In this document: piece by piece, positions 1 to 64,000 of the stretch
Position numbering within the stretch: position 1 is the stretch's first letter
Layout of the letters: the number at the start of each line of letters is the position of its first letter
Assembly: GCF_014925385.1 (NCBI RefSeq)
Contig: NZ_JACSDK010000008.1
Span: forward strand, 62,001 to 126,000
Length of the DNA stretch: 64,000 nucleotides
Reading direction: 5' to 3'
Source: Pelagibius marinus
Lineage (GTDB): Bacteria; Pseudomonadota; Alphaproteobacteria; Kiloniellales; Kiloniellaceae
The notes under the pieces: model-generated
Databases searched by the model: none
The model's input: the letters and a program-made list of their open reading frames with translations, nothing else
Told to the model about the DNA's origin: nothing
Position numbers and translations under genes: made by a program

Positions 1-563
1 ATACCGCAGCCGGCATCCAGGCCGGCGAGATCGCGGTAAAGGCCCTGCCGGAGGGGGGAAAGTGCATGGGCTTCGTCGGCTTCCTCGGCGCCGACAATGC
101 CGTTGAACGCATCGCGGGCTTCCGCCAGGCGGTGGAGGGCTCGGGCATCGAACTGGTCGACGTCCGCGGCGACGACGTCGACTTCGCGCGCGCCCGCAGC
201 AATGTCGACGACGTGCTGGCGGCGAACCCGGAAATCGACTGCATGGTGGGCTTCTACTCCTACAACCCGCCGAAAATCTACGAGGCCCTTCAAGCCGCCG
301 GCAAACTGGGGGAGATCACTGTCATCGCCTTCGACGAGGATCCCATCACGCTGGGCGCGGTCCGCGAAGGCTCCTTTGCCGGAACCGTGGTCCAGGACCC
401 CTATCAATGGGGCTATCAAGGCATGAAGCTGATGGCCCGCTACCTGGAGGGCGACAAGTCGATCATCCCGGAAGACGGCCTGATGATCGTTCCGACCAAG
501 GTGATCGACAAAAACAACGTCGACTCCTTTGAAGCCGAGCTGAAAAAACGCATTAACGGATAG
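1..563 (+). CDS. Sugar ABC transporter substrate-binding protein (5' truncated)
   Basis: C-terminal 186 residues of a periplasmic sugar-binding protein; the reading frame is open from base 3 and the start lies outside the window. The visible part has the second-lobe pattern of the ribose-binding (periplasmic binding protein class I) family: a strand ending in FVGFLG, then NAVERIAGFRQA, the IDCMVGFYSYN strand and the ITVIAFDEDP segment, followed by a DPYQWGYQGM region where such proteins contact the hinge. It lies 105 bases before a double-ATPase subunit and a permease on the same strand, so it is the ligand-capture component of that importer. It should act in the periplasm. The sugar is not identifiable from this fragment. 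The family assignment is firm. Confidence 0.88.
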   Translation, partial: TAAGIQAGEIAVKALPEGGKCMGFVGFLGADNAVERIAGFRQAVEGSGIELVDVRGDDVDFARARSNVDDVLAANPEIDCMVGFYSYNPPKIYEALQAAGKLGEITVIAFDEDPITLGAVREGSFAGTVVQDPYQWGYQGMKLMARYLEGDKSIIPEDGLMIVPTKVIDKNNVDSFEAELKKRING

Positions 564-668
564 GATTCCCGCCGACTGGCCGATAGAGTGCCGGCGATCA
601 CCTGATCGCCGGCGCTTTCGGCGACCGTCATGCTTGCCCCGATCATCGGACCGTTCGACGGGTGACAC

Positions 669-2171
669 ATGAGCACTGATACGGCTTTCGAGCTGCAGCT
701 TCAGAACATCACCAAGGTCTATCCCGGGGTCGTCGCGCTCGACGATGTCTCCCTGCGGATCTCGGCCGGCGAGGTCGTCGGGCTGATCGGGGAGAACGGC
801 GCAGGCAAGTCGACGCTGATGAAGGTCCTGGGCGGGGTCATCGCGCCCTCCTCCGGCTCCATTACGATTTCCGGCGAAACCTACGAGGCGCTCAGCGTCC
901 AGCAGTCCTTCGACCACGGTATCGCCTTCGTCCACCAGGAACTCAACCTCTTCGACAATCTCTCTGTCGCCGCCAACATGCTGCTCGGGCGAGAGATCCG
1001 CAGCGGCTTTCTCGGCCTTGTCGACGAGGCGGCCATGGCGCGGGCGGCCCAACCCATCCTCGACAGGATCGGCGCGCGCTTCAGCCCATCGGCCCAGGTG
1101 TCGGAGCTGTCGATCGCCGAGCAACAGATGCTGGAGATCGCGAAAGCCCTGTCGATGGACTCGCGGCTCGTCATCCTGGACGAGCCCACCTCCAGCCTGA
1201 CGCTCTCCGAAACCAACAGGCTGCTCAAGATCATCGCCGACCTGAAGGCGCACGGCGTCGCCGTGCTCTTCATTTCCCACCGCCTTTCCGAGGTGGAGCA
1301 GTGCGCCGACCGGGTCGTCGTCCTGCGCGACGGCCGAGACGTCGGCCACCTCTCCCGCGACGAGATCAACTACGATGCGATGATCCGCCTGATGATCGGC
1401 CGGACCCTCGCTTCGCGCCCTCCTGAGGAAAAGCGCGCAGCAGAACCGGTCGTCGCCCTGCAGGTCGAGGACCTGCGGACCCATGCCTACCCCGCCGGAA
1501 GCGCCAGCCTGGCGGTCCGCAGCGGCGAGATCATGGGGCTCGCCGGGCTGGTCGGCGCCGGCCGCACGGAGTTGGCGCGCGCGATCTTCGGAATCGACGG
1601 CGTCCACGGCGGCACGATCAGGATCGCGGGCCGGACGCTGTCCGGCCACAACCCGCAGGAGGCGATCGCCGCCGGCCTCTGCCTCGTGCCCGAGGACCGC
1701 AAGGGCCAGGGTCTTATCCTCGATTTCTCGGTCGGTTCCAACATCTGCCTCGCCGACCTCCAGGCGGTCAGCCGCAACGGGTTCGTCGACCGCCGGCGGG
1801 AGGCCGCCCGGGCCGCCGAGCAGCGTGACCGGCTGAAGATCAAGGTGGAAAGCCTGGACCGCGCGGCGGCTGAGCTTTCCGGCGGAAACCAGCAGAAGGT
1901 GGCGCTCGGCAAGTGGCTCGCCCTGGACCCGCGGGTAATCATCTTCGACGAACCCACCCGCGGCATCGATGTCGGATCCAAGGCCGAGATCTACGGGCTC
2001 ATGCGGGTCCTGACCAATCGCGGCTGCGCCATCCTCATGATATCCAGCGACATGGAGGAAGTGATCTCGGTGTCCGACCGCATCGCGGTGATGTGCCGGG
2101 GCCGCGTGGCCGGGGTCCTGGAACCGCCGGACTTCTCCGAAGAAAACGTGCTTACACTGGCGATCGGCTAA
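669..2171 (+). CDS. Sugar ABC transporter ATP-binding protein (RbsA/MglA type)
   Basis: A 500-residue tandem ATPase that energises carbohydrate uptake from the cytoplasmic face. The N-terminal domain carries Walker A GENGAGKST (about residues 42-50) and Walker B RLVILDEPTSS. Its signature is the degenerate LSIAEQQM instead of LSGGQ. The second domain begins near residue 270, has the degenerate P-loop-like GLVGAGRTEL, a clear LSGGNQQK signature and VIIFDEPTRGIDVGSK. One weak and one strong site is the normal architecture and length of the CUT2 (ribose/galactose) family. The permease ATG follows the stop codon after five bases, so the two are translationally close and surely one operon with the binding protein upstream. 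Substrate is unknown. Confidence 0.95.
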   Translation: MSTDTAFELQLQNITKVYPGVVALDDVSLRISAGEVVGLIGENGAGKSTLMKVLGGVIAPSSGSITISGETYEALSVQQSFDHGIAFVHQELNLFDNLSVAANMLLGREIRSGFLGLVDEAAMARAAQPILDRIGARFSPSAQVSELSIAEQQMLEIAKALSMDSRLVILDEPTSSLTLSETNRLLKIIADLKAHGVAVLFISHRLSEVEQCADRVVVLRDGRDVGHLSRDEINYDAMIRLMIGRTLASRPPEEKRAAEPVVALQVEDLRTHAYPAGSASLAVRSGEIMGLAGLVGAGRTELARAIFGIDGVHGGTIRIAGRTLSGHNPQEAIAAGLCLVPEDRKGQGLILDFSVGSNICLADLQAVSRNGFVDRRREAARAAEQRDRLKIKVESLDRAAAELSGGNQQKVALGKWLALDPRVIIFDEPTRGIDVGSKAEIYGLMRVLTNRGCAILMISSDMEEVISVSDRIAVMCRGRVAGVLEPPDFSEENVLTLAIG

Positions 2172-2176
2172 AACAC

Positions 2177-3199
2177 ATGCAGAAAAAAGACCTGGGCCTT
2201 CTCGTCCTCATCTTCGTCGTCGGCACGGTGGTCGCGTCGATCAACCCGCGCTTCCTCTCGCCGATCAATATCGCGAACACCGCGAACCTGGTGGGACTCT
2301 TCGGCCTGTTCTCGATCGCCGAAGCCTTCGTCATCGTAACCGCCGGCATAGAGCTCTCCGTCGGCTCCGTGATCGCCCTCTTGGGCGTGATTTTCGTCGA
2401 CTTCGTCGTCAACCTCGGCATGCCCTGGCCGCTGGCTCTGCTCATCACCCTGCTGCTGGGTGTGGCGATCGGCGCCTTGCACGGCTTCCTCGTCACCCGC
2501 ATGCGCATGCAGCCCTTCGTCGTCACCCTCTGCGGCTTGCTCGTCTACCGCGGCATAGCCCGCTTCTATACAGCCGATGCGACTGCCGGCTTCACCTTCG
2601 GCGCAAGCTTCCCCAGCCTGGAATGGGTCTTCTCGGGCCGCAGCTACGGCGTGCCGCATTCCATTGTCGCCTTCGGCATCGTCGCGGTGATCGCCTGGGT
2701 CGTGCTCCACCGCACGGTGTTCGGGCGCCACCTCTTCGCGGTCGGCAAGAACGAGGAAGCGGCACGCTTTTCCGGCATCCGCACCGCCAGGGTCACCACC
2801 ATCGCCTACATAATCTGCGCCGTGCTGACGGCGCTCTCGGCGGTCTTCTTCGCCATGTACACGCGGTCCATCTCGCCGGCTTCCCACGGCAGCTTCTACG
2901 AACTCTACGGGATCGCGGCGGCGGTACTCGGTGGCTTTTCGCTGCGCGGCGGCGAGGGCTCCGTGGTCGGGGTGGTGCTCGGTGTCATCCTGCTGCAGAT
3001 GCTGCAGAACCTGGTGAACCTGCTGGGCATCCCGTCATCGCTGAATTTCGCGGTCATGGGCGCGGTGATCCTGATCGGCGTCCTGGCCGACCAGCAGTTC
3101 GCGCGCTACCGCGAGCGCCAGCGCCAGGCCCAGTCCCTGAAGCGCGCAACCACCGACGGCGAGCCCGTCCCCCGGCCCGGCGAGACCCCGGCGCGGTGA
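2177..3199 (+). CDS. Sugar ABC transporter permease (RbsC family)
   Basis: A 340-residue inner-membrane permease with many hydrophobic segments. The start chosen is ATG 2177, five bases after the ATPase stop; the frame is open further upstream but that part is out-of-frame ATPase sequence. The first segment LGLLVLIFVVGTVVAS is followed by the family-typical ITAGIELSVG-like stretch (VIVTAGIELSVGSVIALLGV), which is the best identifier of the RbsC/XylH/AraH group. A late KNEEAARFSGI loop matches the cytoplasmic loop that contacts the ATPase. The C-terminus is a basic Arg/Gln-rich cytoplasmic tail. It completes the binding protein-ATPase-permease set; one permease gene implies a homodimeric channel. 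Substrate is not predictable from sequence. Confidence 0.93.
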   Translation: MQKKDLGLLVLIFVVGTVVASINPRFLSPINIANTANLVGLFGLFSIAEAFVIVTAGIELSVGSVIALLGVIFVDFVVNLGMPWPLALLITLLLGVAIGALHGFLVTRMRMQPFVVTLCGLLVYRGIARFYTADATAGFTFGASFPSLEWVFSGRSYGVPHSIVAFGIVAVIAWVVLHRTVFGRHLFAVGKNEEAARFSGIRTARVTTIAYIICAVLTALSAVFFAMYTRSISPASHGSFYELYGIAAAVLGGFSLRGGEGSVVGVVLGVILLQMLQNLVNLLGIPSSLNFAVMGAVILIGVLADQQFARYRERQRQAQSLKRATTDGEPVPRPGETPAR

Positions 3200-3413
3200 C
3201 CGGCAAGGCAAGCCCGGCTCGGGGCGACAGGCGGCCCACCCCGCCCGCAACTTCTAGGAGCATTTTCTCACGCTCCGCCGGATTCGGAGTCTACGAGCCC
3301 TGACTTTCTGCGTTAGTCTCTAATCGAAATCCGTAAAGAGGCCCTTGGCGGAACCGCAGGCCGCACCAGTTGATGGGGCAGGGCTGTCGCGCATTCCAGG
3401 GAGGGGTGAAGAC

Positions 3414-6400
3414 GTGTCAAAGAAGACCGGGACCGAGACAGAAGAAGCCGGCGCGCCGCCGCCACCGGCGGCCAAGAGGCGCCGCCGCCTCGCGATCCGC
3501 CTGGGCATCGGCGCCGGGGCCTTGCTGCTTCTCTTCGTCCTGGTGGTCTTCGTCCTGCCGACGCCGCTGGCGCGCTATGTGATCGACTCGCAGCTCGAAG
3601 AGCTTGGCATTCAGCACGACGGCATCGACACCGTCGACATCGACCTCTGGGACAGCCAGGTCCGGGCCGGACCGGTGACCTTCCGCTCCGGTGAGGCGCA
3701 GCAGGGTCAGCTCGGCGAGACCGGCTTCGACTACAGCTTCGGCGAGCTGTTCAAGGGCCACGCCTTCGTGCGCACCTTTTACCTGCGCGGCGTCGACGTC
3801 TATGTCGCCCGCCGGGAGAACGGCGCCGTCGAGATCAACGGCATCAACCTGCAGGAGCTCGCCGCTGCCGAGGAAGAGGAAACCGCCGCGCCAACGCCCC
3901 CCGATGAGGAAGATGACGACGGCTTCGGCTTCGGCGGCGAAAACTTCGAGTTTACCGACAGCCGGCTGGTCTTCGAAGACGTCAGCGGCGGCACCCTGGC
4001 CGTCGATCTCGAACGCCTGACGCTGCACCGCCTGCGCAGCTGGACACCCGACGAGCCGACCACCTTCGAACTGCAGGGGCAGATCAACGAAATCGAGCTT
4101 GCCGTCGACGGCACCATTACCCCCCTGGGCGACCCGCTGCTGCTCACGATCAATACCCGGGCCAAGGGAATCACCCTGGACCGCGTCGCCCAGTTCATCG
4201 GGCCGACCGGTCTGTTGCGGCAGAACGGGACCATGGATACCCAGGTCCACTACGACTACGTGATCAATCGCGACGGCCGGATCGAGGGCGAGATCGACGG
4301 CACCTATCACTTCAACGGTTTCGACATCGCCACCGAGACCGGCGGGACCGTGACCCTGGACGACGCCACCCTGAAGGTCGATCTGCGCCAGGAACTGCTG
4401 CCCGACGGCAGCGCCACCGCCGCCGGACAGCTGAAGCTGGCGGGCGGCAAACTGGCTTTGGCCACGGCCGCCGGCGATGCCTTGCAGATCGGCGCGCTCG
4501 ATTTCGCCATCGACAGCCTGGACTTCAAAAAGGATGCCAAACTGCGCGCCGTCTTGGCGGACTCGGCCCCCGAGCAGGCGGCGGCCGATGGGCCGGCGGT
4601 CAGCATCGTCCAGCTGATGATCGGCTGGGCACGCGAGCTGGGGGAGAACGCCCTGCGCCACCACCTTTCGGCCGACGGCGAGCCGGTTCTGATCCTGAAA
4701 GACGGCCTGCTGCGCGTCGCCGCGCGCGACGGTGTGCCGCGACAGGAACTCCGCTTCGACCAGGCCAGTGTCAATCTCGGTGAGGTCGCGAGCGAGGCCG
4801 TCGACGCCGGCTGGAACGCCAACAGCACACTCGATGCCGTCTTCTCCGGCCTGCGCCTGGCCGTCGAGAACGGCCGCGCCGAGGTCGAACTCGCCGAATT
4901 CCGGGCCAACTCACGCGCCATCGACTTCGACCTGACGCAGGCGGAAACGGCGCTCAATTTCGACCTCGCCCTCGCACTGCGGGATCTCGCGGCCAGGGAA
5001 GACCAGGGCGCCGCGCTGGAGCTCGGCAACTTTTCGCTCGTCACCGACAGTTTCCGGATCGGGGAAACGCCGACGACCGAAGAAGCCGGCGGGCCGCTGA
5101 CCGTCAGCTTGGACGGCCTGGCCGCGACCCTGCCCGACGACAACGGCGACCTCATGCTCAACGGCGAGAAGCTGAGGGTCGATCTTTCGGCCTTCACCTT
5201 GACCGGCAAGCAGGGCGAGGCGGCCCGCGTGGCCGGGACCCTGGAGCTCTCGGAGCTCTCCCTGGAACGCAGCGGCGAGACGCCCCTCACCTTCTCCCTC
5301 GCCGCCACGCGCAGCGAGATGCAGGACGTCAGGGTCGCGCCTCTAAGCGCCGAAGCCACGGTCGAAGGCGGCCTCGCCATGAGCCTTTCCGGTATCGCCC
5401 TGACAGCCGGCGAGGGCCCCGAAGCCATCACCCTGTCGCTCGACAGCCTCGAGAACCAGGTGGCGGGCTTGAAAGCCTTCGGTTTCGACGGGACGGCGCC
5501 CAGCGTCACCCTCGCCAACGAGACCAGCCTGACGGGCCTGACGGCGCGCCTGCCGCTGCCCGGCGGCGAGGCGGTGGAAACGACGGTGGCCTCCCTGCAG
5601 GCGCCGCTGTCGGAGCTGGGCTACTCGGAGGCCGGCATCCGGGCCAAGGGCGGTCTCGAGGTCATGGGCATCGCCGCGCAGACCGCGGCGGAGACTCCAC
5701 AGAGCCTCGACCTCGCCAGCCTGTCGATCACCGGCCTTGACGTGGAGAGCGCCCGCGGCGCGGCGGCCGAGCGCATCGTCCTTGGCCAGCTGGACGCCAA
5801 GCTGGCCCTGCCGCTGCCTGGCATGGCCGGAGAGAGCACCGGCGCTGACACAGCCCCGGCGGAGGGCGCGGACGCCGAAGCAAAGGCCGAAACGGCGCCG
5901 GAAAGCGCCAACCCGCCGCGCTTCGACCGGCAATTCAAGCTCGGCGAGTTCGCCCTGGCCTCCGGCTCGACGATCCAGATCACCGACCGCAGCGTGGAGC
6001 CACCGCTGCAGGCGAGCCTCCTGGTGGAACAGCTGCAGGCCGGCCCCATCGACACCAGCGCGCCGGAGACTCGCACCGATCTCAAGCTGGCGCTCTCCGT
6101 CGACGAGTCCTCCAAGGCCCGCCTCACGGGCTGGGCCGCACCGCTGAAGGCCAAGCCGGATTTCGAATTGGCCTCAGACGTGGAGGGCGTGTCCCTGCCC
6201 CTGCTCTCCTCCTATGTGGCCAAGGCGGCGGGCGTGAATGTCGAAAGCGGCCAGCTCTTCGCCGGGATCGAGGCCAAGGCCACAGCCGGCGACCTGGGAG
6301 GCGGCATCGATTTGAAGATCAACGATCTCTTCGTCACGCCGCTCGACGAGGAGCAGGCTGAGAAACTGCAGGCCGACATCGGCCTGCCGGTCGGCTTCGC

Positions 6401-7067
6401 AGTCTCCATCCTGAAAGACTCCGAGGGCGTCATCGCCTTCGGCCTGCCGCTGGGCGGCACGGTGGACGCGCCCGAGATCGACTACAGCGAGGCCATCGAC
6501 AAGGCGGTCTCCGGCGCCATGGCCTCGGTCTTCCCGACCAACTGGTTCGGCCCCGACGGCAACACCTTCGAGATGCAGCCCGCGCCCTTCCTGCCCGGCT
6601 CCGCCGAACTGAGCCCCGACGGCATGGCGGTGGCCGACCAGATGGGCGAGATCTTCACCAACAAGCCGAGCATCAGCATCCGCGCCTGCGGGCGCGCGGG
6701 CCGCGCCGACCTGGTGACCCTGCGCGGCGTGCCGCTGGAGGACCCTTCCGATACGGTCATGCCCGCCAGCGGCCCACCGGCAGAGACTGCGGCCGGGGCG
6801 CAGGCGGAAACGGACGCCGGAACTGTGGACGAGGCGGCCGCCGCCCTGCAGCCCCCCGACAAGGGCATCGGCCCCGCCGAGGCGGAGATCCCCGCCCCCA
6901 GCGACCAGGAAGTCGAAGCGCTGCTGTCCCTGGCGACGGCGCGCGGCGACGCCGTGCGCAAGTACCTGGAGGCCAAGTACGGCATCGATCCCGGGCAGAT
7001 CCCGGAATGCCGCACCGCCTACAGCATCAAGGACGGCAAGCCGCCCAGGGCCGAGTTCCAGTTTTAG
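3414..7067 (+). CDS. Giant AsmA-like / DUF748 envelope protein
   Basis: A protein of about 1217 residues with one N-terminal transmembrane helix (about residues 29-47) after an Arg-rich cytoplasmic head, and a very long exported part made of repetitive beta-strand-like segments. This is the plan of AsmA/DUF748 proteins, some of which bridge inner and outer membrane and help lipid transport. Start chosen is GTG 3414, which has AGGGAGGGG eight bases upstream; an in-frame ATG-like start at 3345 lacks this. An acidic linker occurs near residue 165 and an Ala/Glu-rich linker near 820. The last 170 residues (FLPGSAELS ... RGDAVRKYL ... GIDPGQI) resemble a degenerate OmpA-like domain, typical of DUF748 proteins, interrupted by an Ala-rich insertion. 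It stands alone between the transporter and a convergent gene. Exact function unknown. Confidence 0.75.
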   Translation: MSKKTGTETEEAGAPPPPAAKRRRRLAIRLGIGAGALLLLFVLVVFVLPTPLARYVIDSQLEELGIQHDGIDTVDIDLWDSQVRAGPVTFRSGEAQQGQLGETGFDYSFGELFKGHAFVRTFYLRGVDVYVARRENGAVEINGINLQELAAAEEEETAAPTPPDEEDDDGFGFGGENFEFTDSRLVFEDVSGGTLAVDLERLTLHRLRSWTPDEPTTFELQGQINEIELAVDGTITPLGDPLLLTINTRAKGITLDRVAQFIGPTGLLRQNGTMDTQVHYDYVINRDGRIEGEIDGTYHFNGFDIATETGGTVTLDDATLKVDLRQELLPDGSATAAGQLKLAGGKLALATAAGDALQIGALDFAIDSLDFKKDAKLRAVLADSAPEQAAADGPAVSIVQLMIGWARELGENALRHHLSADGEPVLILKDGLLRVAARDGVPRQELRFDQASVNLGEVASEAVDAGWNANSTLDAVFSGLRLAVENGRAEVELAEFRANSRAIDFDLTQAETALNFDLALALRDLAAREDQGAALELGNFSLVTDSFRIGETPTTEEAGGPLTVSLDGLAATLPDDNGDLMLNGEKLRVDLSAFTLTGKQGEAARVAGTLELSELSLERSGETPLTFSLAATRSEMQDVRVAPLSAEATVEGGLAMSLSGIALTAGEGPEAITLSLDSLENQVAGLKAFGFDGTAPSVTLANETSLTGLTARLPLPGGEAVETTVASLQAPLSELGYSEAGIRAKGGLEVMGIAAQTAAETPQSLDLASLSITGLDVESARGAAAERIVLGQLDAKLALPLPGMAGESTGADTAPAEGADAEAKAETAPESANPPRFDRQFKLGEFALASGSTIQITDRSVEPPLQASLLVEQLQAGPIDTSAPETRTDLKLALSVDESSKARLTGWAAPLKAKPDFELASDVEGVSLPLLSSYVAKAAGVNVESGQLFAGIEAKATAGDLGGGIDLKINDLFVTPLDEEQAEKLQADIGLPVGFAVSILKDSEGVIAFGLPLGGTVDAPEIDYSEAIDKAVSGAMASVFPTNWFGPDGNTFEMQPAPFLPGSAELSPDGMAVADQMGEIFTNKPSISIRACGRAGRADLVTLRGVPLEDPSDTVMPASGPPAETAAGAQAETDAGTVDEAAAALQPPDKGIGPAEAEIPAPSDQEVEALLSLATARGDAVRKYLEAKYGIDPGQIPECRTAYSIKDGKPPRAEFQF

Positions 7068-7097
7068 AGAGCAAGGCCCCGGGGCCCCGGCGCCGGC

Positions 7098-7811
7098 CTA
7101 CCAGGAACGGCAGACGGCGCGGGTGCGCCGGTAGCTTTCCGGCGTGTCCAGGGCCGCGTTGCGGCGATCCCGCTCCCGCTCCGCCGCGGCGAGGGCCTCT
7201 CTGAAAGGTGCCTCGAAGTAGCTTTCGGCCCTGACCTTGAGCAACGCGCCATCCCGCCCGGTATAGGGAAACAGGCCCCTGTCCAAGGCCTGCCGCAGCG
7301 CCTCTTCAAGCTTTTGCTTGTAGTCCTGAAGGGCCTCGCGCAATACCGCGACGTGTTCCATCTCGTGGGCCAGCACCGCCTTGTACTGGCAGCTGCCACG
7401 GCGGTATTCGCGGGCCACATAAACGGCGATGGGGCCGTCGTAGGCCAGCGTCGCGACCAGGCGTGACGGCCAGACGCAACGCTGCCCGCTCTGGCGCTTC
7501 TCGGTCAAGGTGTGAACGAAAAGCTGGGAATGCGCCCGCCCCGCCGTCAGGCCGAAGACGGCACTGCCTTCGGCGCGCGCATGGCCGTATTCCTCTGCCG
7601 CGTGCCGTTCCAGCTCTTTGCGCGAAAGGCTGTGATCGACCTCGAACTCAGGCGCCGAGATGCTGATCTCCACGGTAGGCGCCTCGGGCGGCTTGGTGCA
7701 GAAACTCGCGGCCCGCACGCCGTCGAGCGGGAAAAGCGCCAGCAGGGTCGCGGCAGCGGCCACTCCCAGCGCCGCCAGGGTACTTTGCCCCCGACACCTT
7801 CGCGGATTCAT
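7098..7811 (-). CDS. Exported HExxH protein, putative metallopeptidase-like
   Basis: A 237-residue protein with a signal peptide (residues 1-35, ending in VRAA) after the chosen ATG at 7811. A TTG six codons upstream would only lengthen the n-region. The core carries HEMEH (H149, E150, H153), an HExxH zinc-site signature set in AVLAHEMEHVAVL. It follows a strand-like IAVYVAREYRRGSCQY segment, which is the usual strand-loop-helix layout of zincin active sites. I cannot place a third ligand with certainty; no Met-turn is evident. Four cysteines (C38, C112, C141 and one near the C-terminus) could form periplasmic disulfides. The gene converges on the AsmA-like gene with a 30-base gap. Function unknown; metallopeptidase is an inference from the motif. 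Confidence 0.7.
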   Translation of the reverse strand: MNPRRCRGQSTLAALGVAAAATLLALFPLDGVRAASFCTKPPEAPTVEISISAPEFEVDHSLSRKELERHAAEEYGHARAEGSAVFGLTAGRAHSQLFVHTLTEKRQSGQRCVWPSRLVATLAYDGPIAVYVAREYRRGSCQYKAVLAHEMEHVAVLREALQDYKQKLEEALRQALDRGLFPYTGRDGALLKVRAESYFEAPFREALAAAERERDRRNAALDTPESYRRTRAVCRSW

Positions 7812-8010
7812 GCAGCTCTCTAATCCCAAACGGCCGCCCGGGACAGGTGTCCCGCCCCGGCCGGCGCTGCCGAAATGACCCCGAGAGAATGGTAGTCACG
7901 CCCCCCGGCCGATTCAAACGCCTTTACGCGCCGCCCGGCGTCGCACCGCCGGCGTTCAAGACCGCTGGCTGGGAGGGGTGCCGCGACAGCCGCAGCGGCA
8001 CCCTGTTTCC

Positions 8011-8427
8011 TCAGTGGTGCGCCGAGACCGCCTCGGCCAGCTCGCCGGTCAGTTCCCGGCCCGCGGCGTGGCTGAGGTCGCCCAGGCTCAACATGCCGGT
8101 CATGCGCTTTTTGTCGTTGATCACCGGCATACGGCGGATCTGCTTGTTTTCCATCAGGTGGATGGCGTCCTCGATCTCCGCCTCTTCCATGCAATAGACG
8201 ATGCCCTCGGTCATCACGTCGCGCGCGGTGAGCGAGGCCGGGTCACGGCCGTCGGCGAAACCGCGGCAGACGATATCGCGGTCCGTCACCATGCCGACAA
8301 GACGGTCGTTTTCGCCGATCGGCACCGCGCCGATATCGTCGTCGCGCATGATCCTGGCAATCTCGGAGAGGGGCGTATCGGGCGCGCACCAGTCGACGCC
8401 GGCATGCATTGCTTGCCTGACCTTCAT
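8011..8427 (-). CDS. CBS-domain pair protein
   Basis: A 138-residue cytoplasmic protein formed almost entirely of two CBS motifs. The first covers about residues 1-60 (AMHAGVDWCAPDTPLSEIARIM, then GIVTDRDI-type VGMVTDRDIVCRG). The second covers about 70-130 (DVMTEGIVYCMEEAEIEDA, RRMPVINDKKRMTGMLSLGDL). Such stand-alone pairs bind adenosine nucleotides as energy or redox sensors, but no catalytic domain is attached and the partner is unknown. The start at ATG 8427 is fixed by AGGAGG in its leader; the frame remains open upstream but without a comparable start. It is transcribed divergently from the acid phosphatase gene, with 287 bases between them. Confidence 0.9.
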   Translation of the reverse strand: MKVRQAMHAGVDWCAPDTPLSEIARIMRDDDIGAVPIGENDRLVGMVTDRDIVCRGFADGRDPASLTARDVMTEGIVYCMEEAEIEDAIHLMENKQIRRMPVINDKKRMTGMLSLGDLSHAAGRELTGELAEAVSAHH

Positions 8428-8714
8428 GACCTGTTCCTCCTGTGTCCGAAAACAGGAGGGGGCGCCTCTGCGGGAGCGCCGGCAGGGCCACCCCCTTCTT
8501 GACGGGAAGTGTAGCACTCCCACCGTCGCGAGGCGATTCCCGCCTTCAGCTTCGGCCTCGCCGCGGCCGAATTCCAGCGCTACCCCGAATTCGGCCGCCC
8601 GCCGCCGCCCGGAAAGTTGAGTACCACTTGGTTCCTGCAGCCTGCTCGGGCAAAATCCCAGAAAGCCGGCGCGGCGGCCAGCGCCGCGGGCAAAAATGAG
8701 GAACGGAGAGGGAT

Positions 8715-9593
8715 ATGAAATCAACCAACAGCAGACGACCGCTTGGCGGGCTTTGCCTGGTGCTGGCCGGCTGCCTCCTGGCGGCCTCGGCCCAGGTCCA
8801 GGCCCAGGAGATGGCCGGCAAGCCCGCCGCCAACGACGGCACCAATGCCACCTACTGGATGCAGAACTCCGTCGAGTACAAGGCCAACACCGAGGCGCTC
8901 TACGCCCTGGCGAAGCTGCGCCTCAACCAGGCGATCGCCGACCAGGGCTGGACCGCGGCAATGGAGCAGGGATCGAACTACGAGAAGAAGCCGGTGGCGG
9001 TGATCCTGGACGTCGACGAGACGGTGCTGGACAACTCCCTCTACCAGGCCTGGATCGTGGAGAACGGCCAGTACTACAGCTCCAAGACCTGGGCGCCCTT
9101 CGTCCACACCGAGACCTCGCGGGCCATCCCCGGCAGCCTCGATTTCATCAACTACGCCACCGCCCGGGGAGTCGCGGTGTTCTACGTCTCCAACCGCAAG
9201 GCCCCGGAAGAGGCGCCGACGCGCGGCAACCTGAAGAAACTCGGCTATCCCATCGGCGACGAAGAGGACCGGGTGCTGCTGCGCGGCGAGAAGGAGGAAT
9301 GGGGTTCCGACAAGGGCACGCGCCGCGCCGTCGTGGCCGAGAAATACCGCATCGCGCTGCTGATCGGCGACAACCTCGGCGACTTCCTCGACGACGTCGA
9401 CGTCTCCCCGGCCGAGCGCCAGAAGCTGTTCCAGGACAACGCCGCCCACTGGGGCCGCGACTGGATCATGCTGCCCAACCCCAGCTACGGCTCCTGGGAA
9501 GGCGCCTCCTTCGGCTTCAACTGGGGCGCCCCGGCCGAAGAAAAGCGGCAGATGAAGTTCGACATCATGGACGACTGGAAGCCGGCGGAGTAG
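8715..9593 (+). CDS. Class C acid phosphatase, lipoprotein e(P4)-like
   Basis: A 292-residue exported HAD-superfamily phosphatase of the bacterial class C / outer-membrane e(P4) type, which dephosphorylates nucleotides and other phosphomonoesters outside the inner membrane. The signature DVDETVLDN (nucleophile D99, acid/base D101) is followed by the family's VSNRK segment and by the acidic metal-binding GDNLGDF near residue 220. The N-terminus contains LVLAGC with C20, which fits a lipobox, followed by an Ala-rich stretch; cleavage by signal peptidase I after AQA is a less likely alternative. GGAGAGGG precedes the ATG. Length and motif order are normal for the family. A hairpin lies just after the stop. 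It is probably a single-gene transcript. Confidence 0.93.
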   Translation: MKSTNSRRPLGGLCLVLAGCLLAASAQVQAQEMAGKPAANDGTNATYWMQNSVEYKANTEALYALAKLRLNQAIADQGWTAAMEQGSNYEKKPVAVILDVDETVLDNSLYQAWIVENGQYYSSKTWAPFVHTETSRAIPGSLDFINYATARGVAVFYVSNRKAPEEAPTRGNLKKLGYPIGDEEDRVLLRGEKEEWGSDKGTRRAVVAEKYRIALLIGDNLGDFLDDVDVSPAERQKLFQDNAAHWGRDWIMLPNPSYGSWEGASFGFNWGAPAEEKRQMKFDIMDDWKPAE

Positions 9594-9622
9594 CTGGGGC
9601 GTCCCTCACACCAGACACAGAC

Positions 9623-9652
9623 AAGACCCTGGCGCAATGGCGGCAGGGTCTT
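9623..9652 (+). terminator. Hairpin after the acid phosphatase gene
   Basis: A 9-bp perfect inverted repeat, AAGACCCTG and CAGGGTCTT, with a 12-base loop, 29 bases after the phosphatase stop. No T-run follows, so it would be a weak intrinsic terminator or an mRNA-protecting hairpin. Confidence 0.45.
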
Positions 9653-9787
9653 GAATGCGTTTGGAGGGCTGCGCGGGAAGCTTCGCATTGCACAACAAAA
9701 AGTACTGGAAATTAACCCTCCTACAACCGTAGCATTTACCTGGGGTCAGCAGATAGCAGGATCGCGCAGGCGGTTCGGGGGAGCACT

Positions 9788-10765
9788 ATGCTGTGGAGAC
9801 CTCTTTTTGCGGCCATTGTGCTGCTGGCCGTTGCAGGCTGTGCCTACGATGCTCCTGTAGCAGACAGCCCGGCTTTCAACGTCTATTCGAGCTATTCCGA
9901 GAAGATTCCGGGACGTTTCGCGCTCTACGTCGATGATCGAAAGGTCGGTCCGACAGCAGCAAACGTGAGAACGTACGCATGCTCCGCCCATACTTTCAGC
10001 ATTGAAACAGGCGCGTCGTTCGCCACTTCTGTTCATCAGACCTTCCGAAACTTGGTGGATGAGATCGAAGTCGTACATCAACCGATTGCCGGTACAGACC
10101 TTCCGGCACATGGATTTACCGGGATGATCTCGGTCGCCTTGGAAGATGCCGAGTTCGAGTTGACATTTATCGAAGGCTTTTGGTCGGACAAAGTGGATAC
10201 CGAAGCCGAGTATGTTGCTCGCATTCTGGTAGAGGGACCTCAAGGCCGCGTTCTTGGTACAACAGTCGAAGCTTCTGAAGACTACCGTGGCGCGGCTGGG
10301 TTTGCTTGCGACGGAGGTTCGGCAGCTATTTCACAAGCGTCTTCAGCCGCATTAAAGGAATTGATGGAGAGGCTGGGCGATAGACTGGTCAATGCACCGC
10401 GGGTTCGAGAGCTCACGACTGCCGGATATTCGTCCAATCAAGCGCCATTGAACGCGACAAACCAGGTGATGAAAGTAGGCACGAGCCCGGCGGGGATTGC
10501 CTGGGATGGTGAGTGGTTGGCACAAACTGGCCCATGGCAGCTTTACTTGAAAATAGAAAACGGCACTCTCACAGGCCGAGCCAGACATTTGAGGTCCCAG
10601 CCCTACGAAGTCAGCGGGCAGGTTCTGCAAGACGGTATAGTGGCAGGGCGCATCAATGGCAGCGGTGGCTCAGCCTTGGGCTCGCTAAGTGGATCTTTCC
10701 CCAGCGTTTCAATCGTCCAGAACGGGCAGATTTACGCTTCTTTTGAACTTGAGAAGAAGATCTGA
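9788..10765 (+). CDS. Orphan two-part lipoprotein, unknown function
   Basis: A 325-residue predicted lipoprotein: hydrophobic h-region followed by VAGC with C18 as the lipid-bearing cysteine, and GGGGGAG before the ATG. The N-terminal half (about 30-215) reads as a mixed alpha/beta domain with RFALYVDD and a CSAHTFSIETG segment, a pattern I associate with uncharacterised proteobacterial lipoproteins. The C-terminal 100 residues form a separate small beta-rich domain (WDGEWLAQTGPWQLYLKI, GTLTGRARH, YEVSGQVLQDGIVAGRING, a short-strand barrel-like rhythm). Base composition is visibly less GC-rich than that of its neighbours, with more A-rich codons, which suggests acquisition. It is followed by a small membrane protein and then a tRNA gene. 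No function can be assigned. Confidence 0.72.
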   Translation: MLWRPLFAAIVLLAVAGCAYDAPVADSPAFNVYSSYSEKIPGRFALYVDDRKVGPTAANVRTYACSAHTFSIETGASFATSVHQTFRNLVDEIEVVHQPIAGTDLPAHGFTGMISVALEDAEFELTFIEGFWSDKVDTEAEYVARILVEGPQGRVLGTTVEASEDYRGAAGFACDGGSAAISQASSAALKELMERLGDRLVNAPRVRELTTAGYSSNQAPLNATNQVMKVGTSPAGIAWDGEWLAQTGPWQLYLKIENGTLTGRARHLRSQPYEVSGQVLQDGIVAGRINGSGGSALGSLSGSFPSVSIVQNGQIYASFELEKKI

Positions 10766-10850
10766 GCAAGGCTGAAGTGCGGTGCGGTCTTGTGCAAAGG
10801 GGGATGTCTGTCGATCTGTCCGGAGCGGATCGAACGGGGAGGTGGCTTTT

Positions 10851-11411
10851 GTGATTACGCTGCGCAACCACGATCTGCTTGACGGGCAGATGATTCCGAT
10901 GACGGAGTACCGGAAACTCCGCCTCATCGCGATCATCCCCGTTGCCTTCGTTCTCATGGTCCTCAATCTCATCGCCTACGAGGCATTTCTGACAGCCTGG
11001 CCGAAGGTTACCGAGGGACCGGACCTCTCGTTCCTGACCTACGTCCTTCCCGCGGCCGGCGAGGCTTACACCTTTCACGCGGCCTGCGGTTATCCACATC
11101 TGGCCTTTCTTTATGCCGCTTTCGTGATCTTCAATCTCCTGGGGATCGTGGCACTCGACATTGCCGCGCTGCGGCTGGCGGCCCGCTTGCTGCCGATCTA
11201 CAAGACGGTCAGACGCCCCCTCATGCGACTGCAGGGCAACCCCATTCTGATGATCGGTGTGATGATGCTGTTGATCTCGGGCCTCGCCGTTTGGGACTCC
11301 CTCTCTCCGCACGACTGCGCCGGAATTGTCGATCCGTCTGCCCGGGCCATGGTGATCCGCGCCGCTGGCACCGCCTGGCTCGCGATGGCCATCCAATCTC
11401 TGCTCCGGTGA
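10851..11411 (+). CDS. Orphan four-helix membrane protein
   Basis: A 186-residue protein with four hydrophobic segments: about residues 24-47 (LRLIAIIPVAFVLMVLNLIA), 85-115, 132-152 (ILMIGVMMLLISGLAV) and 166-185. GTG 10851 is the preferred start because GGGGAGG lies eight bases upstream; the frame is open for 23 more codons upstream. Between helices 1 and 2 is a soluble loop containing one cysteine (AACGYPH) that could pair with the cysteine in the loop before helix 4 (HDCAG). I do not recognise a family. It follows the lipoprotein gene after 85 bases on the same strand and may be co-transcribed. A bidirectional terminator lies 32 bases after its stop. Confidence 0.62.
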   Translation: MITLRNHDLLDGQMIPMTEYRKLRLIAIIPVAFVLMVLNLIAYEAFLTAWPKVTEGPDLSFLTYVLPAAGEAYTFHAACGYPHLAFLYAAFVIFNLLGIVALDIAALRLAARLLPIYKTVRRPLMRLQGNPILMIGVMMLLISGLAVWDSLSPHDCAGIVDPSARAMVIRAAGTAWLAMAIQSLLR

Positions 11412-11443
11412 CGGGAAGTCGATAGCCGTCTGCCAGGAGAGCG

Positions 11444-11480
11444 AAAGGCCCGCCAACTCTTTGAGTCAACGGGCCTTTTT
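11444..11480 (+). terminator. Bidirectional intrinsic terminator between a membrane-protein gene and tRNA-Met
   Basis: The stem AAAGGCCCG/CGGGCCTTT with a 17-base loop is followed by more T on the plus strand and, read on the minus strand, is also flanked by T after the stem. It can end both the membrane-protein transcript and the oppositely oriented tRNA-Met transcript. Confidence 0.85.
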
Positions 11481-11482
11481 GA

Positions 11483-11559
11483 TGGTAGCGGGGGAGGGAC
11501 TTGAACCCCCGACACGCGGATTATGATTCCGCTGCTCTAACCAGCTGAGCTACCCCGCC
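11483..11559 (-). tRNA. tRNA-Met (CAT), elongator type
   Basis: A complete 77-base cloverleaf with encoded CCA. The acceptor 5' strand GGCGGGG pairs with CCCCGCT including a G-T end pair. The D-arm GCTCAGCTGGTTAGAGC, anticodon stem GCGGA/TCCGC with loop ATCATAA (anticodon CAT), and T-loop GTTCAAGTC are all intact. The anticodon stem does not carry the three G-C pairs of initiator tRNA, and the sequence has the usual alphaproteobacterial elongator tRNA-Met look; a lysidine-modified tRNA-Ile is the less likely alternative. A sigma70-type promoter lies just upstream. Confidence 0.95.
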
Positions 11560-11575
11560 ATAGGGTGTGGCCGGT

Positions 11576-11605
11576 CGTATATGGCCTCGGCCCCGGCCCT
11601 GTCAA
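11576..11605 (-). promoter_or_regulatory. Sigma70-type promoter for tRNA-Met
   Basis: On the minus strand TTGACA (11605-11600) is followed after 18 bases by TATACG (11581-11576), or after 17 bases by ATATAC. This places the transcription start a few bases before the tRNA 5' end at 11559. The -35 box is a perfect consensus match. Confidence 0.8.
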
Positions 11606-11825
11606 GCCGAAGCTGGGCGGCGGCGGGCGGCGGGCCGCCTGGAACCCCGAGAAACCAAGGAAATTGGCTGAAACCGGAGGCTCACCCCCTCCCTGACCCT
11701 CCCCCATCCAAGGGGAGGCAATTCCGGAGGGGCCGGCCCCGCCTCTAGTGGCCCCGGCTAATCAATCGTGCTAGGGTTGCCGCCACAAATCGCACAGATC
11801 CATCGGTTCAGGGGGGACCAGACCG

Positions 11826-13670
11826 ATGCCGGATGTTGCCGAGTGCGGTGCCGCGACAGGCGCCGAGAGCCCCGCAGGACAGCGCAAGTTCCAGGTTACC
11901 TTGATCAAGCCGTCCCACTACGACAAGGACGGCTACGTCATCCAGTGGTGGAAGGCCTGGATCCCCTCCAACTCCCTGGCCGCCCTCTACGGCCTGGTGC
12001 TGGACGCCGAGGCGCGCCGGGCGCTGGGGCCGGACGTCGAGATCGAGATCGACGCCTACGACGAGATGAACATCCTGCTGCCCTTCAAGGACATCATCGC
12101 CCGCCACAAGGCGGCCGAGGCGCAAGGCGGCGGCGGGCTCATCTGCCTGGTTGGCGTGCAGTCGAACCAGTATCCCCGCGCGCTGCACATCGCAAAGCGG
12201 TTCCGCGAGGCGGGCCTGCAGGTCGCCATCGGCGGCTTCCACGTCAGCGGCTGCCTCTCCATGCTGCCGGGTATCCACGAGAGCCTGCAGGAAGCCCTCG
12301 ACATGGGTTGCTCGCTCTTCGCCGGCGAGGCCGAAGAACACCTGGACCGGGTGCTGAACGACGCCCTCAAGGGCACCTTGGAGCCGGTCTACAACACCAT
12401 GGCCCAGCTGCCGGACCTGCAGGGCGCCGTCACGCCCTTCCTGCCGGAGAAACTGGTGCGCCGCTACGACGGCGTGCTCAGCAGTTTCGATGCCGGGCGC
12501 GGCTGCCCCTTCCAATGCTCCTTCTGCACCATCATCAACGTGCAGGGCCGCAAGTCGCGCTACCGCAGCGCCGACGACATCGAAAAGCTGATCCGCGCCA
12601 ACTACGCCCAGGGCGTGACGCACTACTTCATCACCGACGATAATTTCGCCCGCAACAAGAACTGGGAAGCGATCTTCGACCGCATGGCCGAGCTGCGCGA
12701 AGAAGGCATCGACATCCGCTTCCTCATTCAGGTCGACGTGCTGGCGCACAAGATCCCGAACTTCATCGAGAAGGCCAAGAAGGCCGGCTGCAAGCAGGTC
12801 TTCATCGGGCTGGAGAGCATCAACCCGGAAAACCTGAAGGAGATGAAGAAGAACCAGAACAAGATCACCGAATACCGCACCATGTTCCAGCAATGGCGCG
12901 CGCAGCAGGTGGTGACCTATGCCGGTTTCATCATGGGCCTGCCGAACGACACGCCGCAGACCATCAAGCGCGACATCGAGATCATCCAGCGCGAAATCCC
13001 GGTCGACGTGCTGGAGATCACTATCCTGACGCCCCTGCCCGGTTCCGAAGACCACAAGAACCTCTATACCCAGGGCGTCTGGATGGACCCGGACCTCAAC
13101 AAGTACGACCTGGAGTGCGTCACCTTTGAACACTCCCGCATGTCACGCGAGGAACTGCAGCAGGCCTATTGGGACGCCTGGGACCACTACTACACCCTGG
13201 AACACGCCGAAACGCTGATGCGCCGCGCGGTCGCCGACGGCATCAAGCCGGTGCGCATCTGGCAAAACCTGCTGCAGATCTATGGCGCCATGGGTTACGA
13301 GCGCGTGCATCCGCAGCAGTGCGGCTACTTCCGCCGCCGCGTGCGCTCCGAGCGCCGCCCCGAACTGCCGCGCGAGAACGCCCTGATCTTCTTTCCCAAG
13401 AACGTCGCCCGCACGCTGCGCAACTACGCGGCCATCGGCCTCTACGCCTGGCGACTGCACCGCCTGCGCCGGCGCGTCGAGAAAGACCCTGCGGCCAAGA
13501 GCTATAGCGACCCGGCACTGACTCCGGTCATCGACCACGGCGAGGACGAGGAGCTGGAGATGTATCACGTCAACAAGGCGGCGGAGGCCGCCGTGGCCAA
13601 AGCCAAGGCGGAAGCCGAAGCGCGCGAACGTCACCAGGCCAAGCGCGCCAAGATCGACGCGGCGGAGTAG
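11826..13670 (+). CDS. B12-binding-domain radical SAM protein
   Basis: A 614-residue enzyme with an N-terminal Rossmann-like cobalamin-binding region (about 20-200) and a radical SAM core whose CxxxCxxC motif is GCPFQCSFC (C227, C231, C234). Later core elements are visible: ITDDNFARN, VFIGLESINPENL and the terminal-strand VLEITILTPLPGSE. A C-terminal extension of about 180 residues is Arg-rich and ends in an Ala/Lys/Glu helix. Such B12-radical SAM enzymes typically methylate unactivated carbons or rearrange lipids and cofactors; no substrate gene sits beside it, so the substrate is unknown. ATG 11826 follows a GGGGGG-containing leader. It stands alone between tRNA-Met and a repeat element. 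Family firm, function open. Confidence 0.9.
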   Translation: MPDVAECGAATGAESPAGQRKFQVTLIKPSHYDKDGYVIQWWKAWIPSNSLAALYGLVLDAEARRALGPDVEIEIDAYDEMNILLPFKDIIARHKAAEAQGGGGLICLVGVQSNQYPRALHIAKRFREAGLQVAIGGFHVSGCLSMLPGIHESLQEALDMGCSLFAGEAEEHLDRVLNDALKGTLEPVYNTMAQLPDLQGAVTPFLPEKLVRRYDGVLSSFDAGRGCPFQCSFCTIINVQGRKSRYRSADDIEKLIRANYAQGVTHYFITDDNFARNKNWEAIFDRMAELREEGIDIRFLIQVDVLAHKIPNFIEKAKKAGCKQVFIGLESINPENLKEMKKNQNKITEYRTMFQQWRAQQVVTYAGFIMGLPNDTPQTIKRDIEIIQREIPVDVLEITILTPLPGSEDHKNLYTQGVWMDPDLNKYDLECVTFEHSRMSREELQQAYWDAWDHYYTLEHAETLMRRAVADGIKPVRIWQNLLQIYGAMGYERVHPQQCGYFRRRVRSERRPELPRENALIFFPKNVARTLRNYAAIGLYAWRLHRLRRRVEKDPAAKSYSDPALTPVIDHGEDEELEMYHVNKAAEAAVAKAKAEAEARERHQAKRAKIDAAE

Positions 13671-13678
13671 ACGCGAAG

Positions 13679-13837
13679 CCCCCTCACCCTCCCATTACGT
13701 GGGCCCCTCCCTCTCCCACCAGGGGAGAGGGAAACCTTCCCGAGCCACTACACCACATTGCCTCTCCCCTGGCGGGAGAAGGTTATGAAGCCTTAGCGAA
13801 CCAGAACGGTGAGCTCAGGCGGAGCTGGGTGAGGGGG
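13679..13837. repeat. 159-bp intergenic element with 11-bp terminal inverted repeats
   Basis: The perfect termini CCCCCTCACCC (13679-13689) and GGGTGAGGGGG (13827-13837) enclose two internal hairpins based on CTCTCCC/GGGAGAG. This resembles the CCTCTCCC-rich REP/MITE-like intergenic elements common in proteobacteria. A partial relative (CTCACCCCCTCCCTGACCC) lies near 11682. It sits between the radical SAM stop and the SCP2 stop, where it could also act as a transcription end. Confidence 0.7.
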
Positions 13838-13869
13838 AACGGCGTCGGCAGAAAAAGAACACGGACGCC

Positions 13870-14181
13870 TCAGTCCCCCAGCATGGCCGCCAGCTTCATG
13901 GCGACGCCGGTGGAGCCGCTGATCTTCAGCTTGCCGGTCATGTAGGCGAGCGTCGGGTCCAGAGATCCGGACAGCAACTGGTCGAAGTTCTCCAACGACA
14001 GGCTGAGCACGGTGTCCGCCTCCGTATCCGCGCCGTCGGAGGGGCCGATCTCGGGCGGCGTGACCGTGCCGTCCCAGACGATGGAGCCCTCCTCGCCGAG
14101 GTTGAACTGAACACGGTAGCCGAGCGGCGGATTTATCGCCGCCTGGGATTTGAGCTTTTCGGTGAGGGAGTCGAGGGACAT
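13870..14181 (-). CDS. SCP2 sterol-carrier-like domain protein
   Basis: A 103-residue single-domain protein matching the SCP2 lipid-binding fold: GYRVQFNLGEEGSIVWDG, the acidic DTVLSLSLENFDQLLSGSLDP stretch, and the diagnostic AYMTGKLKISGSTGVAMKL ending. Bacterial stand-alone SCP2 proteins bind hydrophobic ligands such as acyl chains; the ligand is not predictable here. It is located 77 bases downstream of mnmA on the same strand and could share its transcript. The length is normal for stand-alone members. Confidence 0.9.
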   Translation of the reverse strand: MSLDSLTEKLKSQAAINPPLGYRVQFNLGEEGSIVWDGTVTPPEIGPSDGADTEADTVLSLSLENFDQLLSGSLDPTLAYMTGKLKISGSTGVAMKLAAMLGD

Positions 14182-14258
14182 GGTGCGGCTCCTCCGGGGG
14201 GTGCCCGGCCATTCGCCCCTACCTGGATGCCGGCCGGATCGGTTGCGTCGCCCGCCGC

Positions 14259-15398
14259 TCAGGCGGCGAGACGGCTTTCGGCCGCGGCAATCCAGCCGCC
14301 GCCCAAAACCCGGCTGCCTTCATAGCACACCGCGGCCTGACCCGGCGAGATGCCGAATTGGGCTGCATCCAGGACCACCTCGGCCCCGCCCTGCCCTGCC
14401 GGGTAGAGCGTCGCCGCCGCCGGCTCGCTCACCGAACGCAGCTTCACCTCGCAGCGCCGGCCTTCTTCCACCAGCGGCTCTCCGCCCAGCCAGTTCATGT
14501 CGCGCAGGACAACCCGGTCGCGCGCCAGGGCGGCCTTGGGGCCGACGATGACACGGCGCGTCTCCGGCTCCAGGCGCACGACGAAGAGCGGTTCGGCTTC
14601 GCCGCCCACGCCCAGGCCGCGGCGCTGGCCGATGGTGTAGTGGATGATGCCCTCGTGGCGGCCCATGACCCGGCCGTCGACATGCACGATGTCGCCCGGG
14701 TCGGCGGCGCCGGGGCGCAGCTTCTGCACCACCTCGGCGTAGGAGCCCTGGGGCACGAAGCAGATGTCCTGGCTGTCCGGCTTGTCGGCGACGACCAGGC
14801 CGAAGCGCTCGGCCTCTTCACGCACCCTGTCCTTTTCCATGCCGCCCAGCGGGAAGCGCAGGAAGTCGAGCTGGTCGCGCGTCGTCGCGAAAAGAAAGTA
14901 GCTCTGGTCACGCTTGGGGTCGACGGCGCGGTGCAGCTCCGCGCCTTCCGGGCCCATCTGGCGCTGGACATAGTGGCCGGTCGCCAGGCAGTCGGCGCCC
15001 AGGTCGCGGGCCGTGGCCAGCAGGTCGCGGAACTTGACCGTCTGGTTGCAGTTCACGCAGGGGATCGGCGTCTCGCCGCGCAGGTAGCTGTCGGCAAAGT
15101 CGTCGATGACGGACTCGCGAAAGCGGCTCTCGTAGTCCAGCACGTAGTGCGGGATGCCCAGGCGCTCGGCGACCTGGCGGGCGTCGTAGATGTCCTGGCC
15201 GGCGCAGCAGGCGCCCTTCTTGGCCAGCGCCATGCCGTGGTCGTAGAGCTGCAGGGTGATGCCCACCACGTCGAAGCCCTGGGCATGCAGCAGCGCTGCC
15301 GTGACCGAGGAGTCCACCCCGCCCGACATGGCCACCACCACGCGGGTCTGCCCCGCCGGCTTGTCGATCCCCAGAGGGTTTGGGCCCAAAGCGTTCAT
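14259..15398 (-). CDS. mnmA: tRNA-specific 2-thiouridylase MnmA
   Basis: A 379-residue enzyme that makes the 2-thio group on U34 of tRNA-Lys, -Glu and -Gln, taking sulfur relayed from a cysteine desulfurase. Motifs present are the ATP pyrophosphatase loop SGGVDS (residues 25-30), the catalytic cysteine in [11 protein letters not shown] (C114) and the second redox cysteine in [10 protein letters not shown]. Start ATG 15398 gives the normal length; an open frame continues upstream but has no likely start close to a ribosome site. The two desulfurases at 22.9-25.2 kb are plausible sulfur donors. The alpha/beta hydrolase gene lies upstream on the same strand with a 55-base gap. Confidence 0.96.
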
Positions 15399-15453
15399 AG
15401 GGCCGGAATATAGGGCCGGAACGCCCGGGCGCAAGGAATTGCAGGGAAGGCTA

Positions 15454-16875
15454 CTAGGCGGCGCCCAGGATTTCCCGCAGGCGGTCCAGGGGTTGCGGCC
15501 GGCGGCCGAGGTCGAAGGCCACGGTGAAATGGCCCTGATGTCGCAGGAACAAATTCTCAGGCGGCACGCCCCAGCGCCGCGCCAGGGCCAGCCCCCCGGC
15601 AAAGGGCGTCAGGTCGTCGGCCTCGCCCAGCGCCATGACGATCTTCTCCGGCGCCATGGCCGGGGCGCCGCGCGGCTCCATCAGCGGCAGGTAGCGGTCG
15701 ATGTCGGCGACGCTCCAGCCCTTGGCCTGCAGCCGGGCCGGCAGGCCGATGGCCGCGGCCAGGCTGCCCTGGAAGGCGACGTCATGCAGGCTCTCGCTGC
15801 AGGCCACCAGGATCAGCGCGTCGGGGCGCAGTTCGGCCGGCCAGTCCTTGGCCGCCACGGCGGCGAGCTGGCTGGTGAGCGCCCCCAGGCTGACCCCGCC
15901 GAGCGCCACGGGGCCGCCGCCCTGCCCCCCATTCTGTTGCCGCGCCCAGTCGACGTAGACCGGCACCTCGGCGCCCCAGGCGGCGAAGAGCTGTAGGAAG
16001 CCCAGCGGGCCGTGCGCCATGGCCGGCTCGCCGCCGAAGGTGCCGGGCCGGCGCCGCCGGCCGTGCCAGGGCCCCTCCGGGCGGATCACCCGGATGCCCT
16101 TCAGCGCCAGGGTCGGCACGATATCGATGCTGTCCATGGCCTCGCTCCAGTGCTCGCTCTCCACGCAGATGCCGTGCAGGGAGATGAGCGTCGGCGGGTT
16201 CTCGACATCTTCGGGCTCGAAGACCTGGGCCCAGGCGGTGTCGCCGGGCAGACTCGGGGCGGGAAAGCGGATCCAGCACTGCCGACCGAAGGGGCCGGGC
16301 ACCCAGTGCGACCGTTCGACCTGGGGCACCCCATCCAGCTTGATGCAGGTCCCGCCGTCGCCTTGCAGCGCCTCGGGGGCCGGCATTTCCTCCGGATGCG
16401 GCAGCGCCCACTGCAGCTTGTGCACGCGTTTGCGCAGGCAGAGGAAATAGCGCCGCGCCGCCATGAGGTTGTGGGCGGCCTTGCGGCGGGCGCGCTCGGC
16501 CGCCACCAGGACGGCGGCGGGCGGCGCCTCGGCGGCGAAGAAGACATCGCGCCAATGGGCATCGGCCCCGGCGTGAACGCGCTTCAGTTCCTCGGTCCTC
16601 GCCAGGGCGCGCCTGATACGCCAGCCGCAGAAACCGCCGGGGAAGGCCTCCAGGCCCAGGGCGGCGGCGAAGGCCGCCTCGTCGGTACCGCTTTCCAGGG
16701 CCGCCGCCCAGGCGCGCGACAGCGGAAAATACCAGTGGGGCACCAGCTTCACCGCCAGGCGGTCATACCAGGGCCGCATGACCAGGCCTCCCACGGCATC
16801 CCAATTCATCGGGGAGGGCGGCGGGCCCGGCAGGCGGGCGGTTTCGGGAGCGACAGGGGACTCGTTCGACGTCAT
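15454..16875 (-). CDS. Alpha/beta hydrolase family protein with long N-terminal extension
   Basis: A 473-residue protein whose C-terminal 270 residues are an alpha/beta hydrolase. They show the oxyanion strand [14 protein letters not shown], the nucleophile elbow GVSLGA, an acidic residue in GEADDLTPF and a histidine in RHQGHFTV. The first 200 residues are Ala/Arg-rich and helical with many tryptophans, and show no recognisable domain; no signal peptide is evident. Substrate cannot be inferred. It is transcribed toward mnmA. The hydrolase fold is confident and the role is not. Confidence 0.8.
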
Positions 16876-17043
16876 GGCGCGCGAGCATAGCCCCTGCCCG
16901 GCTTCCGCGCAGGCCTTTTACGCACCTTTTTTCGCGCCCTTTTTTGCCATCCGGACTCACGGGGAGTTGAGGCCCGCCGGGCGGCGCGGCCGCTAGACTG
17001 GCGCCTCGTCATTCCGCGCAACAAGTCCCCAGGGAGACATCCG

Positions 17044-17535
17044 ATGATCGCCCGTTTGACGCTCTTGCCCCTGCTGAGCCTCTTCCTGCTGCTCGCGGTC
17101 CCGGCCGTCCCCGCCGAGGCGGACCCCATGGCGCAGCCCGGCTGGAAGGTGATGAAGACACCGCACGGCTACGCCGACCTGGTCGCGCGCCTGGAGAAAG
17201 CCATCGCCGACAACAAGATGGGCCTGGTGGCCCGGGCCAGCGCCACGGTGGGTGCGAAGAAGATGCTGAAGAAGGACATCCCCGGCAACACGGTGATCGG
17301 CGTCTACCGCCCGGACTTCGCCGTGCGCATGCTGGAGGCCAGCGTCGCCGCCGGCATCGAGGCGCCGATCCGCTTCTATGTGACGGAAAACCCCGACGGC
17401 ACCGCCGATCTCAGCTACAAGACGCCGAGCCACGTCTTCGCGCCCTATGGCGACGGCGGCCAGGCGCTGAAGGACCTGGCGGCGGAACTGGACGTGATTT
17501 TCGCGAAAATCGCCGCGGACGCGGTGGGGGGATAG
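17044..17535 (+). CDS. Exported DUF302-domain protein
   Basis: A 163-residue protein with a clear signal peptide (hydrophobic 6-22, cleavage about PAEA at 27) followed by one DUF302 domain. Diagnostic features are the strand YADLVARLEKAIADN, the basic KKMLKKDIPGNTV segment, RPDFAVRMLEASVAAGIEAP and the SYKTPSHVFAPY ending. DUF302 proteins are small periplasmic or cytoplasmic alpha/beta proteins of unknown biochemical role. ATG 17044 is preceded by AGGGAGACATCCG. It is followed after 111 bases by the YqaA-like membrane protein on the same strand. Confidence 0.88.
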   Translation: MIARLTLLPLLSLFLLLAVPAVPAEADPMAQPGWKVMKTPHGYADLVARLEKAIADNKMGLVARASATVGAKKMLKKDIPGNTVIGVYRPDFAVRMLEASVAAGIEAPIRFYVTENPDGTADLSYKTPSHVFAPYGDGGQALKDLAAELDVIFAKIAADAVGG

Positions 17536-17646
17536 CGCGCGCAGTGCCCCGCGCGCCCCGCGCCAAACCTTAATTGATCGACGGCCTCTGCCCGCTGTGG
17601 CCCAATAGGCGCGACCTTTGTTCCGTCGTTGGTGCCATCACTCTCT

Positions 17647-18078
17647 ATGCTTGAGCTCACCGCCTACGCAGGCATCTTCCTGATTTCCTTTCTCGCCGCA
17701 ACGATCCTTCCCGCCCAGTCGGAGGCCGGGCTGGCGGCTTTGCTGCTGTCCGGTGACTATTCGACCGTGCTGCTGATCGCGGTGGCGAGCCTGGGGAACA
17801 CGCTCGGCGCCGTGGTCAACTGGGCGCTGGGCCGCGGCATCGACCGCTTCAGCGACCGCCGCTGGTTCCCGGTGAAGCCGGCGCAGCTGGAGCGCGCTTC
17901 GCGCTGGTACCACCGCTATGGAAGATGGAGCCTGCTGCTCAGCTGGGCGCCCTTGATCGGCGACCCGCTGACCGTGGCCGCCGGCGTACTGCGGGAACCC
18001 TTCGGCCCCTTCCTGCTGCTGGTCGCCCTCGCCAAGACCGGGCGCTACCTGGTGGTCGCGGCCCTGGCGCTGAGCTGA
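17647..18078 (+). CDS. YqaA-family (VTT/DedA-related) membrane protein
   Basis: A 143-residue inner-membrane protein with about four hydrophobic segments, matching the short YqaA branch of the VTT/DedA superfamily. Recognisable features are the reentrant-like region with SEAGLAALLLSGDY, the GNTLGAVVNWALGRG motif, and a second amphipathic GRWSLLLSWAPLIGDPLTVAAGVLR block. The related DedA proteins are implicated in undecaprenyl-phosphate or lipid recycling, but YqaA function is not established. The start is taken at ATG 17647; in-frame GTG 17632 and TTG 17629 are possible, and no strong ribosome site distinguishes them. Its stop lies 16 bases from the ferredoxin remnant, suggesting that this gene and fdx were once convergent neighbours. 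Confidence 0.85.
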   Translation: MLELTAYAGIFLISFLAATILPAQSEAGLAALLLSGDYSTVLLIAVASLGNTLGAVVNWALGRGIDRFSDRRWFPVKPAQLERASRWYHRYGRWSLLLSWAPLIGDPLTVAAGVLREPFGPFLLLVALAKTGRYLVVAALALS

Positions 18079-18094
18079 GTCCGACGCCGGGCCT

Positions 18095-18184
18095 TCAGCC
18101 CAGCATGTTGTTCACTTCCTTGGGCAGGGCGACGACCAGGCCGTCCAGTTCCTCGGTCATGACAATCTGGCAGCCCAGACGCGA
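18095..18184 (-). pseudogene. C-terminal remnant of a [2Fe-2S] ferredoxin gene
   Basis: The last 30 codons and stop of a ferredoxin, with no upstream part. It ends in GLVVALPKEVNNMLG and keeps the fourth cluster cysteine in [11 protein letters not shown]. Compared with the intact fdx gene at 22512-22841 it matches nearly base for base, extending a few bases past the stop, with about ten differences including D to E, E to A and R to K changes; similarity stops abruptly at 18184. Conservative changes suggest it descends from an ortholog or old copy and not from a fresh duplication. It marks one edge of the accessory block. Confidence 0.88.
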
Positions 18185-18327
18185 AGAAAGCCGGGAACCA
18201 TCCGGATCCAAAAAGCATCGCCGCGGCTCCCTTTGCAGGCGATGTGCAATTCTCGAGTACCCGAAGCGACCTGTGGCATCCGTGGGAGCCTCGCAGGGGC
18301 GACACCACAGGCCGGCTTCGGGTTGGA

Positions 18328-18353
18328 GGGCCGGCTGCCTTGGCAGTCGGCCC
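18328..18353 (-). terminator. Strong hairpin downstream of the DUF3426-like lipoprotein gene
   Basis: A 12-bp stem (GGGCCGGCTGCC with GGCAGTCGGCCC, one G-T pair) with a 2-base loop, 31 bases past the stop at 18384. There is no T-run, so it may be a transcript-stabilising end and not a strict intrinsic terminator. Confidence 0.45.
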
Positions 18354-18383
18354 ACCGCCCGCCGGGACAACAACCCGGCGAAC

Positions 18384-19301
18384 CTATTTGCCGGCGCTTG
18401 TCATAGGAATGAAGTCGACATCGATCCGCGCCGTCGTTGGCGGCGCATTTGCAATTTCGGTCCTGAAGCGCAGCCGCTCTCCGGCAGAAAGGTCGGATTT
18501 GCGAGGCACGATCACGGCATTGGTCAATCTGCGTCCCGCCTTGTCCAGAAGTATGGCCCGCATGCTGGGCAGGCGCTTTGCCCGCTCCGTCGTGTTGGTG
18601 ACGATCCCCTGCACGACCAACGTCGTGCCGCGCCGCGTCGGGTCAACCAGAGTAATTTCCAGACCCTCGGTCGAGACATCTTGCCGCGTGACCTGATCGT
18701 CGGCGCAGGCGCGGTATTGCGACCCGGTTTCCGAGTAGCGGTCAACACAGTTCCTGGCGGCATAGCGGCGCTTGTCGATTCCATTCCAGCCCACGCCGAA
18801 CCGGGCAATGCGTTCGCGTCCTCCCCTGTTCAGCTTCAGCGAATAGAGACCAGGCTGAAGTGGCCGGTCGGGAACGACGTGGACATAGCCCGGCCAGCCC
18901 TGGACGGGCTCCGCAGTGGCGGGCACTATGAAGGAATCGAGCGGCGCCACGACCCATTCGCTGCCATCGATCGGTCCGGCAAAACCACGGGAATCAATTT
19001 CGCTCCGCAGCCAGGCAACCCGCCAAATCGTGGCAAGCGAGCGATCGGTCCGCGAGTCACGCGGAATCATTGGGTCGTAGATCACGAACTCGGTAAAGCG
19101 GTTGAGGTCCGCGCGCTGCGGCCAAGACTTGACCTCCCACCGGCTATCGCCATCCAGGCGCATCAATTCATCTTCCGGCGTAATTGCATAGAGACCGGCC
19201 TCGTCGGGCAGGGGATAGGGCGGCATTTTAGGACCGGCACAGGCCGACAGGACACCTGCCAGCGCAATCGCTCCGGCGCTCGCGAAAATTCGTTCTTTCA
19301 T
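18384..19301 (-). CDS. Predicted lipoprotein with DUF3426-like C-terminal domain
   Basis: A 305-residue protein with a lipoprotein signal, LSAC at residues 18-21. Start ATG 19301 has GGGAG upstream; the open frame extends 20 codons further without a ribosome site. The middle (40-200) is rich in Trp, Tyr and Pro and resembles no family I know. The C-terminal 90 residues follow the DUF3426/FxLyD-like beta-sandwich pattern: LVVQGIVTNTTERAKRLPSMRAILLDKAGRRL, then SDLSAGERLRFRTEIANAP and a final RIDVDF strand. In other proteins that domain caps small envelope proteins of unknown role. It lies inside the accessory block beside genes for exported low-complexity proteins, so an envelope role in the same process is plausible but unproven. 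Confidence 0.72.
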   Translation of the reverse strand: MKERIFASAGAIALAGVLSACAGPKMPPYPLPDEAGLYAITPEDELMRLDGDSRWEVKSWPQRADLNRFTEFVIYDPMIPRDSRTDRSLATIWRVAWLRSEIDSRGFAGPIDGSEWVVAPLDSFIVPATAEPVQGWPGYVHVVPDRPLQPGLYSLKLNRGGRERIARFGVGWNGIDKRRYAARNCVDRYSETGSQYRACADDQVTRQDVSTEGLEITLVDPTRRGTTLVVQGIVTNTTERAKRLPSMRAILLDKAGRRLTNAVIVPRKSDLSAGERLRFRTEIANAPPTTARIDVDFIPMTSAGK

Positions 19302-19340
19302 CGGTATTGGCTCCCAATTGTAGTCACTCACGGAGACGCA

Positions 19341-19359
19341 GTCGGGTGCCCCACCCGAC
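19341..19359. promoter_or_regulatory. Perfect inverted repeat upstream of the lipoprotein gene
   Basis: GTCGGGTG and CACCCGAC, separated by three bases, lie 40 bases before the ATG at 19301. This could be an operator or a leader hairpin that limits ribosome access. Confidence 0.45.
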
Positions 19360-19518
19360 ATCGCGAAATCCCCTCTCCATGCAAACTTGATCTGAAGTGT
19401 TCGAACACCGGCGCCCCTTCGCCCAGGCCCTGCTTGCTATCTCGCCCCCGGTACGAAGCTGTGGGCTGCCCCTATTCCCGGCATCGCGGCGGGCACCTCC
19501 CGCGCATTGTCAATTCTT

Positions 19519-20238
19519 CTAGCCGTCGCCGGGCGTCTCACTGATAGCTGGCGAGTCCATCAGGCCGCCCGCCGCGCCGGCGTGCCCCCTGGAGACCGCG
19601 GCATCCTCACCGCCGAAAGCGTCTCGCATGCGGACGTCGGCTCGGCCGCTGGCAGTAGCCTTCGTGACGCCTGGCGTCGCCAGAGCCATGGCCTTGGCGC
19701 GCGACATCGTCTTGACCTTTGTGCCGTCGTCCAGAGTCGTGATGGTCATCGACCGGGACATGCTCCGCCGGCCGAAGGGGGTGGTGATATCCTTGCTAAA
19801 GGACAACGTCCTACTGCTGAGCGCGTCCCCCGATCCACCCGATATCGACGTGTCGGCCGCGGTGTCCGCCGAAACCGCAGTGCCGGCCCCCTCGGCGGAG
19901 GCACCGGCTACGGCTTCCGAGACCGCTTGCGCTTCGACTTCGTCTTCCGTCTCCACAGCGGCTTCCGCACCGGAAGCGGCCGACACGCTGGCGCCATCTG
20001 CCTTCGGAGAGACACCCTCGTGGGGACTGTCGCCTTGTGCAGCGACAGAATGTCCCCTGCCGAGCGCCTTGCCCGGCGCAGTTTCACTCTGCTCTGCGGA
20101 GGTTTGATTCGCCTCTGCAAGCGCTCCGGAATTTCCCCTGTCGCCGTGAGACGCGGCCTGGGCCGGCACCCAACCCAAGCCAAGTGGGACAGCGCTGGCC
20201 GCTGCCAAGAGCAGCATCCGTGGTCCACCTTTCCGCAT
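19519..20238 (-). CDS. Exported Ala/Ser-rich protein, unknown
   Basis: A 239-residue protein with a signal peptide (MRKGGPRMLLLAAASAV..., cleavage about AQA at 28) and a near-perfect ribosome site AGGAGAGG before ATG 20238. The first 100 mature residues are disordered, Ser/Ala/Glu-rich and acidic (EAAVETEDEVEAQAVSEAV). The C-terminal part is more structured and basic, with short alternating strands: SRTLSFSKDITTPF, RSMSRSMTITTLDDGTKVK and MSRAKAMALATPG. There are no cysteines and no known domain. It is divergent from the 400-residue low-complexity protein across a 537-base gap full of inverted repeats, suggesting joint regulation. Composition points to a secreted or periplasmic structural or matrix protein; that is inference only. 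Confidence 0.65.
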   Translation of the reverse strand: MRKGGPRMLLLAAASAVPLGLGWVPAQAASHGDRGNSGALAEANQTSAEQSETAPGKALGRGHSVAAQGDSPHEGVSPKADGASVSAASGAEAAVETEDEVEAQAVSEAVAGASAEGAGTAVSADTAADTSISGGSGDALSSRTLSFSKDITTPFGRRSMSRSMTITTLDDGTKVKTMSRAKAMALATPGVTKATASGRADVRMRDAFGGEDAAVSRGHAGAAGGLMDSPAISETPGDG

Positions 20239-20632
20239 GACCTCTCCTTTCACTGCAACGTCGCCGAGATTCTTCAAGACAGACATTCACGCTCACTTTC
20301 GCGTCTTCTTCATTGCGCAGTAACTATCGTCGCTGCCCGGCCTCAAGACCGTCACTTCAAGTCGATATTCCACCCGACACAAAGTGAGCCCCCCGTGACA
20401 CAGTTTTCTCTCCGGCTGACTCATTTTTCTCCCGCCATCGCCCGATTTCCGCCGTGCTCTTGACTTACCTTCCCTGGCATGGGCGAAACGCGATGACGCC
20501 GCGACGGCGATAAGAGAATGTCGATGGCGCGGCATCAGATTCCGAAGCAAAGAGAGTTTTTCGTTGCAGATACGAACGGTCGAGAAAGCAAAGCACACGA
20601 CAGCTTGCGGCGAAGCACCCGAACTTCATGCG

Positions 20633-20660
20633 CGCTTGATCACGGAAGGAATATCAAGCG
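20633..20660. promoter_or_regulatory. Candidate operator: 8-bp inverted repeat, 12-base spacer
   Basis: CGCTTGAT and ATCAAGCG are exact inverted copies separated by 12 bases, giving a centre-to-centre spacing of two helical turns, as expected for a dimeric regulator. It lies 116 bases before the start at 20776. Confidence 0.5.
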
Positions 20661-20698
20661 GCTCATCGTGTCGATCACCCAGGAGCCTCGCTGGACAT

Positions 20699-20724
20699 GA
20701 GCCGGGAGAATGATCTCGCGGCTC
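20699..20724 (+). promoter_or_regulatory. Leader hairpin upstream of the 400-residue exported protein
   Basis: GAGCCGGGAGA and TCTCGCGGCTC form an 11-base stem with one G-G mismatch and a 4-base loop. It lies 52 bases before the start codon, within the likely 5' leader. Confidence 0.4.
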
Positions 20725-20749
20725 AACCTCATTTTCTCGTGGGAGCCTC

Positions 20750-20761
20750 AGGAAACTTCCT
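20750..20761 (+). promoter_or_regulatory. Small hairpin abutting the ribosome site of the 20776 gene
   Basis: AGGAA and TTCCT flank AC, directly followed by the AAGGAG ribosome site. The upstream AGGAA mimics a ribosome site, and the hairpin could tune translation start. Confidence 0.35.
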
Positions 20762-20775
20762 AAGGAGTTGAGAGC

Positions 20776-21978
20776 ATGAGACACAGGAACATCCGAACCT
20801 ACCTGCTGGGCGCGGTCTCCGCGTTCGCCCTCGGCGCTTTTGCCGCCGGCGGCCCGGCCATGGCCGACACCTTGGACGCTTCGGCGTCCTCCAACGCCAC
20901 GGCGAGCAGCAGCGGTAAGGGCTCCGCCACCGCGTCCAACGAAACCACCGCCAGCATCGGCAAGGACGCTGAGGGCAACATCAACGGCACGACGACTTCC
21001 GACTCGACGGCCAGCGCCACCGGTGACGCCACTGCCGGCGCCAGCGGTGAAGGCTCTGTCGGTGCGACCGGTGACGGCCTCGATGCCGGCGCGGCCGCCG
21101 CGACAGGTTCCGCCGTCAGCTCTTCCGGCGAAACCGGCGCCGCCAGCGCTGCCAGTGCCGCGGCTGCCGGAGTCTCCGTGAACGACGGCCAGGTCTCGGC
21201 CGGCGCAGCCGGGGCCGGCGGCTCCGCCTCCACTGAGGGCTCGGAAGCGATCGCGGGGGCCGACGCCGGCGCCCATGCGTCTCTCTCCGGTTCCGAGCTG
21301 GATGTAGGCGCCGGTGCCGGCGCGAGCGCCGTATCGATCGGTGATGACTCGTCGAGCGCCGCCAGCAACGCCAGCGCCAGTGCCGCCCTCAGCGATAACG
21401 GCACCGTCGCCTCGACCATGTCCGATGTCGGCGCCGAAGCCACCGAGGGTGGCATGGCGAATGCCGACGCCTACGGAACCGCCATCAACGAAGGCGACGG
21501 CTATGGCGTCGCGGCCAACAGCGCCGCTGCCGCTGCCGTCGAAGGAATGGGCAGCGCCCACGGCAGCTCCGGGGCGATGGCCAGCATCGCAATGACCGAG
21601 AGCGGACTGGAAACCAACTCCAGCGCCGGCGCCTCGACTGAGACGACCGGTAATGGCGAAGCCACCGCCGACGCTTCGGCTGCCGGCTACGGCACCATCG
21701 GAGAGGTTCCCGAACCTGAAGAGGACGTTGCCAGCGCGGCGGTCGAGGACAACCCGGAAGCCTGGGGTGCTGTCTCGAGCAACGCGGCCGCTTCTTCCGC
21801 CGTCTTGGGTGGCAGTGTTCCGGTCGCCGAGGCCGCCGCGGGCGGCGACGCCGCCTTCGGCAACGCTGCGGGCGGTTCCGCCAACAGCAATGCCGGTGCC
21901 TCGACGATGACCTATGCCGGCGAGCAGACCGGGGCCGAGTCCGAGGCCGACGGTTCCGCCAGCATCATCATCCAGTAA
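20776..21978 (+). CDS. Exported 400-residue Ala/Ser/Gly-rich low-complexity protein
   Basis: A protein with a classical signal peptide (residues 1-31, ending PAMA) and TAAGGAG before the ATG. The mature chain is dominated by Ala, Ser, Gly and Thr, is strongly acidic (Asp/Glu scattered, almost no Lys/Arg after residue 65), and contains no cysteine. Short irregular motifs with alternating small residues recur, such as SATASNETTAS, ASATGDATAGASG, NDGQVSAGAAG and DNGTVASTMSD; the N-D-G/N-G turns followed by V-x-A suggest stacked short strands, as in beta-solenoid or amyloid-like extracellular proteins. The final SASIIIQ is a hydrophobic tail. No anchor or transmembrane segment is visible after the signal. 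I do not recognise a family; an extracellular matrix, adhesin or fibre role is a hypothesis. Confidence 0.65.
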   Translation: MRHRNIRTYLLGAVSAFALGAFAAGGPAMADTLDASASSNATASSSGKGSATASNETTASIGKDAEGNINGTTTSDSTASATGDATAGASGEGSVGATGDGLDAGAAAATGSAVSSSGETGAASAASAAAAGVSVNDGQVSAGAAGAGGSASTEGSEAIAGADAGAHASLSGSELDVGAGAGASAVSIGDDSSSAASNASASAALSDNGTVASTMSDVGAEATEGGMANADAYGTAINEGDGYGVAANSAAAAAVEGMGSAHGSSGAMASIAMTESGLETNSSAGASTETTGNGEATADASAAGYGTIGEVPEPEEDVASAAVEDNPEAWGAVSSNAAASSAVLGGSVPVAEAAAGGDAAFGNAAGGSANSNAGASTMTYAGEQTGAESEADGSASIIIQ

Positions 21979-22078
21979 CCTTGAGACGCCCATTTCAGGG
22001 CGAGGTGTTGGGGCCGGTGGGAGTTAGCTTCCATCGGCTCCTTCGCCACGCTCTGGCAACCCGCAGAGGACAGGTGCG

Positions 22079-22432
22079 ATGATCCGAGTGACAGCGATCA
22101 CTTCCCTGATAATTCTGGCGGCACTCTGGGCCGCTCCAATGGCGATAGGTGACATGACCGGAAAATCCAACGACGGCTCGAAGCAGAATACCGAAGCGCG
22201 GGCCACGACTTCGGCCTCGGCATCCGCTTCAGTTTCCTCCACGTCGTCGCCCGGCGGGCGAGGCTGTGAGGCAATCGCCAGGTCGCACGCTTCGGCCACG
22301 GCGGACGGCCGGCAGGTTTACGACAGCGACGAGAAGACGCAGCGGAGTTCCGGCGACGGCTGTACTGCGAAGGCACGCTCCAGTGCCACGGCCACGTCTG
22401 GCGGCAAGCAGAGCGATCCGCCGCAGAAGTAA
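22079..22432 (+). CDS. Small exported protein with two Cys-containing 18-residue repeats
   Basis: A 117-residue protein, signal peptide residues 1-24, ATG 22079. The mature part is Ser/Ala/Thr-rich with an ASASASVSS run. It contains two related 18-residue units, residues 62-79 (GCEAIARSHASATADGRQ) and 94-111 (GCTAKARSSATATSGGKQ), identical at 11 positions. Each begins with Gly-Cys, giving exactly two cysteines (C63, C95) that could form one disulfide or a dimer. The alternating A-x-A-R-S-x-A-x-A-T pattern resembles the composition of the 400-residue neighbour upstream, from which it is separated by 100 bases on the same strand. It could be a minor component, nucleator or crosslinker of the same structure; this is speculation. 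No known family. Confidence 0.6.
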   Translation: MIRVTAITSLIILAALWAAPMAIGDMTGKSNDGSKQNTEARATTSASASASVSSTSSPGGRGCEAIARSHASATADGRQVYDSDEKTQRSSGDGCTAKARSSATATSGGKQSDPPQK

Positions 22433-22511
22433 TTCTACGAGCGACCGCGCGAACGGATCTGCGCTTCGCCGACCCGGCATTGCTAGCGATGGATAGCAGA
22501 CGGGCCGGGCC

Positions 22512-22841
22512 TCAGCCCAGCATGTTGTTCACTTCCCTGGGCAGCTCGACGACCAGGCCGTCGAGGTCCTCGGTCATGACGATCTGGCAGCCCAGACGCG
22601 AGGTCGGCTTGAGGCCGAAGGCGAGGTCGAGCATGTCCTCCTCGTCCTCGGAAGGCTCGCCCAGCTTGTCGTACCAGCCCTCGTCGACGATGACGTGGCA
22701 GGTGGCGCAGGCCAGCGAGCCCTCGCAGGCCCCCTCGATGTCCACGTCGTAGCGGTGGGCGATCTCCATCACCGAGAGACCGACGGGGGCATCCACCTCC
22801 TTGCGGGTCCCATCCTTCTCGATGAACGTCAACTTCGGCAT
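22512..22841 (-). CDS. fdx: Adrenodoxin-type [2Fe-2S] ferredoxin
   Basis: A 109-residue ferredoxin of the vertebrate/ISC type, with cluster cysteines C39, C45, C48 and C85 in the order [10 protein letters not shown] then RLGC. The family ISC ferredoxins donate electrons to cysteine desulfurase/scaffold reactions in Fe-S cluster assembly. TAGGAG precedes ATG 22841. It follows iscS on the same strand after 38 bases, making it the last gene of the cysE-iscR-desulfurase-iscS-fdx run. Its 3' end borders the accessory block, and a diverged copy of its last 30 codons lies at 18095-18184 on the far side of that block. Confidence 0.95.
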
Positions 22842-22879
22842 AAAGTTCTGCTCCTAACTCGTCGTCTGCTCGGCCCCGG

Positions 22880-24094
22880 CTATTCCGCAGCCGCGCTGCC
22901 CTCTTCGCGCAGCCGCTTGACCGCCGTCCCCAGTTCCTCCACCGCCCGGTCGATCTCCGCCTCCGTATTGAAGCGGCCGATGCCGATGCGGATCGACCCG
23001 CGCGCCCGGTCTTCCGGCAGGCCCAGGGCCTGCAGCACGTAGGACGGCTCCACCGCCGTCGAGGTGCAGGCCGAGCCGGAGGAAACGGCCAGGCCCGCCA
23101 GCGCCTTGATCAGGGCCTCGGCGTCCACCCCCTCGAAGGCGAGGTTGAGGTTGCCGGGGATCCGCTGCGTGGCGTGGCCGTTCAGCGCGACCCCGGGAAG
23201 GCGGCCTGTAATGCCCTCCAGGAGGCGGGTCTTCAAGGCCGAAATGCGCGCCTCTTCCTCGGCCATCTCCTGGCCGGCAATCTCGGCGGCCTGGCCGAGG
23301 CCGACGCAGAGCGGCGTCGGCAGGGTGCCGGAGCGCAGGCCCCGCTCCTGCCCGCCGCCGTCGATCATGGGCTCCAGGCGCACCCGCGGCCGGCGTCGCA
23401 CGTAGAGCGCGCCAATGCCCTTGGGGCCGTAGAACTTGTGGCCGGAGATGCTCAGCAGGTCGATGCCCAGGGCCGCCACGTCGAGGGGGATCTTGCCCAC
23501 CGCCTGGGCGGCGTCGCAGTGGAAGTAGGCACCCTTGGCGTGGCAGATTTCGGCAATCTCGGCCAGCGGCTGGATGACGCCGATCTCGTTGTTCACCGCC
23601 ATGATGGAGACCACGGAGGTCTCCTCGCTCACCGTCTCGGCCAGCCGGTCCAGGTCGACTAGGCCGTCGGGGCGCACCGGCAGGAAATCGACGCGGTGAC
23701 CCTCGCGCTCCAGGTGGCGCACGCTCTCAATCACGCACTTGTGCTCGGTCGGCAGGGTGACGACATGGGGGCGCCTGTCGCGGTGGAAGCGCGCGGCACC
23801 CTTGATGGCCAGGTTGTTGGACTCCGTCGCCCCGGAGGTGAAGATCACCTCGCGCGGCGTGGCGCCGATCAGGGCGGCGAGCTGGGCGCGCGCCTTCTCC
23901 ACCGCCTCCTCGGCGTCCCAGCCGAAGGCGTGGTGGGTCGAGTGGGGGTTGCCGAAGCGCTCGGTGAAGAAAGGCAGCATGGCCTCGACCACCCGCGGGT
24001 CGGTCGGCGTGGTCGCCTGGTTGTCCAGATAGATGCCCGGCGGCCGCCGGTTGGGCTTTTTGGGATTCGGCTTGCCGCTGTGTTTCTCCGTCAT
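22880..24094 (-). CDS. iscS: Cysteine desulfurase IscS-like
   Basis: A 404-residue PLP enzyme that removes sulfur from cysteine for Fe-S clusters and tRNA thiolation. The PLP lysine is in SISGHK (K220), the PLP-contacting histidine/aspartate in HCDAAQAVGK, and the catalytic loop cysteine in SSGSACTS (C343), which is the long-loop group I signature. It has a 20-residue Lys/Pro-rich N-terminal extension before YLDNQATTP. It sits 10 bases after the stop of a second desulfurase gene and is followed by fdx. No scaffold (iscU/sufB) gene is visible in the window. Confidence 0.94.
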   Translation of the reverse strand: MTEKHSGKPNPKKPNRRPPGIYLDNQATTPTDPRVVEAMLPFFTERFGNPHSTHHAFGWDAEEAVEKARAQLAALIGATPREVIFTSGATESNNLAIKGAARFHRDRRPHVVTLPTEHKCVIESVRHLEREGHRVDFLPVRPDGLVDLDRLAETVSEETSVVSIMAVNNEIGVIQPLAEIAEICHAKGAYFHCDAAQAVGKIPLDVAALGIDLLSISGHKFYGPKGIGALYVRRRPRVRLEPMIDGGGQERGLRSGTLPTPLCVGLGQAAEIAGQEMAEEEARISALKTRLLEGITGRLPGVALNGHATQRIPGNLNLAFEGVDAEALIKALAGLAVSSGSACTSTAVEPSYVLQALGLPEDRARGSIRIGIGRFNTEAEIDRAVEELGTAVKRLREEGSAAAE

Positions 24095-24104
24095 GCCCGC
24101 GCCC

Positions 24105-25205
24105 TCACGCCGCCTTGCTGCGGCGGTAGAGATCGCCCCAGGCGGCGATCAGCCGCTCGACGTCTTCGGGCACGCTGGCCCAGCCGAGCGACACGCGGAT
24201 CGCCGAGCCGGCCTCGTCCGGGCTCGCGCCCATGGCGGTCAGCACATGGGAGGGCTGGACCTTGCCGGAGGAGCAGGCGGCGCCGGAGCTGACCGCCACC
24301 CCGGCCAGGTCGAGGGCCATGAGCTGGGTCTCCGCGGCCAGGCCGGCGACGGCGACGCAGGAGGTGTTGGGCAGGCGCGGCACGGCGCCGCCGAACACCT
24401 TAAGACCGGGTGCCAAGCTTTTGATTTCCCGTTCGAAATGGTCGCGCAGCTCACCCAATTTCTGAAGTTTCGGCAATTCTTCAAGTGCGATCTCAGCCGC
24501 GCGCCCGAAACCGACGATTCCCGCCAGGTTCTCGGTCCCGGCGCGGCGCCGGCGCTCCTGCCCGCCGCCGCGCTGCAGGGCGCTCAGCGGCAGCTCCGGG
24601 GAGGCCAGCAAGGCGCCCACGCCCGGCGGTCCGCCGAGCTTGTGGGCCGAGAGGGTCATGAGGTCGACGCCGAGGTCGATCATGCGGAAGGGAATCTTGC
24701 CGGCGGCCTGTACGGCATCGCAGTGGACCCAGGCGCCGGCGGCGTGGGCGAGCGAGACCACGGCCTCGACGGGCTGGATCACGCCGGTCTCGTTGTTGGC
24801 CAGCATGACCGAAACCAGGCTGCCCTCGGGCACGGTCTCCAGCGCCGCGGAAAGGGCGTCCAGGTCGATCTCGCCATCGGCGCTCAGGCCGATGAGCATG
24901 ATCTCCGGCACCGCCTGCAGCACCGAGTCATGCTCGCCCGCGGAGGCCAGAATGCGCTGTGCCGGCAGGCCGCGCAGGGCCAGGTTGTTGGCCTCGGTGC
25001 CGCCGGAGGTGAAGATCACCCAGGCCGGATCGACGCCGGCCAGGGCCGCGACCTTGGCCCGCGCCTCCTCCACCAGGCGTCGGGCGCGGCGGCCCGGCCC
25101 ATGCACCGAGGAGGCGTTGCCGGGCTCGGCCAGCGCCGCGGCCATGGCGTCGAGCGCTTCAGGCCGGATCGGCGCCGTGGCGTTGTAGTCGAGGTAGGCG
25201 GTCAT
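24105..25205 (-). CDS. Cysteine desulfurase, NifS/IscS-like second copy
   Basis: A 366-residue aminotransferase-fold enzyme starting YLDYNATAP at ATG 25205; an overlapping longer open frame upstream is the out-of-frame iscR gene. The PLP lysine is in TLSAHK (K189) and the catalytic cysteine is in SSGAACSSG (C311), again group I. It differs substantially from its downstream partner, so the pair is not a recent duplication. It lies 43 bases after iscR. Two adjacent desulfurases after iscR are a common arrangement in alphaproteobacteria; whether they serve different acceptors is unknown. Confidence 0.92.
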   Translation of the reverse strand: MTAYLDYNATAPIRPEALDAMAAALAEPGNASSVHGPGRRARRLVEEARAKVAALAGVDPAWVIFTSGGTEANNLALRGLPAQRILASAGEHDSVLQAVPEIMLIGLSADGEIDLDALSAALETVPEGSLVSVMLANNETGVIQPVEAVVSLAHAAGAWVHCDAVQAAGKIPFRMIDLGVDLMTLSAHKLGGPPGVGALLASPELPLSALQRGGGQERRRRAGTENLAGIVGFGRAAEIALEELPKLQKLGELRDHFEREIKSLAPGLKVFGGAVPRLPNTSCVAVAGLAAETQLMALDLAGVAVSSGAACSSGKVQPSHVLTAMGASPDEAGSAIRVSLGWASVPEDVERLIAAWGDLYRRSKAA

Positions 25206-25248
25206 GCTGGTTCGCGGCTGGCTCGCGTGGAGGCTTGCGGCCGCCGGC

Positions 25249-25779
25249 CTAGCCGGCGGCGCGGCAGGGGTTGCGGTCGTCGGCGGGGTCTTGGTCGGCC
25301 GAGGCGTCGCTGCCGGACACCTGCACCGCGGCGCGAGGCGCGCAGGAGCCGACGCCGCTGGTCCCCAGGATCCGACGCGAGATGACATCGTCCACGGTGA
25401 CGGAGCTGAGGTAGAGGTAGATCTGGTTGCCGAGCTCTTCCCAGAGGTCATGGGTCTGGCAGCGGCTCTGGTTGCCGCGGCAACCCAGCGGCTGGCCGGG
25501 CATGCAGCGGGTGGCGCGGATCGGCTCGTCCACCGCCAGGATGATGTCGGAGATCCGGGTTTCCTCGGGCGTGTGGGCCAGCAGGTAGCCGCCGCCGGGG
25601 CCGCGCACGGAACGCACCAGCCCGCCGCGCCGCAGTTTGGCGAAGAGCTGCTCAAGGTAGGAGAGAGAAATCTCCTGCCGCTCGGCGATGTCGGCCAGGG
25701 CCACGGGACGGCCCTCGGCATGGCTGGCGAGGTCGCAGAGCGCCATCACGGCGTAGCGGCCTTTGGTGCTCAACTTCAC
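25249..25779 (-). CDS. iscR: Rrf2-family Fe-S regulator IscR
   Basis: A 176-residue transcription regulator with an N-terminal winged helix (KLSTKGRYAVMALCDLA, EISLSYLEQLFAKLRRGGLV, VRGPGGGY) and three cluster cysteines C92, C100 and C107 with H110 nearby, spaced slightly wider than in E. coli. The family senses Fe-S status through a [2Fe-2S] cluster and controls cluster-assembly genes. It is in the same run as cysE (48 bases upstream) and the two desulfurases, so it probably controls its own operon. The last 40 residues are a disordered Ser/Asp/Ala tail with extra cysteines. Confidence 0.93.
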   Translation of the reverse strand: MKLSTKGRYAVMALCDLASHAEGRPVALADIAERQEISLSYLEQLFAKLRRGGLVRSVRGPGGGYLLAHTPEETRISDIILAVDEPIRATRCMPGQPLGCRGNQSRCQTHDLWEELGNQIYLYLSSVTVDDVISRRILGTSGVGSCAPRAAVQVSGSDASADQDPADDRNPCRAAG

Positions 25780-25827
25780 CCTTTCTCTCCCTTCTGTGGA
25801 CCCGGTGGCGTCAGCACTTGGGCGGCC

Positions 25828-26616
25828 TCAGCACTTGCCTTCCGGCTGCTTCGCCTCGCCCACACGGCTCAACTCACGCTCGTCGCCTTCAACGGGAAGG
25901 CCGTTGCCGGAGGTTTCCTTGCCGGAGCCGGCCTCGAGTTCGTTCACGCGGGCGCGCAGGCTCTGCACCTCGTCCAGCAGGCCGTCCAGCGCCCGGGCGA
26001 CCGGGTCCGGAATATTGCCGGTCGGCGTGCCGTAAGCGACGAAGGGGGCTTTTTCGTTGTCCGGGGTCTTGCTGGTCTGAACCGCGCGGCCGGGAATGCC
26101 GACGATGGTGGCGCCCTCCGGCACCTCCTTGGTCACCACCGCGTTGGCGCCGATGCGCGCGCAGCGGCCGACCGTGAAGGGGCCCAGGATCTGGGCGCCG
26201 GAGCCGACGATGACGTTGTCGAGCAGGGTCGGGTGGCGCTTCACGTTGCGCTGGCTGTCGCTGTCGACGCTGGGCGAGGTCCCGCCCAGGGTCACCCCCT
26301 GGTAGAGGGTCACGTCGTCGCCGATCTCGGCGGTCTCGCCGATCACCACGCCCATGCCGTGATCGATGAAAAAACGCTCGCCGATGGTCGCGCCGGGATG
26401 GATTTCGATGCCGGTCAGGACCCGCCCGAGGGCCGATATCCAGCGGCCCAGCAGGTACCAGCGCCGCCGCCAGCAGGCATTGGCCAGGCGATAGAGCATG
26501 ATAGCCTGGAAACCGGGGTAACAAAGCACCACCTCTAGGCGGGAGCGCGCCGCGGGGTCGCGCTGCATGGTGGCATCGATTTCGGCCCGTAGAGACTTGA
26601 ACATCGCTTCGTCCAT
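25828..26616 (-). CDS. cysE: Serine O-acetyltransferase CysE
   Basis: A 262-residue enzyme making O-acetylserine, the acceptor for sulfide in cysteine synthesis. The left-handed beta-helix hexapeptide region shows [22 protein letters not shown] with the catalytic His/Asp region, [21 protein letters not shown] and [11 protein letters not shown]. The C-terminus carries a 60-residue extension after the helix. ATG 26616 is used; a second ATG four codons later is possible. It is the first gene of a run cysE-iscR-desulfurase-iscS-fdx, which links cysteine supply with its use as sulfur donor. A promoter is visible 87 bases upstream. Confidence 0.95.
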
Positions 26617-26928
26617 CGTGCTATTATCGCCGCCTTTTGTCGCCCCGGGCGGTCGTTGGCGCAGATCATGCGCCCAAAGGTTCCCAAGCGACAATACCTG
26701 GAGATATAGTAAGCCTGAGTAGAATGGTCAAGTTTCCGGCTGGCCAAAAAAGGTCGGAAAAATAACAAGATGCGATCAACGGACGAAACGTCCAAGCAAA
26801 ACGCCTGAGATAAGCGCAGGGACATGCGGCCGCGCCGCCGGTCCCCCGGAAAGCCTTTCCGGGGCCCGCTGGAGCGCCGGGAGCCCGCCCGATCGCACCG
26901 CCGAGAAAAGAATAGGAATAAAGGGTCT
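26617..26928. other. 312-base divergent intergenic region
   Basis: It lies between cysE (minus) and a hydrolase gene (plus). It holds the cysE promoter listed separately. The half nearest the hydrolase is GC-rich and shows only an AGGAATAAAGGG ribosome-site region near 26914-26925. No gene is supported here. Confidence 0.5.
26703..26731 (-). promoter_or_regulatory. Sigma70-type promoter of the cysE-iscR-isc operon, possible IscR site
   Basis: On the minus strand TTGACC (26731-26726) and TATATC (26708-26703) are spaced by exactly 17 bases, and the start would fall about 80 bases before cysE. The -35 region, TTGACC followed by TACTCAGG, resembles published Rrf2/IscR boxes by eye, which would give autoregulation; this part is inference. 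Confidence 0.7.
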
Positions 26929-27594
26929 ATGCCTGACGTGATCTTCAATGGCCCCGAGGGCCGTCTTGAAGGACGCTACCAGCACAGCAAGCGCCCCAAT
27001 GCGCCCATTGCCCTCATGCTGCACCCCCACCCGCAATACGGGGGCACCATGAACAACAAGGTCGTCTATACGCTGTTCCACGCCTTCGTCCGCCAGGGCT
27101 TCTCGGTCCTGCGCTTCAACTTCCGGGGCGTCGGGCGCTCGCAGGGCGTCTTCGACCGTGGCGAGGGGGAGCTGTCGGACGCTGCGGCGGCGCTGGACTG
27201 GCTCCAGACCTACAACGAGAACGCCGAGGGCTGCTGGATCGCCGGCTTCTCCTTCGGCGCCTGGATCGGCATGCAGCTGCTGATGCGCCGGCCGGAGATC
27301 AGCGGCTTCATCTCCGTGGCCCCGCCGGCCAACATGCACGATTTCAGCTTCCTGGCGCCCTGCCCTTCCTCCGGCCTGATCCTCCAGGGCGACAAGGACG
27401 AGGTGGTGCCCGAGCCCTCGGTGAAGAAGCTGGTCGACAAGCTGTCGTCCCAGCGCGGCATCGCCATCGACTACCGGGTCGTGTCCGGGGCCGGGCATTT
27501 CTTCCAGGACGAGATGGAAGAGCTCAGCGGCCACGTCGACGACTACCTGGCCAAGGCCCTGGCGGCCGACAAGAGCAAGACCGCCACCGGCTGA
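26929..27594 (+). CDS. Alpha/beta hydrolase, small dienelactone-hydrolase-like
   Basis: A 221-residue cytoplasmic hydrolase. It has an early HPHPQYGGTMNN oxyanion segment, RFNFRGVGRSQG, the nucleophile motif GFSFGA, an aspartate in LQGDKDEVVP and the histidine in GAGHFF. This layout is shared with a group often annotated as alpha/beta hydrolase near Fe-S genes in alphaproteobacteria. The start ATG 26929 gives MPDVIFNGPEGRLEG and has AGGAATAAAGGG upstream; the longer open frame begins in the intergenic region. No substrate can be named. It is divergent from cysE and convergent with anmK. Confidence 0.88.
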   Translation: MPDVIFNGPEGRLEGRYQHSKRPNAPIALMLHPHPQYGGTMNNKVVYTLFHAFVRQGFSVLRFNFRGVGRSQGVFDRGEGELSDAAAALDWLQTYNENAEGCWIAGFSFGAWIGMQLLMRRPEISGFISVAPPANMHDFSFLAPCPSSGLILQGDKDEVVPEPSVKKLVDKLSSQRGIAIDYRVVSGAGHFFQDEMEELSGHVDDYLAKALAADKSKTATG

Positions 27595-27608
27595 GTTCCG
27601 GAAAATAC

Positions 27609-28709
27609 CTAGGCGTGGGCGCCTTCGGGGGCCGGGTGCAGCCGGCCGCCGCTGGCCGGGCGGCTGACGCCGGTCGTCGTCGGCAGGGTCAGCGGCAGCC
27701 CCGCCAGGGGGCGCAGGGGCAGGGAGGGGAAGGCCCGGGGCTCCCGCGCATCGCCCTGCCAGCCCACCGCCTCGACCGGCTCGACCGGCGCCTCCAGCCG
27801 CGCGGCCAGCATGGCCATGAGGGTCGGGTTGTGGCGCCCGCCGCCGGTGATCAGCCAGCGCCGGACCGGGGCCGCAAAGTGCTCGACCGCCTTGGCGATC
27901 GTCGCCGCGGTGAAGGCGGTCAGCGTCGCCGCGCCGTCCTCCAGCGACAGCCCCGCCGCCGGGACCGCCGAGAAGTCGTCCCGGTCCAGGGACTTCGGCG
28001 GGACGCGGTCGAAATAGGGATTGTCCAGCAGGCGGGCCAGCAGACCCTCATCCACCCGGCCGGCCCGGGCCAGAGCCCCGTCGCGGTCCAGCGGATCGCG
28101 CCCGTGCTGCTCCACCCAGTCGTTGATCAGGGCGTTGCCGGGGCCGGTGTCGAAGGCCAGCACCTCTCCCTCCGTTTCACCGATCCAGGCAACGTTGGCG
28201 ACGCCGCCGATGTTGACCACCGCCAGGGGCCGCTCCAGGTCGGCGGCCAGGGCCGCCTGGTAGAGCGGCACCAGGGGCGCGCCCTCTCCGCCCAGGGCGA
28301 CGTCGTTGCCGCGCAGGTCCGCCACCACGTCGATGCCGGTCTCCGCGGCCAGCAGGGCGCCGTCGCCGATCTGCCAGGTCCGGCCTTCCTGGGGCCGGTG
28401 CAGGATGGTGTGGCCGTGAAAGCCGATGACGCGGACTTCCTCCGCGGCGACCCCCGCCTCCCTCAGCAGGCGGCGAACCGCCGCCACGTGGCGCAGGGTC
28501 AGTTCCCGCTCGACTTCCTCGACCGGGCCCTGGCCGCCCAGGACCGAGCGCAGGCTGCGGCGCGTTTCCGGATCGTAGGGCAGGCTGAGGAAGGCGCCCA
28601 TGGCCACCTGGCGCGCGCCGTCGCTGCGGATCAGCGCCGCGTCGATGCCGTCCAGCGAGGTGCCGCTCATCAGGCCCAGGGCCCAGGGCTTTGCCTCATC
28701 CGATGCCAT
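27609..28709 (-). CDS. anmK: Anhydro-N-acetylmuramic acid kinase AnmK
   Basis: A 366-residue sugar kinase that phosphorylates and opens 1,6-anhydroMurNAc released by peptidoglycan turnover, giving MurNAc-6-phosphate for recycling. Signature features are GLMSGTSLDGIDAALIR at the N-terminus (phosphate-binding loop), IGFHGHTILHRP, VVNIGGVANVAWIG, FDTGPGNALIN and WLITGGGRHNP. Length is normal. It is divergent from tyrS, a pairing seen in other alphaproteobacteria, with 210 bases between. The product links to the peptidoglycan genes at 44.7-48.6 kb only by pathway. Confidence 0.95.
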   Translation of the reverse strand: MASDEAKPWALGLMSGTSLDGIDAALIRSDGARQVAMGAFLSLPYDPETRRSLRSVLGGQGPVEEVERELTLRHVAAVRRLLREAGVAAEEVRVIGFHGHTILHRPQEGRTWQIGDGALLAAETGIDVVADLRGNDVALGGEGAPLVPLYQAALAADLERPLAVVNIGGVANVAWIGETEGEVLAFDTGPGNALINDWVEQHGRDPLDRDGALARAGRVDEGLLARLLDNPYFDRVPPKSLDRDDFSAVPAAGLSLEDGAATLTAFTAATIAKAVEHFAAPVRRWLITGGGRHNPTLMAMLAARLEAPVEPVEAVGWQGDAREPRAFPSLPLRPLAGLPLTLPTTTGVSRPASGGRLHPAPEGAHA

Positions 28710-28919
28710 AGCTGTCCCGTCCTTCGCTTGCTTCCAGGGCCCGGCTGAGTGGGGTTCTAGCGGGCAGAGATTACGATTCGGTCAAACAAGGTTAACGCCC
28801 GCCGCCGCTCCGCGGGACGGAAATCTTGCGGCCTCAAATTGTGATCCGGCGGCGATTGTGTTAAATGCCAGCGCCCGCCGACGGCGGCAGCCTTCAAGCC
28901 AGCAGGACCAGACAGGACC

Positions 28920-30176
28920 ATGACAGCGCCCCGTTCCGACTTCCTGCGGACCCTCCAGGACCGCGGATTCATCCACCAGTGCACCGATATCGACGCGCTC
29001 GACGCGCGCGCGCTGGAAGGGCCGCTGACCGCCTATATCGGCTTCGACGCCACGGCGGACAGCCTGCACGTCGGCTCGCTGGTGCAGATCATGATGCTGC
29101 GCTGGGCGCAGAAGACCGGCCACCGGCCCATCGCCCTGATGGGCGGCGGCACCACCAAGATCGGCGACCCCTCCGGCAAGGACGAGTCCCGCCAGCTGCT
29201 GACCAGCGCGCAGATCGAGGCCAACATCGCCGGCATCCGCACCGCCTTCGACAACCTGCTGAGCTTCGGCGAGGGCCCCGGCGAAGCGGTGATGATGAAC
29301 AACGCCGACTGGCTGGACGGCCTGCAGTACATCGATTTCCTGCGCGACGTCGGCCCGCACTTCACCATCAACCGCATGCTGACCTTCGACAGCGTGAAGC
29401 TGCGCCTCGACCGCGAGCAGCCGCTGACCTTCCTGGAATTCAACTACATGATCCTCCAGGCCTACGACTTCCTGGAGCTCAGCCGGCGCATGGACTGCTG
29501 CCTGCAGATGGGCGGCTCCGACCAGTGGGGCAACATCGTCAACGGCGTCGAGCTGGGCCGGCGCATCGACCAGCGCCCGCTCTACGGCCTGACCACGCCC
29601 CTGATCACCACCGCCTCCGGCGCCAAGATGGGCAAGACCGCCGCCGGCGCCATCTGGCTCAGCGAGAAGCGCCTCAGCCATTACGACTACTGGCAGTTCT
29701 GGCGCAACACCGAGGACGGCGACGTCGGCCGCTTCCTGCGCCTCTTCACCGAGCTGCCGCTGGACGAGGTCGCCCGGCTGGAGGCCCTGGAAGGCGCCGA
29801 GATCAACGAGGCGAAGAAAATCCTGGCCCTGGAGGCGACCAAGCTGTGCCGCGGCGCGGCGGCGGCGGCCGAGGCGGCGGAGACCGCGCGCCAGACCTTC
29901 GAGGAAGGCAAGAGCGCCGAGGGCCTGCCGACCATCGAGGTGACCCAGGCCGAACTCAACGGCGGCATCATGGTGTTTGAGCTGATGCGCCGCGCCGGTC
30001 TGGCCAAGAGCAACGGCGAAGCCCGACGCCTGATCAAGGGTGGCGGGGCACGCGTCAACGACGTTGCCATCAGCGACGAAATGGCGACGGTCGGACCCGA
30101 CGACCTTAGCCCCGAGGGCAGGATCAAGCTCTCCGCCGGCAAGAAGCGCCACGCGCTGGTGAAACTGGCGGGCTGA
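28920..30176 (+). CDS. tyrS: Tyrosyl-tRNA synthetase
   Basis: A 418-residue class I synthetase charging tRNA-Tyr. It has the HIGH-like LHVGSL, the tyrosine-binding [12 protein letters not shown] and [14 protein letters not shown], and the KMSKS-like KMGKT. A C-terminal S4 RNA-binding domain ([16 protein letters not shown]) is present. Length and order are those of the bacterial TyrRS clade. ATG 28920 follows a CAGGACC leader. Its stop is six bases from the convergent stop of the AsmA-like gene. Confidence 0.97.
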
Positions 30177-30182
30177 CGCGCG

Positions 30183-33100
30183 CTACTTGTCGATGCGCTC
30201 GCGCCACGGCAGCGCGCTCGGCGGCTCGTCGCTCGGCTGTGCGGTGAAGATGTTGCGCAGGAAGCCCGGCGTCAGGGCCGAGAGCGGGTTGACCGACACC
30301 TCCGGATCGTCGACCCCGCCCTTCACCTTGTAGACCACGGCGAAGAGCCCCTCGCCCTCGCCGCCGGTCAGCAGCGTGCCGATCAGCGGGATCTTGCTGA
30401 TGAAGTTGTTGATCGAGTAGGCCGGCACCACGACCCCGGTCAGGTCGATGGCGTCGTTGTCGAAATCGATCTCGCCCTTGGCGGTCAGGCCCAGGGAGGC
30501 GCCGTAGATGCGCATCAGCTCGGTCGTCGCCACGCCGTCGTCCAGCACGAAGTCGCCGTCCATGCCCTGGAAGGGAATTCCGTCGCCGCTCAGCAGGTCG
30601 ACCACACCGGTAAAGGAAGCGACGGTCAGCAGCTTGGCCATGACCGGCGCCTTGACCATGATGAACTCGCGCGCCTGCACCTTGGCATTGATGGGATGGG
30701 TCGGGCTCGGGCCGTCGCTGTGCCCGGTGACCTGGATCCGCCCGCCGACCACCGTATCGGCGATGTTGGTGGCGCGCAGCAGGGCGCCGAGATCGTCGCT
30801 CTGCGCCAGCAGGCGCTGACCTCCGCTGTCGGCATCGGGCGCGAAGGAAAACTGCAGATAGCGCCGGTTCAGCTGGGCGGTCACGGTCTCCTCGACCGGC
30901 GCTGCCGCATCGGCCGCGCTGCTCCTGCCGGCCTGCGTCTCCAGCACCTCTTTCTGCGGCAGCTCTGACTCCGGTGGCGCCACCTTGGGCGGCGGCGGCC
31001 GGCGCGGCGACCAGTACTGCTCGGGAATGCTGCCCGAGAGGCGAATGGTTTCCCAGCCGGTGGAGAGCCGGCGCAGTTCCAGGTTCACCCGCTCCAGGCG
31101 CCGCTCATCGGCGAAGTAGAGCACGTCCAGATCCGGCGCCCTGACGTTCAGCGGCTGGAAGGTGCGTGGTGTCGCTTCCTGGGCCGGCGGGGATTCTTCG
31201 GCTGCCGCCTCCGCGGCCTCCGGGCCGCCTTCCAGGAAAGGCTCCGCGTCCAGGGTGCCCTGGCCGATGGCGACGTCGATGCCGTCTTCGTCCAGCTGCA
31301 CCGCCACGTCCTGCAGGTTGCTGCGGCCGATGGCGACCCGCTCCAGCTCGATTGAGCCGAGCCCTTCGCGATTGCGCCCCGGCGTCGCCTTGCCGCGGGC
31401 GGCCAGATCGCCGGCCTGCAGCACGATGTCGCGATAGGCCAGCGGACCGCTGGCGTCCATTTCGACGGTCAGGCTCAAGCTGCCGCTGGTCCCGGCCTCC
31501 TTGCGCCAATGGAGTTCCGGCAGGGAGATGGTGGCATCCTTCAGGTCGGTGGACACCTTCAGGGTCGAGAGGCCGTTGTCGCGGCTGATCATGGAGACCG
31601 TAGAGGCCAGCGGACCTTGCACCGTATCGCCGATGTCGAGGCCGAAGCGCGCGCGCTCCTCGTCGCTGCTGCGGGGGATTTCCGCCTCCAAGACGGAGCG
31701 CACCTTGGCGGTCTCGGCAAAGCTTTCCTGCCAGTCGATCGAGATCGGCACACCGCCGAGTGTCAGGGGGCCGGAGAGCTGCATCCCGCTCTCGTCGACG
31801 GTGACGGCGAGCTGCGCCTCGCTCATGTCCTGGTTCAGGAAAACGCGCTTCAGTTCGCCGCCGTGCACGGAGGCCTCGACCTGCAGGGTCACGTCGTCGA
31901 AGGAGAGCGTTTTCGCCAGGGGGAACTGAAAGCCGAGCTGTGCGGAAACCGCGCCACCGCTGCCGGCGGAGGTCATGCCGAGCCTGGAAAGCAGATCGAG
32001 ACGCGGATGATCCAAGATCGCCAGCGCATCGTAGACCGGCCCCACCGCCTTGGTCTGGATGGTCAGCCGCTCGTAGATGGCCTTCTTGGCGTTGGCGGTG
32101 GAAAACCCGGTGATGTCGATCTGGGAGTCGCCGAGCGCCAGGTCCTGCAGCCGCCCGGTCTCCGCCGCGAAATGCAGGGAGTCGAGATCGAATTTCGCCG
32201 TGCCGCTGATCTTTGTGACCGACGGCAAGGGACGCAGGTAGTGCACCTCGACATCGCGGTACTGCAGGGTTCCCGTCAGGCCGATCACCTCGGTGGCCGA
32301 AAAGTCGCCCTTCGGAACGGCGGCATCCAGCGCCGCCGTCGCCTTGCCGACCGTCCCGGCGGTGACGTTCTCTATCACCCAGGGCCGCGCGTCGGAGGCG
32401 ACAGATTCCGGCCAATAAGTTGCGAGGTCGGCCAGCGGCACGTCCTCCAGCGTGGCGTCGGTGTCCATGCGCCAGTCGCCGCTGACGGGATCGTAGTCGA
32501 GCACGCCCGCCAGACCGAGAACCGGTCCCGGAACCTCGGGACTGCCCAGGCTGATCTGCGCCTCGTCGAGATCGAAACGCCTTTCGTCGCTGTCGTAGCG
32601 CCCGCGCATGTTCAGGTCGCGCACGGGCAGGGCCGGCATGTCGATGCCGGGAATTCTGAGCGTCCCGGCAAAGCCCTGGATGTCGAAACCGGTGTGGCCG
32701 AGCTCGCCGTCCAGCGTCAGCGAAGTCGAGACCGAGCCGCTGATCCGCGAGGTCAGGCCGCCGACCAGCGCCAGCTCCGGGATCGCCTGCGCCATGCCGA
32801 CAAGGCTGATGTCGCTGAAGCTGGCGGCAAGGTCGATGACCTGATCATCCTTGTCGAAGAGAAAGGCCGCATCGAGGGTCGCGGGGTCGAATGTCGCGGC
32901 GTCGCGCTGGCCGGCAAAGCTGAGGCTGACGTCCCCGGCCAGCCCGGCGATGTCCCGCCGCAGCGAGATCTCCGCCGATGGCGCGGCCCAGGAGATGTCC
33001 AGCATCTCATCGCGCATGTAGACCTGGCCGTCGCGGATGCGCAGCTCGTCGAGGAAGGAGAACGCATTGCCCACCTGGCGCTCCGCCAGCAATTCGCCGA

Positions 33101-33728
33101 CAATCCCGCTCAGCACCAGGTTCTCGCCGCGACCCGCCCCGGGCTCCACCGCTTCGACGCCTTCGACGTCGGAACCGAAGCGGATCTTGCCGTCCTTGCT
33201 GCGGACAAGGCGGATGCGCGGCGCGATAATCTCAATCTGGTTGGGCGCGAGCGTGCCCTGCAGCGCGGCGCTGCTGCTCAGCTCGAAGGCGACTTGCGGC
33301 AGCGAGGCGATGAGCTTGTTGTCCGCGTCACGCACCACCACCTCGGCGGCATGCAGCACCAGGCCGCGGCTGCCTTCCTCCCAGACCAGAAAGGTGCCGC
33401 CGATATCGACGGTGTTCCTGCCCAAGTCGTTGATCGCCGCCGTCAGATAGGGGGTCAGGAAATCCGTGCGGATCGGCCCCTCGGAGAACCGCCAGGCCGC
33501 CACCCCGACGACCAGGACGGCGGCGGCGAAGAGCCCGCCGAGCAGCTCAACGCCGAAACGGATCACCCGATGGGTGCGGGAGCGCCGCGGCTTGGTCCGC
33601 CGGGCCGGCGCCCCGCCACTACCTTGCGGGCCGCCTCCTGCCGGGCCGCCGCCTGCCGGATCGCCGCCTGCCGGATCGCCGCCCGGCCCGCCCTTTTGGG
33701 CCGGCGCGGTCGCCACCGCCGGGCCCAT
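30183..33728 (-). CDS. YhdP-like AsmA-superfamily protein (DUF3971/AsmA-like C-terminal)
   Basis: A 1181-residue inner-membrane anchored protein with a cytoplasmic Gly/Pro/Asp repeat head (residues 12-40), a transmembrane helix (about 56-78) and a very long exported beta-rich part. The C-terminus has the YhdP/AsmA-like ending: DFVLDDGVATTELMRIYG, AIDLTGVVVPAYSINNFISKIPLIGTLLTGG and a final DPEVSVNPLSALTPGFLRNIF. Members of this family form bridges that carry phospholipid toward the outer membrane. A Pro/Glu-rich linker occurs around residue 840. It is divergent from glnE (67-base gap), a frequent alphaproteobacterial arrangement. With the DUF748 protein at 3.4 kb, it is the second giant of this superfamily in the window. 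Confidence 0.85.
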   Translation of the reverse strand: MGPAVATAPAQKGGPGGDPAGGDPAGGGPAGGGPQGSGGAPARRTKPRRSRTHRVIRFGVELLGGLFAAAVLVVGVAAWRFSEGPIRTDFLTPYLTAAINDLGRNTVDIGGTFLVWEEGSRGLVLHAAEVVVRDADNKLIASLPQVAFELSSSAALQGTLAPNQIEIIAPRIRLVRSKDGKIRFGSDVEGVEAVEPGAGRGENLVLSGIVGELLAERQVGNAFSFLDELRIRDGQVYMRDEMLDISWAAPSAEISLRRDIAGLAGDVSLSFAGQRDAATFDPATLDAAFLFDKDDQVIDLAASFSDISLVGMAQAIPELALVGGLTSRISGSVSTSLTLDGELGHTGFDIQGFAGTLRIPGIDMPALPVRDLNMRGRYDSDERRFDLDEAQISLGSPEVPGPVLGLAGVLDYDPVSGDWRMDTDATLEDVPLADLATYWPESVASDARPWVIENVTAGTVGKATAALDAAVPKGDFSATEVIGLTGTLQYRDVEVHYLRPLPSVTKISGTAKFDLDSLHFAAETGRLQDLALGDSQIDITGFSTANAKKAIYERLTIQTKAVGPVYDALAILDHPRLDLLSRLGMTSAGSGGAVSAQLGFQFPLAKTLSFDDVTLQVEASVHGGELKRVFLNQDMSEAQLAVTVDESGMQLSGPLTLGGVPISIDWQESFAETAKVRSVLEAEIPRSSDEERARFGLDIGDTVQGPLASTVSMISRDNGLSTLKVSTDLKDATISLPELHWRKEAGTSGSLSLTVEMDASGPLAYRDIVLQAGDLAARGKATPGRNREGLGSIELERVAIGRSNLQDVAVQLDEDGIDVAIGQGTLDAEPFLEGGPEAAEAAAEESPPAQEATPRTFQPLNVRAPDLDVLYFADERRLERVNLELRRLSTGWETIRLSGSIPEQYWSPRRPPPPKVAPPESELPQKEVLETQAGRSSAADAAAPVEETVTAQLNRRYLQFSFAPDADSGGQRLLAQSDDLGALLRATNIADTVVGGRIQVTGHSDGPSPTHPINAKVQAREFIMVKAPVMAKLLTVASFTGVVDLLSGDGIPFQGMDGDFVLDDGVATTELMRIYGASLGLTAKGEIDFDNDAIDLTGVVVPAYSINNFISKIPLIGTLLTGGEGEGLFAVVYKVKGGVDDPEVSVNPLSALTPGFLRNIFTAQPSDEPPSALPWRERIDK
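33631..33690. repeat. Four 15-bp tandem units in the AsmA-like gene
   Basis: Degenerate 15-base repeats (CCGCCGCCTGCCGGA type) encode, on the minus strand, GGDPA GGDPA GGGPA GGGPQ in the cytoplasmic head. In-frame copy-number change would only alter linker length. Confidence 0.75.
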
Positions 33729-33795
33729 GGCGGGCGCCGGCGCTTGACCGGGGCGCGCGCCTTCAGCAGTCTGATCCTGAAGCGAGCGGCGTGAG

Positions 33796-36700
33796 ATGTC
33801 TAAACTCCCTTACCTACCAGATACTTCGGCTCTTCCAGGAGCCATAGAGCCCGCACGGGCGGAACCCTGGCTGGAGCGCTGGAACGCGGCCGCGGCGGCG
33901 GCTCCCGATCCGGCCGTGAGTGAACTGGCGCAAAGTCTGGCGCAAGATCCCGCGGGCCAGCGACTGCTGCAGGCGATTTTCGCCAATTCGCCCTTCCTCA
34001 GCCACTGTTTGATAGCGGATATCGGGCTCCTCGCCGATGTTTTAAAGCAGGGACCTGAATTGGTTCTAAAAAAAGTCCTGGAAGAGCTGAAAAGCAAGAC
34101 CGCGATGTTGGCCGATCAAGCGGAATTGATGAAAAGCCTGCGAATTGCCCGCCGCCGCACCGCTTTTACCATCGCTTTCGCGGATATCTGCGGTTTTTGG
34201 GACGTCGCGGAGGTGACCCGCGCGCTGTCCGAATTCGCCGATTCAGCGGTCGATGCCGCCCTTGCCGGCATCCTGCGCCAGGCCGCCGCGCGCGGCGAAC
34301 TCGGCCTGGCCGACGCGGCGGCTCCGACCCGGGACTGCGGGATCGCCATCCTGGGCATGGGCAAGCTGGGCGCCCGGGAGCTGAACTACTCCTCCGATAT
34401 CGACCTCATCGTCATTTTCGACCCGGAAAAGGTGGATTACCGGCACTCGCGCGGCGCGCCGCAGGGGCTGGTGCGCCTGACCCGCGACCTGATGCGCAGC
34501 CTCGACGACCGCACCGGCGACGGCTACGTCTTCCGCACCGACCTGCGCCTGCGCCCGGACCCCGGCGCCATGCCGCTGGCCATCAACATCAACAGCGCCC
34601 TCACCTACTACGAGAGCCTGGGCCAGAACTGGGAGCGCGCGGCCATGATCAAGGCGCGGCCCATCGCCGGCGACAAGGGGCTGGGCGCCGCCTTTCTGGG
34701 CGAGCTTCGCCCCTTCGTCTGGCGCAAGCACCTGGACTTCTGGGCCATCCAGGACGTCCACTCCATCAAGCGCCAGATCAACGCCCACAAGGGCGGCTCG
34801 GTCATCGCCATCAACGGGCACAACGTGAAGCTGGGGCGCGGCGGCATCCGCGAGATCGAGTTCTTTTGCCAGACCCAGCAGCTGATCTGGGGTGGGCGCG
34901 ACCCGGCCTTGCGCAGTTCACAGACCAAGGAGGCCCTGGCCGCCCTGGCCGAGAGCGGCCACATAGAGCCCCAGGTGGCCGAGGAACTGACCGAGGCCTA
35001 CTACTTCCTGCGCCGCGTCGAGCACCGGCTGCAGATGATCGAGGACCAGCAGACCCACAGCCTGCCCGAGGACGACGAAGGCGTTGACGCCCTGGCGGTC
35101 TTCCTGGGCTACGACGACCCTGCGGTGTTTCGCGAGGAACTGCTGCGGCGCCTGCGCCGGGTGGAAGACCACTACGCGCACCTCTTTGAGGAATCGCCGA
35201 CCCTCTCCGAGCCCGGCAGCCTGGTTTTCACCGGCGGCGAGCCCGACCCGGAGACCCTGGCGACCCTTGGCGGCCTCGGCTTTCGCGACGGTGAACGGGT
35301 CTGGCAGGTGGTCAGCGGCTGGCACCACGGCCGCTACCGCGCGCTGCGCTCGACCCGCAGCCGCCAACTGCTGACCGAGCTGGTGCCGGTGCTGCTGAAG
35401 GCCTTCGGCGGCACCCAGGACCCGGACCGCGCACTCTTGAAGTTCGACACCTTCGTCGCCGGACTGCCCGCCGGGGTGCAGCTCTTCTCCATGCTCTACA
35501 ACAACCCCAACCTGCTGGAGCTGATGGCGGAGATCATGGGCAGCGCGCCCATGCTGGCCGACCGCCTGGACCGCAAGCCGCACCTGCTGGAGGCGGTGCT
35601 GTCGCCGGACTTCTTCGACCCCATTCCACCGGCCGAGGAACTCTCCGGGGAGTTGGAGGCGGCGCTGACCGACGCCCAGGATCTGCAGGACGTGCTCGAC
35701 ATGACGCGGCGCTGGGCCAACGACCGCCGCTTCCAGGTCGGCGTCCACATCCTGCGCCACAAGAGCGACGTCGACGCCAGCGGGCGGGCGCTGAGCGACA
35801 TCGCCGAGGTGGCGCTGCGCGGCCTCTACGAGCCTGCGGTCGAGGACCTGGCGCGCAGCCACGGGCGCCTGGCGGGTTCCGGCCTGGCGGTAGTCGCCCT
35901 GGGCAAGCTGGGCAGCCGGGAGATGACCGTCTCCTCCGATCTCGATCTGGTCTTCCTCTACGATCTGCCGGCCCGGGAGGGACAGGGCGGCAACCTGCAG
36001 TCAGACGGCCCCAAGCCGCTGGAGCCGCAGCGCTATTACGCGCGCCTGGCGCAGCGCATGATCAACGCACTGAGCGCCCAGACCGCCGAGGGCACGCTCT
36101 ACGAGATCGACATGCGCCTGCGCCCCTCCGGCAACGCCGGGCCCATCGCCACCTCCCTCGCCTCCTTCCGGCGCTACTACGAGAAGGACGCCTGGACCTG
36201 GGAGCATCTGGCACTGACCCGCGCCCGCGTCGTCGCCGGCCCCGCCGACATCTGCGCGCGCGTGGAGGAAGATCTGCTGGCCATCCGCAGCGCCCCGCGC
36301 GACCCCGAGCGCCTGCTCAGCGAGGTCGCCGCCATGCGCCGGCGCATCTACAAGGAGCATCCGGCGGCCACCATCTGGAGCGTGAAGTACGCCGAGGGCG
36401 GCCTCATCGACCTGGACTTCCTGGCGCAGTACCTGCAGCTGCGTCATGCCGCCGAGAAGCCGGAGGTGCTGGCGGTCTCGACCCAACTGGCCTTCCCCAG
36501 GCTGGCCGAGGCGGGGTTCATCGCGCCCGAGCGGGCTGAGAAGCTGGTCGAGGCCACGCGCTTTCTGCGCCAGGTGCAGGAGGCGCTGCGCCTGACCGTC
36601 GGCCCGGCCTTCGACGCCGATACCCTGTCGCCACTGCTGCAGGCGGCCTTGGCCACCAGCATCGGCATCGACAGCTTCGCCGAGCTGCGCGCCCGCCTGG

Positions 36701-36813
36701 AGGAGACCCTCGCCTGGGCGCACGGCATCTACGTGGAAGTCGTCGACGCCCCGGCGCCGCCCGGCGGCACGGAGCCCGACAAGGGCGTGCTGCCCTTCGC
36801 CAAGGGGGCCTAA
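33796..36813 (+). CDS. glnE: Bifunctional glutamine synthetase adenylyltransferase/deadenylase GlnE
   Basis: A 1005-residue enzyme that adds or removes AMP on glutamine synthetase according to PII status. The two nucleotidyltransferase domains are visible: GMGKLGARELNYSSDIDLIVIFD (about residues 185-215) for removal and ALGKLGSREMTVSSDLDLVFLYD (about 700-720) for addition. Each is followed by a helical regulatory segment (REIEFFCQTQQLIWGG; GLIDLDFLAQYLQL). Length is typical. It is divergent from the AsmA-like gene and followed after seven bases by an atypical GIY-YIG gene, then bcp. Confidence 0.97.
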   Translation: MSKLPYLPDTSALPGAIEPARAEPWLERWNAAAAAAPDPAVSELAQSLAQDPAGQRLLQAIFANSPFLSHCLIADIGLLADVLKQGPELVLKKVLEELKSKTAMLADQAELMKSLRIARRRTAFTIAFADICGFWDVAEVTRALSEFADSAVDAALAGILRQAAARGELGLADAAAPTRDCGIAILGMGKLGARELNYSSDIDLIVIFDPEKVDYRHSRGAPQGLVRLTRDLMRSLDDRTGDGYVFRTDLRLRPDPGAMPLAININSALTYYESLGQNWERAAMIKARPIAGDKGLGAAFLGELRPFVWRKHLDFWAIQDVHSIKRQINAHKGGSVIAINGHNVKLGRGGIREIEFFCQTQQLIWGGRDPALRSSQTKEALAALAESGHIEPQVAEELTEAYYFLRRVEHRLQMIEDQQTHSLPEDDEGVDALAVFLGYDDPAVFREELLRRLRRVEDHYAHLFEESPTLSEPGSLVFTGGEPDPETLATLGGLGFRDGERVWQVVSGWHHGRYRALRSTRSRQLLTELVPVLLKAFGGTQDPDRALLKFDTFVAGLPAGVQLFSMLYNNPNLLELMAEIMGSAPMLADRLDRKPHLLEAVLSPDFFDPIPPAEELSGELEAALTDAQDLQDVLDMTRRWANDRRFQVGVHILRHKSDVDASGRALSDIAEVALRGLYEPAVEDLARSHGRLAGSGLAVVALGKLGSREMTVSSDLDLVFLYDLPAREGQGGNLQSDGPKPLEPQRYYARLAQRMINALSAQTAEGTLYEIDMRLRPSGNAGPIATSLASFRRYYEKDAWTWEHLALTRARVVAGPADICARVEEDLLAIRSAPRDPERLLSEVAAMRRRIYKEHPAATIWSVKYAEGGLIDLDFLAQYLQLRHAAEKPEVLAVSTQLAFPRLAEAGFIAPERAEKLVEATRFLRQVQEALRLTVGPAFDADTLSPLLQAALATSIGIDSFAELRARLEETLAWAHGIYVEVVDAPAPPGGTEPDKGVLPFAKGA

Positions 36814-36820
36814 ACTGGCG

Positions 36821-37279
36821 TTGACCAGCAAAGTCACATGGACCAGAAGCTTGCGCTTGACCAAATCTGACCTGGGTGAAGTGACCAGCGGTTCCGGCAT
36901 CTACCAAGTTCTAAGCCCCGCCTTAAAAATTGGGCGGCTAGGGGCAACAGACAAAGCCGGCATTCTCTACATCGGAGAAGCTAAGAACCCACAGCGTAGA
37001 CTCAAGCTTCTACGTAGAGCACTCCTAGAGACCGATCCTGAGCGCCGCCGCGTCGAACCCCGACATGTTGCTGCCGGCCGATACCGAGCTTTGCCAAGTC
37101 ATGTCATCCGCGCTATTCCAGTGGACACGCTGGAGTTCAAAGTTGCAGCTTGCATTGACCATAAAGGAGCTGAGGAAGAACTCTTGTGGGAATATTTCAT
37201 GAAGTTCGGTGAAGTTCCGCCTTTGAACGGAACTCTCAAGCTGTACCCAAAAGGGACACTGAGGCCATCAGGAGCGTGA
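36821..37279 (+). CDS. GIY-YIG-domain protein, orphan
   Basis: A protein of about 152 residues with GIY in SGIYQVL and YIG in ILYIGEAKN, the two halves of the GIY-YIG nuclease signature. These are followed by a conserved-looking arginine (NPQRRL), a glutamate-rich helix (AEEELLWEYFMKFGE) and an asparagine in PPLNGT. These are the expected catalytic positions, although the spacing between the two halves is long. The start is uncertain: TTG 36821 is the longest, TTG 36851 and GTG 36881 are alternatives, and no ATG exists in frame. Base composition is markedly lower in GC than glnE and bcp on either side, which suggests transfer. Small stand-alone GIY-YIG proteins include mobile-element and repair nucleases; role unknown. 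Confidence 0.65.
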   Translation: MTSKVTWTRSLRLTKSDLGEVTSGSGIYQVLSPALKIGRLGATDKAGILYIGEAKNPQRRLKLLRRALLETDPERRRVEPRHVAAGRYRALPSHVIRAIPVDTLEFKVAACIDHKGAEEELLWEYFMKFGEVPPLNGTLKLYPKGTLRPSGA

Positions 37280-37379
37280 GCCCGCGCAGCCGCTTGATCT
37301 CGCCCGGCAGCGGGCAATGTCATAAAAGCATCACCATCCCCGATGCATCGTCTCGAACGGAAAACAGGAAACGTTGAAC

Positions 37380-37841
37380 ATGCCTGAACTCGGAAAGAAA
37401 GCGCCGGCCTTCACCATGCCGACCGACGGCGGCGGCGAGATCTCCTTGAAGAACCTCAAGGGGCAGAAGGTGGTGCTCTATTTCTATCCGAAGGACGATA
37501 CCCCCGGCTGCACCAAGGAAGCCTGCGGCTTCCGCGACGCCCTGCCGGACTTCACCAAGGTCGACGCGGTAATCATCGGCGTCTCCAAGGACACCGTCGC
37601 CAAACACGAAAGGTTCAAGGAGAAGTATGACCTGCCCTTCACCCTGGCCTCCGACGAGGACGGCAAGGTCTGCGAGGCCTACGGCACCTGGATCGAGAAA
37701 TCCATGTACGGGCGCAAATACATGGGCATCGACCGCTCGACCTTCCTGATCGACGAGAACGGCATCCTGCGCGGCGAGTGGCGCAAGGTGAAGGTGAAGG
37801 GCCACGTCGAGGAAGTCCTCGAAGCCGCCCAGGCGCTCTGA
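37380..37841 (+). CDS. bcp: Bcp-type thioredoxin-dependent peroxiredoxin
   Basis: A 153-residue atypical 2-Cys peroxiredoxin reducing hydrogen peroxide and organic peroxides in the cytoplasm. The active site DDTPGCTKEACGFRD holds the peroxidatic C44 and a resolving C49 five residues later, the Bcp/PrxQ signature. GVSKDTVAKHERF and DRSTFLIDENG are typical. ATG 37380 has AGGAAA upstream; a TTG two codons earlier is less likely. The DUF455 gene starts nine bases after its stop, so the two are probably co-transcribed. Confidence 0.95.
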   Translation: MPELGKKAPAFTMPTDGGGEISLKNLKGQKVVLYFYPKDDTPGCTKEACGFRDALPDFTKVDAVIIGVSKDTVAKHERFKEKYDLPFTLASDEDGKVCEAYGTWIEKSMYGRKYMGIDRSTFLIDENGILRGEWRKVKVKGHVEEVLEAAQAL

Positions 37842-37850
37842 GGGGACCAG

Positions 37851-38648
37851 GTGATCACCCTCGCCACGCAGGCGGTCGCCATCCTGGAGACCGCCGACCC
37901 CCTGGCCAAGGCGGCGCTGGCGCGGGAAACCGCCAGCGCCTGGCGCGCCGGGACCATCGCCGAGGTCGGCAGCGCCCGGCCGCCGACACGCCCGGCCCGG
38001 CCCGCGCGCCCGGAGTTGAAGCGGCCCGGCGAGGTGCCCAAGCGCAAGATCAACCGCGGCACCGCCGGGCGCGGCGCGCTGCTGCACGCTCTGGCGCACA
38101 TCGAGCTGAACGCCATCGACCTGGCCGCCGACATCGTCGCCCGCTTCACCGCCGAGGCCCTGCCCCGCCCATTTTACGACGACTGGGTGCGGGTCGCCGA
38201 CGAGGAGGCAAAGCACTACCTGCTGCTGATCGAGCGGCTGACGTCGCTTGGCCTGACCTACGGCGACCTGCCGGCCCACGACGGCCTGTGGCAGGCTGCC
38301 GAAGAGACCGCCCACGACCTGCTGGCGCGCCTGGCGGTGGTGCCGCTGGTGCTGGAGGCGCGCGGGCTGGACGTCACGCCGGCGATGATCGTCAAGCTGC
38401 AGGCGGCCGAGGACGGCGACAGCGCCGCCGCCCTGCAGGTGATCTATGAGGAAGAGATCGGCCACGTGGCCATCGGCAAGCGCTGGTTCGACCATCTCTG
38501 CGCCCGGCGCGGCCTCGGCTCGCAGGAGACCTGGCACAACCTGGTGCGGCGCCATTTCAAGGGCCAGTTGAAACCGCCCTTCAACGACACCGCCCGCCAC
38601 CTGGCCGGCTTTCCCGCCCACTACTACGGCGCGCTTGCAGCGGATTGA
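37851..38648 (+). CDS. DUF455 ferritin-like-fold protein
   Basis: A 265-residue protein of the DUF455 family, a group with a ferritin-like four-helix arrangement and conserved acidic/histidine residues. Visible here are ALLHALAHIELNAIDLA, DDWVRVADEEAKHYLLL, an LEARGLDVTP turn and YEEEIGHVAIGKRWF, each providing E/H pairs that could bind two metals. The biochemical role is not established. It starts at GTG 37851 with GGGGACCAG in front and is closely linked to bcp, which hints at a redox or metal-related job but does not prove it. A basic Pro/Arg linker occupies residues 42-65. Confidence 0.88.
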   Translation: MITLATQAVAILETADPLAKAALARETASAWRAGTIAEVGSARPPTRPARPARPELKRPGEVPKRKINRGTAGRGALLHALAHIELNAIDLAADIVARFTAEALPRPFYDDWVRVADEEAKHYLLLIERLTSLGLTYGDLPAHDGLWQAAEETAHDLLARLAVVPLVLEARGLDVTPAMIVKLQAAEDGDSAAALQVIYEEEIGHVAIGKRWFDHLCARRGLGSQETWHNLVRRHFKGQLKPPFNDTARHLAGFPAHYYGALAAD

Positions 38649-38729
38649 GCCGCTTCCAGCTTTCGGCATGGCTCCTCTGCCGCCTGGGCGTTTGACCGCA
38701 CCGCCGCCAGCAGGTAGAGCCTCTGTCCC

Positions 38730-39701
38730 ATGACGGCAGACGACAGCCCCCGGAAAACCGCCGCGGCGCAGGAAAAGCGCTGGCTCGGCCTCAGCGAGCA
38801 CCAGCTTGCGATGATCCTGCTGTTCATCGCCCCGGCGCTGTTCTGCTCCAACATGCTGACGGCACGCCTGGTGCACGACATCTTCCCGCCGGTGGCCCTC
38901 GCCTTCTGGCGCTGGACGCTCGCCCTTGGCCTTCTGCTGCCCTTCACCGCGGCGACGCTCTGGCAGTATCGCTATGCCGCACTGAAGGAATGGCGCGATC
39001 TCCTCGTCCTCGGCGCTCTCGGCATGGGGGCCTGCGGCGCTTTCGTCTACATCGGGGCGGACACCACCTCCGCCACCAACATCGGCCTCATCTACTCGGT
39101 CTCCCCGATCCTGATCGTCATCCTGGCGCGGGTCTTCTACAACGAGCCGCTGAGCCTGCTGCAAAGCGCCGGCGTGCTGCTGTCGCTGGCCGGCGTGGTC
39201 GCCATCGTGTGCCGCGGCAACGTCGAGGTCCTGATGACCCTCAGCTTCGCGGTCGGCGACTTCTGGACCGTCGGCGCCATGGCGGCCTGGGCGGTCTACT
39301 GCATCCTGCTGCAACACCGGCGCTCGGACCTGCCGATGATGGCGCGCTTCTCCGCCATCGTCATCGGCGGCATCCTGGTACTGCTGCCCTTCACCGTGGC
39401 GGAGGGGCTCAGCGGCGAGTTGCCGGCGCTGGAGCCGCGCAGCTTCCTGATCGTCGCCTTCCTGGCCATCGTTCCGTCCTTCGGCGCCTACCAGGTCTAT
39501 GGTCTGGTCCAGCGCATTCTCGGGGCGGGGCCGACCAGCCTGCTGATGTACCTCTTCCCGCTTTACAACGGCGTGCTGGCCTACCTGCTGCTCGGCGAGG
39601 AACTGCGCAGCTACCACCTGATCGGCGCCGCCCTGGTGCTGCCGGGGATCTACCTGGCCACCCGCAAGGCGGCGGCCAAAAAAACTCCGCCTCCCGAATA
39701 G
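38730..39701 (+). CDS. EamA/DMT-family transporter
   Basis: A 323-residue inner-membrane transporter with ten hydrophobic segments in two EamA repeats (about 20-150 and 165-305). Hallmarks are PPVALAFWRWTLALGLLLP in helix 2, NIGLIYSVSPILIVILARVF, and the second-repeat EELRSYHLIGAALVLPGIYL. The family exports amino acids, metabolites or drugs; the substrate is not predictable. The C-terminus is a short Lys/Ala tail. It lies 81 bases after DUF455 on the same strand and faces the minus-strand P450 cluster. A second, unrelated-looking EamA gene is at 53452. Confidence 0.93.
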   Translation: MTADDSPRKTAAAQEKRWLGLSEHQLAMILLFIAPALFCSNMLTARLVHDIFPPVALAFWRWTLALGLLLPFTAATLWQYRYAALKEWRDLLVLGALGMGACGAFVYIGADTTSATNIGLIYSVSPILIVILARVFYNEPLSLLQSAGVLLSLAGVVAIVCRGNVEVLMTLSFAVGDFWTVGAMAAWAVYCILLQHRRSDLPMMARFSAIVIGGILVLLPFTVAEGLSGELPALEPRSFLIVAFLAIVPSFGAYQVYGLVQRILGAGPTSLLMYLFPLYNGVLAYLLLGEELRSYHLIGAALVLPGIYLATRKAAAKKTPPPE

Positions 39702-39903
39702 CAGCGGGCCACCCAGTCCAAAGGACCGGGCAAAGCTGCAATCTCCTCGGCGTGGCGGGCGCCATGCGCAGCGGCGCTTCCCCGCTGCAACACATGTTCA
39801 GCTGCTCTCCCGAGGCAATCCCGTCGTTCGCGGCTGCCGCACCCTGACCCCGCAGGTCGCCCTCTTCGCCCAGTACGCGGGCTGCGACCACTCCCGCTTT
39901 CGC

Positions 39904-40659
39904 TCAGGCCGCGCCCTGCGACAAGGCGGCCTCCAAACCGCCGTCGAAGCCGGCGTCGAAGAGCCGCGCGGCCAAGGGGTTCTGGTTGCCGTGGCTGAGT
40001 TCGGTCAGGCAGACCAGCTCGTCACCGGCCGCATAGCCGGGATTGGCCTGCAGGAAAAACTGCACGTCGGGCCGGCGTCGGTCCTTTTCCGGAATCTCCG
40101 CCCAGTCTTCCTTCAGATGACCGCGGGATTCGGGGAAGTGCACGACCCCCGTTTCCGGATTGTAGAACTCCCCGAACTTCTCGGTCGCCAGCTGGTCGAT
40201 CAGCGCCTTTGTTTCGGCCGGAGTCTGACGATTGTGCGCCGGGTAGAAGACCCGGTAGAAAGCCCTCAGGTAGCGGTAGGTGCGGTGGCCCTTCACCAGC
40301 AGGAGCCAGTACAGCGGCACCTCCGGCGATTCCGACTTCAGCGCGCCGGAGAAATGGATCCAGGTAAAGGCCAGGGCCTGCTGACCCCAGTGATCCTGAT
40401 GCACGATGGTGTCGCCGGAGTACATGATCCGGACCCGCTTGCCGGTCAGCGCTTCCTCCCAGACCTTGATGGAGGAGAAGCCCTGCAGCGTGCCGTCGTC
40501 GTCGCGCAGGATCACCGCATACTGCTTGTCTTCGAGATCGCCGAAGAACAGCTCCTCGCTGGTGCCGCCGTAGTACTGTTCATAGAGCTTGAACATCGCC
40601 GCCCGCGTCGCCCGGTCCAGGCCCGCCGTCCGCTCCACGCGCCCCTTCAGTTCACCCAT
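39904..40659 (-). CDS. GNAT-like protein of the P450 cluster, function unknown
   Basis: A 251-residue soluble protein. The pattern of a short N-terminal helix pair, the strand sequence QYAVILRDDDGTLQGFSSIKVWE, a receptor strand RVRIMYSGDTIVHQDHWGQQAL and a following helix reminded me of an acyl-CoA N-acyltransferase (GNAT) fold. However, the canonical R/Q-x-x-G-x-G/A loop is not obvious; QDHWGQQ is the nearest candidate. The later half (HRTYRYLRAFYRVFYPAHN, EFYNPETGVVHFPE) is specific and unfamiliar. It is the last gene of a three-gene minus-strand unit with a P450 and a phenylacetate-CoA-ligase-like enzyme, 21 bases after the latter. In that context it could transfer the activated acyl group, which is inference. 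Confidence 0.65.
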   Translation of the reverse strand: MGELKGRVERTAGLDRATRAAMFKLYEQYYGGTSEELFFGDLEDKQYAVILRDDDGTLQGFSSIKVWEEALTGKRVRIMYSGDTIVHQDHWGQQALAFTWIHFSGALKSESPEVPLYWLLLVKGHRTYRYLRAFYRVFYPAHNRQTPAETKALIDQLATEKFGEFYNPETGVVHFPESRGHLKEDWAEIPEKDRRRPDVQFFLQANPGYAAGDELVCLTELSHGNQNPLAARLFDAGFDGGLEAALSQGAA

Positions 40660-40680
40660 ACTGCGCCGCGCTCCATGTTG

Positions 40681-42057
40681 CTAGACGTCCACCTTGGAGA
40701 TGAACTCTTCGTACTTCCCGCGCGGGCCCAGAGGTATCTCATCGAGGTAGGTGAAGGTGATGCGAAATGGATGCCCGAGATTGCGCACCATCAGTTCGCG
40801 CGTCGCCTCTTCCTGCTCCGGCGTCAACGGTGCGGAGACCACCATGCGCTTCTCGATCTCGTCGAGGCTGTGCTGGATGAACTGGAACTGGAGAACCTCC
40901 GGCGTGATCGCCTTGTATTCGTCGTGGTTCCCGAAGTAGGGGAAGACCGTCGAGCCGTCAGGCAACGCCAGGCGGTTGCGCTGGCGCCCGAGGATGCGGT
41001 TTATGACCGGCAGGCCGCGCCCACAGGCGCAGGGCGCCCCGGCCTCCGCGTAGTCACCCAGCTGATAGCGGATCAGCGGCGTCGCGAAGTTGTGCAGGCA
41101 GGTAATGAGCACCCGCCCCACTTCGCCGGGGGCGCAGGGCTTGCCGTCGTCATCGACGACCTCCACCAACGCATTCTCCGACTGCACGTGATAGACCTCG
41201 TGCTCCGGGCACTGGATGGTCAGGTAGCCGGCCTCCTCGCAGCTGTAGGAGTCCTTCAAGGGCACGTCCCAGGCTTGGCGCACCAGGTCGCGCGCCTGCT
41301 GCGTCACCGTCTCGCCCACCGTCAGCACCTGCTTCAGGTTGGGGAATTCGATCCCCTTGTCGATGCAGTGCTTAGCCAGGGCCATGAGGTTGGAGGGAAA
41401 GGAAATCAGGTAGTCGGGCCGTTCGCGGAGCATCCAGTCGACCTGCTCGTGCAGCTCGCAGGCGATGTTCAGCATAACCGCCGGACCAGTGGGATAGATC
41501 GCCCCGGACGCAGGCCCCCAGCTTTCGCCGTGACTGCCCGCAGGCGCCATGGCCACGCCCTTGCGCGCCCAGCGGATGGCCCCCAGCTTGGCGCCGAAGT
41601 CGCGGCCCTGCCAGAAGTGCTCGCGCATGACGCCGGCGCGCCAGAACAGGCCCGTAATCTCGGTGCCGTACATGCGCACCGCCCGGCCGGTCGAGCCCGA
41701 GGTTTCAATGTGATGGCGCTTGCCGTGCGACTTCGGCAGGGCGGTCGCATGGATAGCCTCCCCGGCGGCCTGCAGTTCTTCGCGCTTCAGGATCGGCAGG
41801 CGTGCGAAGGTTTCCCGCGTCACCTCGGCGTTGGGGTCGATGCCGGCCTCGGCAAAACGCTGGCCGTAGAAGGGCACTTTCTGGCCCGCGTGGGCAAAGA
41901 GCAGGCGAAGTTGGCGCGCCTGCTGCGCGAAAAGATCCTCGGGCGACAGCCATTGGGTCTGGTCGAGCTGATAAAGCACCGACAGCAGCAGCGACGCCAT
42001 GCGGCCGGGAATCGCCGGGGTAATGATCCCCGGTACGGTCGAACGTGGTATCGGCAT
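40681..42057 (-). CDS. Phenylacetate-CoA ligase-like adenylate-forming enzyme
   Basis: A 458-residue enzyme of the PaaK branch of the adenylating superfamily. Motifs: the phosphate loop TSGSTGRAV, the YSCEEAGYL substrate/adenylate region, LIRYQLGDYAE, a CACGRGLPVINRILGR hinge-like stretch and the C-terminal lid ending KYEEFISKV. A CxCGRG cluster is common in PaaK-like proteins. Start ATG 42057 has AGAGGGGGAAC upstream; the longer open frame overlaps the P450 gene out of frame. Such enzymes activate aryl or acyl acids as AMP esters, forming CoA thioesters or passing them to a partner. It lies 32 bases after the P450 gene. Substrate unknown. Confidence 0.85.
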   Translation of the reverse strand: MPIPRSTVPGIITPAIPGRMASLLLSVLYQLDQTQWLSPEDLFAQQARQLRLLFAHAGQKVPFYGQRFAEAGIDPNAEVTRETFARLPILKREELQAAGEAIHATALPKSHGKRHHIETSGSTGRAVRMYGTEITGLFWRAGVMREHFWQGRDFGAKLGAIRWARKGVAMAPAGSHGESWGPASGAIYPTGPAVMLNIACELHEQVDWMLRERPDYLISFPSNLMALAKHCIDKGIEFPNLKQVLTVGETVTQQARDLVRQAWDVPLKDSYSCEEAGYLTIQCPEHEVYHVQSENALVEVVDDDGKPCAPGEVGRVLITCLHNFATPLIRYQLGDYAEAGAPCACGRGLPVINRILGRQRNRLALPDGSTVFPYFGNHDEYKAITPEVLQFQFIQHSLDEIEKRMVVSAPLTPEQEEATRELMVRNLGHPFRITFTYLDEIPLGPRGKYEEFISKVDV

Positions 42058-42089
42058 GCTGCGTTCCCCCTCTGCGCCGCTCGCACCCG

Positions 42090-43334
42090 TCAGCGCCGCC
42101 GCACAACGACCGGCAGGCGCTCCAGCCCGCGGATCGAGGAATTGGACTGCCAGCAGGGTACGGCCTCGCGCAGCTCGATGGCGCTGACCCGCTCCAGCAA
42201 CGCGGCGAAGGCGACCTCCCCCTCCAGCTTGGCGAGGCCGTAGCCCAGGCAATGATGGATGCCCTTGCCGAAGGCGAGGCTGGTGCCGTTGCGCCGGCCG
42301 ATGTCCAGGCGGTCCGGTTCCGGAAACTGCGCCGGGTCCCGGTTGGCGGCACCGAAGATGCTGACCACGTAGCTGCCGGCCGGCACCGTCTCGCCGCCAA
42401 TTTCCACCGCGTCGCGCGTCCAGCGGCCGATCTTCTGGATCGGGCTCTCGTAGCGCAGGAACTCGTCGACGGCGCGCTCCATCAGCCCCGGATCGGCGGC
42501 CAGGCGCGCAAACTCCCCGGGATGGCGGATCAGTGACAGCGTGCCGTTGCCGATCAGGTTCTTGGTCGTCTCATGCCCGGCCCACAGCAGAAAGATGCAG
42601 TTGGCCAGGAGTTCCTCCTCGCTCAAGGCGTCGTCGCCGGCGCTGTCCGCCAGCATGGCCGAGATGAGGTCGTCGCGCGGCGCGCGGCGGCGCGCGGCGA
42701 TCAGCGCCGACATATAGGCCGTCAGCTCTTCGGTGGCGGGAATGCCGGTGGCGAGTTCCTCCGCGTGACCGGTGTCCAGCGCGCGGGTCAGCTGTCCGGA
42801 CCAGTCCTTCAGCTTGTCGTAGTCCTCCGCCGGTACGCCGAGAATGCGCGAGATCACGATGACCGGCAGGGGATAGGCGAAGTCCGCTATGAGGTCGATG
42901 TCGGCGCCGGCCAGCGCCGCGTCGAGCAGCTGTCCGGCGATGACGCCGATGTCGCCGCGCAGGGAGGCGACCAGCTTGGGGGTGAAGGCCTTGCCTGCCA
43001 GGCGGCGCAGGCGGGTGTGAGCCGGCGGATCCATGAACACCATCCAGCGGCTCAACATGCGGTCCAGGGGCGTCGCCGCCCGCGCCTGACCGCTGATCGG
43101 ATTCGCCCCGATCGGCGACTGACGCTGGAAGCGCTGGTCGGTCAACACCATGGCGACGTCGGCGAAGCGGGTCAGGTACCAGTCGCCCCAGGGGCTGGGG
43201 TAGACCGGCGCCGCCGCGCGCAAGGCATGATAGTGGGGATAGGGGTCATCGATGGTGGCGGGGGCGTCGAAGTCGATCGCAGCGCCGCCGGCCGGCGCCG
43301 CCGTTTCCGCTATCCCCTTGTCAAGCTTCACCAT
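42090..43334 (-). CDS. Cytochrome P450
   Basis: A 414-residue soluble bacterial class I P450. Visible motifs are the I-helix AGHETT, the K-helix ExxR in EFLRYESP, and the heme-ligand loop FGKGIHHCLG with C362 as the thiolate. Length is normal, and no membrane anchor is seen. It would need a ferredoxin and reductase; none is adjacent, though fdx at 22.5 kb is a far candidate only. It is the first gene of a unit with an adenylating enzyme and a GNAT-like protein, suggesting oxidation and activation of a small acid. The substrate is unknown. Confidence 0.95.
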   Translation of the reverse strand: MVKLDKGIAETAAPAGGAAIDFDAPATIDDPYPHYHALRAAAPVYPSPWGDWYLTRFADVAMVLTDQRFQRQSPIGANPISGQARAATPLDRMLSRWMVFMDPPAHTRLRRLAGKAFTPKLVASLRGDIGVIAGQLLDAALAGADIDLIADFAYPLPVIVISRILGVPAEDYDKLKDWSGQLTRALDTGHAEELATGIPATEELTAYMSALIAARRRAPRDDLISAMLADSAGDDALSEEELLANCIFLLWAGHETTKNLIGNGTLSLIRHPGEFARLAADPGLMERAVDEFLRYESPIQKIGRWTRDAVEIGGETVPAGSYVVSIFGAANRDPAQFPEPDRLDIGRRNGTSLAFGKGIHHCLGYGLAKLEGEVAFAALLERVSAIELREAVPCWQSNSSIRGLERLPVVVRRR

Positions 43335-43466
43335 TTCTTCCCCCGCCGCCGCTGGTCAGCGGCCTGCAGTCTGCCAACCCCGGGTTAACAAATGCATGAC
43401 CAGAGCATGACTAGAGCGTTCCGGCGCCGAGGGAAACCGTTCTGACGGGGTAAGCCCCGAGAGGAT

Positions 43467-44595
43467 TCAGGCCTCGGCCCCGCTCTCCGCCGAGCCCCGG
43501 TCCAGGCGCGCCGCCAGGGACGCCTCCAGAAAGGCGTCGATATCGCCGTCCAGCACGCCCTGGGCGTTGCCCTTTTCCACCGCCGTGCGCAGGTCCTTCA
43601 CCATCTGGTAGGGCTGCAGCACGTAGGAGCGGATCTGGTGCCCCCAGCCGATGTCGGTCTTGGACTCCGCCTCCGCCTGGGCCTCGGCCTCGCGCTTCTG
43701 CAGCTCGTGCTCGTAGAGGCGCGCGCGCAGCATGGACCAGGCCTGGGCCCGGTTCTTGTGCTGCGAGCGGTCGTTCTGGCACTGCACCACGATGCCCGTG
43801 GGCAGGTGGGTAATGCGGATCGCGGAATCGGTCTTGTTCACGTGCTGCCCGCCGGCGCCCGAGGCGCGGTAGGTGTCGATGCGCACGTCCTTGTCCTCGA
43901 CCTCGACTTCGATGGCGTCGTCGACGACCGGATAGACCCAGACCGAGGCGAAGGAGGTATGGCGGCGCGCCTGGGAATCGAAGGGCGAGATGCGGACCAG
44001 GCGGTGCACGCCCGACTCGGTCTTCAACCAACCGTAGGCGTTCTGCCCGATCACCTTCACCGAGGCCGACTTGATCCCCGCCTCTTCGCCGGCGCTTTCT
44101 TCCAGCCACTCGATCTTATAGCCGTGCTGCTCGGCCCAACGCACATACATGCGCAGCAGCATCTGCGCCCAATCCTGGGCCTCGGTGCCGCCGGCGCCGG
44201 CGTTGACTTCCAGATAGCAGTCGTTGCCGTCGGCCTCGCCGGAGAGCAGGCTCTCCAGCTGCCGCTTGGCGGCGCGCGCCTGCAGGGACTCGAGCTGGCC
44301 CTGGGCCTCCTGGATGCTGTCCTCGTCGTCCTCGGCCTCGCCCAGCTCGGCCAGGGTGACGGCGTCCTCCAGCTCGCTCTCGATGGCGTGGAACTCCTTC
44401 AGCGACTGCTCCAGGTGGGTGCGCTCGCGCATCACCTTCTGGGCGCTCTCCGGGTCGTTCCAGAGCTCGGGGTTCTCGGCCTCGGCGTTCAGCTCGTCGA
44501 GGCGCAGCGTCGCGGCATCGACGTCAAAGATGCCTCCTCAGCAGGGCCAACGACTGACGAACCTCGTCTGCCACCGCTTGGATTTCGGCGCGCAT
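43467..44595 (-). CDS. prfB: Peptide chain release factor 2 (with programmed +1 frameshift)
   Basis: RF2 recognises UAA and UGA stop codons and releases the peptide with its GGQ loop (GAGGQHVNK). The complete gene begins at ATG 44595 ([23 protein letters not shown]), reads 23 codons, then meets TGA in CTTTGAC. After a +1 slip it continues as [17 protein letters not shown] and runs to 43467, giving about 375 residues. The main-frame part alone looks as if it starts at an internal ATG at 44435, which is misleading. It lies downstream of mrcA on the same strand, a conserved alphaproteobacterial order. Autoregulation by release-factor level is established for this site type. Confidence 0.95.
44523..44538 (-). 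promoter_or_regulatory. prfB programmed +1 frameshift site
   Basis: AGG AGG CAT CTT TGA C: an internal ribosome-site-like AGGAGG three bases before the slippery CTT and an in-frame TGA followed by C. These are all the elements of the classic RF2 frameshift signal. Confidence 0.95.
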
Positions 44596-44707
44596 AAGCA
44601 CTCCTTGATCGGTCTCTAAGAAGCCGCCGTCCGGACCTCTTCCGGGCCGGCGGACGGCTTTGCCGGGAATCTTGTAGGGGTTTCAGGGCCGCGCGGACAG
44701 CCCCCCC

Positions 44708-47149
44708 TTAGTAAAGGCCGCCGGGGCCGCTGGCCGCGGTACTGCCGGTGGTGGGGTTGTAGCCGCCGTCCAGCACCACCTGGCGCCCGGGCGCCGGCTC
44801 GGTCCCCGGCTTGAAGGCCTCCAGAAAGACGTGCTTGTCGCCGGGGCGCGCCAGCTGGCCGGTCTCGGCGTTCAGCCGCACCAGGCGGATCCCCGGCGGG
44901 ATACGGAAGGGCACGGCGTCTTCCTTGGTCAGCGCCTCGGCCATGAAAGCCTTGAACAGCGGCGCGGCGACGTTGGAGCCGGTGTCGCGCGGGCCCAGGG
45001 TGCGCGGCTCGTCGAAACCGACGAAGACGCCGACGGCCAGGTCGGGGCTGAAGCCGATGAACCAGGTGTCGATGTTGTCGTTGGTGGTGCCGGTCTTGCC
45101 GCCCAGCGGCATGCCCAGCGAGGCGATGCGCCGTCCGGTGCCGCGCTGGACCACGCCCTGCAGCATGCCGACGATCTGGTAGGCGGAGGCCGGATCGGCC
45201 ACCTGCTCGCGCTCGTCGGGCAGGGCGGGCGGCGCCTGTCCCTGCCAGGCTTCGACTAGGCAGACCTCGCAGGCGCGGGTGTCGTGGCGGTAGATGGTGC
45301 GGCCATGGCGGTCCTGCACCCGGTCGATCAGCGACGGCGAGATGCGCTTGCCGCCGTTCACCAGCATGGCGTAGCCGGTGGTGATCTGCATCAGGGTGGT
45401 CTCGCCGGCGCCTAGCGACATGGAGAGCACCGGCTCCATGTCGTCGATGATGCCAAAGCGGCGCGCGTAGTCCACGACCTTCTCCATGCCGATGGTCTGC
45501 GCCAGGCGCACGGTCATCAGGTTGCGCGACTTCTCGATGCCGACGCGCATAGGGGTGGGGCCGTAGAATTCCTTGGAGTAGTTGGAGGGCTTCCACTTGC
45601 CGAGCCCGGGGCCCTGGTCCAGCACGAAGGGCGCGTCCAGGATCATGGTCGCCGGGGTGAAACCGCTGTCGAGCCCGGCCAGGTAGACGAAGGGCTTGAA
45701 GGCCGAGCCCGGCTGACGCCTGGCCTGCGTCACGCGGTTGAATTCACTGCGCTCGTAGGAGAAGCCGCCGGCCATGGCCAGGACGCGGCCGGTGTGCGGA
45801 TCGAGGGCCACCAGGCCGCCGTTCACGTTGGGGATCTGGCGCAGGCCGAAGGCATTCTGGTCATAGGCCTTGCCGTCGTCGTCTTCGGTCACCGCCTCGA
45901 CCAGGACGACCTCGCCGGCCTTCAGCACGTCGCTCGGCTTCTTGGGCTTGTTGCCGATGCGCTGATTCTCGATCCACTTGCGGGCCCAGGCCAGCTCGGC
46001 CATGGGAATATGCCCCGTGGTGCCGTCGGCCAGGACAATGTCCGCCTGCTTGGCGCTGGTGCCGGTCACCGCGGCCAGGCGCCAGGTCTCCGCGATGCCG
46101 ATCGGGCGTTCGATCTCCTGCAGGCTCACCATCGGGTCGGCGCCCTCGCCCACCTCGATTTCCGTGAGGGGGCCGCGCCAGCCGTGGCGGCGGTCATAGG
46201 AGATGAGGCCCTCGCGCAGCACCCGGTTGGCGATGTACTGCAGGCGCGGATCCAGGGTCGTGCGCACCGACAGGCCGCCGGTGTAGAGGCTGTCGTCGCC
46301 GTAGAGGCGCACAAGCTCGCGCCGGGTTTCCTCGGCGAAGTACTGAGCCTCGACAACCTCGGTGTCGTCGCGCTCGCGCACCACCAGCGGCTCGGTCCGG
46401 GCGGCTTCGGCCTCGGCCTCGGTGATCCGCCCGTCCTCGGCCATGCGGCCGATGACCCAGTTGCGCCGCGCCACCGCGGCGTCGTGCTTGCGTACCGGAT
46501 GATAGTTGTTGGGCGCCTTGGGCAGGGCCGCGAGATAGGCGGCCTCGGCGATGGTCAGCTCGTCGAGCGACTTGTTGAAATAGTTGAGCGAGGCGGCCGC
46601 CACGCCGTAGGAGCCGAAGCCCAGATAGATCTCGTTGAGATAGAGCTCGAGGATCGTCTCCTTGGTGAAGGCATGCTCGATGCGGAAGGCCAGGATGGCC
46701 TCCTTGATCTTGCGTTCCAGGGCGACCTCGTTGGTCAGCAGGAAGTTCTTGGCCACCTGCTGGGTAATGGTCGAGCCGCCGACGGGCCGGCGGTCGGAGC
46801 CGAAGTTGGCGACGTTGGTGACCACCGCGCGCAGCACCGAGACGAAGTCGACGCCGGGGTGGTCGTAGAAGTTCTTGTCCTCGGCCGAGAGGAAGGCGTT
46901 GGTCACCCGGCGCGGAATCGCGGTGATCGGCACGAAGACGCGCTTCTCGGTCGCGTACTCGGCCAGCAGGCGCCCGTCACCGGCATGCACGCGCGTCACG
47001 GTCGGGGGCTCGTAGTCGGCCAGCTGGCTGTAGTCCGGCAGGCCGCGCCCGTAGTGATAGAACACGTAGAACAGGCCGCCCGCCCCGATGACAGCGCAAA
47101 TCAGGGCCAGTCCGAACAGGACGCCGAGTATCTTAAAGGCACGTCTCAA
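44708..47149 (-). CDS. mrcA: Penicillin-binding protein 1A
   Basis: A bifunctional peptidoglycan synthase anchored by one helix (ILGVLFGLALICAVIGAGGLFYVF). The glycosyltransferase domain has EDKNFYDHPGVD and GGSTITQQVAKNFLL; the transpeptidase has SxxK in PGSAFKPF, the SRN motif in EKSRNLMTV and KTGT near the C-terminus. I prefer TTG 47149 (LRRAFKILG, with GGAG nine bases upstream), giving about 813 residues. The frame stays open to 47275, and in-frame ATG 47233 would add a Pro/Gly-rich head. The region between the two catalytic domains carries an extra domain, as in proteobacterial PBP1A. It lies between amiC upstream and prfB downstream. Confidence 0.94.
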   Translation of the reverse strand: MRRAFKILGVLFGLALICAVIGAGGLFYVFYHYGRGLPDYSQLADYEPPTVTRVHAGDGRLLAEYATEKRVFVPITAIPRRVTNAFLSAEDKNFYDHPGVDFVSVLRAVVTNVANFGSDRRPVGGSTITQQVAKNFLLTNEVALERKIKEAILAFRIEHAFTKETILELYLNEIYLGFGSYGVAAASLNYFNKSLDELTIAEAAYLAALPKAPNNYHPVRKHDAAVARRNWVIGRMAEDGRITEAEAEAARTEPLVVRERDDTEVVEAQYFAEETRRELVRLYGDDSLYTGGLSVRTTLDPRLQYIANRVLREGLISYDRRHGWRGPLTEIEVGEGADPMVSLQEIERPIGIAETWRLAAVTGTSAKQADIVLADGTTGHIPMAELAWARKWIENQRIGNKPKKPSDVLKAGEVVLVEAVTEDDDGKAYDQNAFGLRQIPNVNGGLVALDPHTGRVLAMAGGFSYERSEFNRVTQARRQPGSAFKPFVYLAGLDSGFTPATMILDAPFVLDQGPGLGKWKPSNYSKEFYGPTPMRVGIEKSRNLMTVRLAQTIGMEKVVDYARRFGIIDDMEPVLSMSLGAGETTLMQITTGYAMLVNGGKRISPSLIDRVQDRHGRTIYRHDTRACEVCLVEAWQGQAPPALPDEREQVADPASAYQIVGMLQGVVQRGTGRRIASLGMPLGGKTGTTNDNIDTWFIGFSPDLAVGVFVGFDEPRTLGPRDTGSNVAAPLFKAFMAEALTKEDAVPFRIPPGIRLVRLNAETGQLARPGDKHVFLEAFKPGTEPAPGRQVVLDGGYNPTTGSTAASGPGGLY

Positions 47150-47402
47150 GCTATTTTCTCCGCTGGGCGCTTCCGCCCGCTTCCTGGCCGCCCCTGCCGC
47201 TGCCCCCGGACCCGATACGCCAGGGGCGCGCATGCTACGCAGTGAGGCGTTAAGGAACCTCAACCGAGGATGCAAGCCCTTTTATATCAAGGGGTAGCAC
47301 CCAAATGTGGCAGCCCTGTGGTTGCCTGCAGCCCCGCTCCCGGCCCGGCCAGGTCCCTGGGGACCGCCGGCAGGCCGTCCTCGGCGCCGCCGCCGGGCCG
47401 GC

Positions 47403-48629
47403 TCAGCTCCGGCTCGCCGCCTTCTGCTTCTCGAAATAGCCGTCAATCGCCCGGATAATCGAAGCGACTATCTTATCCCGATGCGCCTTGCTGCGCAAAA
47501 GCCGCTCTTCCTGGCGATTGGACATATAGCCGATCTCGAAGAGGATCGAGGGCACCACCGGCGACTTCAGCACCGCGAAGCCCGCGAAGCGGTGGGTATT
47601 GCGCAAGAGCTTGGTCTCGCGCCCCACCTCGCGCACCAGATCGTTAGCGAACTTCTTGGAAAGGTTCATGGTTTCGCGCTGGGCCAGGTCGATCAGGATG
47701 TTGCGCACATCGCCGGTCTGGTCGCCCAGGTTGACGCCGGCCAGCACATCGGCGGCGTTTTCCGCCGCCGCCAGGGCCGCCGCCTCCTCGTCCGAGGCGG
47801 TCTCGGAGAGGGTGTAGATCGAGGCCCCGCGGATCTTGCCGGAGCTGTGCACGTTGGCGTGCAGGGAAATGAAGAGGTCGCCCTCGGCCTCCTGGGCCAG
47901 GCGGATGCGCTCGCGCAGCTTCAGGAAAAGGTCGCGTTCGCGGGTCAGCACCACATGATAGCGCCCGGTGGCCTCCAGCGCCGCCTTCAGGGCCTCGCCG
48001 TAGGCCAGGGTCAGGTTCTTCTCGTAGGAGCCGGAAACGCCCACCGCGCCCGGATCGACCCCGCCGTGGCCCGGGTCGATGACGACCGTCGGGCGGCTGT
48101 CGGCGGGCTTGGCCGGCGGCAGCGGCGGCACCGTCTCGGCCAGCGGCTTCAGGGGCCGGTCGGAAACCGAGGCCTCCCCGGTCGCCGAGCCCTGGGCGGC
48201 GAAGTACTGCTCGCGGCTGACCGCCTCGACGTCGATCACCAGGCGGTGCGGCTTGCCGTCGCGCGGGGGGATGACGAAGACCTTCTGCAGGTGCACCGGC
48301 CGCTTCACGTCCAGCACCACCCGGCTGGTCCCCGGCGCGAAGAGGCCGAAGCGCAGGTCGCTGATCAGGCCGCGCACCCGCGGCTGGCGGTCGTCGGGCA
48401 GCGCCCAGTCGACTTCCGGCAGGTCCAGCACCACGCGGAAGGGGTCCGGCAGCGTAAAGACCCGATAAGGCAGGTCCTCACTCAACTCAAGGACGAAACG
48501 GGTTCGCTCCGAATTCTCGCCGATGCGCGCAGCGGTCACCTGGGGCTTGGCGAGGGCGGGCTTGATCCCGAGCGCGCCTGCGGCGCCCGTCAGGAAGACT
48601 ATGGCCAGCAGAAGGAGCCGGATCTTCAA
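47403..48629 (-). CDS. amiC: N-acetylmuramoyl-L-alanine amidase (AmiC type)
   Basis: A protein of about 408 residues with a signal peptide, an N-terminal AMIN domain (ERTRFVLELSEDLPYRVFTLPDPFRVVLDLP) that targets septal peptidoglycan, a linker, and a zinc amidase domain of the Amidase_3 family. Zinc-site motifs are VVIDPGHGG (His), the glutamate before NLTLAYGEALK, SLHANVHSS (His) and the catalytic glutamate in LFEIGYMSN. It cuts septal cell wall during division. Start taken at TTG 48629 (LKIRLLLLAIVFL, preceded by GGGAA), which gives a clean signal peptide; TTG 48659 is an alternative. It is followed by mrcA and is divergent from rne. Confidence 0.93.
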   Translation of the reverse strand: MKIRLLLLAIVFLTGAAGALGIKPALAKPQVTAARIGENSERTRFVLELSEDLPYRVFTLPDPFRVVLDLPEVDWALPDDRQPRVRGLISDLRFGLFAPGTSRVVLDVKRPVHLQKVFVIPPRDGKPHRLVIDVEAVSREQYFAAQGSATGEASVSDRPLKPLAETVPPLPPAKPADSRPTVVIDPGHGGVDPGAVGVSGSYEKNLTLAYGEALKAALEATGRYHVVLTRERDLFLKLRERIRLAQEAEGDLFISLHANVHSSGKIRGASIYTLSETASDEEAAALAAAENAADVLAGVNLGDQTGDVRNILIDLAQRETMNLSKKFANDLVREVGRETKLLRNTHRFAGFAVLKSPVVPSILFEIGYMSNRQEERLLRSKAHRDKIVASIIRAIDGYFEKQKAASRS

Positions 48630-49365
48630 ATCGAGTTCCCAAATTTTGTGTAAGGTCAACGGCCCGCTACCAGATATACGCGAACCCTGGGGAGCGGGCC
48701 AAGCCCTTCCGGCGCCCCCGGCGGCGGAAATCGGCGGCCTTCCCCAGTGATTTACAGGGCAAAATGGGCGTCACCGTGGCACGGCGCAACCTCGCGCCCG
48801 GAAAATCGGGGTTTCGTCCGCCGGAACCGGCCCCGGGCCGGGGCCCCGTCCGGCCTCGCCGGGAGCCGAATATTGGCTGGTAGACCATGGTCTTGCCTGA
48901 TATTATTTCGGCTGTGATTCCTCTTGCCTCCCCGAGCCTTTCCCGGAAAGTGGCGTGGCAATGTGGCGGCGGCGCCTCGTTGAGGTGGCCGCGCAGTCTG
49001 CAAGAAGCAGGCCCACGCGACAGGGGTGGAATGCCGAATCCGGGCAGGGAATCGCGAGACAACCGAGCCGCGTGGCCGCTCTCGTCAGCATAGCGCTTGC
49101 GACAGTGAAAGCGTGGCTCCCCCAAATTCACGGCCTGGCCCCTCTTATTGAGATGGTGTGTCCCGGCCGTCGAGGCGCTGGCGGCGGCTTCCACAGAAAA
49201 GCCGCATCGTCCACGACCTCGGAAATGAGAGCATGCTCGTTCCGATGACGGTCAAGACATCGATAATGTCGACCAAACGAGTTCCCAAGACTTTCGCGCC
49301 GCGGCCGGGAGACAGAAAGGCTGTCCCCGAGGACCCCGCGTTGCGCGTTCCGGAGTTTTCCCTTT
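48630..49365. other. About 700-base divergent region and probable rne leader
   Basis: It lies between amiC (minus) and rne (plus). No protein gene is supported. Long 5' leaders are known for rne, where they mediate autoregulation by RNase E, so most of this stretch may be the rne untranslated leader. The only clear structure is a 12-bp palindrome at 48883-48894 near an AT-richer patch. Confidence 0.5.
48883..48894. promoter_or_regulatory. 12-bp perfect palindrome in the amiC-rne intergenic region
   Basis: AGACCATGGTCT, flanked by the AT-rich patch GATATTATT at 48899-48908. It is a possible regulator site, but a palindrome of this length may occur by chance. Confidence 0.3.
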
Positions 49366-52248
49366 ATGGCCAAACGTATGCTTATCGATGCCAGCCACCC
49401 GGAAGAAACCAGGGTGGTGGTTCAGTCTGGCAATCGACTTGAGGATTTCGACTACGAAACAAGTTCCAGGAAGCAGTTAAAAGGCAACATCTACCTCGCC
49501 AAGGTTACGCGGGTAGAGCCCTCCCTTCAGGCGGCCTTCGTCGACTATGGGGGCAACCGCCACGGTTTCCTGCCGTTCAGTGAAATCCATCCCGACTACT
49601 ACCGAATTCCCATTGCCGACCGCGAGGCGCTGCTGGCCGAAGAGGCCGCGCTGAAGTCGGAGCCGGCGGACGAAGCCCCCGAGGATGCGGAGATCGAGGT
49701 CCCCGACCTTGAGGAGACCGAGGACGCCGGCGGCGAGCCGTTGGAGAACGGCCTCCTGGAGGACGGCCCCCTGGAGGACGGCGAGGACGCGACGCTGGAA
49801 GGCGCCGAGGCCGCCGAGGATCAGGCCGAAGATCTTGACGCCGCCGAAGGCGAAGAGGACGGCGACGATGCCGAGAACGGCGAAGCCGCGGCCGCTGCGG
49901 ATCCGGAGCAGGTCGAAACCGAGGAGCGCGTCGACACCGTCGGCGGCGACGAATTGGAAGACGCCGCCCGGCGCAGGGCCCAGCTGCTGCGCCGCTACAA
50001 GATCCAGGAAGTGATCAAGCGCCGCCAGGTGATGCTGGTGCAGGTGACCAAGGAGGAGCGCGGCAACAAGGGCGCCGCCCTGACCACCTACCTGTCGCTG
50101 CCCGGACGCTACTGCGTGCTGATGCCCAACACCAACAAGGGTGGCGGCATCAGCCGCAAGATCAGCAATGCCAGCGACCGGCGACGCCTGAAGGGCATCC
50201 TGGCCGACCTCGAAATTCCCGAGGGCATCGCCGTGATCGTGCGCACCGCCGGCAGCCAGCGCACCAAGGTGGAGATCCGCCGCGACTACGAATACCTGCT
50301 GCGGCTGTGGGACAACATCCGACAGTCCACCCTGGAGTCGACCGCCCCGGCCCTCATCTACGAGGAAGCCAACCTGATCAAGCGGGCGATCCGCGACCTC
50401 TACAGCCGGGACACGGATGAGGTGCTGGTCGACGGCGACGAAGGCTACAAGGCGGCCAAGGACTTCATGAAGTCGCTGACGCCCAGCCACGCCAAGAAGG
50501 TGCAGCAGTACAAGGACACCAACGTCCCGCTGTTCCAGCGCTACCAGGTGGAAAGCCAGCTCGACGCCATGCACTCCAACACGGTGCAGCTGCGCTCCGG
50601 CGGCTATCTGGTGTTCAACCAGACCGAGGCGCTGGTCGCCGTCGATGTGAACTCCGGCCGCGCCACGCGCGAAAGGCATATCGAGGAAACCGCCCTCAAG
50701 ACCAACCTGGAGGCCGCCGAGGAAGTCGGGCGGCAGCTGCGCCTGCGCGACCTGGCCGGCCTCATCGTCATCGACTTCATCGACATGGAGGAGTCGCGGC
50801 GCAACCGCGAGGTCGAGCGGCGCCTGAAGGACGCGCTGCGCCACGACCGCGCACGGATCCAGCTGGGCCGCATCTCGCCCTTCGGGCTGCTGGAGATGTC
50901 GCGCCAGCGCATGCGCCCCAGCCTCTTCGAAAGTTCGACGGAGACCTGCCCGCACTGTAAGGGTGACGGTCGCGTGCGCACGGTGGAATCCCTCGCCCTG
51001 CAGGTCCTGCGGCGCCTGGAGGAAGAAGGGATCCGCGAAGCCGGCGGCGAGATGACGGTCACGGTACCGACCCAGGTCGCCCTCTACCTGCTCAACAGGA
51101 AGCGCGACCACCTGGTCGCCATCGAGGAACGCTACGACTTCAAGGTCTCCGTGGAGACCGACGATCACCTGGCCACCGACGACTTCACCATCGCGCGCGA
51201 TGGTGCCGTCGTCGAACGGAAGGCCCCGCCCGCCGAGGACCGCCGTGAGACGCGCCGCGACTCGCGCCGGGATTCGCGCCGCGAGGCGGACAGCGAGGAC
51301 GGCGAGCGCAAGCGCGGCCGCCGCCGCCGTTCGCGCCGGCGCAAGGACGAGGACGAGGAGGCCGAGTCTCAGGAGGCGCGCGAGAGCGCGGCCGAAGAGG
51401 ACGAGGCCGCCGAGGACCGCGAGATCGAGGCCGGCGAGGAGCAGGACGGCGAGCGTCCGCGCAAGCGCAAGCGCCGCGGCAAGCGGGGCGGCCGTCGCCG
51501 CTCGCGCCGCCGCGACGACGAGGCCGAGAGCGAGACGCAGGAAGCCGCTGAGGCGGCCGACGCCGAGGCCGACGAGGACGACGAGGCCGTGACCGAGGAA
51601 GCAGCCGAAGGCGAGGCCGAGGAAAGTCCCAAGCCGCGCAGCCGGCGCCGGCGCAGCACCCGCAAGGCCGAGGCCGAAGAGTCCGAGGCTCCCGAAGCGG
51701 AAGCGGCGGAGGACGGCGAGGCCGTGGCATCCGAGGTGGCCGACGAGGCCGAAGAGGAAGCCAAGCCGAAGTCGCGGCGCCGCGGCACCCGCGGCGGCCG
51801 GGGAACGCGGGGCGGCCGCGGCCGTGGCCGCGCAGCCAAGGCGGCGGAAGAAGACGCCGGGGAAGAGTCCGAAGCAGCGGCCGAGGAAAGCGTCGAGGCG
51901 GCCGGCGACGAAATCGCTGCCGCCGAGCCGCAGCCCGAGCCGGCGGCCGAGGAAAGCCTGCCCGAGGAAACGGTGGCGGAGGAAGCTGCCGCTGAGGAGC
52001 CCGCCGCCGAGGAAGTCGAAGCCGAGGAAGCGGCTGAGGAGCCCGCGCTGGCGGCGGCCAACGTGTCACGGCCGGATATCAGCGCCACCGATCCCAAGGT
52101 GGTGATCGAACCGGCGACGCCCGCGAGCTCCGCCACGGCCGAGCAGAGCGGGGGCGACCAGGAGGTCGAGACCCTGGAGCCGCCGCGCAGTGAAAGCGAC
52201 GACGACGATCAGCCCAAGCGCCGCGGCTGGTGGAACCGCTTCGTGTAA
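49366..52248 (+). CDS. rne: Ribonuclease E
   Basis: A 960-residue endoribonuclease initiating mRNA decay and rRNA/tRNA processing. The catalytic half starts with MAKRMLIDASHPEE and an S1 domain that is split by an acidic insertion (about residues 95-195, Glu/Asp/Ala-rich), as in other alphaproteobacterial RNase E. Catalytic aspartates are D427 (VAVDVNSG) and D470 (LIVIDFIDM). The zinc-link CPHCKG has C528 and C531, which tie the dimer. From about residue 615 on the tail is disordered, with Arg-rich (RRRRSRRR) RNA-binding patches among Glu/Ala-rich repeats such as AAEEPAAEEVEAEEAAEEP; such tails recruit degradosome partners. A strong terminator follows. A partial copy of the tail occurs at 54455-54520. 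Confidence 0.96.
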   Translation: MAKRMLIDASHPEETRVVVQSGNRLEDFDYETSSRKQLKGNIYLAKVTRVEPSLQAAFVDYGGNRHGFLPFSEIHPDYYRIPIADREALLAEEAALKSEPADEAPEDAEIEVPDLEETEDAGGEPLENGLLEDGPLEDGEDATLEGAEAAEDQAEDLDAAEGEEDGDDAENGEAAAAADPEQVETEERVDTVGGDELEDAARRRAQLLRRYKIQEVIKRRQVMLVQVTKEERGNKGAALTTYLSLPGRYCVLMPNTNKGGGISRKISNASDRRRLKGILADLEIPEGIAVIVRTAGSQRTKVEIRRDYEYLLRLWDNIRQSTLESTAPALIYEEANLIKRAIRDLYSRDTDEVLVDGDEGYKAAKDFMKSLTPSHAKKVQQYKDTNVPLFQRYQVESQLDAMHSNTVQLRSGGYLVFNQTEALVAVDVNSGRATRERHIEETALKTNLEAAEEVGRQLRLRDLAGLIVIDFIDMEESRRNREVERRLKDALRHDRARIQLGRISPFGLLEMSRQRMRPSLFESSTETCPHCKGDGRVRTVESLALQVLRRLEEEGIREAGGEMTVTVPTQVALYLLNRKRDHLVAIEERYDFKVSVETDDHLATDDFTIARDGAVVERKAPPAEDRRETRRDSRRDSRREADSEDGERKRGRRRRSRRRKDEDEEAESQEARESAAEEDEAAEDREIEAGEEQDGERPRKRKRRGKRGGRRRSRRRDDEAESETQEAAEAADAEADEDDEAVTEEAAEGEAEESPKPRSRRRRSTRKAEAEESEAPEAEAAEDGEAVASEVADEAEEEAKPKSRRRGTRGGRGTRGGRGRGRAAKAAEEDAGEESEAAAEESVEAAGDEIAAAEPQPEPAAEESLPEETVAEEAAAEEPAAEEVEAEEAAEEPALAAANVSRPDISATDPKVVIEPATPASSATAEQSGGDQEVETLEPPRSESDDDDQPKRRGWWNRFV

Positions 52249-52278
52249 GCCCGCCGCCACAGCCTGAGGCCGAGAAGG

Positions 52279-52313
52279 AAACGGCCCCTTCCACATCGGA
52301 AGGGGCCGTTTTT
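52279..52313 (+). terminator. Intrinsic terminator of rne
   Basis: AAACGGCCCCTTCC and GGAAGGGGCCGTTT form a 14-bp perfect stem with a 5-base loop, followed by T residues. It sits 30 bases after the rne stop, and also lies just before the convergent LysR stop. Confidence 0.93.
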
Positions 52314-52338
52314 CGTGAGGCGGAAAAATCGACCTCCT

Positions 52339-53265
52339 CTAAGGGGCCTCAGGGGTCTCCGCAGGCGCGGCCCGCACCTCCTCCAGCAGCCAGTCACGAA
52401 AAGCCGCGACTTTGGGCGCCCCGGCGCCGTCACACGCGCTCAGCAAATAGTAGGAGAACGTGAGCGGCGTGCTGAGACTGGGATCGAAGGGACGCACGAG
52501 ACGTCCGGCGGCAAGGTCGTCGGCCACCAGCCGGTCGCCGATCAAAGCCACGCCATGGCCGTCGAGCGCGGTCTGCACCGCCATGCTTTCCATGCTGAAG
52601 TGCGGTCCGCGGGTTGGGTCGATGTCGTGCAATCCGGCCGCCAGCAGCCACATACGCCAGCTCGCCTCGGCGTCCTTCCAGTCGACGTGCAGCAGGGTGT
52701 GGTGGCGCAGGTCGTCGGGCCGGCGCAAGGGATGCGCGCCGCGCAACAGCGCCGGGCTGCAGACCGGTGTGTTGACCTGCCCGAACAGCCGGTCGACCCG
52801 CACCCCTTCATAGCCGCCGGGGCCGTAGCGCAATGCCACGTCGGCATCGCCGCGGACCACGTCGACCCGCCGGTCGGTACCGTCGATGCGGATCTCGATC
52901 TCCGGGTGCCGGCTGCGAAAACGCTCCAGCCGGGGAACCAGCCACATGGCGCCGAACGAAGGGCTGACACTGATGGTCAGCACCGCGCTCTCGCTGTGGG
53001 CATGCATCTGCTCGACCCCTTGGGCCAGCTTGTCGAAGCCCTGGCTGAGCATCGGCAGCGCCGCCTGGCCGGCATCGGTCAGACGCAGCGCCCGGGGCAG
53101 GCGACGGAACAGGGGCACCTGAAGCAGCTCCTCAAGCGCCTTCACCTGATGGCTCACCGCCGCCGGCGTGACGTTCAACTCGGCCGCCGCCCTGGTGAAG
53201 CTGAGGTGCCGGGCGGCCGATTCGAAAGCCTTGAGGGCATTCAGTGGCGGGAGCGGGCGAGCCAT
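52339..53265 (-). CDS. LysR-family regulator (GcvA-like), divergent to EamA exporter
   Basis: A 308-residue regulator. The N-terminal winged helix reads LNALKAFESAARHLSFTRAAAELNVTPAAVSHQVKALEELL, typical of the GcvA/AmpR-like subgroup. The effector domain follows (LTISVSPSFGAMWLVPRLERF, DVVRGDADVALRYGPG, MAVQTALDGHGVALIGDRLV). The start at ATG 53265 has AGGTGAAG upstream. It is divergent from an EamA transporter gene, with two short palindromes in the gap, so it probably controls that exporter. The ligand is unknown. Confidence 0.92.
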   Translation of the reverse strand: MARPLPPLNALKAFESAARHLSFTRAAAELNVTPAAVSHQVKALEELLQVPLFRRLPRALRLTDAGQAALPMLSQGFDKLAQGVEQMHAHSESAVLTISVSPSFGAMWLVPRLERFRSRHPEIEIRIDGTDRRVDVVRGDADVALRYGPGGYEGVRVDRLFGQVNTPVCSPALLRGAHPLRRPDDLRHHTLLHVDWKDAEASWRMWLLAAGLHDIDPTRGPHFSMESMAVQTALDGHGVALIGDRLVADDLAAGRLVRPFDPSLSTPLTFSYYLLSACDGAGAPKVAAFRDWLLEEVRAAPAETPEAP

Positions 53266-53297
53266 GATCTTCACCTGAGTTTTTCTAAAAGACGGGC

Positions 53298-53338
53298 CGA
53301 GATCTTCTCGAGTGCGCAAGGTCTCTACTATGCGTAGT
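53298..53338. promoter_or_regulatory. Two short palindromes in the LysR-EamA divergent gap
   Basis: CGAGA-TCT-TCTCG (53298-53310) and ACTA-TGCG-TAGT (53327-53338) lie 30-75 bases before the LysR start and 115-155 bases before EamA, where a LysR-type regulator would bind both promoters. Confidence 0.5.
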
Positions 53339-53451
53339 TTCGCAACAAATCAAGCCACTGCCACCGCGGCGTGGCCGTCTCTATTGATCAAGTAAATCTA
53401 GTCCATGGGCGAGACGGCCAGCAGTCGGGCCAGATCCCGAGAGAGGACTTC

Positions 53452-54333
53452 ATGACCCCCGATTGCGAACCTCCCGCTCCCGGTCTGGCCCGAAACATCC
53501 GGTCCGACTACGTAACCGGCCACATCCTTCTCATGATCTCCGTGGTGACCTACAGCACCGCAGGCTTGTTCACGAAGGGGGTCGAAGCCGGCGCCTGGGA
53601 GGTCATCTTCTGGCGCGGCTTCTTTGCCGGTGCCTTTACGACGGTCTGGACAGTCCACAGAGGGATGTTCCGGCGGAACTTCTTCGCCATGGGTGCCAGC
53701 GGAGGGGCGGTTGGGGTGATCGGCGCCTTGGGGACCGCGGCCTTCATCCCGGCGTTCAAGCTCACGACCATCGCCAATGTCTCGCTCATCTATGCGGTCT
53801 CTCCCCTCATCGCAGCGCTGCTCGCGTGGCTGGCCATGGGAGAGAGAGTATCGGCGCGGACGATGGCGGGCTGCGTCGGCGCACTCTTGGGTGTCGCGGT
53901 CATCGTGTCGGGCTCGCTCGGCCAAATCAGCCTCAACGGCGATCTGCTGGCCCTCTGCATGACCACCGCCATGGCCGCGATCATGGTCATCTATCGGAAG
54001 TACCCGGAGACGCCGGGACCAGGACCCGCGGTGCTGCAATCCGTCTTGTTGCTGCCTTTTGCCGCGCTCCTGGGTAGTCCCTTCGATATTGCCCGCTCGG
54101 AGGCCCTTCTCCTTGCCGCTTTCGGGCTGATGTTCGCCATTGCCTCTGTCACCCTGGCGGAAGGCGCCAAACCGATTCCCTCCGGCCAGACCGCGCTTTT
54201 GAGTTCCTTGGAAACCCCGCTGGCGCCGATTATCGCCTTCTTTCTGTTCAGCGAGATTCCGGACAGCGCCACGTTCATTGGCGGTGCAGTCGTGATTCTG
54301 GCGGTGCTTTTCTCGATTAGAAACGAGACTTGA
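53452..54333 (+). CDS. EamA/DMT-family transporter controlled by divergent LysR
   Basis: A 293-residue ten-helix transporter (two EamA repeats). Features: ISVVTYSTAGLFTKGVEAGAWEVIFWRGFF, NVSLIYAVSPLIAALLAWLAMGERVS and in the second repeat GQTALLSSLETPLAPIIAFFLF. It starts at ATG 53452 with GAGAGGA upstream. Its divergent neighbour is a LysR regulator, the usual arrangement for small-molecule exporters in this family. The block LysR+EamA is placed between the rne terminator and a scar of aminotransferase/RNase E-like sequence, suggesting that it was inserted. Confidence 0.92.
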   Translation: MTPDCEPPAPGLARNIRSDYVTGHILLMISVVTYSTAGLFTKGVEAGAWEVIFWRGFFAGAFTTVWTVHRGMFRRNFFAMGASGGAVGVIGALGTAAFIPAFKLTTIANVSLIYAVSPLIAALLAWLAMGERVSARTMAGCVGALLGVAVIVSGSLGQISLNGDLLALCMTTAMAAIMVIYRKYPETPGPGPAVLQSVLLLPFAALLGSPFDIARSEALLLAAFGLMFAIASVTLAEGAKPIPSGQTALLSSLETPLAPIIAFFLFSEIPDSATFIGGAVVILAVLFSIRNET

Positions 54334-54376
54334 GCGCTAAAGCGCAGGCTTCCCTCTCCGGCGACAGCCTATGGCG

Positions 54377-54467
54377 TCAGCCCTTGATCCAGCCCTTGAG
54401 GCGATCGGCCGCCTCGGCCATGACCGCTTCGCGCCCGGCGAAGGAGAAGGCTCCGAAGCGGCGGCCG
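54377..54467 (-). pseudogene. C-terminal remnant of a PLP aminotransferase gene
   Basis: The last 30 codons and stop of an aminotransferase. The encoded end FSFAGREAVMAEAADRLKGWIKG matches the intact gene at 56357-57508 (AEAAHRLKDWIKG). An ungapped comparison with offset 1980 starts exactly at the stop codon and shows about 8 differences in 91 bases, then similarity ends at 54467. It is the mirror of the ferredoxin remnant at 18095: same kind of fragment, same position at the edge of accessory genes. Confidence 0.88.
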
Positions 54468-54520
54468 GGGAAAGCGTCGAGGCGGCCGTGGTCGAGGAAG
54501 CGGCTGAAGAGCCCGCGCCG
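54455..54520 (+). pseudogene. Fragment resembling the RNase E C-terminal tail, fused to the aminotransferase scar
   Basis: Bases 54455-54488 match rne bases 51871-51904 at 32 of 34 positions, and 54491-54520 match rne 52021-52050 at 27 of 30. The plus-strand translation SEAAAGESVEAAVVEEAAEEPA parallels SEAAAEESVEAA and EEAAEEPA of RNase E. The first 13 bases are also part of the aminotransferase remnant, so the junction lies in a shared GAAGCGGCGGCCG. The match is short and in low-complexity sequence, so homology is likely but not certain. Confidence 0.55.
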
Positions 54521-54542
54521 AAGGGGCCGGAACTGCGGTTCC

Positions 54543-54737
54543 CTAGTGGGGCTGTATCAGGGTCCGAAGGTATTGTCTTGTCTGGTCATCCCAGCTGCTG
54601 GGGTCTTCCCCGTGAGCGACCACCGCGTGAAGTTCCATGAGCTTCCAAACCTCGTCCTCCGTCGCCGCAACGACTTTGCCGGGACAGGTCTCCATGCCTT
54701 CACAGTCCTTGCAGGCGTAAGAATAGGCTGTCGTCAT
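54543..54737 (-). CDS. DUF1059 small protein
   Basis: A 64-residue protein matching DUF1059, a group of small putative metal-binding proteins. It has a CKDCEGMETCPGK segment with three cysteines near the N-terminus, then AATEDEVWKLMELHAVVAHGED with histidines. The Cys and His residues could bind a metal. The function is unknown. It lies 30 bases after the GFA gene on the same strand and is probably co-transcribed with it. Confidence 0.85.
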   Translation of the reverse strand: MTTAYSYACKDCEGMETCPGKVVAATEDEVWKLMELHAVVAHGEDPSSWDDQTRQYLRTLIQPH

Positions 54738-54767
54738 TGTTGCCTCCTTGGAAGGCCCCGATGCGGC

Positions 54768-55190
54768 TCAGAACTCGTGAAAGGTCGGCAGTCCGTCTGC
54801 GAGTTTGATCCAGGGTTGCTGATGGGACACATAGACGTGTGCCTCGGGAGAAGCGATTGACGGATCATCCAGCGTCGCGGCGGCAAACCACGCCTCGCCC
54901 TGCCAGTTTTGGCCCTCGACCTCGCCTTCGGCAGCGTAGGTCAGGGTCGTTCCGCAATCGCCACAGAAGCCTCTTTTGATACCGGGCGTCTTCTCGCAGA
55001 ACCTGATTTCTCCCTTCGTGACGGAGAAATCCTCAGCCGGAACCTTCGCCCAGGTGGCGAAGGCGCCGCCGAGCGCCAACTGGCACGAGCGGCAGTGGCA
55101 ATGCCCGGACCAAGCCGGCGGCCCCGCGATTTCATAGCGCACCGCACCGCAGTAGCAGCCGCCTCCATGCTTTTCGGCTTTCTCGCCCAT
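54768..55190 (-). CDS. GFA/CENP-V family zinc protein
   Basis: A 140-residue protein of the glutathione-dependent formaldehyde-activating (GFA) fold. The cysteine pattern is complete: GGCYCGAVRYE, HCHCRSCQ and RGFCGDCGTTL supply the structural and catalytic zinc ligands. The C-terminal HVYVSHQQPWIKLADGLP is a family hallmark. Only some members act on the formaldehyde-glutathione adduct, so the substrate is not assured. It is followed by a DUF1059 gene and is divergent from a LysR gene, which may regulate it. Confidence 0.9.
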   Translation of the reverse strand: MGEKAEKHGGGCYCGAVRYEIAGPPAWSGHCHCRSCQLALGGAFATWAKVPAEDFSVTKGEIRFCEKTPGIKRGFCGDCGTTLTYAAEGEVEGQNWQGEAWFAAATLDDPSIASPEAHVYVSHQQPWIKLADGLPTFHEF

Positions 55191-55322
55191 TCCGCTGGCC
55201 TTTCAGTTTTATCATAGTTTTCGTAACGTGATACCATCGAGCCTCGCGCAGGAACTCCCGCTGAAACGCTTCGATTGTTGACCCAAACTCGCATACGTGC
55301 GACTCAATAAAGTTCCTATTGT

Positions 55323-55337
55323 GTAAGAAAAACTTAC
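55323..55337. promoter_or_regulatory. Candidate LysR box overlapping the regulator's start region
   Basis: GTAAG-AAAAA-CTTAC contains T-N11-A, the LysR-type consensus. It ends three bases before ATG 55340, where bound regulator would block its own expression and could contact the divergent GFA promoter. Confidence 0.55.
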
Positions 55338-55339
55338 AA

Positions 55340-56221
55340 ATGGACTGGCTTAAGCTCCCTCCGCTCAACGGCCTCCGCGCGTTTTCGGTTCTCGCGGAAA
55401 CGGGCAGCTACACCCTGGCGGCCGAGCGCCTCAACGTAACGCACGCCGCGGTCAGCCAGCAGGTCAAGGCCCTCGAGAGCCGCCTGGGCACGGCCCTCGT
55501 CGTCCGGACGGGCCGCCGCATTCAATTGACCGATGAGGGGGCGGCTCTCGCACGGGACCTCGAAAACGGCTTCGGAACCATCGCGCGAGGGATCGAGCGC
55601 CTGTCGGAAGTTGCGGCGGAACGTCCCGTTCAGGTGACCATGTCACCGGCTTTCGCCGTGGAATGGCTGATGCCGAGGATCATGGAATTTCAATACGAGA
55701 ACCCCGGCATCACCTTGATGCTCAATCCGACGCCCGAACTGATGGAACTGAAACCGGGCGGCATCGATGTGGCGATCCGCTATCGGGACCGTCGCCGCCC
55801 GCAGCCGGATGTCAGGTCCGTCTTGGTTTCGGATATGATCGTCGTCGGAACGCCTTCGCTCGTCGGCAGCCGTGACTTGCGCGATCCCGCGGCCCTGGCC
55901 GAGCTGCCATGGTTGCAGGAACTGGGCACCAATGAAGTCGGTGAGTGGTTCACCTATCATGGCATCGTGCCCGAGCGGCCGCTGACCGTGAATCACATGC
56001 CAGGAAACCTTATCATGGATGCTGTTCGCCGGGGGGACGGCATCACCTACACGGCGCGCGCATTCTTCAAAGAAGATCTTGAAGCAGGAAAGGTCGTGGA
56101 ACTGTTTTCGGAACCGGCCTTCGGCATTTACTACGTCGAAACACCCCCTGGGCCGATACGGCCCACCGTCGGATTGTTTCTGGACTGGCTGATGTCCAAA
56201 GCGGAGACCGTTCTGGCTTGA
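55340..56221 (+). CDS. LysR-family regulator, divergent to GFA-DUF1059
   Basis: A 293-residue regulator: winged helix LNGLRAFSVLAETGSYTLAAERLNVTHAAVSQQVKALESRL, effector domain with VTMSPAFAVEWLMPRIMEF, GGIDVAIRYRDR and a C-terminal GLFLDWL. It is also of the GcvA-like subgroup, but only loosely similar to the LysR at 52339. ATG 55340 gives the standard N-terminus; a TTG 7 codons upstream lies in the palindrome. No purine-rich ribosome site is visible immediately upstream, consistent with a short or leaderless mRNA. It probably regulates the divergent GFA-DUF1059 pair. Confidence 0.9.
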   Translation: MDWLKLPPLNGLRAFSVLAETGSYTLAAERLNVTHAAVSQQVKALESRLGTALVVRTGRRIQLTDEGAALARDLENGFGTIARGIERLSEVAAERPVQVTMSPAFAVEWLMPRIMEFQYENPGITLMLNPTPELMELKPGGIDVAIRYRDRRRPQPDVRSVLVSDMIVVGTPSLVGSRDLRDPAALAELPWLQELGTNEVGEWFTYHGIVPERPLTVNHMPGNLIMDAVRRGDGITYTARAFFKEDLEAGKVVELFSEPAFGIYYVETPPGPIRPTVGLFLDWLMSKAETVLA

Positions 56222-56356
56222 GCCCAGGGGGGCAAGCCTTCAGTTGCTGGCTCATGGGCGACCGCCGGGCGCGAGGCCCAGCTTCATCTGAAATGTCGTT
56301 GAGCACGGAGCGAAGGGCGATCGCCTGAGGTGGCCTTCTTATTCAGGCGGCGGGCT

Positions 56357-57508
56357 TCAGCCCTTGATCCAGTCCTTGAGGCGATGCGCCGCTTCGGCCA
56401 TGACCGCTTCGCGCCCGGCGAAGGAGAAGCGCACGAAGCGGCGGCCGCGGTCGGGATCGAAATCGATGCCCGGGGTCGCCGCCACGCCGATCTCCGCCAG
56501 CATGCGCTTGCAGAAGTCCTCGCTGTCGTTGGTCAGGCTCGAGACATCGGCATAGATGTAGAAAGCGCCGTCGGCGGGCGCCAGGCGGTCGAGCCCGGCC
56601 TTGGGCAGTTCCTCCAACAGCAGCGTGCGGTTGCGCGCATAGGCGGCGACGTAGCCGTTTAGCTGCGCCTCGCAGTCGAAGGCCGCCTCCCCGGCGATCT
56701 GCGACAGGCAGGGCGCCGAGATAAAGAGGTTCTGGCCCAGGCATTCCGCCGGCCGCAGCAGGTCTTCCGGCAGCACCATCCAGCCGAGCCGCCAGCCGGT
56801 CATGGAGAAGTACTTGGAGAAGGAGTTGATGACGATGGCCTCGTCGGTCAGCTCCAGCGCGCTGACGCCCGGCTGATCGAAGCAGATGCCGTGGTAGATC
56901 TCGTCGGAGACCAGGCGGATGCCCTGCGCGCGGCAGTAGTCGACCAGGGCCTGCATCTCGGCGCGCCCGACCATGGTGCCCGCCGGGTTGGAGGGCGAGG
57001 CGACGATCAGGCCGTCGGGCGGGGACGGCAGGCGCTCCAGCAGTTCCGGCGTCGGCTGGAAGCGGTGCTCGGCCTCGGTCGGCAGCAGGACGGGCTCGAC
57101 GCCCAGGGCGGTCAGGATGTTGCGGTAGGCCGGATAGCCCGGCGCCGCCAGGGCGACGCGGTCGCCGGCGTCGAAGGCGGCGAGGAAGGCCACCTGGAAG
57201 CCCGCCGAGGAACCCGTCGTCACCATGATGCGCTCGGGGTCGACCTCACAGCCGTACCAGTCCTTGTAGTGCCGGGCGATCCGGCGGCGCAGGCCGGGCA
57301 GTCCCATGGCGTCGGTATAGCCGATCAGGTGCCCGTCCAGCGCCGCGCGGGCGGCGGCCAGCACGCCGTCGGGCGCCGGGGTGCCCGGCTGGCCGACCTC
57401 CAGGTGCAGGACATCGCCGCCGGCGGCCTCACGCGCGTTGGCCGCGCGCATCACGTCCATGACGATGAAGGGCGGCACGCGCCCGCGTCCGGCGACCTTC
57501 AGGACCAT
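56357..57508 (-). CDS. PLP-dependent aminotransferase, class I/II
   Basis: A 383-residue fold-type I aminotransferase. Motifs: VGQPGTPAP near the N-terminus, GSSAGFQVAF, SPSNPAGT, the aspartate/tyrosine in LVSDEIYHG, the PLP lysine in INSFSKYFSMTGWRLGW and the C-terminal RFVRFSFAG with the carboxylate-binding arginine. The group includes aspartate/aromatic/valine-type enzymes; the amino acid is not predictable. Start ATG 57508 with GGGAAAG upstream; the longer open frame runs into ggt. A diverged copy of its last 30 codons lies at 54377-54467. Confidence 0.93.
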   Translation of the reverse strand: MVLKVAGRGRVPPFIVMDVMRAANAREAAGGDVLHLEVGQPGTPAPDGVLAAARAALDGHLIGYTDAMGLPGLRRRIARHYKDWYGCEVDPERIMVTTGSSAGFQVAFLAAFDAGDRVALAAPGYPAYRNILTALGVEPVLLPTEAEHRFQPTPELLERLPSPPDGLIVASPSNPAGTMVGRAEMQALVDYCRAQGIRLVSDEIYHGICFDQPGVSALELTDEAIVINSFSKYFSMTGWRLGWMVLPEDLLRPAECLGQNLFISAPCLSQIAGEAAFDCEAQLNGYVAAYARNRTLLLEELPKAGLDRLAPADGAFYIYADVSSLTNDSEDFCKRMLAEIGVAATPGIDFDPDRGRRFVRFSFAGREAVMAEAAHRLKDWIKG

Positions 57509-57548
57509 GAGGCTTTCCCGTCTTTTCCTTCCCGCGGCGACCCGGGCT

Positions 57549-59219
57549 CTACTGGACCCGCACGGCCAGGCCGTGGCCGCGCCGGTCGCTGGCCGCCTGG
57601 CAGCTGTCGGTTTCGTTGCGCAGGCCGCCCGGGCACAGCAGGGCGTTGGCCAGGCCGACGCCCGGCTCGACCTGCAGGCTGTGGCCACGCTGACTCAGGG
57701 CGTTGACGATCCCGGCGTCCAGGCTCGGCTCGTAGTAGGTGACGTCCGGCGCCCCGACGTTGACGACCCGCGGCGCCGCTACGGCCGCTTCCAGGTCGTC
57801 GCGGTCGTTCAGGCTCTCCAGCATGACCCGCGTCAGGGCAGCCGGCGCCGCCAGGCCGCCGCTCGCCGTGCCGGCGAAGTAGAGCGTGCCGTTGAAGGGA
57901 TTGGAGATGATCGCTGCGGCAAGGTTGTCGGCGCCCAGGGTGGGATCCTTGGGCAGCAGGATGCCGGTGCCCGGGATCATGCGGCCGGCGCCGAAGAGTC
58001 CGTTCATGGTGAAGCTGCAGGCCACGGCGGAGCTCCACTGGTCGGCCACCACGAAACCGGCGGTGAAGGGATTGGAAACCGCCGGCAGGGCGTTGGCGGC
58101 GCTTGCCTGGGCGGGCGTGTGCTGGCGCGAGGTGTAGCCGGCCATGAGCCGCTCCACGGCGTCCTCCCCGACCAGGCCGCTGCCGTCGGTGCCGCTGCCC
58201 AGCCAGCCGCTGCGGGCGGCGAAGGCGCGCTGCCCGGCCTCGGCCAGCAGGTGGACGCGGTCGGCCGGCGAGGCGCTGCCGTAGCTCTCCACCTCGGTCA
58301 GCATGGCCACCATCTGGGCGGTCAGCAGACCGGCGCCCCCCCCGGGCGGGGGGGAATAAGGCGCCCGGTCGGCGATGGGGAACCCCCCGGGCGGGGGGGC
58401 CCGGGGCAGCGTGTCGCGCAGCTGCTGAACGGTCAGCGGCACGCCGATCCCGTTGGCCGCCTCCACCAGGCGGGTGGCGAAGGCGCCGCTGTAGAGATAG
58501 CCCGCCCCCTGGCGGCGCAGGCCGGAGATCACCCCGGCCAGCTCCGAGGGCATGATCTCGTCGCCTTCGCGGGCCAGGGAACCCGAGCGGTTCGAATAGA
58601 CTCCGCGCAGGTCCGGATTGGCCGAGACGAAGTCGGCGGCCGCGGCGATGTCGCTGGCGAAGGCCCGGCTGACGCCATAGCCGACGCGGCCCAGGCGCTC
58701 GGCCGGGCCCAGCAGCAGCGGCCAGCGCTGGGCGCCGTGACGGGCGTGCATCACCGCCATGGCACGCGCGCCGGCGAGCTGCGGGCGCCCGCCGGCGGCA
58801 GGGTCCGGCAGGAACTGGAAGACCTGCACGCTCGGCTCGCCTTCCTGGTAGCCGAGGCCGCTGTTGTGGGCGATGCAGACGCCGCCCCCGGCCAGGCCGA
58901 CGCGCGACGGCAGGGTCACGGTCATGGCAAAATACATGGCCACGGCGGCGTCGGCGGCGGTGCCGCCGTTGCCGATCACGTCGCGCCCGATGGTCACCGC
59001 GCGCGGCTCATCGCCCGCGACCAGGCCGGCAAAACCCTCGACCGGCGCCAGAATGCCCGGTTCCCGGGCCCCTTCGCAGGCGCTCAAGACGGTCATGGTT
59101 ATGCCCAGAAGACCTGCTATCTTGAAGCCTGCCGGGGATACCCTGCGTTGAAAAGCGCGTATCGCGTGTTTAGGTATGGAGATGAAAGGCGAGATAAGAC
59201 CCTTGCGCAAACCGCCCAT
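57549..59219 (-). CDS. Gamma-glutamyltransferase-family lipoprotein
   Basis: A protein of up to 556 residues of the gamma-glutamyltranspeptidase (Ntn hydrolase) family, which transfers or hydrolyses gamma-glutamyl groups of glutathione and related peptides. It has VIGNGGTAADAAVAMYFAM and the autoprocessing region around NPFTAGFVVAD. In alignment by eye T386 takes the place of the catalytic threonine while the usual following threonine-histidine pair is Ala-Gly, an unusual variation. A lipobox-like LSAC sits near residue 48, so the start at ATG 59219 gives a long signal region; the start overlaps the divergent M48 gene and a shorter start is possible. Bases 58336-58406 hold long C/G homopolymers in coding sequence. 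Confidence 0.82.
   Translation of the reverse strand: MGGLRKGLISPFISIPKHAIRAFQRRVSPAGFKIAGLLGITMTVLSACEGAREPGILAPVEGFAGLVAGDEPRAVTIGRDVIGNGGTAADAAVAMYFAMTVTLPSRVGLAGGGVCIAHNSGLGYQEGEPSVQVFQFLPDPAAGGRPQLAGARAMAVMHARHGAQRWPLLLGPAERLGRVGYGVSRAFASDIAAAADFVSANPDLRGVYSNRSGSLAREGDEIMPSELAGVISGLRRQGAGYLYSGAFATRLVEAANGIGVPLTVQQLRDTLPRAPPPGGFPIADRAPYSPPPGGGAGLLTAQMVAMLTEVESYGSASPADRVHLLAEAGQRAFAARSGWLGSGTDGSGLVGEDAVERLMAGYTSRQHTPAQASAANALPAVSNPFTAGFVVADQWSSAVACSFTMNGLFGAGRMIPGTGILLPKDPTLGADNLAAAIISNPFNGTLYFAGTASGGLAAPAALTRVMLESLNDRDDLEAAVAAPRVVNVGAPDVTYYEPSLDAGIVNALSQRGHSLQVEPGVGLANALLCPGGLRNETDSCQAASDRRGHGLAVRVQ
58336..58406. repeat. Paired C/G homopolymer tracts inside the gamma-glutamyltransferase gene
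   Basis: C8-G3-C-G7 (58336-58354) and C6-G3-C-G7-C3-G4 (58383-58406) encode PPPGGG-like turns. Tracts of this length are prone to slippage; a one-base change would break the frame. Confidence 0.8.
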
Positions 59220-60558
59220 TCCTTTGTTCTGCGTTTTGTTACTCTTGCTCGGCCCTCTGCTGCCGCAGCGGGCGGCGGCCGATCAGCTGCAGCTGATTCG
59301 TGATGCGGAGATCGAAAATACCATCCGCGTCTATGCCACGCCACTGTTCCAGGCAGCCGGACTGAGCCCCCAGGGCATCAGGCTCTACCTTGTAGACGAC
59401 CGCGCACTCAATGCTTTTGTTGCCGGCGGCCTCAATCTCTTCATCAATACCGGCCTCCTGATAGAGACCAAGGACCCCGGCGAGGTGATCGGCGTGATCG
59501 CCCACGAAACCGGCCACATTGCCGGCGGCCATCTGGCCCGCAGCGGTGCCGCCCTGGAGCAGACCCAGGCCGCCCTGATCGCCACCTACCTGCTGAGCCT
59601 GGGGGCGGCCCTGGCCACCGGCGAGAGCGGGCTGGGCGCGGCGGTGCTGAGCGGCGGGCAGGACATTGCCCTGCGGGGCCTGCTGCAATACACGCGGACC
59701 CAGGAAAACTCAGCCGACCAGGCGGCGGTCACCCTGCTGCGGGCGACCCAGCAGTCGCCGCGCGGGCTGATGGAGTTCATGGAGAAGCTGAGCGGCCAGG
59801 AAGTGCTGCTGACCAGCAACCAGGACCCCTATCTGCGCACCCACCCCCTGACCCAGGACCGTATCGATTTCCTGCACCGGGCGCTGAGCGAATCGCCCTA
59901 CGCCAACAAGGCGCCGGACCCGGAGCTGGTGCGGATGCACAACCGGATGCGCGCCAAGCTGATCGGCTTCCTCAACCCCCTGAACCAGGTGCTGCGCAGC
60001 TACCCGACCAGCGACGCCAGCCTGCCGGCGCGCTATGCCCGGGCCATCGCCTACTACCGGGTGCCCGATATCGACAAGGCGCTGGCCGAAATCAACGCCC
60101 TGCTGCTGGAAAAGCCGAACGACCCCTATTTCCGAGAGCTGAAAGGGCAGATGCTGCTGGAGCACGGCCGAGTCGCCGAGGCGGTGCCCGAGTACCAGAC
60201 CGCCGTCCAGGGCCTGCCAGGCTCGGCGCAGATCCGCCAGGCCCTGGCCAAGGCCCAGATCGCCCTCGATACCCGGGAAATGGACCAGGCGGCGCTGGAG
60301 AACCTGGGCATCACCCTGGCCGAGGAGCCCAACAACGCCGCCGCCTGGCGCCTGGCCGCCATTGCGCACGGCCGCCTGGGCGATCAGGCCATGACCGCCC
60401 TGGCGCTGGCGGAGGCGGCCCTGGCGCGGGGCAAATACGCCGAAGCGCGCGACCGCGCCGAGCACGCCGCAGGCGCCTTGCCGGAAAACACGGCCCCCTG
60501 GATTCGCGCCCATGACGTGAAGAACGAGGCGGAGCGCCGGCTGAAAAAGGACAACTGA
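59176..60558 (+). CDS. M48-family metallopeptidase with TPR repeats (BepA-like)
   Basis: A 460-residue exported peptidase. A signal peptide (PIPLFCVLLLLLGPLLPQRAAA) precedes the M48 domain with the zinc motif HETGH in GVIAHETGHIAGGHLARSG and a downstream ENSADQAAVTLL glutamate ligand. The last 200 residues form TPR helices (YARAIAYYRVPDIDKALAEINALL, LLEHGRVAEAVPEYQ, MTALALAEAALARGKYAEARDRAE). This is the architecture of BepA-type proteases that check outer-membrane protein assembly. ATG 59176 is used, and an in-frame ATG two codons later is possible. It is followed by a DsbA-like gene after 138 bases. Confidence 0.93.
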   Translation: MEMKGEIRPLRKPPIPLFCVLLLLLGPLLPQRAAADQLQLIRDAEIENTIRVYATPLFQAAGLSPQGIRLYLVDDRALNAFVAGGLNLFINTGLLIETKDPGEVIGVIAHETGHIAGGHLARSGAALEQTQAALIATYLLSLGAALATGESGLGAAVLSGGQDIALRGLLQYTRTQENSADQAAVTLLRATQQSPRGLMEFMEKLSGQEVLLTSNQDPYLRTHPLTQDRIDFLHRALSESPYANKAPDPELVRMHNRMRAKLIGFLNPLNQVLRSYPTSDASLPARYARAIAYYRVPDIDKALAEINALLLEKPNDPYFRELKGQMLLEHGRVAEAVPEYQTAVQGLPGSAQIRQALAKAQIALDTREMDQAALENLGITLAEEPNNAAAWRLAAIAHGRLGDQAMTALALAEAALARGKYAEARDRAEHAAGALPENTAPWIRAHDVKNEAERRLKKDN

Positions 60559-60696
60559 GGGGCGCGCCGCCGCCGCCGGAACGCCCGGCAGTGACACGGC
60601 TGTGATTTGCCCCCGGGCGGCAATTTCCGCTATCACTCCCTGTCGCAGGACGCGCCTCCGGACGGCAGCGGCCGCCCGACCAGCAAGGACATCGAA

Positions 60697-61485
60697 ATGG
60701 CTAGGAAGAACCCATTGAAAATAAAGCATTTCCTCTTCGGCTGTGCAGCGCTGCTGCTGGCCGCGGGAACGGCACTGGCGCCACGGCCGGGCCAGGCCCA
60801 GGAGACCCCGCCGGTGCTGGACGCCCAGCAGAAGGAGGCCATCGAGGCCCTGGTGCGCGAATACCTGCTGGAACACCCGGAAGTCCTCGTCGAGTCCCTG
60901 CAGAGCTTTGAGCGGCGCCAGCGGGAGGCCGAGGCCCGGCGCCAGCGCGAAGCGCTGATCGCCGAGGCCGAGACCCTGATCAACGACCCCGACGCGCCGG
61001 TCATCGGCAACCCGGAGGGCGACATCACCCTGGTCGAGTTCTTCGACTACCGCTGCCCCTACTGCAAGCGCATGACCGGCATCATGGCGGAGCTGATGGA
61101 AACGGATCCGAATCTGCGCGTGGTCATGAAGGAATTCCCCATTCTCAGCCAGGAATCCGTCATGGCGGCTAAGGCCGCCCTGGCCGCCGAGCGCCAGGGC
61201 AAGTACGAAGCCTTCCACTTCGCCCTGATGGAAGGCGGCGGCGGCTTTACCGAGGACGAGATCATGGCCGTCGCCGGCTCGGTGGGCCTGGACGAGGCCC
61301 AGCTGCGCGCCGACATGGAAGACCCCGCGATCGAGGTCGCACTGCGGCGCAACAACGCGACGGCCGAGAAGATCGGCATCACCGGCACGCCGGCCTTCAT
61401 CGTTGGCGACACCCTGATGCCCGGCGCGTTGAGCCTGGAGCAGCTGCGCGCCGTCATCGCCGAGGCCCGCGCCAAGCAAAGCTGA
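60697..61485 (+). CDS. DsbA-family thiol:disulfide oxidoreductase (Com1-like)
   Basis: A 262-residue exported thioredoxin-fold protein with a signal peptide ending at AQA (about residue 35), an N-terminal helical dimerisation-like segment with an Arg/Glu-rich stretch (residues 70-92), and the active site DYRCPYCKRM (C120, C123). The cis-proline loop is GITGTPAF. CPYC is typical of the DsbA/DsbG/Com1-like group, which oxidises or isomerises disulfides in periplasmic proteins. ATG 60697 has AAGGA upstream; the longer frame begins upstream without a ribosome site. It leads toward aroQ, 95 bases away. Confidence 0.93.
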   Translation: MARKNPLKIKHFLFGCAALLLAAGTALAPRPGQAQETPPVLDAQQKEAIEALVREYLLEHPEVLVESLQSFERRQREAEARRQREALIAEAETLINDPDAPVIGNPEGDITLVEFFDYRCPYCKRMTGIMAELMETDPNLRVVMKEFPILSQESVMAAKAALAAERQGKYEAFHFALMEGGGGFTEDEIMAVAGSVGLDEAQLRADMEDPAIEVALRRNNATAEKIGITGTPAFIVGDTLMPGALSLEQLRAVIAEARAKQS

Positions 61486-61580
61486 GGCCCGCGGCACGCC
61501 GGCCGGTTCAAACAGCTGCGTTGCCACATCCGGCCCGGCTATGCTAACGCTTGTCGGTCTTGATCAAGGGGAACGCGCAA

Positions 61581-62039
61581 GTGGCCAAAGCGCCGAAGAT
61601 TCTTATCCTCAACGGCCCCAATCTGAACATGCTCGGCAAACGCCAACCCGATGTCTACGGCAGGGAGACCCTATCCGACGTCGAGCAAAGCTGCCGCAGC
61701 CGTGGGCAGAGCATGGGCCTGGATGTCGATTGCCGCCAATCGAACAGCGAAGGGCAGCTGATCGACTGGATTCATGAGGCGCGCGACAGCCACGACGGGA
61801 TCATCATCAATCCCGGCGCCTATACGCACACTTCGATCGCGATCATGGACGCCCTGCTGGCGGCCGAGTTGCCGCTGATCGAGGTTCATCTTTCCAATAT
61901 TCACCGGCGCGAGACCTTTCGGCACCAGTCCTATGTGGCGAAGGTGGCGGACGCCGTGCTTGCCGGCCTGGGTTCGCAGGGATACCTCTTCGCCCTCGAC
62001 GCCCTGGCGCGGCGCCTGAACGCACAGCAAGAGACGTGA
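61581..62039 (+). CDS. aroQ: 3-dehydroquinate dehydratase, type II
   Basis: A 152-residue type II dehydroquinase for the third step of the shikimate pathway. Motifs: ILILNGPNLNMLGKRQPDVYG, with the catalytic tyrosine in VYG (Y26), INPGAYTHTSIAIMDAL and the histidine loop VHLSNIHRRETFRH. GTG 61581 is preferred because of AAGGGG upstream and the normal length; a start at 61551 would add ten residues. Its TGA overlaps the accB ATG (TGATG), so the two are translationally coupled. Confidence 0.95.
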   Translation: MAKAPKILILNGPNLNMLGKRQPDVYGRETLSDVEQSCRSRGQSMGLDVDCRQSNSEGQLIDWIHEARDSHDGIIINPGAYTHTSIAIMDALLAAELPLIEVHLSNIHRRETFRHQSYVAKVADAVLAGLGSQGYLFALDALARRLNAQQET

Positions 62040-62494
62040 TGGCCAAGTTCGAAGTCAACGAGGAGCTGGTCCGCAAGCTGGCGGATCTGCTTCAGGAAAC
62101 CGGGCTCAATGAGATTGAGTACGAGGTCAACAACCACCGCATCCGGGTCGCCAAGAACGCCGGCGTGACCACTGTGGCCGCCCCGGCTGCCGCAGCGGCG
62201 CCCGCGCCCTGCTCACCGGCCGTCCCCGCCGCCCCCGCGGGCGGACCGGAGGCCATCCCCGCCGGCGCGATCACGGCGCCTATGGTCGGCACCGTCTATG
62301 TCGCCAGCGAGCCGGGCACACCGCCCTTCGTGAAGGTCGGCGATTCGGTTACCGAGGGCCAGACGCTGCTGATCATCGAGGCCATGAAGGTGATGAACCC
62401 GCTGGCCTCGCCGCGTGCCGGCACGATCAAGCAGATCATGATCAGCGACGGCCAGCCCGTGGAGTACGGCGAGCCGCTGCTGGTGATCGAATAG
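62039..62494 (+). CDS. accB: Biotin carboxyl carrier protein of acetyl-CoA carboxylase
   Basis: A 151-residue AccB. The N-terminal helix pair VNEELVRKLADLLQETGLNEIEYE binds the carboxylase, an Ala/Pro-rich flexible linker runs over residues 44-75, and the biotinyl domain carries EAMKVMN with the biotin lysine K117. It starts at the overlapping TGATG with aroQ, and accC follows after 15 bases, giving the standard biotin carboxylase operon for malonyl-CoA formation. Confidence 0.97.
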   Translation: MAKFEVNEELVRKLADLLQETGLNEIEYEVNNHRIRVAKNAGVTTVAAPAAAAAPAPCSPAVPAAPAGGPEAIPAGAITAPMVGTVYVASEPGTPPFVKVGDSVTEGQTLLIIEAMKVMNPLASPRAGTIKQIMISDGQPVEYGEPLLVIE

Positions 62495-62509
62495 GTCCAT
62501 TACCCCGCG

Positions 62510-63853
62510 ATGTTCGACAAGATCCTCATCGCCAATCGCGGCGAGATCGCTTTGCGGATCCACCGCGCTTGCCGCGAGATGGGCATCCAGACGGTGGCCG
62601 TGCACTCGACGGCCGATGCCGATGCGATGCATGTGCGCCTGGCTGACGAATCGGTCTGCATCGGCCCCGCGCCCAGCAGGGACAGCTACCTCAACATCCC
62701 GGCCATTCTTTCCGCGGCCACCATCACCGGCGCCGACGCCATCCATCCCGGCGTCGGTTTCCTGTCGGAGAATGCCGACTTCGCCGCCATGGTCGAAGAG
62801 CACGGCATGGTCTTCATCGGCCCCTCGCCCGAGCACATCTCGATGATGGGCGACAAGGTGGTGGCCAAAAAAACCGCCGCCGACCTGGGAATTCCGGTGG
62901 TGCCGGGATCCGAGGGCGGCCTCACCTCCGCCGAGGCGGCCCGCCAGACGGCCGACGAGATCGGCTACCCGGTGCTGATCAAGGCGGCGGCCGGCGGCGG
63001 CGGGCGCGGCATGAAGGTGGCCCAGAACGCCGGCGAGGTGGAGGACGCCTACCGCCTCGCCCGCTCGGAGGCCAAGGTGGCCTTCGGCAACGACGAAGTC
63101 TACATGGAGCGTTACCTCGGCGAGCCGCGCCACATTGAGGTGCAGCTGCTGGCCGACGGCCAGGGCGGCGCGATCCATCTGGGCGAGCGCGACTGCTCCC
63201 TGCAGCGGCGGCACCAGAAGCTGCTGGAAGAAGCCCTTTCCCCGGCGCTCAACGCCGCCGAGCGCGAGGCCATCGGCGAGCGCGTCACCACGGCCATGAA
63301 GAAGCTGGGCTACCGCAGCGCCGGCACCGTCGAGTTTCTCTACGAGGACGGTGAGTTCTTCTTCATCGAGATGAACACCCGCCTGCAGGTGGAGCACCCG
63401 ATCTCCGAGGCCATCACCGGCATCGACCTGGTGCGCGAGCAGATCCGCGTCGCCGCCGGCCTGCCGCTGGACCTGGAGCAGAAGGACATCAAATTCTCCG
63501 GCCACGCCATCGAGTGCCGGATCAACGCCGAGAACCCGGAAACCTTCATGCCCTCCCCCGGCCTCGTCACCGACTATCACGCGCCGGGCGGCCTGGGGGT
63601 GCGCGTCGATTCCGGGCTCTATGCCGGCTACCGCATCCCGCCGACCTACGACAGCCTGATCGCCAAGCTGATCGTCCACGGCCAGACACGCAACGAGTGC
63701 CTGATGCGCCTGCGCCGCGCACTGGAGGAGTTCGTCATCGTCGGCGTCGACACCTCGATTCCTCTGCACCAACGGTTGATCGGGGCACAGGACTTCATCA
63801 ACGGCGACTACGACATCCACTGGCTGGAAAAATTTGTCGCCGGGAAGGCGTAG
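62510..63853 (+). CDS. accC: Acetyl-CoA carboxylase biotin carboxylase subunit
   Basis: A 447-residue ATP-grasp enzyme carboxylating biotin on AccB. Motifs: ILIANRGEIALRIHRACREMG at the start, the glycine-rich ATP loop KAAAGGGGRGMK, GERDCSLQRRHQKL, FIEMNTRLQVEHPISE and HAIECRINAENPE. Length is normal. It is directly downstream of accB and upstream of aat, with which it may be co-transcribed (45-base gap). Confidence 0.97.
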   Translation: MFDKILIANRGEIALRIHRACREMGIQTVAVHSTADADAMHVRLADESVCIGPAPSRDSYLNIPAILSAATITGADAIHPGVGFLSENADFAAMVEEHGMVFIGPSPEHISMMGDKVVAKKTAADLGIPVVPGSEGGLTSAEAARQTADEIGYPVLIKAAAGGGGRGMKVAQNAGEVEDAYRLARSEAKVAFGNDEVYMERYLGEPRHIEVQLLADGQGGAIHLGERDCSLQRRHQKLLEEALSPALNAAEREAIGERVTTAMKKLGYRSAGTVEFLYEDGEFFFIEMNTRLQVEHPISEAITGIDLVREQIRVAAGLPLDLEQKDIKFSGHAIECRINAENPETFMPSPGLVTDYHAPGGLGVRVDSGLYAGYRIPPTYDSLIAKLIVHGQTRNECLMRLRRALEEFVIVGVDTSIPLHQRLIGAQDFINGDYDIHWLEKFVAGKA

Positions 63854-63898
63854 CGGAATCTAGCCGAAACGGGTTCTTAGCCTATATGATTCGGCGTC

Positions 63899-64000
63899 AT
63901 GCAGTTGACGCCCGACCTCCTGCTCCGCGCCTATGCCATTGGGATCTTCCCCATGGCCGAGAGCCGTGTTGACCCGGAGCTGCATTGGATCGACCCGGAC
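63899..64000 (+). CDS. aat: Leucyl/phenylalanyl-tRNA-protein transferase (3' truncated by window)
   Basis: The first 34 codons: [20 protein letters not shown] then [14 protein letters not shown], the conserved N-terminal pattern of Aat, which adds Leu or Phe to proteins with N-terminal Lys or Arg and marks them for ClpAP. The gene continues beyond the window. It follows accC on the same strand, a common alphaproteobacterial order. Confidence 0.9.

Follow-up and report, generated by a model that had tools for sequence, protein, structure and literature searches.

The curli (csg) genes are arranged as two divergent operons with a lipoprotein, and the curlin repeat has the form S-x5-Q-x-G-x2-N, while the RTX repeat has the form GGxGxD. 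In Caulobacter, the holdfast anchor HfaABD is described as containing a CsgA-like protein (HfaA) and a CsgG-like protein (HfaB) (PMC6707917), and CdzC is described as forming insoluble surface aggregates (PMC5380434). The cross-beta silk of lacewing egg stalks (MalXB1/2, ChryC1-3) is reported to be Ser/Gly/Ala-rich with a 16-residue period, and its core to have a pronounced positive net charge (PMC5485732). The microcin H47 island of E. coli is presented as a small island with imperfect flanking direct repeats and without its own recombinase (PMC3191183, PMC5426353). In Staphylococcus aureus, a motif in the icaR 3'UTR is described as pairing with the Shine-Dalgarno region and controlling translation of this biofilm repressor (PMC3868564).

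In this study, we analyzed a 64,000-nucleotide window of the Pelagibius marinus genome, and found that four genes, three encoding low-complexity proteins (proteins 1 to 3) and one encoding a lipoprotein, occupy a 4.3-kb islet at the 3' end of the ferredoxin gene fdx. Small subunits, here predicted to be exported, are shared with curli (CsgA/CsgB, CsgG) and HfaABD, and the arrangement in two divergent putative operons, one of them including a lipoprotein gene, is reminiscent of csg. A CsgG-type exporter (PF03783) was found in neither the window's genome (98% complete) nor the second genome carrying these genes (91%), while the same search recovered the family in 4 of 9 genomes and in 4 of 14 controls; thus, curli or Hfa do not fit. 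The five mature proteins available from both carriers contained neither curlin nor RTX motifs (0 for each). Like the reported lacewing silk, the chains are rich in Ser/Gly/Ala (A+G+S+T 51-66% in proteins 1-3), and protein 2 may have a period of about 17 residues, which is weakly supported. In contrast, the silks are animal proteins, protein 2 is acidic where the silk core is described as positive, a fibre of the islet proteins is a prediction, and we claim no homology. We tentatively favor reading the islet as an acquired system for a cross-beta matrix anchored at the surface, whose divergent operons would communicate through RNA; in this reading, the acquisition, export, assembly, protein roles, hairpin transcription and RNA regulation are inferred.

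Location and origin of the islet

The features are listed below; G004 is the closest relative found, and G005, a Kiloniellaceae MAG of the same genus, is the second carrier.

18090..18184, left direct repeat: second, detached fdx 3' end (29 codons plus stop), directly adjoining a VTT-domain gene
18185..22506, islet: four genes, absent from the corresponding G004 site, lower GC3 than flanking genes
18260..18322, minus strand, conserved 63-nt hairpin: about 61 nt past the lipoprotein stop, loop containing GAGGCTCCCACG
18384..19361, minus strand, lipoprotein gene: probably starting at Met21 (19301), with an FxLYD/DUF3426-like domain at the C terminus
19519..20286, minus strand, protein 1: low-complexity, predicted to be exported, conserved C-terminal region
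20738..20749, plus strand, CGTGGGAGCCTC: complement of the hairpin loop, located in the protein 2 leader within 16 bp that G005 shares unchanged
20776..21978, plus strand, protein 2 (400 aa): acidic, low-complexity, predicted to be exported, candidate main structural subunit
22079..22432, plus strand, protein 3 (117 aa): low-complexity, predicted to be exported, two Cys-bearing repeats
22507..22601, right direct repeat: 3' terminal part of fdx, which is intact here (22512-22841, minus strand)

The original prediction had named three genes of 239, 400 and 117 residues, two in tandem and one divergent, beside a lipoprotein gene. We found the three genes at the predicted positions, with proteins 2 and 3 on the plus strand and protein 1 divergent on the minus strand, and the lipoprotein gene sits within the same islet. 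The islet itself, its flanking fdx-end repeats and the conserved hairpin are additional observations.

The islet is bounded by 95-bp direct repeats of the fdx end, which are 92% identical to each other at a spacing of 4417. Compared with G004, both repeats show 7 differences each over 90 sites, so that either may have arrived with the islet. The left repeat occupies the position that corresponds to the end of the intact fdx in G004, where the site is empty. Repeats that leave the target gene whole, together with a relative carrying an empty site, are what is expected of a genomic island at a gene 3' end. Moreover, the GC3 of the islet genes is 0.70-0.80, compared to 0.88-0.94 in five flanking genes. 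The islet was thus apparently acquired by horizontal transfer. Pfam revealed no integrase among proteins 1-3, nor among eight further ORFs from the islet region, and the latter matched no Pfam family at E<=0.01. In being small, repeat-flanked and without a recognized integrase, the islet resembles the microcin H47 island, which differs in its reported size (13 kb), microcin cargo, E. coli host and experimentally tested mobility.

The hairpin and the protein 2 leader

The hairpin past the lipoprotein gene has a stem of 18 pairs, with one two-sided change between the window and G005. When 58 genomes were searched with a model of the hairpin, strong matches occurred only in the two islets (E 1.3e-14 and 2.5e-15), both of which had been used to build the model, and a column-shuffle control (254/500) is uninformative with two sequences. 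In both carriers, 12 nt of the loop are complementary to the protein 2 leader, and the leader copy lies about 12 nt upstream of the Shine-Dalgarno sequence. Outside the leader block, the similarity of the divergent intergenic region to G005 is largely lost.

The loop-leader duplex was the fourth strongest among 79 window leaders, and duplexes as strong were found in 30 of 1000 shuffled leaders for the window and 3 of 1000 for G005; it is not exceptional in GC-rich DNA. With one mismatch allowed, the two window matches of the 12-mer were unremarkable (30/100 shuffles). Two other copies of the 12-mer were judged to be chance, one inside a sulfotransferase-like gene (by eye) of the window's genome (G000 C10) and one in another genome (G001 C100). 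Rfam gave no match at gathering level in 15000-26000; around the two hairpins it returned one and five rows, all at chance level. Scans for sigma-70 promoters found none, terminators were no more frequent than in shuffles, and the EcfG-type promoter pattern gave nothing convincing.

Both CGTGGGAGCCTC copies have the same orientation and bracket the lipoprotein and protein 1 genes in both genomes, which would suit DNA sites (operator or recombination) rather than RNA-pairing partners. However, a strong, conserved hairpin past the gene end holds one copy in its loop, the other copy precedes a Shine-Dalgarno sequence, and the stem carries a two-sided change, so we consider DNA sites the somewhat unlikely choice. 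The predicted pairing between hairpin and leader would differ from that described for icaR, since the latter takes place within one mRNA and the former between two divergent transcripts.

The low-complexity proteins and the lipoprotein

Protein 2 had been predicted to be acidic, Cys-free and nearly without basic residues past residue 65, and the counts agree: it contains 66% A+G+S+T, 46 D/E, no Cys, two His and only five K/R, none of them after residue 65. Among the 180 window ORFs of at least 100 aa, it ranks first for A+G+S+T and for lowest K+R. Its turn residues peak near a 17.25-residue period, but 53 of 1000 parity-keeping shuffles (D/N/E) and 26 of 1000 (D/N/E/G) were as high. AlphaFold2 gave no usable model (mean pLDDT 37), and a search of solved structures by sequence returned one chance-level row (E 0.98).

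Protein 1 is 255 aa from the first ATG and 239 aa from Met17 (20238), a start with a good Shine-Dalgarno sequence (by eye) that agrees with the ortholog. Its C-terminal 85-residue region is 51% identical in G005. An NCBIfam ZirU match was dropped (13.3 bits against a cut-off of 100). In protein 3, the Cys repeats of the original prediction correspond to two Cys, each inside a similar short repeat. The signal peptides predicted for all three proteins are apparent by eye, and the predicted Ala/Ser/Gly/Thr richness holds for each. Profile comparison revealed no homology among the three, and no match above cut-off was obtained in Pfam (E<=1, including Curlin), NCBIfam (E<=1) or PHROGs (E<=0.1), as expected from the earlier statement that no family was recognized.

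The three proteins share an excess of Ala at even over odd spacings. For proteins 2 and 3 and the G005 protein 3, 0 of 5000 shuffles were as high; the excess was weaker in protein 1 (61/5000), the G005 protein 1 (71/5000) and the available part of the G005 protein 2 (17/5000), and absent from the lipoprotein used as a control (1099/5000). Alternation of Ser/Thr was weak (133/5000 for protein 2, 731/5000 for protein 3). This two-residue Ala alternation, very strong in proteins 2 and 3, points to beta-strand structural proteins.

The lack of a confident AlphaFold2 structure for protein 2, the glycine content of the mature proteins (10-17%) and the GRAVY of mature protein 3 (-1.08) would also be consistent with disordered periplasmic or secreted protectants, that is, hydrophilin-like polar chains acting as flexible hydration or osmotic buffers without ordered assembly. 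Hydrophilins occupy a strongly hydrophilic GRAVY range, however, and mature proteins 1 and 2 (-0.37 and -0.04) are far from it. Since two-residue alternation is also unexpected for a disordered buffer, we regard such protectants as unlikely. The predicted role as extracellular structural proteins is partly supported, by the co-occurrence of the genes, the absence of a known family and the beta-strand-like alternation. Passage beyond the periplasm, fibre formation and an amyloid or S-layer nature are predictions. No outer-membrane exporter was recognized in the islet, and thus the proteins may stay in the periplasm.

The lipoprotein has an LSAC lipobox (by eye) and an FxLYD domain at residues 247-316 (35.8 bits against a cut-off of 23), and its DUF3426 match fell below the cut-off. 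Solved structures gave no match by sequence. In a fold search with its predicted model, the best rows, mostly transglutaminase 2, were discounted (rmsd 16-18 over about 270-310 columns), and we retained a DUF1425 entry as a hint (3o0l; 94 columns, rmsd 3.8, probability 1.00).

Distribution and proposed model

The locus is more than chance, since G005 has orthologs of all four genes, with pN/pS of 0.45-0.65. In that genome they lie at another locus, divided between two contigs and apparently keeping their order. In the window, the protein 2 stop lies within the block ATCCAGTAACCTTG, which in G005 precedes protein 3 at a contig end. Identities between the window and G005 are 57% for the lipoprotein, 38% for protein 1, 66% for protein 2 (over 131 aa) and 51% for protein 3. 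The conservation evidence is thin, since two loci are known.

The co-occurrence anticipated for the three low-complexity genes was found in both carriers and nowhere else among the genomes searched, including six other genomes of the genus. Scattered genes or an unrelated known family would have spoken against the original prediction; neither was seen for the three, but the lipoprotein has a distant homolog in a genome (G036) without them. A protein 2 match in a third genome (G094, E 4e-4) was dropped, being antisense to a 642-aa gene that is chemotaxis receptor-like by eye. Plasmids gave no match for proteins 1, 2 or the lipoprotein, in a search that low-complexity filtering makes weak for proteins 1 and 2; phages gave none for the lipoprotein, in a search that filters low-complexity sequence; and among viral contigs, 192 and 61 candidate stretches encoded no protein 1 or protein 3 relative.

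The patchy distribution, the copies at different loci and the pN/pS of the islet genes between the window and G005 (0.45-0.65, looser than 0.17 for fdx) could reflect selfish or neutral genes, whose repetitive proteins drift in an islet that hitch-hikes without benefit. We find this improbable, since both genomes retain the hairpin, the leader block and all four genes with the signal peptides (by eye), whereas the remaining divergent intergenic similarity is largely gone. A contact-dependent, bacteriocin-like surface aggregate of the Cdz kind, in which the lipoprotein would serve for immunity or display, would match the small size of the islet, its two or three small, Gly/Ala-rich proteins with predicted export and the surface aggregates described for CdzC in another alphaproteobacterium (PMC5380434), but is very unlikely given apparent Sec signal peptides rather than type I secretion, no type I secretion genes or ABC exporter recognized within the islet, and no glycine zipper (GxxxGxxxG) in mature proteins 1-3 (0, 0, 0; one in the G005 protein 1, 0 in the G005 protein 3).

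We now return to the cross-beta matrix. In this model, the fdx end would have been duplicated around a horizontally acquired four-gene islet, with two putative operons, one running from protein 1 to the lipoprotein (minus strand) and the other from protein 2 to protein 3 (plus strand). Proteins 1-3 would be Sec-exported chains with small residues at every second position; because of this alternation they should form extended beta-strands, and by stacking these may build a cross-beta matrix that is silk- or amyloid-like. The main subunit of the matrix would be protein 2, with protein 3 as a minor Cys-bearing subunit and protein 1 as a nucleator or accessory protein; the lipoprotein would attach the matrix to the outer membrane. 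Pairing of the hairpin with the protein 2 mRNA leader would couple both operons.

Since the proteins match no family in the libraries searched, they may represent an undescribed surface fibre or matrix system. The boldest version, which we consider doubtful, is a bacterial silk: a mobile islet encoding a surface-anchored cross-beta fibre of three exported proteins unrelated to the families searched, with operon outputs balanced by loop-leader pairing. The islet may move as one 4.3-kb piece. If the proteins assemble, the islet would encode a bacterial matrix system that is compact, self-contained and invisible to ordinary family searches, made of silk-like sequences of which the main one has nearly no basic residues. 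If true, the loop-leader pairing would illustrate in a simple case how two divergent structural operons can be linked by pairing of their RNAs.

Boundaries of the islet and the empty site

The three genes of the original prediction, a candidate secreted matrix or fibre system, are all present in the window where it had placed them, and with a neighbouring lipoprotein gene they fill a 4.3-kb islet. This four-gene islet is real and outside known families; two genomes conserve it, and it appears to have been acquired. The features are as follows:

18090-18184, left direct repeat, detached copy of the 3' end of fdx
18185-22506, islet, 4.3 kb
18260-18322, minus strand, hairpin
18384-19361, minus strand, lipoprotein gene
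19519-20286, minus strand, protein 1
20738-20749, plus strand, leader 12-mer
20776-21978, plus strand, protein 2 (400 residues)
22079-22432, plus strand, protein 3 (117 residues)
22507-22601, right direct repeat, end of the intact fdx
22512-22841, minus strand, fdx (2Fe-2S ferredoxin gene)

The islet is flanked by two 95-bp copies of the fdx 3' end (92% identical), the left of which adjoins a VTT-domain gene. In G004, the closest relative judged on this region (93%), the VTT gene directly adjoins fdx with no islet DNA between them, an empty site. The stretch around fdx lacked the islet in all seven other same-genus genomes, and only G004 among them had the VTT gene there. The four islet genes are poorer in G+C at third codon positions (0.70-0.80) than five flanking genes (0.88-0.94). 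No integrase was recognised by profile searches of the islet proteins and other ORFs of the region. Each fdx-end copy differs from G004 at 7/90 positions, and both are closer to G004 and the second carrier G005 (7-9 differences) than to the other five genomes (13-18), so either fdx end may have come with the islet. A precedent for a small island that lies between imperfect direct repeats and lacks a recombinase of its own is microcin H47, whose mobility was tested (PMC3191183, PMC5426353).

Beyond fdx (22880-25779) we observed a tandem pair of different cysteine-desulfurase-like genes (the second named by eye) and an Rrf2 regulator; both desulfurase-like genes were matched in 7/7 same-genus loci compared.

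Distribution and the second copy

Protein 2 had matches in 3/98 genomes, one of which was dropped as it runs antisense to another gene, leaving P. marinus and G005. Protein 1 was found in 2/61 genomes of the order and in 1/385 of the class sample (P. marinus the sole one reported), and a scan of genome contigs gave at least one locus, in G005 (there Kiloniellaceae bacterium isolate Dino_bin46). Protein 3 occurred in 2/58 genomes and in 1/385 of the class sample. The lipoprotein matched in 39/98 genomes; the matches listed outside the two carriers reach only from about residue 206 on, except in G036 (residues 30-227, 34%). Genome searches of G036 gave no match to proteins 1-3, nor do such genes lie near its lipoprotein homolog. 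This distant homolog (L026, 5945-7666) stands directly behind a sigma-factor-like gene (by eye), without low-complexity neighbours.

At a different locus, adjoining an hpf-like gene (by eye), G005 has the same divergent arrangement of the lipoprotein, protein 1 and the opening 131 residues of protein 2. After about 131 residues the frame breaks into the middle of an apparent ABC-transporter gene (by eye; C99, L025 8150-8260), either an assembly chimera or a real deletion. Protein 3 lies at the end of a separate contig (C32), preceded by the 14-bp block ATCCAGTAACCTTG, which in the window spans the protein 2 stop codon. We read this arrangement in G005 as a probable assembly break within protein 2, with protein 3 presumably still following protein 2. 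The block is present twice there, the stop-codon region being tandemly duplicated (L054, 8007-8196). The synonymous difference between the islets (pS 0.50-0.66) exceeds that of three neighbour genes (0.23, 0.41, 0.44), and is consistent with separate acquisition.

A hairpin and a complementary leader

About 61 nt past the lipoprotein stop (59 in G005) is a hairpin whose stem has 18 pairs, one of them changed on both sides between the two genomes; its minimum free energy is -38.6 (window) and -44.8 (G005). In both, the loop contains GCGAGGCTCCCACGG, and its complement CGTGGGAGCCTC sits in the protein 2 leader, within 16 bp of identity, the longest run that the two upstream regions share. The exact 12-mer has three copies in the P. 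marinus genome and two in G005, and islet sites are four of these five; the backward-read control has none in either and up to three in the other six genomes. In Markov shuffles, the hairpin and leader regions were complementary over 12 or more in 9/2000 (window) and 38/2000 (G005) cases. Searched over 58 genomes with stricter filters, a hairpin model built from these same two islets matched strongly only there (E 1.3e-14 and 2.5e-15); three further hits were weak (E 0.27-0.55). Against pairing, the loop-leader duplex energy is unremarkable, fourth among 79 window leaders; a pair of 12-mer matches is nothing unusual in the window if one mismatch is tolerated (30/100 shuffles); and the comparison has just two sequences. 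RNA pairing of the loop with the leader is a candidate, and so is the transcription that it presupposes. The icaR biofilm repressor is described as pairing its 3'UTR with the Shine-Dalgarno region; in contrast, that pairing is within one mRNA (PMC3868564).

Composition, models and putative function

The 239 residues originally given for protein 1 hold if it starts at Met17, which has a good Shine-Dalgarno sequence (by eye) and agrees with the ortholog start; the mechanical ORF has 255. Protein 2 lacks Lys and Arg after residue 65 and has no Cys, and among the 180 window ORFs of at least 100 residues it ranks first for both Ala+Gly+Ser+Thr content and Lys/Arg scarcity.

Protein 3 has 24 Ala pairs no more than 8 residues apart, every one of them at an even distance. 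The Ala even-spacing excess was matched by 0/5000 shuffles for protein 2, protein 3 and G005 protein 3, 17/5000 for the G005 protein 2 part, 61/5000 for protein 1, 71/5000 for its G005 ortholog, and 1099/5000 for the lipoprotein control. Of three further residue classes, two (Ala+Gly and hydrophobics+Ala) likewise alternate in the majority of the low-complexity proteins, and the third, Ser/Thr, shows weak alternation (shuffles as high, 133/5000 for protein 2 and 731/5000 for protein 3). Such alternation is expected of extended strands that have small residues along one face. Turn residues of protein 2 peak at a period of about 17.25-17.5 residues, with 53/1000 (D/N/E) and 26/1000 (D/N/E/G) parity-keeping shuffles as high. 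Against plain shuffles, D/N/E falls just below the 95% level, D/N/E/G just above and three other classes below; the period of about 17 is suggestive only.

The AlphaFold2 model of protein 2 (two sequences) failed (pLDDT 37); at that overall confidence it has three longer strands at 33-82, and at 134-141 two strands of three residues each. For the lipoprotein, a model built from three sequences (pLDDT 73, pTM 0.54) matches the DUF1425 entry 3o0l over 94 columns; by sequence, the C-terminal part of the lipoprotein is FxLYD.

No curlin or RTX motifs were found in the five mature proteins examined, nor glycine zippers except one in G005 protein 1. Curli and Hfa do not fit, because CsgG was not found in the assembly of either carrier. 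CsgG-family matches do occur in G001, G002 and G003 of the same genus, all without the islet, and none was found in G004; these are too few genomes to judge mutual exclusion. The nearest way of working, a likeness and not a membership, is cross-beta silk, as described for the lacewing egg stalk (PMC5485732). A putative matrix function is our best, still unproven, reading of the islet proteins.
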